A stretch of 34,447 nucleotides of DNA, from the NCBI GenBank assembly GCA_026387455.1, contig JAPLLR010000066.1, forward strand, positions 1 through 34,447, read 5' to 3'. Within the stretch, counting starts at the first letter, position 1, and each line of letters opens with the position of its first letter. Made by a program: the position numbers and the translations under genes. Shown here piece after piece: positions 1-34,447 of this stretch. The notes below the pieces were generated by a model. That model had not been told where the DNA came from. It saw nothing but the letters and a program-made list of their open reading frames with translations, and did not search any database. Source of the DNA: Candidatus Omnitrophota bacterium. GTDB lineage: Bacteria > Omnitrophota > Gorgyraeia > Gygaellales > Profunditerraquicolaceae.

Positions 1-340
1 TAGGAAAGCAAAGCATGATATCCACAAATCGCATAATCGCCGAGTCAATCAACCCGCCGTAAAAACCTGAGATGGAACCAAAGATAAGCCCGATGACTAC
101 CGATATCCCTACCGCGATAAGCCCGATGCTTAAAGATATGCGCGCGCCAAAGATTATGCGGGACATTAGATCGCGCCCCAAACCATCAGTGCCTAATAAA
201 TGCCTGGCTGACGGCGGCATCAACAGATTCCCCTGGTCTATAACTGACGGATCATAGGGACAAACTAATGGCGCTGCAATAGCCAACAAGGCAAATATCC
301 CGATAATAGCCATCCCGATTTTTAAACGGTTACTTTTCAT
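1..340 (-). CDS. DppC/OppC-type ABC transporter permease (partial, N-terminal 113 residues)
   Basis: Inner-membrane permease of a peptide/nickel-type ABC importer, partner of the DppB-like protein encoded just upstream. Translation from the ATG at 340 gives a first membrane helix (about residues 8-25). It is followed by the family signature HLLGTDGLGRDLMSRII and then GARISLSIGLI at the start of the transport domain. The reading frame stays open to the window edge, so the C-terminal two thirds, including the EAA loop, are not visible. The start overlaps the stop of the upstream permease in an ATGA arrangement (337-340), which supports both the start and translational coupling. Family assignment is firm; the substrate (oligopeptide, dipeptide or other) cannot be told. 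Confidence 0.9.
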   Translation of the reverse strand, partial: MKSNRLKIGMAIIGIFALLAIAAPLVCPYDPSVIDQGNLLMPPSARHLLGTDGLGRDLMSRIIFGARISLSIGLIAVGISVVIGLIFGSISGFYGGLIDSAIMRFVDIMLCFP

Positions 341-1311
341 TTTGAATAACGTATCCTTGGATCAACATAGGCATAAGCGATATCCGCGACTAAATTACCC
401 AGCATGGTCAGAATTGAAACCAAAACCACCTCAGCCATGATCAGATTCAGGTCCCGCATCATGGCTGCCTCATAAAAAAGCCGACCGATACCAGGGATAG
501 CAAAAAGCGATTCGAAAATTACGCTTCCACCCAACAACCCGGGTATTGATAAACCGACTATAGTCACGATTGGTAAAACCGCATTGCGCAAGGCATGCTT
601 ATAGATGATCTCATTCTCAGTCAGGCCTTTGGCGCGCGCGGTATAAATGTAGGGTTGACTCATGGCTTCGATCATATTCGAGCGCATATAGCGCGAGACT
701 CCGGCAAATCCACCTAGGCTTGAAACTAAAACCGGCAGGAACATATGCCTTGCCAGATCCCAGAGCTTCTGCGGCCATGAAAAATATTCAAAATCAAGCG
801 AAGTCATGCCGGATATAGGAAACCAACCAAGCTGAATACAGAATAACTGCATCAATAACAAAGCCAGCCAAAAAGTAGGTGCGGCAAATAATAAAAACAT
901 AAACACCGTAGATGCACTGTCAAAAAATGAGCCTTCTTTAAGAGCGCTTTTTACACCCCAGGGTATGGCTATAGCCAGAATAAATATTAAAGAAAGGATA
1001 TTTATCGTAAGTGTGACCGGAAGGCGCTCCAATACCTTCTCCATCACCGGCCTGCCATCGCCATAGGAACGGCCAAAATTAAACTTGGCAATATTACTTA
1101 TCCAGTTTACGTATTGCACTTGAATTGGCTTATCCAGGCCCTCCAGCTTTTCCAAGCGCCTTATTTCTTCAAGGGAGATCTTCGGATTAAGCGCCTGCTG
1201 CAGTATCACCGGCTTTCCGGGGGCAAGCTTGATTACAAAAAAACTGATCAAAGTAATCCCCAGCAGCATCGGCACAATTCCCAACAATCTCTTTAAGATA
1301 TAATTGATCAT
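337..1311 (-). CDS. DppB/OppB-type ABC transporter permease
   Basis: Integral inner-membrane subunit that forms the translocation channel of a peptide-type ABC importer. At 324 residues it has the normal family length. The N-terminal helix (IVPMLLGITLISFFVIKLAPG) is followed by a periplasmic segment and then five more hydrophobic segments. The cytoplasmic EAA loop that contacts the ATPase is recognisable (YTARAKGLTENEI, then HALRNAVLPIVT), as is the conserved FESLFAIPGIGRLFYEA stretch. Its start overlaps the stop of the binding-protein gene by 4 nt (ATGA at 1308-1311), and its own stop overlaps the next permease. No ATPase gene is visible; it could lie beyond position 1. Confidence 0.95.
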   Translation of the reverse strand: MINYILKRLLGIVPMLLGITLISFFVIKLAPGKPVILQQALNPKISLEEIRRLEKLEGLDKPIQVQYVNWISNIAKFNFGRSYGDGRPVMEKVLERLPVTLTINILSLIFILAIAIPWGVKSALKEGSFFDSASTVFMFLLFAAPTFWLALLLMQLFCIQLGWFPISGMTSLDFEYFSWPQKLWDLARHMFLPVLVSSLGGFAGVSRYMRSNMIEAMSQPYIYTARAKGLTENEIIYKHALRNAVLPIVTIVGLSIPGLLGGSVIFESLFAIPGIGRLFYEAAMMRDLNLIMAEVVLVSILTMLGNLVADIAYAYVDPRIRYSK

Positions 1312-2954
1312 TGCGTCAGACGGTTATACCTTTGCTCATCCTTTGGCACCCACCAATCAATAAAATTATAACCGATGCCTATAGGCGCCGGCTTTATACC
1401 CTTAAAGCGGCTATGCAAAATAGAGATACTCTCCGGGACAAAAATAAACATATACGGCTGATCATCATAAAGTATCTCATGGATCCTTTGGTAACAGGCT
1501 TTGCGCTTTTCAATGTCAAAATTTCTGCGGCCTTCAGTAAGCAGCTTATCCACCTCTTCATTTTTATATCCGATAAAATTAAACTGCCCCTCGCCTGTCT
1601 TGGAAGAATGGAATATATCGTAATTATCCGGCTCCATGGGCAGAGCCCAACCCAAAAGCACTGCCTCAAACTTTCGCTTATCAATATGCTCGGTCAGAAA
1701 TACACTCCACTCAATGACCTTGATCTTCACCCTTATCCCCACGTCTTTAAGCCTGCGCTGAATAATCTGAGCCACCTTAAGCCGCTCTTCATTACCCTGA
1801 TTAGTAATAATAGTAAATTCAAATGCAACGCCATTTTTATCCAACCAGCCGTCGTTATTAGTATCTGTCCAACCGGCTTCTTTTAATAATTCTTTTGCCT
1901 TCTGGGGATCAAATGGCGCAGGCTTAACTAAATCATTATACGCCCAGCTATCCGGTAGATACGGCCCCGTGGCCACTTTACCCAAGCCCAAAAGCACCAT
2001 GCTGATTATCTCATTTTTATCCACAGCGGAATTTATTGCCTTGCGCACGCGCTTATCCGCAAATCTCTTATCGCGCAAATTATATCCTAAATAAGTATAG
2101 GCAAAACTTGGCAGGCGGAATTTCTGGTAATATTTCTTGAAGAATGGCGTATCAGTCTGACGGATATATTGTAAAGGCGAAAGGCCCGCCGAATCCACTC
2201 CCTGGGTCTGCAATTCAAGGAAGATCGTAGACTCATCCGGGATCACCCGAAAGATATAGCGGTCAATGTAAGGCCGGTGCTCAAAATAATCGTGATTTGA
2301 AGTTAGCTCAATCTTCTCCTGCGTCTTCCAAGACTTGAACTTATAAGGACCAGTTCCGATAGGGTGCCGCGAATACTTACTTGTGTTTAGATCTTCTTTC
2401 TCGAGTAAATGTTTAGGGATGATAGACATGCTCCAGCTGCTTAACCCTGGAGCAAACGGCTCTTTATAGGTTACCTTAACCGTATAATCATCCAGAACCT
2501 CCAGGGATTTGACCCGCTCAAAATCTCCCCCGTAAGGAGTCTTGACCTTGGGGTCAATAAGCTTTTGATAAGTGAATTCCACATCGCGGGCAGTAAATGG
2601 CGCGCCATCATGCCAACGTACATTTTTACGCAAGTGAAAGATGATGACCAATCCATCTTCTTTAACATCCCAACTCTCAGCCAAGTCCCCTACGACCTTC
2701 ACGTCCTTATCGTATTTAACTAAACCGCTAAAGACCATACCAGAAACGCCGCTTGAGGCAGTATCTGAGGCAAGCAGCGGCAGAAGATTACGCGCATCAC
2801 CTATGGAAGCACTGACGATCGCATCGCCATAATCCTGAGCAAAACAAACGCAAGTTAATAAAAATAAAAAGGCTACCAATAAAATTGGTAGCCTTCTATA
2901 ACTCTTTAACGTCCTAATACTATGACACTCTATTTTACTGTGCCTTTGGCGCAT
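1308..2954 (-). CDS. ABC transporter substrate-binding protein, family 5 (DppA/OppA-like)
   Basis: Periplasmic solute receptor that would deliver peptides or a similar ligand to the two downstream permeases. The 548-residue product has a basic N-terminus, a hydrophobic core (ILLVAFLFLLTCVCF) and a probable signal peptidase I site after CFA. LLTC is a poor lipobox, so lipidation is unlikely. Family 5 features follow: GLVKYDKDVKVVGDLAESW, WHDGAPFTARDVEFTYQKL and GTGPYKFKSW. The ATG at 2954 lies 20 nt inside secG with only a weak Shine-Dalgarno. It is the only standard start that keeps the basic region of the signal peptide, so it was retained. A terminator-like hairpin sits inside the signal-peptide codons (2857-2895), so read-through may limit expression. 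The ligand is unknown. Confidence 0.9.
   Translation of the reverse strand: MRQRHSKIECHSIRTLKSYRRLPILLVAFLFLLTCVCFAQDYGDAIVSASIGDARNLLPLLASDTASSGVSGMVFSGLVKYDKDVKVVGDLAESWDVKEDGLVIIFHLRKNVRWHDGAPFTARDVEFTYQKLIDPKVKTPYGGDFERVKSLEVLDDYTVKVTYKEPFAPGLSSWSMSIIPKHLLEKEDLNTSKYSRHPIGTGPYKFKSWKTQEKIELTSNHDYFEHRPYIDRYIFRVIPDESTIFLELQTQGVDSAGLSPLQYIRQTDTPFFKKYYQKFRLPSFAYTYLGYNLRDKRFADKRVRKAINSAVDKNEIISMVLLGLGKVATGPYLPDSWAYNDLVKPAPFDPQKAKELLKEAGWTDTNNDGWLDKNGVAFEFTIITNQGNEERLKVAQIIQRRLKDVGIRVKIKVIEWSVFLTEHIDKRKFEAVLLGWALPMEPDNYDIFHSSKTGEGQFNFIGYKNEEVDKLLTEGRRNFDIEKRKACYQRIHEILYDDQPYMFIFVPESISILHSRFKGIKPAPIGIGYNFIDWWVPKDEQRYNRLTQ
2857..2895 (-). terminator. Rho-independent terminator-like hairpin inside a coding region
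   Basis: On the minus strand a perfect 12-bp stem, AAGGCTACCAAT with ATTGGTAGCCTT, encloses a TTT loop. It is followed directly by TTTATTTTTATT, the layout of an intrinsic terminator. It lies about 40 nt after the secG stop, within codons RRLPILLVAFLFLL of the substrate-binding protein signal peptide. Hydrophobic codons are naturally T-rich, which could produce the tract by chance, but a perfect 12-bp palindrome is less easily explained that way. The structure is visible; its activity is inferred. Confidence 0.6.
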
Positions 2955-3300
2955 CCTGTGTAGGCTGCGTTACCGGTGAAGTTACCGGTATAGATGATGT
3001 TGTTGCCGGGATCTGCGGTGCTGCTGCCGACGTTGCTGCTGGAGCCTGAGTCTTGGTCTTGCCCATAAGAGATTTGCTCTGCCTGACAGAAACCACAGCC
3101 AGTAACAAGCAAGTGATGAAAAACGCGACAGATAGCACTGTCGTAGCGCGAGTAAGAAAAGCGTTAGTCTTAGTGCCGAACATCGACTCTACACCGGCAA
3201 AACTCTCGACTAACCCAGCGCCCCTACCTCTTTGGATCAACACCAGGCCGATCAGTGCGATACAAACAATCACATGGATAACAATCAAAAAAATCGTCAT
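2935..3300 (-). CDS. secG: Preprotein translocase subunit SecG
   Basis: Small inner-membrane partner of the SecYE channel that assists SecA-driven protein export. The 121-residue product has two membrane helices (about residues 2-22 and 52-73). Between them lies the SecG signature: VLIQRGRGAGL followed by FGTKTNAFLTRATTVLS. The C-terminal tail (from about residue 80) is low-complexity, rich in Ala, Pro, Thr and Ser, which is a common and poorly conserved feature of SecG proteins. The start overlaps the tpiA stop by 4 nt (ATGA at 3297-3300), and its 3' end overlaps the start of the substrate-binding protein gene by 20 nt. secG downstream of tpiA is a common order in several phyla. Confidence 0.96.
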   Translation of the reverse strand: MTIFLIVIHVIVCIALIGLVLIQRGRGAGLVESFAGVESMFGTKTNAFLTRATTVLSVAFFITCLLLAVVSVRQSKSLMGKTKTQAPAATSAAAPQIPATTSSIPVTSPVTQPTQDAPKAQ

Positions 3301-4070
3301 TTTAATACCTCGCTTGCTTTCTTTACGATGTCGGCAAAAGACGCAACCGTCAGGCTTGCGCCTCCCACCAACGCGCCGTCAACATCCGGCTGCTTCATAA
3401 GTTCAATTATATTATCCGGCTTTACACTTCCGCCGTATTGGATCCTGACACTATCCGCTACTTCCTTATTATACAGCTTAACCAGCAGATCGCGAATGTA
3501 TTTATGCGTTTCCTGCGCCTGCTCCGGAGTAGCCGTCTTTCCTGTTCCAATTGCCCAAACCGGCTCATAGGCGATTACAATCTTAAGCAAATCTTCTGCG
3601 CTTATATCCTTAAGGCCACCAGCAACGTGAGCCTCTAAAATCTTAAAAGTCTCGCCCTTCTCTCTTTCCGCAAGCATCTCTCCGACACACATGATAGGGG
3701 TCAGGCCATGAGTTAATACGGCTTTAATCTTTTTATTCACGGTTTCATTAGTCTCACCGAAGAACTGCCTGCGCTCAGAGCGGCCGATGATCACATACTG
3801 ACATCCGGCATCCTTGATCATCTTGGGAGAAACTTCTCCCGTAAAGGCGCCCTCATCCTGCCAGTAGCAATTCTGCGCGCCTAAACCGATACCTGACTCA
3901 TTTAATACCTCAGAAATTTCACTAAGCGCCGTAAAAGGCGGGCAAAGAACCACATCAATAGTTTCTTTATCTACCTTAAACAGCTCCCTCTTTAAACCAT
4001 TAGCCAATTCAATCCCCTCGTTAATGGTCTTATACATTTTCCAGTTTCCCGCTATTATCGTCTTGCGCAT
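3297..4070 (-). CDS. tpiA: Triosephosphate isomerase with an atypical active-site residue
   Basis: Interconverts dihydroxyacetone phosphate and glyceraldehyde 3-phosphate in glycolysis and gluconeogenesis. At 257 residues it has normal length for a single TIM barrel. Seen: the N-terminal Lys motif GNWKMYKT, the catalytic Glu motif AYEPVWAIGTG, and the phosphate-binding stretches IQYGGSVKPDN and GALVGGASL. Odd: the strongly conserved GHSERR motif reads GRSERR (codon CGC at 3780-3782, residue 97). The electrophilic His of the family is therefore replaced by Arg, although the rest of the motif is intact. A single base change (CAC to CGC) would explain it. It lies 3 nt after pgk and overlaps secG. 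Family assignment is certain; full catalytic activity is not. Confidence 0.95.
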   Translation of the reverse strand: MRKTIIAGNWKMYKTINEGIELANGLKRELFKVDKETIDVVLCPPFTALSEISEVLNESGIGLGAQNCYWQDEGAFTGEVSPKMIKDAGCQYVIIGRSERRQFFGETNETVNKKIKAVLTHGLTPIMCVGEMLAEREKGETFKILEAHVAGGLKDISAEDLLKIVIAYEPVWAIGTGKTATPEQAQETHKYIRDLLVKLYNKEVADSVRIQYGGSVKPDNIIELMKQPDVDGALVGGASLTVASFADIVKKASEVLK

Positions 4071-4073
4071 AAT

Positions 4074-5255
4074 TTATTTATTTGATAAAGCAGCTACTCC
4101 GGGAAGCACTTTTCCTTCTAGAAATTCCAGGGAAGCCCCTCCGCCAGTAGATACATGTGTCATCTTATCTTCCAGTTTAAATTTCGCTACTGCCGCTGCG
4201 GTATCTCCGCCTCCGATAATAGTCGTAGCTTTCAAAGTAGAAATAAACTTGGCGATCTCCTGCGTACCCTTACTGAACGCATCCATCTCGAATATGCCTA
4301 CAGGGCCGTTCCAGACAATTGTCTTTGCCGCGCTTAGTTTGTCTTCAAACAGCTTGATCGTCTTTGGCCCGATATCAACAGCAATTTTTCCTTCGGGGAT
4401 CATTTCGCCTACAATTTCTGTCTTAGCATTGGGGTCGACTGTATCCACGACTACATGGTCAACAGGCAGTACTATTTCTTTATTTAAAGAAACTGCCTTA
4501 TCCAGAAGGCCCTTTGCTAGGTCAATCTTATCTTTTTCAAGTTTAGAGTTTCCGATCTGTTTACCCTGCGCCTTCAAGAACGTATAAGCCATGCCTCCGC
4601 CAATGATTATCGCATCGCACTTAGGAAGCAGGTTATCAATCAAACCTATTTTATCCGATACCTTGGCCCCGCCTAAAATAATCATAAATGGACGAGTAGG
4701 ATTCTCAACCGCGCTGCCCAGATACTGGATCTCTTTCTCAAGCAGGAATCCAGAAACTGACTTAAGATAATGGGTTACACCCTCAGTTGAGGCATGAGCG
4801 CGGTGGGCTGTGCCAAAAGCGTCATTCACAAAAACTTCGGCTAAAGATGCCAGCTGCTTAGCGAAATTAGAGTCATTCGCCTCTTCTTCAACATGGAATC
4901 TTAAATTCTCTAAAAGTATCACCTTTTCCTTGGCGCTATCAATCTCTTTCTTGACATTTTCGCCAACGCACTCGTTGATGAACTTAACATCCTGGCCCAA
5001 AAGCTCTTTGAGCCTTGCTGCCACCGGTTTAAGGCTGTATTTCTCAACCACCTTGCCATCTGGCCTGCCCAAATGGCTCATCAAAATCAACTTCTTGGCA
5101 CCTGCCTGCAGAATATACTTTATGGTCGGCAACGTTGCCCGAATACGCGTATCGTCAGTTATCGCAAAACTAGCATCCTGCGGCACATTAAAATCCGCCC
5201 TCATCAGCACCACTTTATCCTTTAAATCAATATCTTTTACGGTCATTTTAGCCAT
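4074..5255 (-). CDS. pgk: Phosphoglycerate kinase
   Basis: Transfers phosphate from 1,3-bisphosphoglycerate to ADP in glycolysis. The 393-residue product is a complete two-domain enzyme. N-terminal substrate site: MRADFNVP, RIRATLPTI, SHLGRPDG and GTAHRAHAST. C-terminal nucleotide site: GGAKVSDKIGL, VWNGPVGIFE and GGGDTAAAVAKF. The start was set at the ATG at 5255 because GGAGG sits about 10 nt upstream; the TTG codons at 5264 and 5261 are too close to that site, and another ATG lies at 5246. It is the first gene of an operon driven by the promoter at 5293-5321 and is followed after 3 nt by tpiA. It ends with TAA, which matters for interpreting the TAA codons in the polymerase pseudogene. Confidence 0.97.
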   Translation of the reverse strand: MAKMTVKDIDLKDKVVLMRADFNVPQDASFAITDDTRIRATLPTIKYILQAGAKKLILMSHLGRPDGKVVEKYSLKPVAARLKELLGQDVKFINECVGENVKKEIDSAKEKVILLENLRFHVEEEANDSNFAKQLASLAEVFVNDAFGTAHRAHASTEGVTHYLKSVSGFLLEKEIQYLGSAVENPTRPFMIILGGAKVSDKIGLIDNLLPKCDAIIIGGGMAYTFLKAQGKQIGNSKLEKDKIDLAKGLLDKAVSLNKEIVLPVDHVVVDTVDPNAKTEIVGEMIPEGKIAVDIGPKTIKLFEDKLSAAKTIVWNGPVGIFEMDAFSKGTQEIAKFISTLKATTIIGGGDTAAAVAKFKLEDKMTHVSTGGGASLEFLEGKVLPGVAALSNK

Positions 5256-5292
5256 ATCCAACAACCCTCCAATTAGAAAAATTTGAGTCTTT

Positions 5293-5321
5293 AATATATA
5301 TTAAATCACCCGCCTTGTCAA
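5293..5321 (-). promoter_or_regulatory. Sigma70-type promoter of the pgk-tpiA-secG-transporter operon
   Basis: On the minus strand a consensus -35 TTGACA (5316-5321) is separated by exactly 17 nt from -10 TATATT (5293-5298, 5 of 6 matches). This predicts a start near 5286 and a leader of about 30 nt that carries the GGAGG of pgk. It is one of the best promoter matches in the window. Confidence 0.8.
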
Positions 5322-5346
5322 AGGGTAATTTAGCTTAGAATCGACC

Positions 5347-5517
5347 AGCTGGCGGGAGGCTTGGCTTGGTTTTGAGCAGGGCATGGAAGCCCCGAGCGGG
5401 CACGGATCCCTACCACCAAAGACAATTGATTGACATAATTTAGGTGGCGGGTGACTTGGCCTAGTCCGAGCACGGCCAAAAGCCGCGCGCAGGACAGGCC
5501 AAGGCAGGCCCCGCCAC
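5347..5517. repeat. GC-rich mosaic intergenic element, copy A
   Basis: A 171-bp GC-rich block in an otherwise AT-rich spacer. It opens with AGCTGGCGGGAGGCTTGGCTT and closes with the inverted form CCAAGGCAGGCCCCGCCA. It shares two modules with copy B: the outer AGCTGGCGGGAGG-TTGGCTT end, and a core reading TTTTGAGCAGGGC, then GAAGCCCCGAGCGGGCACGG. An internal long imperfect hairpin spans about 5443-5517 (TGGCGGG with CCCGCCA, and TTGGCC with GGCCAA). It begins about 18 nt after the stop of the AbrB-like gene, so it could also end that transcript. It has no coding capacity. Confidence 0.75.
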
Positions 5518-5534
5518 TATAGCTACTTCCTATC

Positions 5535-5798
5535 TCATAAAGAGACTATACGTTTCTTGGCTTTCTTTGCACTAGCATAAACCTTCCCCTTAGAAGCAGC
5601 CAACCGCTCAATCTTTGCCCATTCCCCAGGCTTATAAAGACTTTCCACCACAACTTTGCAAGGCAATAGCACTACTCCTGCCTTACTCACTCCGAAGGCC
5701 AAAGAAGCTCCTGTAGTAACATGCAGGAGTTTCCTTATGCGATTCGGTATTGTAATCTGCCCCTTAGAAGTCATCTTTGCAGTCTCAAGTATTGTCAT
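5535..5798 (-). CDS. AbrB/MazE/SpoVT-type DNA-binding protein
   Basis: Small swapped-hairpin beta-barrel transcription factor or antitoxin-like protein of 87 residues. The domain is at residues 8-50 (TSKGQITIPNRIRKLL, then GASLAFGVSKAGVVLLP). The C-terminal tail is lysine-rich (ASAKKAKKRIVSL). The ATG at 5798 has AAGGAG 8 nt upstream. A promoter-like site and three GTAAGGA repeats lie in its leader, which would suit autoregulation. No toxin gene of the PIN or MazF type follows; the next 170 bp are repeat copy A. It is transcribed alone, between two copies of the same intergenic element. Domain assignment is firm; antitoxin versus regulator is unresolved. Confidence 0.85.
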   Translation of the reverse strand: MTILETAKMTSKGQITIPNRIRKLLHVTTGASLAFGVSKAGVVLLPCKVVVESLYKPGEWAKIERLAASKGKVYASAKKAKKRIVSL

Positions 5799-5815
5799 AG
5801 CAATTACTCCTTTCT

Positions 5816-5854
5816 TCCTTACTTTACTACTTAAGCACTTCCTTACATCCTTAC
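5816..5854 (-). promoter_or_regulatory. Direct repeats in the AbrB leader, possible operator
   Basis: On the minus strand GTAAGGA occurs three times (5848-5854, 5840-5846, 5816-5822). Start-to-start spacings are 8 and 24 nt, both multiples of 8. They lie between the predicted transcription start and the ribosome binding site. AbrB-family proteins often bind their own leaders, so this is a candidate operator, but purine-rich Shine-Dalgarno-like sequence could also look like this by chance. Confidence 0.3.
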
Positions 5855-5864
5855 TCTCATAATA

Positions 5865-5893
5865 AGTCTACATGATTTTATACAATCTGTCAA
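5865..5893 (-). promoter_or_regulatory. Sigma70-like promoter of the AbrB-like gene
   Basis: Minus-strand -35 TTGACA (5888-5893, perfect) lies 17 nt from a weaker -10 TAGACT (5865-5870, 4 of 6). The predicted leader is about 60 nt and contains the three GTAAGGA repeats. The poor -10 box is the weak point. Confidence 0.5.
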
Positions 5894-5910
5894 GAATATT
5901 TTACCCAAAT

Positions 5911-6110
5911 AGCTGGCGGGAGGTTTGGCTTTGTCTGTCGGTTAGTGGGTGGCGAGGCATGTTTTGAGCAGGGCCTCTGAAGCCCCGAGCGGGCACGGTT
6001 GCCCATCATTTACCATTCAAGGCAGAGCGAGGGGCTGGAAATGAGCGCAGGTGCGGCACGCTGGGCCACACCAAGCATCCCTGCGAAAAACAAGCCAAAC
6101 CCACCCGCCA
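5911..6110. repeat. GC-rich mosaic intergenic element with inverted ends, copy B
   Basis: A 200-bp element whose ends form a near-perfect inverted repeat: TGGCGGGAGGTTTGGCTTTG at the left, and AAGCCAAACCCACCCGCCA at the right. It carries the same core as copy A (TTTTGAGCAGGGC, then GAAGCCCCGAGCGGGCACGG at about 5961-5998). It has about 25 nt of extra sequence between the shared end and the core, and a different right half. It starts about 30 nt after the stop of the spermidine-synthase-like gene, in the same orientation relative to transcription as copy A. No open reading frame of note was found, so a non-autonomous MITE- or REP-like repeat is the best description. Confidence 0.75.
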
Positions 6111-6142
6111 TGAGCCCCGCGAGAAACAGAACAAAGCACCCA

Positions 6143-8161
6143 CTACTTCTTATTCACAATAAACACAATTAAACTACTCAACTTAAGCAAAACTATCACC
6201 ATACAAGTATTAAATAAGCCCAATACCGGCAGCAACACAATTCCGCCTAATATCCCCGCTACCCACCCGCCGATCAAATCCGCCCCATACAATGCTCCCG
6301 CAGCTTCCCCTGCCCCTATCCTTTCTTTCATATAAATCTTCCCGGCTAACGGAAACTGCGCACCTAGCAGCAATCCCGGAACCAGAAATATCCACAAATA
6401 TGCTCCTGTAGCGCTAATTATCCAGGGCAGAATCAAGGAGAACGCAATTATCACTACCTCGCTTATGGCAAATGCCCGCCCGTCATTCTTGAAGCTATCC
6501 ATCCAGCGCGTCATCAGCACACTTCCCAAAGCAGCCCCAGCCATAAATATGCTGATCAACAACCCTATCTTATAATACAGATATCCGTAAAACACTTGAA
6601 AGCTGAATATCAAAAGCATATTTGCCAACATCCCAAAGAAACCAGTAGTGGCGATAGAATAAACTACGCTTAAGCGCGGCTGATTGAATCTCCTGATAAT
6701 CAATAAAATGGCCGTTGTCAAAGTCAATACTAATACGGCTATCCCAGCTAAGTTAAGCTTCTTCGCCGCAGCAAAAACCCGGCTGCCAAAAGGAGAGAAT
6801 TGCTTGGTCCATAAGGCTAGAGTTTCTAAAACCGCAATAGGCCGCATATCCCGGTTTACTTCTTTAGTCGCACCAACCGAAGCCTGCTGAAACCACTCTA
6901 CCCAGTGCTTGTCTAACCTATAATCCAAATATCCCGGCACAAGTATCCCGGGGTCGAGCTTACGCTCATTTAACCTTTGAGTGATTAAAACAGGGGTAAC
7001 ATCCATTATGCCTTCTGTGTCTGAGGCGAGCATTATATTATAATCACCGGGGATAATGCGCACATAGCTGTAAACTGCTTTAAGGCCGTTTATCACCGAA
7101 GCGTTTACGTCTTTTAACTCCTGGCTCAAGTAACTCAATGAACCCGGCAGATAAATCGCCAACACTCCACCCGGATTAAGCCGCTTTTTGCTTAACGCGA
7201 AAAACTCCTGGCTAAAGAGGCGATTTACTGACAGATCCTGCGGCTTTGACAATCCAATCAAGATGACATCATACTTATTAGGCGTAGTCCTGACAAAAAA
7301 CCTGCCATCGACATTATAAACACTGACCCTCTTATCCGTCAGCTCGCGCTCAGTTAAAGGCGTCGGATATTTCCTGACCATATTAATAAGTAATGGATCT
7401 AGCTCGGCATAATCAACATTCTCTACCGGCTGACGCAAAACCTCATTCAGCAGACCACCCGCTCCGCCGCCCACCACTAAAATGCTCTTTGGCTCTTTGT
7501 GGAATAATAGCGGCAAATTGCCAAATTCCTGAACAAAAGTCATGTCAGGATAAGGCGTGGTAATCGTGGGAATCCCGTTATAAAAAAAGGTGTATTGCTC
7601 CGCTTTCTTAGCTACCGCAACATTCCCGTAAACCGAGTTACGACTTTCAATAATTCCCGGAGCCTTCCACTGAGAAAAACCCACAAAAGGTATCAATAAA
7701 TAAGTAAAGATAACCCCGCCGGCAATAGTCCCCGCGGTTTCCCAAGCATAAACCTTACCCAATGACTGTCTTAACTTACAAGCAACGCTGAATAGCGCGC
7801 CATGAAAAAAGCTAACCGGAAAATTAACCAGAAAAGTTACGATAAAGATAGTATCAAGACCTACAGACTGTCCAAAGGGGATTCCCAGGTAGCTCCTAAA
7901 AGTGCGGGCAAAATATACACAGACAGGCAAGAAAATACAAAATAAAACTATTAAGATTACAAAAATAACGTACCTATGCCTGGCGCGCTCAATCACTTTC
8001 CCAGCCGCAAAAACGCCTATGGCCTCAGCAAGGATCCAGTTGGCAAGGATTATCCCTACAGTCAGTTCATTGCCGGCAAAACCGACCAATAGCTCGCGCA
8101 AAAGCAACACCTGCGCAATAATGCCGCTTAAACCGATAATTAAAATAACAATTATAAACAT
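6143..8161 (-). CDS. Multipass membrane protein with spermidine-synthase-like domain
   Basis: 672 residues in three parts. An N-terminal block has about four membrane helices to residue 165. A cytosolic Rossmann domain resembling spermidine synthase spans about 170-400. A C-terminal block of about six helices begins near residue 465. The nucleotide-binding motif ILVVGGGAGGLLNEVLR and the acidic strand VDYAELDPLLI are present. The segment that in true aminopropyltransferases holds the catalytic Asp (a D-x-x-D-P-type motif) reads DVILIGLSKPQD, so polyamine synthesis is doubtful. Such membrane-anchored homologues are widespread in metagenomic lineages and uncharacterised. It is the last gene of the polysaccharide block, 42 nt after the Wzy_C-family gene. 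Confidence 0.75.
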   Translation of the reverse strand: MFIIVILIIGLSGIIAQVLLLRELLVGFAGNELTVGIILANWILAEAIGVFAAGKVIERARHRYVIFVILIVLFCIFLPVCVYFARTFRSYLGIPFGQSVGLDTIFIVTFLVNFPVSFFHGALFSVACKLRQSLGKVYAWETAGTIAGGVIFTYLLIPFVGFSQWKAPGIIESRNSVYGNVAVAKKAEQYTFFYNGIPTITTPYPDMTFVQEFGNLPLLFHKEPKSILVVGGGAGGLLNEVLRQPVENVDYAELDPLLINMVRKYPTPLTERELTDKRVSVYNVDGRFFVRTTPNKYDVILIGLSKPQDLSVNRLFSQEFFALSKKRLNPGGVLAIYLPGSLSYLSQELKDVNASVINGLKAVYSYVRIIPGDYNIMLASDTEGIMDVTPVLITQRLNERKLDPGILVPGYLDYRLDKHWVEWFQQASVGATKEVNRDMRPIAVLETLALWTKQFSPFGSRVFAAAKKLNLAGIAVLVLTLTTAILLIIRRFNQPRLSVVYSIATTGFFGMLANMLLIFSFQVFYGYLYYKIGLLISIFMAGAALGSVLMTRWMDSFKNDGRAFAISEVVIIAFSLILPWIISATGAYLWIFLVPGLLLGAQFPLAGKIYMKERIGAGEAAGALYGADLIGGWVAGILGGIVLLPVLGLFNTCMVIVLLKLSSLIVFIVNKK

Positions 8162-8203
8162 GTATTTGAATTGGTGTGTAAAAAGAGGATACTTATGCGG
8201 ATT

Positions 8204-9421
8204 CTACGAACTGGCTATTTCTTTGCTTTTATCCCTGATAAGACCAACAGCTACTCCGAATAAGAGCCAAAACATTACCGCATCCTGAAGGCCTAAAATA
8301 AAAGTTGTAGAACTTAAAGCGAGGACAAGGCTCGCGATAATAGAACCAAACAGGCCAGAAAGAATAACCCATTTAAAATTATCAAAATTTCTATCTAACA
8401 ATTTAAAAAAGAGATTTAAAAAAGTGGAAAAAGCAAATATAAACGCGAAAAAACCCATCAGCCCCATCTCGGCGAGAATCTCAATGTAAGTATTGTGTGC
8501 ATGCACAAGAGTGGTGGGACTATCCCAGGTTATTCTATACTTTTGATCGTACATCAACTTTTCAAACATTCCTAAGCCTGTTCCCACAATCGGTGAACTC
8601 TTAAACATCTGTATACCTCTGTCCCACAATTCAACCCTGATTGAAGTACTTGTATCAGCAAAAGTCATCGCCCTGTTTTTGACTTTAGCCGGCATTAAAA
8701 ATCCGGCTATCAACAATACTATTAGTATTATTATAAGCGACCTTTTGCCTTTTAAGCAGGAAACTAAAATAAATGATATAACGCAAGCAAGCCACGTTGC
8801 CCTAGAGAAGACGAAAATTAGAGGTATTAACAGCAAGGCAAATACGATTGTTGCAACAAGTCTTAAATATTTACTCTTACTGAAAATCGTTATTGAAAAA
8901 AGCAGCGGCATATATATAACTAAATAGTTAGTTATATTAATACTCTGATTAAAACAAGTGAACAATCTGGGTTCATTTAAAAATATTTTATCCCACACGC
9001 AGCCGGTTCCGATTATCAAGCTACTTAAGATTATTGAGCCAATCAACAAAATTAACGCTCGGCTATTTTTCGCTAACGAACATCCCATAAAAAATGTTAC
9101 AAGATAGAACAAATAGCGGTTGAATATTAACTTTTGGCTGTAGAACGGATCAAGGCTGAAAAAACAAGAAATAATCACCGCGATAAAGAAAATAAGCATT
9201 GGTTTGTAAGATCTTGCCCAGAGATCCGCAAATTTGAACTTAAGAATATTCCTAAATGAAAAAATACCGGCGCATAAATACAGGCTAAGAGAAAAAATCA
9301 GGATGACCTTGGAGGCTTTCTTTAGAAACGGGCAGATGATAACAAACGCGCAAAGACTTAATAAAAAAACCCGATTATAAATTTCATGGAATTTGGAGAT
9401 TATGTCTGTTTTGGCTGGCAT
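8204..9421 (-). CDS. O-antigen ligase/polymerase family membrane protein (Wzy_C)
   Basis: 405-residue inner-membrane protein with about ten to twelve helices. It has the large periplasmic loop typical of O-antigen ligase WaaL and related Wzy polymerases. The Wzy_C region is clear: STSIRVELWDRGIQMFKSSP, then IVGTGLGMFE and VHAHNTYIEILAEMGLMGF, which includes the family's conserved HNxYxxxxxExG pattern. FSRATWLACVISF marks the helix before the domain. It starts 12 nt after the WbpM-type gene, but a terminator-like hairpin spans that junction. Ligase and polymerase cannot be separated by sequence alone. With the other Wzy-like gene broken, this is the only intact member here. Confidence 0.85.
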   Translation of the reverse strand: MPAKTDIISKFHEIYNRVFLLSLCAFVIICPFLKKASKVILIFSLSLYLCAGIFSFRNILKFKFADLWARSYKPMLIFFIAVIISCFFSLDPFYSQKLIFNRYLFYLVTFFMGCSLAKNSRALILLIGSIILSSLIIGTGCVWDKIFLNEPRLFTCFNQSINITNYLVIYMPLLFSITIFSKSKYLRLVATIVFALLLIPLIFVFSRATWLACVISFILVSCLKGKRSLIIILIVLLIAGFLMPAKVKNRAMTFADTSTSIRVELWDRGIQMFKSSPIVGTGLGMFEKLMYDQKYRITWDSPTTLVHAHNTYIEILAEMGLMGFFAFIFAFSTFLNLFFKLLDRNFDNFKWVILSGLFGSIIASLVLALSSTTFILGLQDAVMFWLLFGVAVGLIRDKSKEIASS

Positions 9422-9426
9422 TTTAT

Positions 9427-9459
9427 ATAAAAATTAGCCTTCTTTAATTGCGAAGGCTA
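9427..9459 (-). terminator. Terminator-like hairpin over the stop codon of the WbpM-type gene
   Basis: Minus strand: an 8-bp perfect stem TAGCCTTC / GAAGGCTA with a 9-nt loop is followed by ATTTTTATA. The 3' arm ends within the TAA of the dehydratase gene, and the T tract fills the spacer before the next ATG at 9421. It may attenuate transcription into the Wzy_C-family gene. Confidence 0.5.
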
Positions 9460-11278
9460 TTTCTTTCATCTTCTTAATTACTTTTTCTCTGCTCATTGTG
9501 TTGACGTATTGCTCAAGCTCCCTTATCTCTTTTCCTAAAACAACCAGATCAAAATTATCTGCCTGGCTGATATAGATCTTCTCGTATTTGGTGACCCTGT
9601 CTTTCTCTTTATCCAGCAGTAATTCTTCCCGGATTTTTTCTCCCGGCCTAAGGCCCGTATACTCAACAAATATATCCTTGCCCAGCTCCAAGCCGGATAG
9701 CGCCACTAAATCTTTGGCTAGATCGGCTATCTTCAGTTGCTCTCCCATATCAAGAATAAATAACTCTCCGCCCTTTCCAATCGCGCCTGCCTGAAGGACT
9801 AAAAGCACCGCTTCGTCTATGCTCATAAAGTATCTGGTCGCTTCCGGATGGGTTATAGTTAACGGCCCGCCGCTCTCGATCTGCCTCTTAAACAGGGGGA
9901 CAACACTTCCGTCTGAACCAAGCACATTGCCAAAACGCACGCCCATAAATTTCGTCTTGCTCCGCTTTGCCTTAGCCTGCAACAATATTTCCGCTATCCT
10001 CTTGCTTAAACCCATGATGTTTACGGGGTTGACAGCCTTATCGGTTGAGATCAAGACAAACCTCTCGACATTATAATGATGCGAAGCGTAGATGATGCTT
10101 CTGCTTCCGAAAACATTGTTTTTTACTGCCGCCACCGGATTTTCTTCCATCAAAGGCACGTGTTTATACGCTGCGGCGTGAAATACAACATGGGGCTTGC
10201 ACTTAGAGAAAGTACTCTTTAAAAGGCCGATATCATTGATGTCCCCGATGACAGACTTTATATTTAAATCCTTGTATTTTGACTTAAGCTCAATAATTAA
10301 AAAATAGAGATTATTTTCATTGTGGTCTACTAAAATTATTTGGGCGGGGGAAAACCTCGCTACGTGTCGGCATAATCCCGACCCGATCGAACCAGCGGCT
10401 CCCGTGATCAAGACTCTTTTATCTTTTAAATACTTGCTGATCTCCTCCTCATCAATATTCACCGTCTCCCTACCTAAAAGATCCTCTGGCCGCACATCCC
10501 TCGGCTTTACCTCTAACTCTCCGCTTAATATTTTGGCCATACCTGGGATGATCTTAAGCCTGACATTGGGAATCTCGCAATGCGAAATCAAATCCCTGAT
10601 GACTTCGCCTTTCGCGGAAGGGATAGCCAAAACAATCTCTCCTATTCCATAAGTTTCAACGGCTTTAGCAATTACTTCTTTACCCCCCAAGATCCTGACG
10701 CCTTGTATAGACTCATTGTGCTTTACTCTATCGTCATCTATAAAACCGACTATTTCCCCCATCGCCGGGTTATTTCTGTATTCTTTTAGCAACAATACTC
10801 CGGCTTCTCCGGCGCCTACTACAAGGACCCTGGTCCGATCCTTTGTCGGAAGCACCTTACGGTATCTCTCCCTAACAATACGCGTTAAAAAACGGATCCC
10901 GCCGACTAAAAATGTGCAGAGAATAAAATCATTTAAGAAAATAAACCTGGGTATTTTATATAAATCGTATGTAACAACATTGCAAAGAACAAAGCCTATT
11001 GTGGCAATTGCATTTGCTTTCATTATCTGCCAAAGGTCGCCAATGCTTGCGTATCTCCAGAGGCCGCGGAATAACCCAAAATAATAAAAAACCGAAAGCT
11101 TAACGATGATCAAAAAAGGTAACGTTCTAAGAAAGACCTTGGAATATTCATCAGGAAGGACAAAATCAAAACGCAGCATAAAAACCGCGTAATAGGATAA
11201 AGATACCAAGGCCAAGTGCGTGGCTATTATTAAGGCCCTGCGGTATTTTAATATAAATAGCTTATAAGCTGTTTTCAT
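9434..11278 (-). CDS. WbpM/CapD/PglF-type membrane UDP-GlcNAc 4,6-dehydratase
   Basis: Probably converts UDP-GlcNAc to the 4-keto-6-deoxy intermediate used for QuiNAc, FucNAc or bacillosamine-type sugars at the inner face of the membrane. The 614 residues match the long form. Four helices lie at about 15-130. A first nucleotide-binding fold is at about 148 (RVLVVGAGEAGVLLL). The catalytic SDR domain starts at about 290 (VLITGAAGSIGSGL). The active site shows the Met-type triad STDKAVNPVNIMGLSK, in which Met replaces the usual SDR Tyr. ATRYFMSIDEAV and LRPGEKIREELL follow. It has its own promoter at 11323-11351. The final sugar depends on partner enzymes, one of which (11922-12638) is truncated. 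Confidence 0.88.
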   Translation of the reverse strand: MKTAYKLFILKYRRALIIATHLALVSLSYYAVFMLRFDFVLPDEYSKVFLRTLPFLIIVKLSVFYYFGLFRGLWRYASIGDLWQIMKANAIATIGFVLCNVVTYDLYKIPRFIFLNDFILCTFLVGGIRFLTRIVRERYRKVLPTKDRTRVLVVGAGEAGVLLLKEYRNNPAMGEIVGFIDDDRVKHNESIQGVRILGGKEVIAKAVETYGIGEIVLAIPSAKGEVIRDLISHCEIPNVRLKIIPGMAKILSGELEVKPRDVRPEDLLGRETVNIDEEEISKYLKDKRVLITGAAGSIGSGLCRHVARFSPAQIILVDHNENNLYFLIIELKSKYKDLNIKSVIGDINDIGLLKSTFSKCKPHVVFHAAAYKHVPLMEENPVAAVKNNVFGSRSIIYASHHYNVERFVLISTDKAVNPVNIMGLSKRIAEILLQAKAKRSKTKFMGVRFGNVLGSDGSVVPLFKRQIESGGPLTITHPEATRYFMSIDEAVLLVLQAGAIGKGGELFILDMGEQLKIADLAKDLVALSGLELGKDIFVEYTGLRPGEKIREELLLDKEKDRVTKYEKIYISQADNFDLVVLGKEIRELEQYVNTMSREKVIKKMKEIAFAIKEG

Positions 11279-11322
11279 GACTTAACAATAAGTGAAATTC
11301 GGCTTTTTGAAATAGCTTGCTT

Positions 11323-11351
11323 ATTATATATCGCTGACAATAAATAATCAA
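11323..11351 (-). promoter_or_regulatory. Internal promoter upstream of the WbpM-type gene
   Basis: Minus-strand -35 TTGATT (11346-11351) lies 17 nt from a perfect -10 TATAAT (11323-11328), inside the 99-nt gap after the sugar transferase gene. The predicted leader is about 38 nt. It would let the dehydratase and the genes after it be expressed independently of the long upstream transcript. Confidence 0.65.
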
Positions 11352-11377
11352 CCAGTAAAATATCGCAACCCACGCCT

Positions 11378-11938
11378 TTAATGGCTTATTCCTTCTTTCT
11401 TTATGACCTTACATACCGTAATCAACAAGATCTTGAAATCTAAGAGCAGGCTTCTATTTTTCAAATAGTATTCATCAAACGCGACTTTGGCCGGGATAGA
11501 CAGGTTATCCCTTCCGTTGATCTGGGCCCAGCCGGTGACTCCCGGAATAAACATATGCACATTCTTTTTCGTCCTTGATTCTATCAGATCGTACTGATTA
11601 AAAAGCGCTGGCCGTGGGCCAACAAAACTCATTTCTCCCCTTAGAATATTAAAAAGCTGTGGAATTTCATCAATACTGTATCTACGCAAAAATGCTCCGA
11701 TTGGAGTTAAATAAATTTCAGGATCTTTCATTAAGTGAGTGGCCACTTGCGGAGTATTTAATCTCATAGTTCTGAATTTAGACATTCTAAAAATGGCGTT
11801 ATTTGCACCAACACGATCTGTCCAGAATATAATCGGCCCTCTCGAAGACAATTTAATTACTATGACAACAATCGAGATGGGAACAATCAAAACCACCAAC
11901 AGGACCGAAGAAAGAATCAAATCAAACAACCTTTTCAC
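11378..11938 (-). CDS. PglC-type monotopic phosphoglycosyl transferase (priming sugar transferase)
   Basis: Transfers a sugar 1-phosphate from a UDP-sugar to undecaprenyl phosphate, starting glycan assembly. At 186 residues it is a minimal bacterial sugar transferase like PglC. One re-entrant hydrophobic segment (about residues 3-28) is followed by [13 protein letters not shown], then KFRTM. The catalytic Asp-Glu pair is in [10 protein letters not shown], followed by GPRP and [11 protein letters not shown]. The start is GTG at 11938, with AAGGGA about 8 nt upstream. Its first 17 nt overlap the 3' end of a truncated SDR gene. The context (WbpM-type dehydratase next) suggests a QuiNAc-, FucNAc- or bacillosamine-type primer sugar; that is inference. 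Confidence 0.92.
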
Positions 11939-12638
11939 GCTTTGTATCCCTTATAGAAACGAACGTTATTGGATGAATAAGACATAATTCAATAATATCG
12001 CAAAGATTCCCAGTATAAATAAAACTTCGCTTATTGGATACCGAGCCAAGGGGCAAAGGGATGCCCTTGTCTACCAATCGGATTAACTGCAAAAAATTGC
12101 CTTTGACCCCCGGGCCATATACTAGCGGCAGACGTAAGATTATCTCCTGCATATCAGAATTACGGCAAATGGAAATTACTTTTTCCTCAGCTTCAAGCTT
12201 AGAGATTGCATAATAATCTTTAGGTTTAGAATGACTTTCTTCCGTAAAGACACCACTATCACCATTTACTTTAACTGTGCTGATAAAAATAAACCGCTTT
12301 ACCCCCGACTCTACTGCCTGTTCTGCCAATCGCTTAGTACCCAAAACATTGATCCGATGATATACAGAAGCCGGATCACTCTCTTGTTCATCCATTACAT
12401 GGGCCCGGCCGGCTAAATGAATAACCCAATCCACATCTTGAAGAGCCTTAATCCAATCAGTTGACTCATTTATATCTCCAACTTGAATATATTCATCGGC
12501 ACTATAGACTTCACGCACATTATTACGCACAGCCCCTCTGACAATGTAGCCTTTTTCTTTTAAGAAAACATATAGGTTACGACCAATAAATCCGTTTGCA
12601 CCTGTTATTAAAATATGTGGTTTAATAATTGCGGTCAT
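11922..12638 (-). CDS. Extended SDR (WbpV-like sugar reductase/epimerase), C-terminally truncated
   Basis: NAD(P)-dependent nucleotide-sugar oxidoreductase of the group found beside WbpM and priming transferases. There it reduces the 4-keto intermediate to UDP-QuiNAc or UDP-FucNAc. The cofactor motif ITGANGFIGRNLY, the VIHLAGRAHVM segment, STVKVNGDSG and the catalytic YxxxK (YYAISK) are intact. The protein stops at 238 residues, while relatives run to about 310-320. After SFIYTGNLCDIIELCLIHP the sequence ends in [10 protein letters not shown], whose last codons are an out-of-frame reading of the sugar transferase start. About 80 C-terminal residues, part of the substrate-binding lobe, are thus missing. 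Deletion up to the next gene is the simplest reading; activity is doubtful. Confidence 0.75.
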   Translation of the reverse strand: MTAIIKPHILITGANGFIGRNLYVFLKEKGYIVRGAVRNNVREVYSADEYIQVGDINESTDWIKALQDVDWVIHLAGRAHVMDEQESDPASVYHRINVLGTKRLAEQAVESGVKRFIFISTVKVNGDSGVFTEESHSKPKDYYAISKLEAEEKVISICRNSDMQEIILRLPLVYGPGVKGNFLQLIRLVDKGIPLPLGSVSNKRSFIYTGNLCDIIELCLIHPITFVSIRDTKREKVV

Positions 12639-12664
12639 TACCGTTTGAATTGAAAAACATGGTT

Positions 12665-13792
12665 TTACTTATACCAAACCGTCCGGTTGACATAATCCGT
12701 ATAACTCATAATAATCCTAACAACCTTCTTGGAAACATTATCCACATCATAATCCGGAATAACCTTAAATTGCCGATTAACCTTTGAATGCTGGGCAGAT
12801 ACTGTCTTAATCGCATTGATAATACCACTAGCCTCTAAACCACACATGATCAAAGTCCCCTCATCCATTCCTTCCGGGCGTTCGTGCGCTTGACGGATAG
12901 TTACCGCAGGAAAATTAAGTATAGAGGACTCTTCTGTAATGCTGCCACTATCAGAGATTACGCACGCGGCATTCATCTGCAATTTTACATAATCAAAAAA
13001 ACTCAGTGGCTTGAGGAAAGATATCCTTAGATCAAAATTCCTACGGTTTAGGCTTTCCAGTTTCTTTCTAGTTCGAGGATGAGTGGAAACAATAATTTTT
13101 TTCTTAAATTCCCGGGCCACCTTATTTAACGCATCTAACAAATCTTTAAAATTTTGTTCGCAATCAACATTCTCCTCACGATGCGCACTTAACACAAAAT
13201 AATCCTCTTTTTCCAGTTTTAATTGCTTCAAAACCGGTGATTTTAAGATAAACGGCATATAAAAATTAAGTATCTCTTTCATTGGTGAACCGATCTTTAT
13301 GATTGTTTCTGGCTTAATCCCTTCGGCAATCAAATATCTGCGAGCATGCTCAGTAAGAGTCATGTTGATATCACTTAAATGATCAACGATTTTTCTGTTT
13401 AACTCCTCCGGAACCCGCTGATCAAAACAGCGATTTCCAGCTTCCATATGAAAAATAGGAATTTTCCGCCTTTTAGCAGCAATTACTGATAAACAACTGT
13501 TTGTATCCCCATAAAGAAGAATAGCATCCGGCCGCTCCTTTTCCATTATCTTGTCGGATTTCGCAATAATATTTCCAATGGTTTCCGCAAGTGTCTTACC
13601 CGCCGCGTTCAAAAAATAATTGGGTTTTCTAATTCCCATTTCCTTAAAGAAAATTTCATTGAGTTCATAATCGTAATTCTGTCCGCTATGCACAAGTACA
13701 TGATGAAGCTGCTTATTTAATTCATAAATCACGCGACTAAGCTTTATGATTTCTGGGCGCGTTCCTACTATGGTCATAACTTTTATAGTCAT
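12665..13792 (-). CDS. WecB/FnlC-like UDP-N-acetyl sugar 2-epimerase
   Basis: Cytosolic GT-B-fold epimerase of 375 residues that inverts C2 of a UDP-HexNAc. Motifs: TIVGTRPEIIKLSRVI, HSGQNYDYELNEIFF, LLYGDTNSC, HMEAGNRCFDQRVPEE, LSAHREENVD, then ISDSGSITEESS and TIRQAHERPE. Next to FnlA-like and RmlD-like genes, the expected substrate is a 6-deoxy-L-sugar such as UDP-L-RhaNAc or UDP-L-PneNAc, giving UDP-L-QuiNAc or UDP-L-FucNAc. UDP-GlcNAc/ManNAc interconversion is less likely. The ATG at 13792 has AAAGGA about 7 nt upstream. The gene follows the dehydratase gene after 14 nt. Family assignment is strong; the exact substrate is inferred from context. Confidence 0.9.
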   Translation of the reverse strand: MTIKVMTIVGTRPEIIKLSRVIYELNKQLHHVLVHSGQNYDYELNEIFFKEMGIRKPNYFLNAAGKTLAETIGNIIAKSDKIMEKERPDAILLYGDTNSCLSVIAAKRRKIPIFHMEAGNRCFDQRVPEELNRKIVDHLSDINMTLTEHARRYLIAEGIKPETIIKIGSPMKEILNFYMPFILKSPVLKQLKLEKEDYFVLSAHREENVDCEQNFKDLLDALNKVAREFKKKIIVSTHPRTRKKLESLNRRNFDLRISFLKPLSFFDYVKLQMNAACVISDSGSITEESSILNFPAVTIRQAHERPEGMDEGTLIMCGLEASGIINAIKTVSAQHSKVNRQFKVIPDYDVDNVSKKVVRIIMSYTDYVNRTVWYK

Positions 13793-13806
13793 GGTTTTAT
13801 CCTTTC

Positions 13807-14874
13807 TCAGCGAAGCAATTCTTTTTCTTGCGTTAAATCTATATCCTCAACCAATAATTTATGTTTTTTTAGCAGCTTTACAGTACTAACAAAATCAAGC
13901 GGGGAATCTTCTGAACTAAGTTCTTTTGTTAAGGCATTAGGTTCTCTTTTGCGTAGATTTCTTAATTCTGGAAGCATCGGCAAAATCGCATAGTAATTTC
14001 CGCGCCTTACGCAATGCTTCGCATCCTCTTCTGAAACCAGGATTTCATGCATTTTCTCTGCAGGCCTGATGCCGGTAATTTTTATACTAATTTTTCTTTT
14101 CCCAATCAACGCTTTTGCAATATTGCTCATAGTCGCGGAAGGGACAATAGGCACATATGTTTCGCCGCGATTGGCGTGTCGAAGCGCCGTAAATAGGGTA
14201 TCGACGGCTTGGTTAAGGCTCAATAAAAACCGCGTCATCTCCGGAACTGTAACAGTTACCGGTCCCCCATTTATAATTTGCTCATGAAACAACGGAATAA
14301 CCGAACCGCGAGAAGCTAAAACATTTCCATAACGTACGCAAATAAAACGTGTTTTTGGATTTAAAATATTCGCCGTAATAACAATCCTCTCTTGTATAGA
14401 CTTAGTCATCCCCATGACATTAACCGGCTTACACGCTTTATCTGTGCTAACGGTAATAACCGTATCTACAGGATAATCGTTCTCTTCAATTGCGCGCACA
14501 ATATTAGATGCGCCGGTACAGTTAGTTAAGACTGCTTGCGAAGGAAAATACTCACATGTCGGCACCTGTTTTAAGGCCGCGGCGTTAACTACAATATCCG
14601 CTTTCTTTATGGCAGAACAGACGTCAGCATAATCACGCACATCTCCTATACGAAACTCCAGAAGATTCATAAAATTTTTATAGATGACCTCATCAGTCGC
14701 AACAAGTTTATGCAGGTAAGACATCCGCATATTATGTTGTTTCCCTTCATCACGAGACATGACTATAATTTTTTTGGGCGTCCCCAATTCTCCGCTCAAC
14801 ACCCTTTTAACAAAAACCTTTCCTAAAGATCCCGTTCCTCCAATCACTAAAATTATTTTCCTATGAAAAATCAT
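13807..14874 (-). CDS. FnlA/CapE/WbjB-like UDP-GlcNAc 4,6-dehydratase/5-epimerase
   Basis: First enzyme of the UDP-L-FucNAc and UDP-L-QuiNAc pathways: 4,6-dehydration and C5 epimerisation of UDP-GlcNAc to a 4-keto-6-deoxy-L-hexose. The 355-residue soluble SDR shows VIGGTGSLGKVFVKR, MSRDEGKQHNMR, NAAALKQVPTCEYFP and the Met-type active site STDKACKPVNVMGMTK. GNVLASRGSVIPLF and GIRPAEKMHEIL follow. It lacks the N-terminal membrane part of the WbpM type, which separates the two dehydratases in this window. Its start overlaps the reductase stop by 4 nt (ATGA at 14871-14874), pointing to coupled expression. PseB-type activity is an alternative but less likely given the neighbours. Confidence 0.85.
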   Translation of the reverse strand: MIFHRKIILVIGGTGSLGKVFVKRVLSGELGTPKKIIVMSRDEGKQHNMRMSYLHKLVATDEVIYKNFMNLLEFRIGDVRDYADVCSAIKKADIVVNAAALKQVPTCEYFPSQAVLTNCTGASNIVRAIEENDYPVDTVITVSTDKACKPVNVMGMTKSIQERIVITANILNPKTRFICVRYGNVLASRGSVIPLFHEQIINGGPVTVTVPEMTRFLLSLNQAVDTLFTALRHANRGETYVPIVPSATMSNIAKALIGKRKISIKITGIRPAEKMHEILVSEEDAKHCVRRGNYYAILPMLPELRNLRKREPNALTKELSSEDSPLDFVSTVKLLKKHKLLVEDIDLTQEKELLR

Positions 14875-15740
14875 ATTGCCTCCTTTTCAATCTCTTCAGC
14901 CAACTCTCTAATCATAGTATCCCATAACGGAGGAATATAACCCGCTTCAATACGAAATTTTGACGAATCCAAGCTGCGATCACATTTAAATTGATCATCC
15001 GGAATTATTTCAACATTTAAGTCAAACTTTTTCTTAATTGACATCAGCAGATCAAATTTACTAATCGACCCGCTTGAAACATGGTATAGCCCCTTAATAC
15101 TCTTATGATTTAAAATAATATCTTTTAGTATTGCGCTTAATGTGCCCGTGGTAAATCCTGAAAATATTGCTTTTGTGTAACCTTTAATAGTTTTGCCTCT
15201 CTGACTAAAAAACCATTCTAAAAGTCCGTGTATAGTATTTAATTCTCTTCCAATAATGGAAGTCCGCAAGGTTAAAACATTGCCCTCGGTTACCTCTCCT
15301 AGCAATTTCGTCCGACCATATAAATCTAAAGGATCAGGATTATCATCTTCAGTATAACCGCCTTTCTTACCAGAAAAAACACAATCCGTACTAATATGAA
15401 TCAGCCGTGAATTAATTTTACTGCATAATAATGCTAACTTATGCGGAAAAAGAGAGTTTATCTCTATGCTCTTTACTGCATCGTGGGCTTCGCTTATCTG
15501 TTTCACAATGCCTATACAGTTTAAGATCACATCAGGTCTAAACTCTCCGATTTCTTCCTCTAAATTAGGGAAATCAAGAACATTTACATTACAGATAGTT
15601 TTACTTTTATCAAAGATTCCGAATTCCTCTACCTCGGAGAAACTGCCCCTTATCGTTACATAAACATCAAAGCTGTCTTTTAAAACCTGCCAGGCTTTAT
15701 GCCCTAGCATGCCTTTCCCGCCTAAGATTAAGACACGCAC
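14871..15740 (-). CDS. RmlD-like nucleotide-sugar 4-reductase (WbvR-like)
   Basis: SDR of 289 residues related to dTDP-4-dehydrorhamnose reductase: ILGGKGMLGHKAWQVL, DVILNCIGIVKQ, HISTDCVFSGKKGGY and the catalytic YGRTK. It is shorter than CapF/WbjC reductases, which carry an extra C-terminal cupin. It therefore better matches the reductase known from UDP-L-RhaNAc/UDP-L-QuiNAc synthesis (WbvR of Vibrio cholerae O37). Placed with FnlA-like and 2-epimerase genes, it would reduce the 4-keto-6-deoxy-L-sugar. The GTG start at 15740 has AAGGAG about 9 nt upstream. It overlaps the broken glycosyltransferase by 13 nt and the dehydratase by 4 nt. QuiNAc versus FucNAc remains inference. Confidence 0.82.
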   Translation of the reverse strand: MRVLILGGKGMLGHKAWQVLKDSFDVYVTIRGSFSEVEEFGIFDKSKTICNVNVLDFPNLEEEIGEFRPDVILNCIGIVKQISEAHDAVKSIEINSLFPHKLALLCSKINSRLIHISTDCVFSGKKGGYTEDDNPDPLDLYGRTKLLGEVTEGNVLTLRTSIIGRELNTIHGLLEWFFSQRGKTIKGYTKAIFSGFTTGTLSAILKDIILNHKSIKGLYHVSSGSISKFDLLMSIKKKFDLNVEIIPDDQFKCDRSLDSSKFRIEAGYIPPLWDTMIRELAEEIEKEAI

Positions 15741-16917
15741 TCTGCTTCTCTCCTTTTTAGATCATTCATGATTCTGTCTAATTGATTTAATAGCATCTTT
15801 TGCTCGAAGTTTTTTTCAAAATACTGCTTGGCGTTTGATCCCATAGCCTGACGTTCTTTTTCCCCCGTATGATACATCTTCAACACCAGTTTTGCAAGAG
15901 CATCCGGATCTTCTGATCGGCAAGAAAAACCTGACCTAGATTCTTCGATTATCCTCGCCCCTTCACCCTCTAGAGCAGCTATAACAGGCCTAGCGCATGC
16001 TAAATAAGGCTGGAGCTTCGAAGGAATGGTAAGCTTAAATATTTCGCTCTTGCACAAGGTGACAAGCAAGGCATTAGCCAGCGAAAAATAAGCTGGCATT
16101 CTTTCCGGAGACTGCCTCTTAAAGAGCAAGAAAGTGCGATCCAAATTGCGCGTTTTCACCGCCTCTTCAACCCAGCTTCGCATCCTGCCTTCACCAATAA
16201 TAACCCAATATATATCATGATAGTCCTTAAGTATTTCCGCCGCAGAAATAATGGTCTTAAAGTCCTGCGCCGCACCGATATTACCCGCAAACATGACTAT
16301 AAAACCTCGCGGCATAGCCCTGTATTCTTCCGCGTCATCATCCAGTTTTACGGGCTGGTAAAATTCCTCAGCGCTATTTGGAAAATAAATAATGCGGCTA
16401 ACCCCAACCCCGAAACTTTGAACAGAGGGAATGAAGGCTCTTGATTGCACCAATATTAAATCGCACTGGTGGTAAATAAAACGCGTTAGTTGTTTGGTAA
16501 GCTTCAGAAACAGTGGAAATTTGACCGCACCGGTGGCTGACAGGCTTTCCGGCCAGATATCCTGCACCCAAAATAAGATCTTTGCAGATTTAATGCTCTT
16601 TAAAACAATCGCAGGCAAGCCAACAGTAATTGGCGAAGGCTCATAAACAAATATTAAATCATATTTGCCTTTGCAAACAAAGCTATTGTACCGCCTTTTC
16701 CCCGGGGCACAAGCGGTACGCGTATAATATGTGCACCCTTATAGTTCTGGCGTAAATTTCTGAATAATCCGTATCCCCCGAAAAAGCTCCCGCACGGATA
16801 ATTAGGAATGCCGGTTAAAACTGCAACCTCATGCCCTTTTTCAATCAATCCGGAAGTTAAATTATTAATAGGAAAGTTTTCCGGCCAGAAATATTGAGTA
16901 ACTATGAGGATTTTCAT
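15728..16917 (-). pseudogene. Broken WbuB-like GT4 glycosyltransferase (frame loss and internal deletion)
   Basis: Two adjoining reading frames encode the two halves of one GT-B enzyme. The 5' part (16654-16917) starts at the ATG overlapping the HisF2 stop and reads MKILIVTQYFWPENFP through VPLVPRGKGG, then stops out of frame. The 3' part picks up in another frame at about 16660 (CKGKYDLIFVYEPSPITVG). It runs through ILFWVQDIWPESLSATGAV, FAGNIGAAQDF and EIFKLTIPSKLQPYLACARP to a stop at 15728. Intact relatives usually have about 20 more residues between the GKGG and KYD segments, so a deletion of 3n+1 nt is more likely than a one-base slip. In homologous clusters this enzyme adds the L-FucNAc or L-QuiNAc-type residue. 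Pseudogene versus assembly error cannot be settled here. Confidence 0.82.
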
Positions 16918-17699
16918 TTTATTAAACAATAATTCTCTTTAATTAGCGCGTATTTCTCTGCCCTGCTTGGATAATTTATAAGGACTGCTCTGTATACACC
17001 CTTGAATACAAATAGGCTTCCAGCCGCAGCACCTATGGCTCCATATTTACTAATCAAATAACCTATATCGTTAAGCGACCCTGCGCCACCAAGCACTGTT
17101 AACGGTATGCTAATCGAATTCCGAATTCTCTCGACCAAATCAAGATCATACCCCTTCATAAGACCGTCATTATCAATTGAATTTATTACTATTTCGCCTG
17201 CCCCAAGCATCTCCATTTGCAAAGCTGACTCTAATGCACACTTGCCTGTATTCTTACGCCCGCCATGAGTCCACACCTCATACTTGTCATCTAAAAACCG
17301 CTTTTTTACGTCTAACACCACCACCACACTCTGATTTCCTACACACTTAGCTGTTTCCCTGACAAGGCTAGGATTCACAATTGCGGCAGAGCTTATTGCT
17401 ATTTTTTCCACGCCTAACTGAATAATCTTTTTAACCTGTTCACTTGTCGTTACTCCGCCCCCATAACATAGGGGCATCCGACACTCTTCCGCTAAATGGC
17501 CGATCAATTTATAATCAGGTTCTCTCTTTTCAAGAGCAGCGTCGATGTCAAGCACAATAAGCTCATCAACTTCCTTTTCGTTAAATATTCTAACAGCATT
17601 AATAGGGTCACCAATGTACTTAGGATTATTAAAATTTACGGTCTTAACCAGACCCTTACCTTTGATCAGCAAGCAAGGAATTATTCGTGGATATAGCAT
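16914..17699 (-). CDS. HisF2/AglZ-type acetamidino-sugar synthesis protein
   Basis: A (beta-alpha)8 barrel paralogue of the imidazole glycerol phosphate synthase cyclase, used with HisH2 to supply ammonia to a sugar amidotransferase. It has 261 residues: RIIPCLLIKGKGLVKTVNF, GDPINAVRIF, CYGGGVTT, VVVVLDVKKR and LTVLGGAGS. True HisF has an Asp in the N-terminal CLD motif; here it is Leu (CLL), while the second catalytic-position Asp (LDVKKR) remains. That pattern fits the sugar-modifying paralogues rather than histidine synthesis, and no other his genes are present. It begins 2 nt after the HisH2 stop and overlaps the glycosyltransferase start. E. coli O145 WbuZ is a named relative by role. 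Confidence 0.88.
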   Translation of the reverse strand: MLYPRIIPCLLIKGKGLVKTVNFNNPKYIGDPINAVRIFNEKEVDELIVLDIDAALEKREPDYKLIGHLAEECRMPLCYGGGVTTSEQVKKIIQLGVEKIAISSAAIVNPSLVRETAKCVGNQSVVVVLDVKKRFLDDKYEVWTHGGRKNTGKCALESALQMEMLGAGEIVINSIDNDGLMKGYDLDLVERIRNSISIPLTVLGGAGSLNDIGYLISKYGAIGAAAGSLFVFKGVYRAVLINYPSRAEKYALIKENYCLIK

Positions 17700-17701
17700 C
17701 T

Positions 17702-18316
17702 TTATAGTTTTGCGAAGTTTTTAAGGAGCTGGACACCCCATTGATGACTTTTTTCCGGATGGAACTGAACACCAAAAATATTTCCTGAATTCACTACACA
17801 CGTAAACTCTCCACCATAATCAGTTACAGCAATGACATCTTCGCTTTTATGACATTGAAAATAATAGGAGTGCAAAAAATAAAATCGAGCCTCCTGATCA
17901 ATTCCCTCTAACAAACTATCTAATTTTAATCGCTTAAAATTATTCCAACCCATGTGTGGTAAGCATACGGAGCGATCTAAAAATGCTGAATTAAATCTTT
18001 TCACTTCGCCATCTATCCATCCGAGGCCGGGCAAATTTCCTTCCTCGCTAAAGCTGGCAAACATCTGCATCCCCACACAAATACCCAAGATTGGCATATG
18101 ATTATGCAGAACGATTTCATCAAGAGACTTACGCATGCCTGATTTTTCAAGCTTCTCCATCGCATGATCAAAAGAACCGACTCCTGGCAAAATTAGCTTT
18201 TTAACCTTATTTAAATCCCCAGATCCGGATACAATAAGAAAAGGGATTCCTAACTTGCTGTAAATATTAGCAAAAGCTTTAATATTACCTAAGCCATAGT
18301 TGACTATGCCGATCAT
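17702..18316 (-). CDS. HisH2-type glutamine amidotransferase for acetamidino-sugar synthesis
   Basis: Class I glutaminase of 204 residues that releases ammonia from glutamine. It has the oxyanion/glycine region VNYGLGNIKAF and LPGVGSFDHAM, the nucleophile Cys in GICVGMQMF, and the His-Glu pair in FGVQFHPEKSH. All catalytic residues are present. It sits between the amidotransferase gene (4-nt overlap) and HisF2 (2-nt gap). This is the layout of P. aeruginosa and E. coli O-antigen clusters that make acetamidino sugars (WbuY in O145). It is presumably paired with HisF2 for ammonia channelling. Sequence alone would not separate it from histidine HisH; the context does. Confidence 0.9.
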   Translation of the reverse strand: MIGIVNYGLGNIKAFANIYSKLGIPFLIVSGSGDLNKVKKLILPGVGSFDHAMEKLEKSGMRKSLDEIVLHNHMPILGICVGMQMFASFSEEGNLPGLGWIDGEVKRFNSAFLDRSVCLPHMGWNNFKRLKLDSLLEGIDQEARFYFLHSYYFQCHKSEDVIAVTDYGGEFTCVVNSGNIFGVQFHPEKSHQWGVQLLKNFAKL

Positions 18317-19452
18317 CGGATAACTCTTTTTTCCACGCCTAACAATTGTAATACTCGTGTCCCTAAATTTATTAATCCAATATTGTTTTTGTAGTCTCGG
18401 TAAGTTTTGTTCTCTCCCTTAAATAATTCTCTTAGCTCAGGTACTGTTAAATCAAGCTTTTTCGCAACATATTCAAATTCCTGCGAAATTGTTTGTTCGT
18501 CTAGCTCTAACTTAGCTATACGCTTATGCGCTTCTTCACGAGTCATCTGTTTGGTCAAAACCAAACTTGACAAGTAAGTTCTACGTTTGTCATATCCGAA
18601 CTTCGCAGGAAGCCAATACCCTTCATAGAACCTTGTAAAACGGGATTCGTGATGCTTGCTTTCATATCTCTGCCAACCAAAACGATCAACCAACTCTTTT
18701 ATAGCTTGCTCTTTTATATACGGCAGGTAATCTAGGGGCTTCACCACCCTTATACCTTTAATATACCTGTAATATAGTTTATACTTAAAAATGTCCGCAG
18801 TAGGAAATGTCTTTAAGGGCCGCTGCCCAAATCGACGGTGGATATCTCTGACATGACGCATATCCGTTAAATAGTAAGTCCATTCTAATGGTCCCCGTAC
18901 GCATTCAGTCGAATAGTTTGCCCCTGTTACAATGTATTTATAATTATGCTTCGCCGCAAAGTTATAAAGTGCGGAAAATATAGCGAGATCCTGTGGTAAG
19001 TCCTGATACGGCAGCTGAGATTTAAGCATTGCGACTTGCAGATCTTTCATCTCAAGCCAATCAACGACCTCTGTATGTAAATCAAGCTTGAGTCCATCTA
19101 TTATCCTATTAACATTATTTACGCTCACATCCGTATTCCATCCCGTATCAACATGAAACATCAGGGGCCTTAAACCAAATTTTTCCTTAGCAAGATACGC
19201 TACGTATGAACTGTCCACCCCTCCGCTTATGCCCATTAAACAATCATGGTCGCGGTCTCTTCCATCCTTCTTTATCTTATCAATTATAGGGGCAAGCATC
19301 TTTTCTCCCTGCTCATTTGGGTGCCAATTAGGCAGGATGCTTGCATAGTAATTACGGCAGTAGTCGCACCAGCCCCGCTCATCAAAGGTAATATCAGGAT
19401 CTGTCGTGTCCATTATACAATTAGAACATATTTGATACTTTGCTTGACTCAT
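18313..19452 (-). CDS. N-acetyl sugar amidotransferase (WbpG/PseA/LfnA/WbuX family)
   Basis: ATP-dependent enzyme that converts an N-acetyl group on a nucleotide sugar to an acetamidino group with ammonia from HisH2/HisF2. The N-terminal zinc site is CSNCIMDTTDP plus CDYC, and the PP-loop GISGGVDSSYVAYLA lies at about residues 75-90. GANYSTECVRGP and LDYLPYIKEQAI follow. The start was placed at the ATG at 19452 because GGAGG stands 7 nt upstream; an in-frame upstream codon at 19485 lacks such support. The resulting 379 residues fit the family. The known L-FucNAc-modifying members (LfnA, WbuX) also sit with HisH/HisF-like genes and FnlABC. Here the substrate is inferred to be the L-sugar made by the neighbouring genes. 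Confidence 0.92.
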   Translation of the reverse strand: MSQAKYQICSNCIMDTTDPDITFDERGWCDYCRNYYASILPNWHPNEQGEKMLAPIIDKIKKDGRDRDHDCLMGISGGVDSSYVAYLAKEKFGLRPLMFHVDTGWNTDVSVNNVNRIIDGLKLDLHTEVVDWLEMKDLQVAMLKSQLPYQDLPQDLAIFSALYNFAAKHNYKYIVTGANYSTECVRGPLEWTYYLTDMRHVRDIHRRFGQRPLKTFPTADIFKYKLYYRYIKGIRVVKPLDYLPYIKEQAIKELVDRFGWQRYESKHHESRFTRFYEGYWLPAKFGYDKRRTYLSSLVLTKQMTREEAHKRIAKLELDEQTISQEFEYVAKKLDLTVPELRELFKGENKTYRDYKNNIGLINLGTRVLQLLGVEKRVIR

Positions 19453-19515
19453 GTTTACACCTCCAGACCTAGATTTAAATACCATTAACCAAAAAATGAT
19501 TCTCTAAAAATATTC

Positions 19516-20691
19516 TCAACGCAACAATCGCATTTTAAAAAGTTGGCGGTTCGACTCCAATATGGCAGGGTCTGATAGACGTTCTACAATTTTAGCCTTA
19601 ACTTTAGCCCGCTTTCTCAATCGCTCATCATCGCTCAATAAGGCCAACCTCTCAATTATTTCCACAAAAGAATCCATCTGCGCTAAATCTACATCCCAAC
19701 CTAGCCCATCAGCCTGTAGATTGCGCCAAGGTGTTTCGGTGCTAATTATCACCGGAGTTCCTGAAATTAAACACTCAGCAATTACATGACCATAGGCTTC
19801 ACCGCCAGTTGGAAATAAAAATACATCATAATGTCCAAAGACACTTACTACTTTATCTGCATTTACTATACCCAGATAGTTCACTGTCACATTCGTTGGC
19901 AATTGGCTAATTAACTTTTGACATTCTTTCCAATAAACCGTAGTTTCTGCGGGACCATAAATATCAAAAACCACCCTTGCATTAACTTTACTTAAAACCC
20001 TCAAAGCATAGTCCAAATTTTTCTCACGCGAGATTCGGGACAAAAACACAAGTTTTAAACCTTCGTCATAAGGTGATGGCTTGAAAGTTGCATCAGGAAA
20101 TGCATCTGGAATATTTTTGATAGGAAAATCACCTGTGATATGGATCGCATCGGATTTTATTTTCATAACCTTAACAATATCCAACTTTTCGAACTCACTA
20201 GATGCACGCCAAGTAATCATATTATAAAGCCCAAAAAACCTAGCCGCTTGAATAAAGACAAACTTTTTTGGGTATTTTTGCTTTAATGAAGCCCACGCAA
20301 ACTCACCCCACGGCGCGACAATCACAGGCTTAAAGGTTACCCTATGAAACCTTCTGTTCAGTAACACCTTTATCGTCAAGGGATCAAAAAAGCTATTTAG
20401 GTACAACACATCATGCGGCGTACTTAATATCAAATTTAATATATCTTTTACCGTGCTTGACTGAGGTGACAAATAATAAACAAAGGCATTGCCAACCCGT
20501 TGCCATTGATTAAGCTCTATATCAGCATAAGGCTTATTGTCCCCAACATCCCGATCCCTCGTCACTATCCTAAACTCAAACTCATCACACAAATGATCAA
20601 TAGTATTGACGACGACGCGTAAAATACCGCCTGCTTTATAGCCTGGAAGATAACTGCCGATAAAAGTGAGGATAACAGGCTTACCGCTCAA
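19516..20691 (-). CDS. Glycosyltransferase family 4
   Basis: GT-B retaining glycosyltransferase of about 391 residues. The N-terminal domain begins TFIGSYLPGYKAGG. The C-terminal donor domain has LVFLSRISREKNLDYAL, FDIYGPAE and the E-x7-E motif in GGEAYGHVIAECLISGTPVI. A TTG start at 20691 was chosen because GGAGG lies 5 nt upstream. An in-frame ATG at 20706 exists, but no Shine-Dalgarno is visible before it. It lies 35 nt after the SDR gene and 63 nt before the amidotransferase gene. Acceptor and sugar are unknown. It is an intact glycosyltransferase for chain assembly in this locus. Confidence 0.9.
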   Translation of the reverse strand: MSGKPVILTFIGSYLPGYKAGGILRVVVNTIDHLCDEFEFRIVTRDRDVGDNKPYADIELNQWQRVGNAFVYYLSPQSSTVKDILNLILSTPHDVLYLNSFFDPLTIKVLLNRRFHRVTFKPVIVAPWGEFAWASLKQKYPKKFVFIQAARFFGLYNMITWRASSEFEKLDIVKVMKIKSDAIHITGDFPIKNIPDAFPDATFKPSPYDEGLKLVFLSRISREKNLDYALRVLSKVNARVVFDIYGPAETTVYWKECQKLISQLPTNVTVNYLGIVNADKVVSVFGHYDVFLFPTGGEAYGHVIAECLISGTPVIISTETPWRNLQADGLGWDVDLAQMDSFVEIIERLALLSDDERLRKRAKVKAKIVERLSDPAILESNRQLFKMRLLR

Positions 20692-20726
20692 CAGAACCTC
20701 CACCATTTACTGGATTACGTGATATA

Positions 20727-21671
20727 TTAACACTTAATATTTTCATGATTAAACAGACCGGATGTTGATGCAACCCGCATGATTGCTCCTTTTAGCCCAA
20801 GTTTAAAAGTGAAACCGGTTTTTAAAAGTTTTTCGGCTGAATAACGTACATCACCCATATTGCCTCCTCCCCGTATAATTTTTCGCAAAAGGTAAGGCAC
20901 AAAGAGAGGCAGATGCGGAACCGGACGCAAATTATGGACTGATTTTCCCTCTCGGTAAGCCTTATAAAGCTCCCATAATCCAGAAAGAGTATTTAATGGC
21001 TCATTGTCACACGAAACAATATAACGCTGCGGAGCCTCCAGGGGATAAGAAATAAAATATACAGCGGCATGTGCCACATCTTCAGCATGCACGATATGCG
21101 CGCATTCACCGCCTTTTACAAAAACTTTACATAAGTCTATGAATGAACTCCGTTTCGGAAGTGCTAGGATACCCGGCTTTCTTTCATCAATAACATCGGT
21201 TGGCCTCAAGATGACCACTTTACAGCCTTTAATACCGCGCGCAACCAACTGCTCGGCAGCCCATTTACTTTTTTCATAAACATTTTGCGGGTCACATGGG
21301 GTCGACTCATCAGCCAATTTTAAATCCGTATTCCCAATGACTCCTACACTACTTAAATAACAAAAATATTTTATGCCGCAAAGTTCTGCATATTTCAATA
21401 TCCTTTCGGTCCCGGTGACATTTACTGCCCACATTCTTGATTCATCTTTTAATTCCGCGGCACAATGGAAAAGCATCTGAGAATCATGCATAAAATTCTT
21501 TAATACAGCATCGTCATTAATATCACCGTTAAAAACCTCAACGCCCGAAGTAACAGGATAGGCCTTCCGAGTTAAAACCCTGACCTTGTAGCCCTGAGAT
21601 AACAGAATAGCCGTAATTTTACTTCCGATATTGCCGGAAGAGCCGGTAACGCATGCGATCAATTTATTCAA
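20727..21671 (-). CDS. NAD-dependent epimerase/dehydratase (extended SDR)
   Basis: Rossmann-fold nucleotide-sugar-type SDR of 314 residues with the cofactor motif VTGSSGNIGSKITAILL, AAELKDESRMWAVNVTGTER, LSSVGVIGN and the catalytic YEKSK. The start was set at the TTG at 21671: GGGG lies 5 nt upstream, and its first 8 nt overlap the ancestral stop of the preceding polymerase gene (21664-21666). Longer starts at 21695 or 21719 would add a hydrophobic peptide that is really read from the polymerase 3' end. The C-terminal substrate lobe is complete (HIVHAEDVAHAAVYF, RYIVSCDNEPL). Which sugar it acts on cannot be told; 4-epimerase and 4-reductase are both possible. Confidence 0.85.
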   Translation of the reverse strand: MNKLIACVTGSSGNIGSKITAILLSQGYKVRVLTRKAYPVTSGVEVFNGDINDDAVLKNFMHDSQMLFHCAAELKDESRMWAVNVTGTERILKYAELCGIKYFCYLSSVGVIGNTDLKLADESTPCDPQNVYEKSKWAAEQLVARGIKGCKVVILRPTDVIDERKPGILALPKRSSFIDLCKVFVKGGECAHIVHAEDVAHAAVYFISYPLEAPQRYIVSCDNEPLNTLSGLWELYKAYREGKSVHNLRPVPHLPLFVPYLLRKIIRGGGNMGDVRYSAEKLLKTGFTFKLGLKGAIMRVASTSGLFNHENIKC

Positions 21672-22897
21672 TATTTCCCCTTTTTTTAAAATCATAAATA
21701 GTAGAAAAAACAATGGCAACCGTAATAAAATAAAACGGGCTCATTAAGATTCCATACGTTAAATTTGAAATAAAAAGCGCTAGCCATGCCTGCGAAATAC
21801 GTAAAATATAAACCGATTAGAAAATATTTTTAGCTATCACGTTGATTATTTGAAGCTCGCGTAGCATCAAAAGTATTAATCCAATAAACCCTAGAAAAGT
21901 AAGCCAATATCCCAGCGCAAAGGAAGATACCGTATAACCGCGCCCTTGCTCATCTTTACCCGGAATCCGAATACCTATTCCTAATAATGGATGTGCCTTT
22001 ACATCAGCAAGGTTTGAATTAAATAGTTCGATTCTACCACCGTACGGATTTTTTACGGCATCCCGAACACCTATCGCATATCGCAAACTAATATTATCCG
22101 CATAATACTTAGCTACAAAATAACGCCCAAAAATTGCAATAAAAACAGATACAGTAAATAATAAAAACATGGTTAAATGAAAGGATCTTCTATTTTTGCT
22201 TGTTTTTAACCAGAATAACTCTCCGAGCAAGCCAACCATAACGATACAAAGATATGCGGTATTAGAAAAAGTGGCTATGCATCCGATAAAGCATGCAAAC
22301 TTAGCGATTTTCCATAACTTTTGTTTTGTTTGCAAAAAAATAATCTCCGCAAAAAAAGCTGATGCTAACAAAAATCCGGCCGCATTTGCAGGTTCCATCC
22401 AAAATCCATAAAGCTGAAAAAATGATAATTTCATATGATTAAAATATACCATCCCCAACCCCTGCCCAAGTAGACCAAACGGCCCACGATATTTACCGCC
22501 TGAAAAGGTAGGGTTGCGAAAACTCTCAACTGGCCCGTAAAAAGATGCTACAGTTAAGATAATATATTGGACTACTGTAAAAATAGCAATACCAATGAAA
22601 AACTTCATTATTGTTTCTTTAGCATATTCATTTTTAAACATGTATAAACAAATAAAATAGCAAAAGAAAAATAAAGGAACGTATTTTGACCACTGGACAA
22701 AACATTCATTTAATTCCGGAGAAAAAAGGCTTGAGATTAGTCCCCAAATCATAAATAAAAGAAAAAATAGAACATAAGGTCTAAAGACAATTTAGTAACC
22801 GGGTTAATAGGAAACGTGCCAAACGCTACTCATTAAAGCAAAAATAGGAAATCTAAAAATAGCAAATAATATAGAGATACCTAAGATTTTTTACCAT
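21664..22897 (-). pseudogene. Wzy-like O-antigen polymerase interrupted by in-frame stops
   Basis: The longest open segment (21817-22752) codes for 311 residues of a multipass membrane protein with Wzy-like features (AHPLLGIGIRIPG in the periplasmic loop). Reading on in the same frame past TAA at 21817-21819 gives 50 more residues typical of the final helices (ISQAWLALFISNLTYGIL, FYFITVAIVFSTIYDFKKR), ending at TAA 21664-21666. Upstream, the frame continues into RPYVLFFLLF without a start codon. It then meets TAA at 22792-22794 and 22804-22806, with another hydrophobic stretch before them (ILGISILFAIFRFPIFALM). That stretch would join the ATG at 22897 if one A of an A6 run were removed. Several lesions in one gene argue for decay rather than a single sequencing error. 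Confidence 0.8.
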
Positions 22898-22932
22898 ACT
22901 ATATTTACTAACCTTAAATTTTTTGCACTATA

Positions 22933-23700
22933 CTATTTGAGCCGGACATTTTCAAGTACAGCGTACCAAACAATCCCCACCCATTCTTGCAAAAAAATGG
23001 TGCTTGCTCCCAGAGAATCCGGATTAGGAATAAAATCCTGCCAACCTACTGAATAGCTTGATAACGGAACAGGATGGATTAATATTGCGGAAAAATATCG
23101 GCTAAACTCACGCCGTGCTCTCCGCATATGCGAATTGGATGTCACCAAACCAATCTGAGTCTTAGATGTAATCCCGGGTAGCTCTAGAGCCTTGATTGGA
23201 TGCTCTCGGGTATTTACCGAACTGCCCTCTAACACCAAATGAGATTTAGGAACACCATGACACATGGCTGTTTCAGCCATCAATTGTACCAAGCGATCAT
23301 TAGGTCGGTTTTTAATCTCCCCTAAAGCGCCGGAAAAAACCAATTTAGCTTGCGGATATTCTCGCCACCACGCAATGGCGGCTAAAACACGACGGCTACT
23401 TTCCTCAACCAGCACATCCTGATCTAAGGAGGCCCCCGGCAAATAGCCACCGCCTAATACAAAAATGTAAGTTGGCGCATTCCCCTCTTGGTTATTTACC
23501 GCATGCGAAAGGGATCGCTCGAGGCTGCGCGAGACCGATGGAGTGGATAATGCGCCTAAACCAACTAGAGATATCATTAGTAACATCCAGATCAACTTGC
23601 GGGCGCCAGCCATCCTAGTCCAGTAGCGATAGCGTAAAGTAACCAAACAACTCAGTTGCAGTAAAAGAAACCACAGCAATGGGTCAACCAGTTGTTTCAA
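22933..23700 (-). CDS. ElyC/YdcF-like envelope protein (DUF218)
   Basis: 255-residue protein with two N-terminal membrane helices (about residues 6-24 and 36-54) and a periplasmic DUF218 domain: YIFVLGGGYLPG, LVFSGALGEIKNRPNDR, SSVNTREHPIKA, VTSNSHMRRARREF. Length and layout match E. coli ElyC, which is linked to envelope polysaccharide or lipid-carrier homeostasis; the biochemical activity of the family is not settled. It starts with TTG at 23700, with AAAGG about 9 nt upstream. The gene is isolated between two AT-rich non-coding stretches, one holding the decayed 5' end of the polymerase gene. Inserted or transferred origin is possible but not shown. Confidence 0.85.
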   Translation of the reverse strand: MKQLVDPLLWFLLLQLSCLVTLRYRYWTRMAGARKLIWMLLMISLVGLGALSTPSVSRSLERSLSHAVNNQEGNAPTYIFVLGGGYLPGASLDQDVLVEESSRRVLAAIAWWREYPQAKLVFSGALGEIKNRPNDRLVQLMAETAMCHGVPKSHLVLEGSSVNTREHPIKALELPGITSKTQIGLVTSNSHMRRARREFSRYFSAILIHPVPLSSYSVGWQDFIPNPDSLGASTIFLQEWVGIVWYAVLENVRLK

Positions 23701-24173
23701 AAGAATCTGCCTTTCGTTAGTTCAATTGTATAGCAAAGATCTAATTTTTGAGTCTCTTAATTGCCTTGCTAAATCTCATCTTTGTTAATTAACTTACTAT
23801 TCTGTAGAATATAATTTCAATATTTTTAGTAAACAAATAATTATTTTTCATTTTTTGTCTTAAATAATCTACCTTGCTAGATTAACACCCTTATCCATAA
23901 GATATACTAGTGCCAAAATAAGCTGCCTTCAACAGTATAACCCCTATTCCATAAAATCGCTGCGACCCCCCGAAAACCTGTAGGCGCTCATCACATCGGC
24001 TGAAACCTGAAACCGTCCGGAAAAACACCACTATTACCTTATCCTCTCACCTACAACTGCTGAACCCGGAATTTGTAAACATATAAGGTACCCAAATTCA
24101 TTGATCACTCATCCCTGATCTGGCACAGATAGTTGTTATGCAGATCTCTCGTCAAAAGAAAAGCACAACGCAG
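23701..24173. other. 473-bp intergenic stretch without a recognisable gene
   Basis: Both strands were read; no convincing reading frame, RNA gene or repeat was found. The part at 23760-23880 is strongly AT-rich, while 23950-24060 is GC-richer and includes a CCCCCC run. No promoter with two good boxes was found before the ElyC-like gene; the best candidate has only a good -10 (TATATT). This is the largest gap in the polysaccharide locus and a likely module boundary. Confidence 0.6.
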
Positions 24174-25094
24174 TTACGAACGCTCGAAAGCTTTAATCCC
24201 GTCACGAATTGTCCTGAATACCTTTCTCCGCTTCAAGGTATATAGGAAATCCATCATCCCGCAGAGCTGGAATTTGACAATGCTAAGTGGCCAATCCGCC
24301 TCAATTTCCGTCCTTCCCAATAAAAAGGGGTTCGTCTTATGGGTGATTAACATGGGAATGGTCGTAAACGATAAAGCATAACCCACTTTCGCAATCCAAT
24401 AGCTCGCGGTGGAATTGTATGTTTCCGTTTCACCACCAACCCATGCGAATACGTGTATCCGCTGTTTCAATGATTCTTCAAGCAGTCTTTTGCTTTCCGA
24501 CATCTCCATCTGCATCTGCTCCGGAGGAACCGATTGGTAAAATCTGCAATGGGAATGTGTGTGCGAGCCCAGCATATGTCCTCTCTTCGCCAGATCGGCT
24601 ATTTCATTCCAAGTCATTGCGAGCCTGCCATTCCCCTTATAATCGCCTGGGATCATAATCCTATGCTCATCCGCATACGCTTTTTGATCAACCGGGGATT
24701 GATTGATAAAATCGGACGGTACAAAAAACAATCCGCGCACCCCATAATCCTCAAGAATGGGAGCCGCGACACGATAATTGTCCAAAAGCCCGTCATCAAA
24801 GGAAATGATGATGCCGGGCATGGTTTTTTGCCATTGCCCGTGTACTAGTAAATTATTCAAATCATCCATTGAAACGGGCGAATAATGCTTCATATACAGA
24901 TCCATTTGACGTCTGAAATTCGAAACATCCAATGATGTCACCGAGTGGTAACCAACCGCTTTGATATGCGCTCTTCCGTACTGAAATCTCCCGATATTGA
25001 ACAACAACCCTTCAATACCCGAATATCTCAGTACCGCGGCAAGCGCCACTTTCTTACTTGAAATATGAGGATTCATCTCCCACAACCAATCCAT
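24174..25094 (-). CDS. Polysaccharide deacetylase (NodB homology, CE4) family protein
   Basis: Metal-dependent deacetylase acting on N- or O-acetylated sugars. The NodB motifs are visible: IIISFDDGLLDNY (catalytic and metal Asp), LGSHTHSH (HxxxH metal ligands), and WNEIADLAKRGHMLG before it. FAWVGGETETYN stands where the usual FAYPYG loop lies, which is a deviation. No signal peptide is seen, so a cytoplasmic or membrane-face role is likely. The ATG at 25094 was chosen because it lies 16 nt after the GNAT stop; the longer frame from 25160 would overlap that gene by 50 nt. That gives 306 residues. Pairing with an acyltransferase suggests acyl-group remodelling of the glycan; this is inference. 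Confidence 0.85.
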   Translation of the reverse strand: MDWLWEMNPHISSKKVALAAVLRYSGIEGLLFNIGRFQYGRAHIKAVGYHSVTSLDVSNFRRQMDLYMKHYSPVSMDDLNNLLVHGQWQKTMPGIIISFDDGLLDNYRVAAPILEDYGVRGLFFVPSDFINQSPVDQKAYADEHRIMIPGDYKGNGRLAMTWNEIADLAKRGHMLGSHTHSHCRFYQSVPPEQMQMEMSESKRLLEESLKQRIHVFAWVGGETETYNSTASYWIAKVGYALSFTTIPMLITHKTNPFLLGRTEIEADWPLSIVKFQLCGMMDFLYTLKRRKVFRTIRDGIKAFERS

Positions 25095-25110
25095 TCTTTT
25101 TTCAATTTTT

Positions 25111-26139
25111 TTACTCCGTGTCAATATCCGTTCCGGATATTTCCCATTTGCAATTTTCAAGAATATCCGTTATCCCGGCATGGGAAAATGTGGCGAAATG
25201 GATTCTCGACGGTACCCTGACAAATCCATTTTCCGCGAATAAACGATAATACCGATGATCATTCGAAACGTATGTTGAAAGAATGTCCAGTTTTAGATCA
25301 TCATAAATTTTTCTCAGTAATACCTTGAAAGTTTTCCGAGGTTGATTGCCGGTTGAGAGGACGACTTCAATGATCTTCGCCTCACGCAACCCTGCGCGCA
25401 TGCCCATATTGACAATCGCAAACCCCCCGGAAACGAGGACGGGGAAATAGGTGAAACCCGGCCTCCTGAAGAATCTCCATCGGATTAATTCAACATCGCG
25501 AGCTCCATACAGGGAATTTCCTGCATGATGGCCATCAGACAGTATGTCGGCTATTCCCGGCATGTATTTTGTTTCGAATTCGCTCGCCTTGTTCTCCAAG
25601 TATATCGGCTTATAAGAACTAAGGGAGCTTCTTTGTCTGGCCAGCGTCCAGCCGAGTTTAAAATACTTCCGAGGTTTCAACAACATCGAAATTCCCCCGA
25701 TGTTTTTAAAACCCACCTTTAAAAATCCGCGAATGCTGTTGAAATTGGGAAACCCATATGTATAATTTCCACCTCTATTTCCACCAGTCTCGAGGCAGAT
25801 TCGGAACAGGCCGCTAAAAATGCCCATTCTGCGGTATTCCGATCTGGTTGATGCGTCCACCGCCTCATAACAGAGGCGGCGCTTGCCATTGTACCAGAAG
25901 TAACGCGGGCTGATTCCTATCAATGATATCACAAGGTTTTTCTTCGTGTCTATCGCGTATGAAAATATGGTATGACCTGCGGGATTATCAATATGCTTCC
26001 AGTAAAATGAGTTATCATCCTTTGCTTGAGAATCCCCCAATCCAAGGGATAATGTTTCTATCATCTGTTTGACCGGTCCCCTGTCCTTTGGATCCCATGT
26101 CGTCATTACTATATCAGGGTTTGAAGGTAATGGTATCAA
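25111..26139 (-). CDS. GNAT-family acyltransferase
   Basis: 342-residue protein with an acetyl-CoA-binding GNAT core. VDASTRSEYRRMGIFSGLFR is the strand and pyrophosphate-loop region; here it has the RRMGIF form common in polysaccharide-cluster GNATs. GFPNFNSIRGFLKVGFK follows. The second half (from about residue 200) contains another alpha/beta unit ending RYYRLFAENGFVRVP, a typical GNAT end motif, so this may be a tandem GNAT. The start is TTG at 26139 with AAGGAG 7 nt upstream, a convincing site. It precedes the deacetylase gene by 16 nt and follows the GT2 gene after 39 nt. The acyl acceptor is unknown. Confidence 0.8.
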   Translation of the reverse strand: MIPLPSNPDIVMTTWDPKDRGPVKQMIETLSLGLGDSQAKDDNSFYWKHIDNPAGHTIFSYAIDTKKNLVISLIGISPRYFWYNGKRRLCYEAVDASTRSEYRRMGIFSGLFRICLETGGNRGGNYTYGFPNFNSIRGFLKVGFKNIGGISMLLKPRKYFKLGWTLARQRSSLSSYKPIYLENKASEFETKYMPGIADILSDGHHAGNSLYGARDVELIRWRFFRRPGFTYFPVLVSGGFAIVNMGMRAGLREAKIIEVVLSTGNQPRKTFKVLLRKIYDDLKLDILSTYVSNDHRYYRLFAENGFVRVPSRIHFATFSHAGITDILENCKWEISGTDIDTE

Positions 26140-26178
26140 TTCACTTCTCCTTATTAATTCTTTCTCATGTATACATCG

Positions 26179-27033
26179 TCAGAATATTTCAATCCTACCC
26201 AACAAACGTTTCAGCAATATTTTGATAAAAAAAATCAAGCCTTTGCTCTTTAGGCGCACTTTAGCTATCTCCCGCAACCCCCACAACAATAAAGAATCTT
26301 CTACCTTGATAAAATTGTATACACCAAACATATTTGTAGTAAATGGCGTATACTCATTAACATGTTTCTCATACAATGAAAAAAGCGCGCGCTCATGCTT
26401 AGCGGTATTGCTTATCCTCGGATGCAAGCCTTGATTGTAGCTTACAAGGTATTCTTTAACATTATACGCCCGGTGAATACTATTTATCTGCATGACTGAA
26501 AGCCACATATCCCAATCCTGTCCGACTTCCCGGGTTTCATCAAAACGGCATCTTTTTATAGCAGAGGCCTGCGCCAAGACAAAACTGCATGACCCAAGGT
26601 AATTATGATACAACATATCTTCATAATTTACAATTTTCAACTGCTGAACGCGCTGTTTAGTTCGCCCTGAGCATAAAATGAAGCTGCAGCCAACCAGAGG
26701 ATATTTCATGGCTTCTTTTAGCTGCACCTCTATTTTCTTAGGCATCCAAAGGTCATCGTCATCCAAGAAAGCAATAAAATCTCCTTTAGCTTCAGAAAGT
26801 CCAAGATTGCGGGAATAGCACGCTCCATGGGACTTTTCATTCTTGATATACTTTACTTCCCCTCCCAAGCGTAAAACACCTTCGCACGCTCCGCGCTCGT
26901 CTGAATCATCAACCAGAATAATCTCGATGTTGCGATAAGACTGCCCAAGCACGCTTTTAACCGCACGAATGACCAATTCAGACCTATCCTTTGTAGTGAT
27001 GACACAGCTGACCAGATAATTAGGAACTGACAT
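26179..27033 (-). CDS. Glycosyltransferase family 2
   Basis: GT-A inverting glycosyltransferase of 284 residues. The N-terminal nucleotide-sugar domain has VSCVITTKDRSELV, NIEIILVDDSD, ACYSRNLGLSEAKGDFIAF and the metal-binding acidic motif LDDDDLW at about residue 96. GQDWDMWLSVMQ holds the catalytic-base region (ED/QDWD type). There are no membrane helices, so it acts at the cytoplasmic face. The ATG at 27033 has AAGGTGG close upstream, and the gene overlaps the heparinase-like gene by 14 nt. Donor and acceptor are unknown. Confidence 0.9.
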   Translation of the reverse strand: MSVPNYLVSCVITTKDRSELVIRAVKSVLGQSYRNIEIILVDDSDERGACEGVLRLGGEVKYIKNEKSHGACYSRNLGLSEAKGDFIAFLDDDDLWMPKKIEVQLKEAMKYPLVGCSFILCSGRTKQRVQQLKIVNYEDMLYHNYLGSCSFVLAQASAIKRCRFDETREVGQDWDMWLSVMQINSIHRAYNVKEYLVSYNQGLHPRISNTAKHERALFSLYEKHVNEYTPFTTNMFGVYNFIKVEDSLLLWGLREIAKVRLKSKGLIFFIKILLKRLLGRIEIF

Positions 27034-28852
27034 TTTGCCACCTTATCTCATAAATATATGTTTTAGCCAAACTAAGTTCCCTATGAAAAACAACGACGAT
27101 AGCCGATGAACCCGCACCGTATTCAGATGAAACCCATCCATCATCAATGTTAGTATTGCTGCCACGAATTAAATTACATTTATACTCTAAAAGATCCGCA
27201 ACTTTGAGTCTGATCGGTGCGGTTTGAGCATGATAAATACCAATCACCCCGTCTTCCTCTTTAATCTCCAGACCAGGACTGATCTGAAAACGGCTTTCTA
27301 AAATATTATTGCCGACACTTTTCAGGTCGTCCGCAATGACCATCTTATCAGAATATACGCTGAATTTCCTAGACCATTCCACCGGTACAGGTAATCTCTT
27401 AAATCCTTCGGACATGATTTCAAGACTTAAATATTCATCCGATCTTAAAACACTGAAACGCGTATCTACAGGATGATACGCATTGAACAAATTTAATTTA
27501 TGATTCTCGCAAAACGGACCCAAAGAATCAAGCAAAACCGAATTATGGGCTTTAGCGCTTTTGGCAAATGCGTGTTTTGTATCATAAGAAAATTGTCCCG
27601 GATCCGCGAATATCTGAATGCCCTTATAAAACAAGACAAAACTACCCAAATCATAATGGCCATGGTTCAAATAAGCCGCATTTTCCCTGGCTATATGCCA
27701 GAAAATCACCACATTGCTCGAATCAAAGCGAACAAAGTCGCCTTTATTTTCAGGAGCTCCGCTCTGCTTTTTTAGGGAACCACCCATCTCCGTCCAATTC
27801 AACCATTTCTTAAGTTCTTCCCATCCTGCCTTTGCGTCCGGAGATAGCCATTCGGGTGAAAAATCCGGTGAGATATCCCCGAACATCGGCATGCGCCAGC
27901 ATTTTTTCCTGTCATAAACAGAAAAGAAATCGCAGCAATCCCTCATCAGCCGGGCCCACTTTTCCATAAAACCGGAAAAAGGTGTGTCTTTTACAAAGCA
28001 GGAAAGATAATAAACCTGCTCAAAACGTTGGCACAATAAATACTGGTAATGCGATGAACCATCCCTCATCATGCCGTCAGGATAAAAAACTTTTTCCGTC
28101 CAAGCGCTAAAAAGTTCCTTACTTTTTCTTAAGGCGATATTGTGATTTAAAACAACTCCCCCTATATATAGCCCTCGGGCATCGTTTAGGATATGGTTAT
28201 TTGTAAATATGCCGTTCAACTCAAGATTATTGAGAAGGTAATTTACCTGCTTAGCCATCGACTCCGCGATAATACCGCGCGCATCATCCGAAATAGCAGA
28301 TAACTTTTTAGCAATAAGTAGGATAAACGGCCAATTTGCCAGCCTTTCCGCGACAGAATAGCTTTCCCACGCAGGTCCACCTTGGGGTTCTTGCATCTGA
28401 CGGATCCAGTATAAGATGCTATTTAAAGCAAATTCAGCGGTTTCTGGCGAAGGATATTGCAATAATAGAGAAAGGGTCCATCCGAAACGATTTAAAGCGA
28501 AAATATCCTCTCTGTCGGCATACGGATAAAACCAATCTATCTTAGCTCCCATCCTAATATTCTGCGTAGCTAATTTTATTTCAAGAGGATCCGGAAGAGT
28601 CCCGCCATATGGCTGAAAATGAATATCCGGAAGCTCCTCCAGTAATAAGGCTGACTTTTCACTTCTCCCAATCAGGTTAGCAATTTTCATTCTAATAATG
28701 AAAACCCATCGCATGCATACTTTAGAGATCCTCACTGAAAAATAAGCAACTGTAAACTTTAAACTTTTATAAAGAAATAAAAACAGCTCAAACGGATGCC
28801 TTAACAGGAAAATGCGTAGATTTCTCTCTTCTGAATTAGCGTAAACACTCAT
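27020..28852 (-). CDS. Heparinase II/III-family (alginate lyase-like) protein
   Basis: 610-residue protein with an N-terminal alpha/alpha-toroid region and a C-terminal beta-sandwich domain of the heparinase II/III type. Seen: GILTN-type region NGIFTNNHILNDARGLYIGG, then MRDGSSHYQYLL, then the hallmark LNHGHYDLGSFVLFYKG at about residue 397, IFADPGQFSYD and AHNSVLLD. No clear signal peptide is present. The ATG at 28852 was chosen over an in-frame codon at 28948 because it makes an ATGA overlap with the asnB stop, like other junctions here. Homologues are common beside asparagine-synthase genes in exopolysaccharide clusters. Whether they cleave uronic-acid glycans or act in synthesis is not established. 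Confidence 0.88.
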   Translation of the reverse strand: MSVYANSEERNLRIFLLRHPFELFLFLYKSLKFTVAYFSVRISKVCMRWVFIIRMKIANLIGRSEKSALLLEELPDIHFQPYGGTLPDPLEIKLATQNIRMGAKIDWFYPYADREDIFALNRFGWTLSLLLQYPSPETAEFALNSILYWIRQMQEPQGGPAWESYSVAERLANWPFILLIAKKLSAISDDARGIIAESMAKQVNYLLNNLELNGIFTNNHILNDARGLYIGGVVLNHNIALRKSKELFSAWTEKVFYPDGMMRDGSSHYQYLLCQRFEQVYYLSCFVKDTPFSGFMEKWARLMRDCCDFFSVYDRKKCWRMPMFGDISPDFSPEWLSPDAKAGWEELKKWLNWTEMGGSLKKQSGAPENKGDFVRFDSSNVVIFWHIARENAAYLNHGHYDLGSFVLFYKGIQIFADPGQFSYDTKHAFAKSAKAHNSVLLDSLGPFCENHKLNLFNAYHPVDTRFSVLRSDEYLSLEIMSEGFKRLPVPVEWSRKFSVYSDKMVIADDLKSVGNNILESRFQISPGLEIKEEDGVIGIYHAQTAPIRLKVADLLEYKCNLIRGSNTNIDDGWVSSEYGAGSSAIVVVFHRELSLAKTYIYEIRWQNVSS

Positions 28853-30642
28853 GCAAAATCTTCCAAAGTTTTTCCCTGCGGACACCCGGATGAACTTATA
28901 ATTATCCGGTACCACAACTCTAAACAGGCGATCTTCCAAAGGTCCCACGGGGAGATGCTTTTAAAAGAAATATTTTCCAGCCTAAGCAGTTGCGACTTAT
29001 TTAGTAAGCCATTCTCCACGATCCGCCGCAAATTAATCCTGGTTTTCTCATCGATCCAATCTTCAAGCGGAGCGCCAAACCCTTCCTTCTTGCGGTATAA
29101 CAGCTCATAAGGCAAATAAGGTTCCAGCATTTTCTTGAAAATATACTTTGCTTCTCCGTTCTTTATCTTCCATGAAGCGGGTAAATGCGCGGCGACCTCT
29201 ACAAAACGATGGTCCAATAACGGCACTCTGCCCTCAAGAGATACAGCCATCGCGATCTTATCTAAAAGGAAAAGAACATTTGACTGCAAGTAACCGTCTA
29301 TATCCTGCGCCAAAACCCTGTTAATACGTCCCCCGAAGGCCTTGCCTGGCTGATACGCCATATCGCGTAATGACCTATCGACATAGCCGGGGAATATCTT
29401 TTTCCAATGATCTAAATTATATGATTTACCTAAAAGTTTCCTGATGGTTCCGCCTGCCCCCGACCTATCAACCGCGGACAATATAGATCTTCTGGACAAG
29501 AAACTATTCCGATGATGGGGGTATCCAGCAAAAAGTTCGTCTCCGCCACTTCCGTTCAGGCAAACCACAGCCTCTTTCCTTGCCATTTCCGAAATGATAT
29601 AAGTCGGGATGCTCGCCAAGTCGCCGAAAGGCTCCTCTAAATGCCAGATCAATTTCGGTATCAAACGGGAAAAATCATTCCTGCTGACCGCGACTTCGGA
29701 ATGAATTGTCCCGTATCTTTGCGCGACGGCCGCAGCGTATCGGCGTTCATCGATTTTTTTAGTCGCTTCTGGGAAATGAACGTGGAATGTCCGCAAAGGC
29801 ATGGACGATGCCATCGCGGCAAATACCGCTACCGCGCTTGAATCTATTCCGCCGCTTAAGAAAACGCAGATAGGCACATCCGCCCTGATCTGGAGTCTAT
29901 TAGCGTCTTTCAAAAGAAAGGTCAACCGTTCAATTGCCTCTGCCTCTGAACGCGGCAAAGGCTCAACCGGAAGATCTCCTAATCTCCAATATGAATCTTC
30001 TGTCACGGTATTAGAATCATCGATACACAAATAATGCCCCGGTTCCAACTTCCGTATCTTTTTAAACGGGGAAAGGGGAACCGGAATATACATTTGGTCC
30101 AGAAAACAACCTAACCCTTCCCAGTCAATCTCTTTCGAGACTAGATTAGTCGATAACAGCGATCTGAGCTCTGAAGCAAACAGAAAACAATTCCCAAGCG
30201 CCGAATAATAAAGCGGCTTAATCCCCAATCGGTCACGCGCGATATATAAATGTTTCTTCTTTGCATCAAATAACGCCAGGCCAAACATCCCGTTCAACCG
30301 CTTAAGGCAATTGATCCCGTATTCTTCATACAAGTGCACGATACATTCGACATCGCTATTCGTGTAGAATCTGTGGCCTTTTTGCTTAAGCTCAATTGTC
30401 AATTCCTGATAATTATAGATCTCCCCGTTACAGACTACCCGGATGCTTTTATCCTCATTAGTGATCGGCTGATCTCCGGTAACCAGATCAATAACGCTCA
30501 GACGGCGTATACCAAGCCCAAATCCCCCTTCGGTATAAAACCCTTCGGAATCGGGACCGCGGTGGAGCTGCTGATCCGCCATTATGCGCAAAAGCCTTGC
30601 GCCATTATCATTTATATTGCAATATCCGAAAATCCCGCACAT
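28849..30642 (-). CDS. asnB: Asparagine synthase (glutamine-hydrolysing)-type amidotransferase
   Basis: Two-domain enzyme of 597 residues. The N-terminal Ntn-type glutaminase has Cys2 as nucleophile (MCGIFGYCN), HRGPDSEGF, RRLSVIDL, CNGEIYNYQEL and ARDRLGIKPLYY. The C-terminal synthetase has the PP-loop VFLSGGIDSSAVAVFAA at about residue 260 and NGSGGDELFAGYPHH. All key residues look intact. It may make asparagine, but in polysaccharide loci AsnB-like proteins often amidate a uronic acid on the glycan. The overlap with the heparinase-like gene makes the second role attractive. It follows the methyltransferase gene after 15 nt. Confidence 0.93.
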   Translation of the reverse strand: MCGIFGYCNINDNGARLLRIMADQQLHRGPDSEGFYTEGGFGLGIRRLSVIDLVTGDQPITNEDKSIRVVCNGEIYNYQELTIELKQKGHRFYTNSDVECIVHLYEEYGINCLKRLNGMFGLALFDAKKKHLYIARDRLGIKPLYYSALGNCFLFASELRSLLSTNLVSKEIDWEGLGCFLDQMYIPVPLSPFKKIRKLEPGHYLCIDDSNTVTEDSYWRLGDLPVEPLPRSEAEAIERLTFLLKDANRLQIRADVPICVFLSGGIDSSAVAVFAAMASSMPLRTFHVHFPEATKKIDERRYAAAVAQRYGTIHSEVAVSRNDFSRLIPKLIWHLEEPFGDLASIPTYIISEMARKEAVVCLNGSGGDELFAGYPHHRNSFLSRRSILSAVDRSGAGGTIRKLLGKSYNLDHWKKIFPGYVDRSLRDMAYQPGKAFGGRINRVLAQDIDGYLQSNVLFLLDKIAMAVSLEGRVPLLDHRFVEVAAHLPASWKIKNGEAKYIFKKMLEPYLPYELLYRKKEGFGAPLEDWIDEKTRINLRRIVENGLLNKSQLLRLENISFKSISPWDLWKIACLELWYRIIISSSGCPQGKTLEDFA

Positions 30643-30657
30643 ATGAGTATTTGTTTT

Positions 30658-31731
30658 TTAATGCTTATCTGATACTTTTTTAGAAGCAATGATATTCCAC
30701 GCAAATCCGATAGTTTCACCCAATTTCATCTCAATTTTAGTTTCTGCATAGTAAGGAGAGCCATAAATCAAAATACCGCTTTTCCACGCCTTGCATTTAA
30801 AAATACGAACTAAAATTTGACTAATTCGACTAAGAATTGGTATTTCTGAAACAGAAAACGAATTTTTTCTTAATGATTCAATTTTGAAATCTTTAAGCAA
30901 GAGCATCAACTCTCTTTTCGAATATATCCTCGTAATTGGGTTTTTTGTAGAACCGAATTTTGGTTTACCTTCAGTTAAAATACCTATTCTTTCTGGTTCG
31001 GGATATCGGAAAATCATTCCGGAAAAAATACTGTGAGGTAATAAATTCAACCAAAACGTTGCTGAATGCCTTGAATAAAGCATAAGAACAGCTTTACCTC
31101 CTGGCTTAAGAACTCTTAAGACTTCCTTTATGCATCTTTCTGTATTCTCCGAATGATGCAATACTCCATTCGAATAAACAAAATCAAAAGAATCATTTAT
31201 AAAAGGCAAATTTTCCGCATCTGCTTGGAGCGATAAGCCTGCGCCTTCTTTAATGAGAGCCAATTTCTTCGCGGTAGATATTACTCGTTCTTTTGTAATA
31301 TCAACAGCAGTTACATTAGCACCGTATTGCTTAAATAAAGCGGAATGCGCGCCTCCGCCGCTGCCGATCTCCAATATTTGTTTATCCCTGATTTCCTTCA
31401 ACGGCATTTCAATTACCGCTAAATGCTTACGATATTTAAACATTAACTCCAGATCAACAAGATAATAATTTAACGACTCGGTTGATAATTCAGAATCAAT
31501 ATTTGTATACCATTGCTTGCATAAATCTCCCCAAAATCGCTGAATTTTTACTTTTGTTTGTGATATGTCCTCCGGCAATAAGGAAACAGAATTATTTCCT
31601 AAAATCTCATATCGATGGGCGCAATTCGAGCAAACTACATATCCTAGGTCTTCCAAAACTTTCAAACATGAATTTTTGCATACAGGACATCTTAGAGATT
31701 GAAACATTGCAAGCTTTTCCTTTTCGATCAT
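30658..31731 (-). CDS. SAM-dependent class I methyltransferase with N-terminal zinc-ribbon
   Basis: 357-residue methyltransferase. The N-terminus carries a Trm112-like zinc-ribbon, CPVCKN and CSNCAHRYE (about residues 15-42). The Rossmann SAM-binding domain starts at about 115 with ILEIGSGGGAHSALF. NVTAVDITKE, DSFDFVYSNGVLHHSE and EVLRVLKPGGKAVLM follow. The C-terminal part (ITRIYSKRELMLLLKDF) matches the methyltransferases found in glycan clusters. The ATG at 31731 has AAGGG about 5 nt upstream, and a good promoter lies at 31766-31794. The target, sugar or lipid, is unknown. Confidence 0.87.
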   Translation of the reverse strand: MIEKEKLAMFQSLRCPVCKNSCLKVLEDLGYVVCSNCAHRYEILGNNSVSLLPEDISQTKVKIQRFWGDLCKQWYTNIDSELSTESLNYYLVDLELMFKYRKHLAVIEMPLKEIRDKQILEIGSGGGAHSALFKQYGANVTAVDITKERVISTAKKLALIKEGAGLSLQADAENLPFINDSFDFVYSNGVLHHSENTERCIKEVLRVLKPGGKAVLMLYSRHSATFWLNLLPHSIFSGMIFRYPEPERIGILTEGKPKFGSTKNPITRIYSKRELMLLLKDFKIESLRKNSFSVSEIPILSRISQILVRIFKCKAWKSGILIYGSPYYAETKIEMKLGETIGFAWNIIASKKVSDKH

Positions 31732-31765
31732 GAATGCCCTTCTATCGCCAAATACTTACAATATA

Positions 31766-31794
31766 ATTGTAATCCTGTTTTGTTCAAATGCCAA
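31766..31794 (-). promoter_or_regulatory. Internal sigma70-type promoter before the methyltransferase gene
   Basis: Minus-strand -35 TTGGCA (31789-31794, 5 of 6) lies 17 nt from -10 TACAAT (31766-31771, 5 of 6), inside the 81-nt gap after the GT-C-like gene. The predicted leader is about 28 nt. It may drive the methyltransferase-asnB-heparinase-GT2 group. Confidence 0.65.
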
Positions 31795-31812
31795 TTGTAC
31801 GAATACATACCA

Positions 31813-33774
31813 TTACTGCCCACCCTTAATTTTACTTTTCTCATCAAGGTTTAACAAATAAAGCACCTTTCCATCTGGAAGTTCATTCAAAAATATACCA
31901 ACCTTTTTTAGAAATGCTTCTTGCTTGTCCGTTCTTTCTAAATACAAATTTAAAGTATCACGAACAACTTCCGCTTTTTCATAATCAGACATTTTGATTA
32001 ATAAGTTGACCTTATTTTGGTAAAACGTAACAGTGTCCATTTTTTCACTAGGATTAAATACATAATACTGCACACCCTTATTTCGAATAATTGATTCCTC
32101 CTTACTCCAGTCAATTGAAGTCTCATGCGAAGGATAACCAACAATATCCGGACGCAAATAATAATTAGTATGTATATCATGGTTGGCGACTACGGCATTC
32201 TCCTTCAAGGTTTCGTTAAGGCATTTTTCAAGCGGAAGCCACACCTCTTTTTGTTCAAAAAATGGAGATAACCGCAAGTAATTGTCTTTTATAGATTTAA
32301 CTTCTAAGAAAGTGTTTAACGTTGCCACAAATATAACGCCCACCCAGACCCACTTCAATGCGCTTGCCTTCCAATGATTATACATAGCCGAAAAAGAAAT
32401 CGCATATATTATACCGGCAAAAAAAGCAAACTTATACCACAACAATAGCTTCCCAGGTAGCTCCACACTAAAATAGGCAATTAAAGAAACTATGAATAAG
32501 AGGTTTATATCTGTAAATCGAGGGTTATTTCTTTTAAATAGACAATAATAAACTGAACAAGGGAACCCTATAAGAATAAGCGGAGTAAGTCCGAATGCAT
32601 TAAAGGTAGGCTCAAAAGGGATAAATATAGAAGTATAATATAAGAACTTCGACCAAAAATAACTAATATCTGTTACTGAAATAAATCTATCTAATATATT
32701 CAATTTAGTTAAAGCCCAAAGTCGAACTAAGAAATCGACTTTACTAAAATATGGATAGATTGGATTGGAAAATTCTTTAAAACTATAAATAAGCCAGGGT
32801 GAATAAATAATAAAAGCGATTATAAAAAATAAACATGATGCGCGAATTCGATGAAATAACTTTAAATCATTCCCAATAAGAATAACGCTACTAAGCGCGA
32901 TAATCATAGGAATACCGAAATACTTAGTACTCAACATCAGCCCAGATAATAACCCACCCAAAAGTAAAAAACGAATCGAGTTAGTTTTACGGTAAGCAAA
33001 AAGGCAATAAAGTGACATCATCATAAATACGGCCAAAGCAGGATAATCACCGACATCAACTGAATAATTAAACATTGCGCGAAATCCAAGAAAAACCGCG
33101 ACTGACATGAAGGCGCTTAAACGTGAGAAATAATCTCTAGCAAAAACATATATCGAAGCAATCAACATCACCAGCGTAAACCAATGAAGTAAATTTGCAG
33201 CGCGGTCATCGGAAAGAATCTTACCGCCAAGATAAAGCATGTGGAGCATGGTCGGATTATAATTTGCAACGTGGTCGTATCCTGAGGGGAGAGTATAAAT
33301 ATGCGCAAAATGTCTTTGCCGAATACATTCCTTGGCGTGTTGATAATGATGGCTAATTACGTCTGAACCACGCGTAAAATTAATCGCACTGTAAAACCAT
33401 ACTATAAATAAAACTATTACTAAAACTACAATAATGATTTCTCTTATTTTTACATCTTTAAAAAACGAAAACTTCGGTATAGTTTCTTTAGAATAATAGG
33501 CAAAATATCTATATATAGAAAACGTCCCTAAGAAAAAAAAGAATGCCCAAAAATACTTTTCTTGATAGAAATCACCTGCCAATCCTGCTATAAAAATAGA
33601 TTGACCGATAAGACCTAATCCCACTGAAAAAGAAATTAACATTTTCGCAAGTTTCGAAATCAGGTGATTATTTCTTTTTAAAACAAAGGAGGTGATCCAA
33701 TCGCCTATTCCCCAAGCGGATAATGTTATCAATAGAAAAACAGTAACTGCCTTCAGCAATATTAAAAACATCAT
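31813..33774 (-). CDS. GT-C-like multipass membrane protein (PMT/ArnT-type glycosyltransferase)
   Basis: 653 residues with about twelve to thirteen membrane helices up to residue 490, and a soluble C-terminal domain of about 150 residues. The first large periplasmic loop holds an acidic motif, FTRGSDVISHHYQHAKECI, in the position where GT-C enzymes have their catalytic Asp. NYNPTMLHMLYLGGKIL and LSTKYFGIPMIIALS follow the fold of dolichyl/polyprenyl-phosphate-sugar-dependent transferases. A lipid-linked sugar donor at the periplasmic face is the likely mode of action. No family signature is strong enough to name the sugar. It starts 12 nt after a small hypothetical reading frame. Confidence 0.7.
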   Translation of the reverse strand: MMFLILLKAVTVFLLITLSAWGIGDWITSFVLKRNNHLISKLAKMLISFSVGLGLIGQSIFIAGLAGDFYQEKYFWAFFFFLGTFSIYRYFAYYSKETIPKFSFFKDVKIREIIIVVLVIVLFIVWFYSAINFTRGSDVISHHYQHAKECIRQRHFAHIYTLPSGYDHVANYNPTMLHMLYLGGKILSDDRAANLLHWFTLVMLIASIYVFARDYFSRLSAFMSVAVFLGFRAMFNYSVDVGDYPALAVFMMMSLYCLFAYRKTNSIRFLLLGGLLSGLMLSTKYFGIPMIIALSSVILIGNDLKLFHRIRASCLFFIIAFIIYSPWLIYSFKEFSNPIYPYFSKVDFLVRLWALTKLNILDRFISVTDISYFWSKFLYYTSIFIPFEPTFNAFGLTPLILIGFPCSVYYCLFKRNNPRFTDINLLFIVSLIAYFSVELPGKLLLWYKFAFFAGIIYAISFSAMYNHWKASALKWVWVGVIFVATLNTFLEVKSIKDNYLRLSPFFEQKEVWLPLEKCLNETLKENAVVANHDIHTNYYLRPDIVGYPSHETSIDWSKEESIIRNKGVQYYVFNPSEKMDTVTFYQNKVNLLIKMSDYEKAEVVRDTLNLYLERTDKQEAFLKKVGIFLNELPDGKVLYLLNLDEKSKIKGGQ

Positions 33775-33786
33775 ATTTTTTTTGAT

Positions 33787-33999
33787 TTATTTTTCACTAT
33801 CATTTTTTACCGCTATGGACTTTGTTCTGACTTTTATTAATAACCTAGCAAGATTTCCAGGTCGCATTATATCCATAATTACTACCATAAAATATACAAC
33901 TAAAATCAAAACAGAATAAAATATATAAACCTTGCAAATTATTTTTTTAAAATAAATTTTACTGAATTTTCCCATTTTTAACATAATTTGCACTTTCAA
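33787..33999 (-). CDS. Small hypothetical membrane protein
   Basis: Up to 70 residues, with a basic N-terminus (KMGKFSKIYFKKIICK), one hydrophobic segment (VYIFYSVLILVVYFMVVIM) and a basic tail (RPGNLARLLIKVRTKS). The TTG at 33999 has GGGGA only 4 nt upstream; an in-frame GTG at 33993 is better spaced at 10 nt. It lies 12 nt before the GT-C-like gene and 64 nt after the methyltransferase fragment, so it fits the operon. No family was recognised. The positive-inside tail resembles small accessory membrane proteins, but it could equally be a remnant of a larger gene. Confidence 0.4.
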   Translation of the reverse strand: MKVQIMLKMGKFSKIYFKKIICKVYIFYSVLILVVYFMVVIMDIMRPGNLARLLIKVRTKSIAVKNDSEK

Positions 34000-34063
34000 C
34001 TATCCCCGGTCGCCTTCTCTCTTAATAGATTTAGGAATATGCTTAATACCATCCAAACCATAC

Positions 34064-34447
34064 CTACTGCTTCTCACAAACAGTTATTCGATGCACAAAC
34101 CAATTCACTTCTTTATTAATTTTAAATCCGTTTCTATTAATTAGCTCCTTGTAAGATTTAAACCAATGTTTGAAGAAATGCTGCAAAATCGAGTCTTCTT
34201 CAATAAAAGATTCTAATCTTACCTTAAAAAAACCGAAATAAAAAATCTTATACCTAGACATCCAATGCAAAAACCTAATAATTAAAGTGGGAGCTGGTTC
34301 GCGAAAAAGCAATATGCCACCTTTCTTTAAAACTATATTACAAGCGGACAAGAAATTTTCCCATTCTTGAATGCTGGTCATGTGATGCATCAAGCAAGAA
34401 ACAATCACTACATCAAGGCTGGAGGGTCCCCAATGCTTCGCAATATC
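34064..34447 (-). CDS. SAM-dependent methyltransferase (partial, C-terminal part)
   Basis: The reading frame runs in from the window edge at 34447 and ends at 34064, giving the last 127 residues. The visible part starts DIAKHWGPSSLD and continues VVIVSCLMHHM, matching the acidic and post-IV motifs of class I methyltransferases. ACNIVLKKGGILLFREP is the conserved LkpGG strand. The C-terminal half is helical with no further known motif. The SAM-binding glycine motif lies outside the window, so the type of methyltransferase cannot be refined. It is transcribed toward the GT-C-like gene. Confidence 0.7.
   Translation of the reverse strand, partial: DIAKHWGPSSLDVVIVSCLMHHMTSIQEWENFLSACNIVLKKGGILLFREPAPTLIIRFLHWMSRYKIFYFGFFKVRLESFIEEDSILQHFFKHWFKSYKELINRNGFKINKEVNWFVHRITVCEKQ

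Follow-up and report, generated by a model that had tools for sequence, protein, structure and literature searches.

A surface-polysaccharide operon on the minus strand of the window (contig C67 positions 1-34447, the whole stretch of DNA that was analyzed, 34,447 nt) contains a wzy-like region that is crossed by several TAA codons in one frame. This raises the question of whether the region is a decayed O-antigen polymerase gene, an intact gene distorted by the assembly, or a gene that is still translated in shortened or read-through form. The window belongs to a MAG of 1.68 Mb in 72 contigs (90.7% complete). Judging by homology, we consider it probable that an O-unit locus (FucNAc/acetamidino-sugar-like) carries here a wzy-type polymerase gene that has turned into a pseudogene.

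The operon and its syntenic relative

The operon comprises a DUF218/ElyC-like gene, the wzy-like region and genes for an epimerase, a GT4 glycosyltransferase, WbuX, HisH and WbuZ/HisF2; further genes encode a WcaI-family transferase, an RmlD-like protein, an FnlA/PseB-like protein, WecB, another epimerase and a sugar-phosphate transferase (polyprenyl type). With these WbuX, HisH, WbuZ/HisF2, WecB, FnlA/PseB-like, RmlD-like, glycosyltransferase and sugar-phosphate transferase genes nearby, the wzy-like region lies in an O-unit cluster. The wbuX, hisH, hisF, wecB, one GT4 and sugar transferase genes align with relatives over their full or nearly full length. Elsewhere in the window, a membrane-bound spermine-synthase-like protein (6143-8161, minus strand) seemingly lacks part of the membrane section before the synthase domain, which may reflect an in-frame deletion; and the asparagine-synthase-like and heparinase-like open frames overlap by about 100 nt (28849-28948, minus strand), where the listed GTG start of the heparinase-like frame may be too early.

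Searching with the neighboring WbuX led to L047, an uncultured delta-proteobacterium MAG (CAISJV010000066.1), in which wzy is one uninterrupted 475-codon frame (P0001, 475 aa). The order wzy–epimerase–GT4–wbuX–hisH–hisF is common to both loci, with identities of 37, 55, 67, 84, 70 and 67%, respectively. WbuX (18313-19485, minus strand, against L047 10001-11170) is thus 84% identical in a syntenic context and wzy just 37%, which suggests that the locus was transferred between distant lineages with fast divergence of wzy. The sequence-only reading had proposed to look for an intact allele in close relatives; an uninterrupted wzy does exist in L047, but the search of 58 near genomes gave no relative. 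With the wzy core as query, none was found in these genomes, in a 384-genome sample of its own phylum or in the genome collection; a wzy profile including P0001 found none among 108 genomes of the family; and the phylum and order samples of the L047 genome, viral contigs, plasmids and PDB sequences gave none except L047. The wzy-like region and its neighbors are laid out as follows:

20727-21671, minus strand: NAD-dependent epimerase/dehydratase gene, the next gene, intact (PF01370, E=2e-26; 55% identical to its syntenic counterpart in L047)
21664-21816, minus strand: orphaned 3' end of 50 codons, closed by the original stop TAA 21666-21664 (44% identity to P0001 428-472, E=2e-12)
21817-21819, minus strand: in-frame TAA (nonsense) inside the conserved C-terminal region, flanked on either side by sequence homologous to P0001, collinear and ungapped
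21820-22791, minus strand: 324-codon open core of the wzy-like pseudogene, with its first ATG at 22752 (Wzy_C PF04932, E=5.6e-7; 37% identity to P0001 over 340 columns, E=4e-55)
22792-22897, minus strand: 5' region, remnant or replaced, with TAA 22804 and 22792 in the core frame (no P0001 homology; codon usage slightly favors another frame at 22829-22755; ATG 22897 out of frame)
22933-23700, minus strand: DUF218/ElyC-like gene, upstream, intact (PF02698, E=3e-21)

Stop codons and the 3' end

In the core frame, TAA codons stand at 22893-22891, 22806-22804, 22794-22792, 21819-21817 and 21666-21664 on the minus strand. The sequence-only reading, which took 21664-22897 as a polymerase gene with conserved sequence before, between and after its stops, had correctly placed the TAAs at 22804, 22792 and 21817 and the terminal one at 21664 in a single minus-strand frame. 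Its gene start does not hold: the span is 1234 nt (remainder 1), so that ATG 22897 does not share the frame of the TAA codons, and TAA 22893-22891 lies beside this ATG in the stop frame. A change of the genetic code is ruled out; TAA ends 13 of the 28 window genes and is therefore an ordinary stop here.

The claim that conserved sequence continues past TAA 21817 is borne out. The first 45 of the 50 residues beyond it match P0001 428-472 without a gap, and this stretch reaches an ungapped score of 117, compared with at most 48 in 300 shuffles and at most 39 in 188 membrane-protein fragments of the window. A frame-aware alignment to P0001 likewise runs ungapped from residues before TAA 21817 to near the gene end. 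Because homology is ungapped and in frame on both sides, TAA 21819-21817 is, as far as the alignment tells, an in-frame nonsense codon, or an error imitating one, inside a conserved gene. About 50 residues are lost through it, including a strong hydrophobic segment. That the 3' extension originally belonged to the gene had been argued from operon spacing; it is the homology to P0001 that upholds it. The 8-nt overlap of the terminal TAA 21666-21664 with the TTG of the next gene (21671-21669), which AGGGG precedes, is real, but as evidence it is weak, since wzy and the epimerase gene do not overlap in L047.

The open core and its family

At the local stop density, 324 open codons (22791-21820) would arise by chance with a probability of about 2e-8. 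The open frame alone scores 29.9 bits against Wzy_C, and 31.9 with its frame neighbors, around the curated cut-off of 31.7; P0001, the intact relative, has no Pfam match at all. The core keeps the most conserved stretches, G-F-W-x-E-P-x-N-A-A and RIPG. A simple hydropathy scan finds six strong hydrophobic segments in the core, one in the cut-off end and nine in P0001. In Pseudomonas aeruginosa, Wzy is a polytopic inner-membrane protein with 14 TM helices and two periplasmic RX10G motifs (PMC12004945). The RX10G pattern occurs at core residues 92 and 102 but only once in P0001; the AlphaFold model of P0001 (pLDDT 37) is too low in confidence for use. Family and context together indicate that the product likely polymerized the O-unit that this operon makes; it is the context that speaks for a polymerase and not a ligase.

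The 5' region

Homology to P0001 starts at about 22776 in the alignment, or at about 22797, with low posterior, in the profile, so that TAA 22792 falls on the margin of the matching stretch and TAA 22804 outside it. Neither the 28 codons before 22804 in the core frame nor the alternative frame 22829-22752 is similar to P0001, and anchored alignments with 0-3 frame changes score close to the limit that shuffles reach (p about 0.04-0.1). The earlier claim that conserved family sequence precedes and separates the two 5' TAAs finds no footing here: before the first TAA, the stop frame has a mean hydropathy of 1.43 and another frame one of 1.52, and with two frames equally hydrophobic, a family-like look is no evidence in this region. 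Codon usage over 22829-22755 mildly prefers another frame (6.1 against 1.4 bits) in a test whose accuracy for membrane segments of 25 codons is just 80%; hidden-Markov frame decoding called too many gene overlaps for use. That the two 5' TAAs are nonsense mutations within family sequence is thus not supported: homology ends there, codon usage leans slightly to another frame and a valid start is lacking.

In P0001, 86 residues precede the matching Met, and the window has space for about 48 codons after ATG 22897. No start with a Shine-Dalgarno sequence was found before the 324-codon core, and ATG 22752 has none either. The 5' end may have been frameshifted, replaced or truncated; this part is unreadable because just one Wzy relative was found, at about 37-39% identity.

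Other damaged genes of the operon

The sequence-only reading had linked the polymerase lesions to a broken transferase, and such a gene is indeed present in the same operon, together with a shortened epimerase gene:

15728-16929, minus strand: broken WcaI-family glycosyltransferase gene, in two frames separated by the loss of a short stretch (halves match PRK10307 1-77 and 123-406 of 411)
11922-12638, minus strand: epimerase gene without its C-terminal part, adjacent to where the sugar-phosphate transferase gene begins (homology lasts to about residue 229 of 337 in L050; same picture with L047 and L048)

Both halves of the transferase match one profile, and tblastn with L052 and L054 proteins also finds them in two frames; by its appearance, the gene was split by an out-of-frame deletion. 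The epimerase frame ends about 100 residues before the end of its relatives, probably through a deletion that reaches the leader of the sugar transferase gene.

Decay, error or residual function

The earlier view of a damaged Wzy-type gene was right, as the frame is disrupted, homology continues past TAA 21817 and the gene is intact in L047. A nonsense codon near the 3' end cuts off a conserved C-terminal membrane segment, and the core has no in-frame start with a Shine-Dalgarno sequence ahead of it. The 5' end was presumably lost through a frameshift, a truncation or recombination; the gene would then yield no functional Wzy, and selection on polymerization of this O-unit may have lapsed, alongside the broken glycosyltransferase and the truncated epimerase. 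With no Shine-Dalgarno start before its 324-codon core, the gene has most likely become a pseudogene recently, and the still open core suggests recent loss. A long intact core with lesions at the two ends alone is slightly odd for random decay and counts against this reading.

The gene could instead be intact in living cells, with the stops being sequencing or assembly errors in the MAG contig, which we regard as unlikely. The fragmentation into 72 contigs and the several damaged genes on one contig would fit such errors; however, two T7 tracts within the core are undisturbed, and the transferase and epimerase genes have lost stretches of DNA, unlike a base-calling error. In addition, a split-gene screen of about 295 kb of other contigs of the same MAG gave some candidates but verified no split gene, a result that speaks against poor assembly: of four pairs checked by family, three had halves of different families and one had a short second half without a family. 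Small lesions escape this screen and most of the weak candidates went unchecked, so that it gives support and not proof.

Residual function is harder still to reconcile with these data. The 324 open codons and the kept G-F-W-x-E-P-x-N-A-A and RIPG stretches would suit a functional shortened Wzy of 311-324 aa, but it would have neither the N-terminal membrane part (86 P0001 residues) nor the roughly 50 C-terminal residues, and its first start, ATG 22752, has no Shine-Dalgarno sequence, making it very improbable. Slightly less credible again is that UAA 21817 is read through or recoded to give low-level Wzy with its C-terminus. The frame is open and conserved for 50 codons past this UAA, but a recent nonsense codon would look identical, TAA is a common terminator in the window, the missing 5' start would be left uncured, and L047 has no stop at the corresponding site. 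Regulated read-through to the conserved C-terminus, with O-antigen polymerization switched by translation termination, is the least probable reading of all.

Significance and comparison with known systems

Known wzy mutants carry single units or no long chains (PMC12004945, PMC5992289). Polymerase loss would have the same outcome here, unless another Wzy_C protein substitutes; the genome has four other intact Wzy_C genes, which may make the loss tolerable. On the pseudogene reading, this is an ordinary decayed gene: losses of this kind are common in bacterial surface-sugar loci, and the mechanism is not new. It would add, from an uncultured lineage, one more case of O-antigen polymerization lost through local decay of a gene. 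It also carries a caution: hydrophobic AT-rich sequence should not be taken for family sequence, and the 3' claim alone survived the homology test.

The gene resembles the Wzy/WaaL superfamily (PF04932, Wzy_C; O-antigen polymerases of the Wzx/Wzy pathway) in its profile match around the cut-off, its hydrophobic, seemingly polytopic core and its position in an O-unit cluster; it differs in being interrupted and in having a closest relative without a Pfam match. With the L047 wzy it shares gene order, 37-39% identity in the core and 44% in the orphaned C-terminus, whereas that gene is uninterrupted, follows another upstream gene (L047 5014-6297, not DUF218/ElyC-like) and does not overlap the epimerase gene. 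In P. aeruginosa PA1RG, a single-base wzy mutation confers phage resistance with no growth defect, and wzy loss alters phage adsorption and surface properties (PMC5992289). In both cases a wzy lesion is expected to abolish long chains; our locus, unlike PA1RG, carries further damage.
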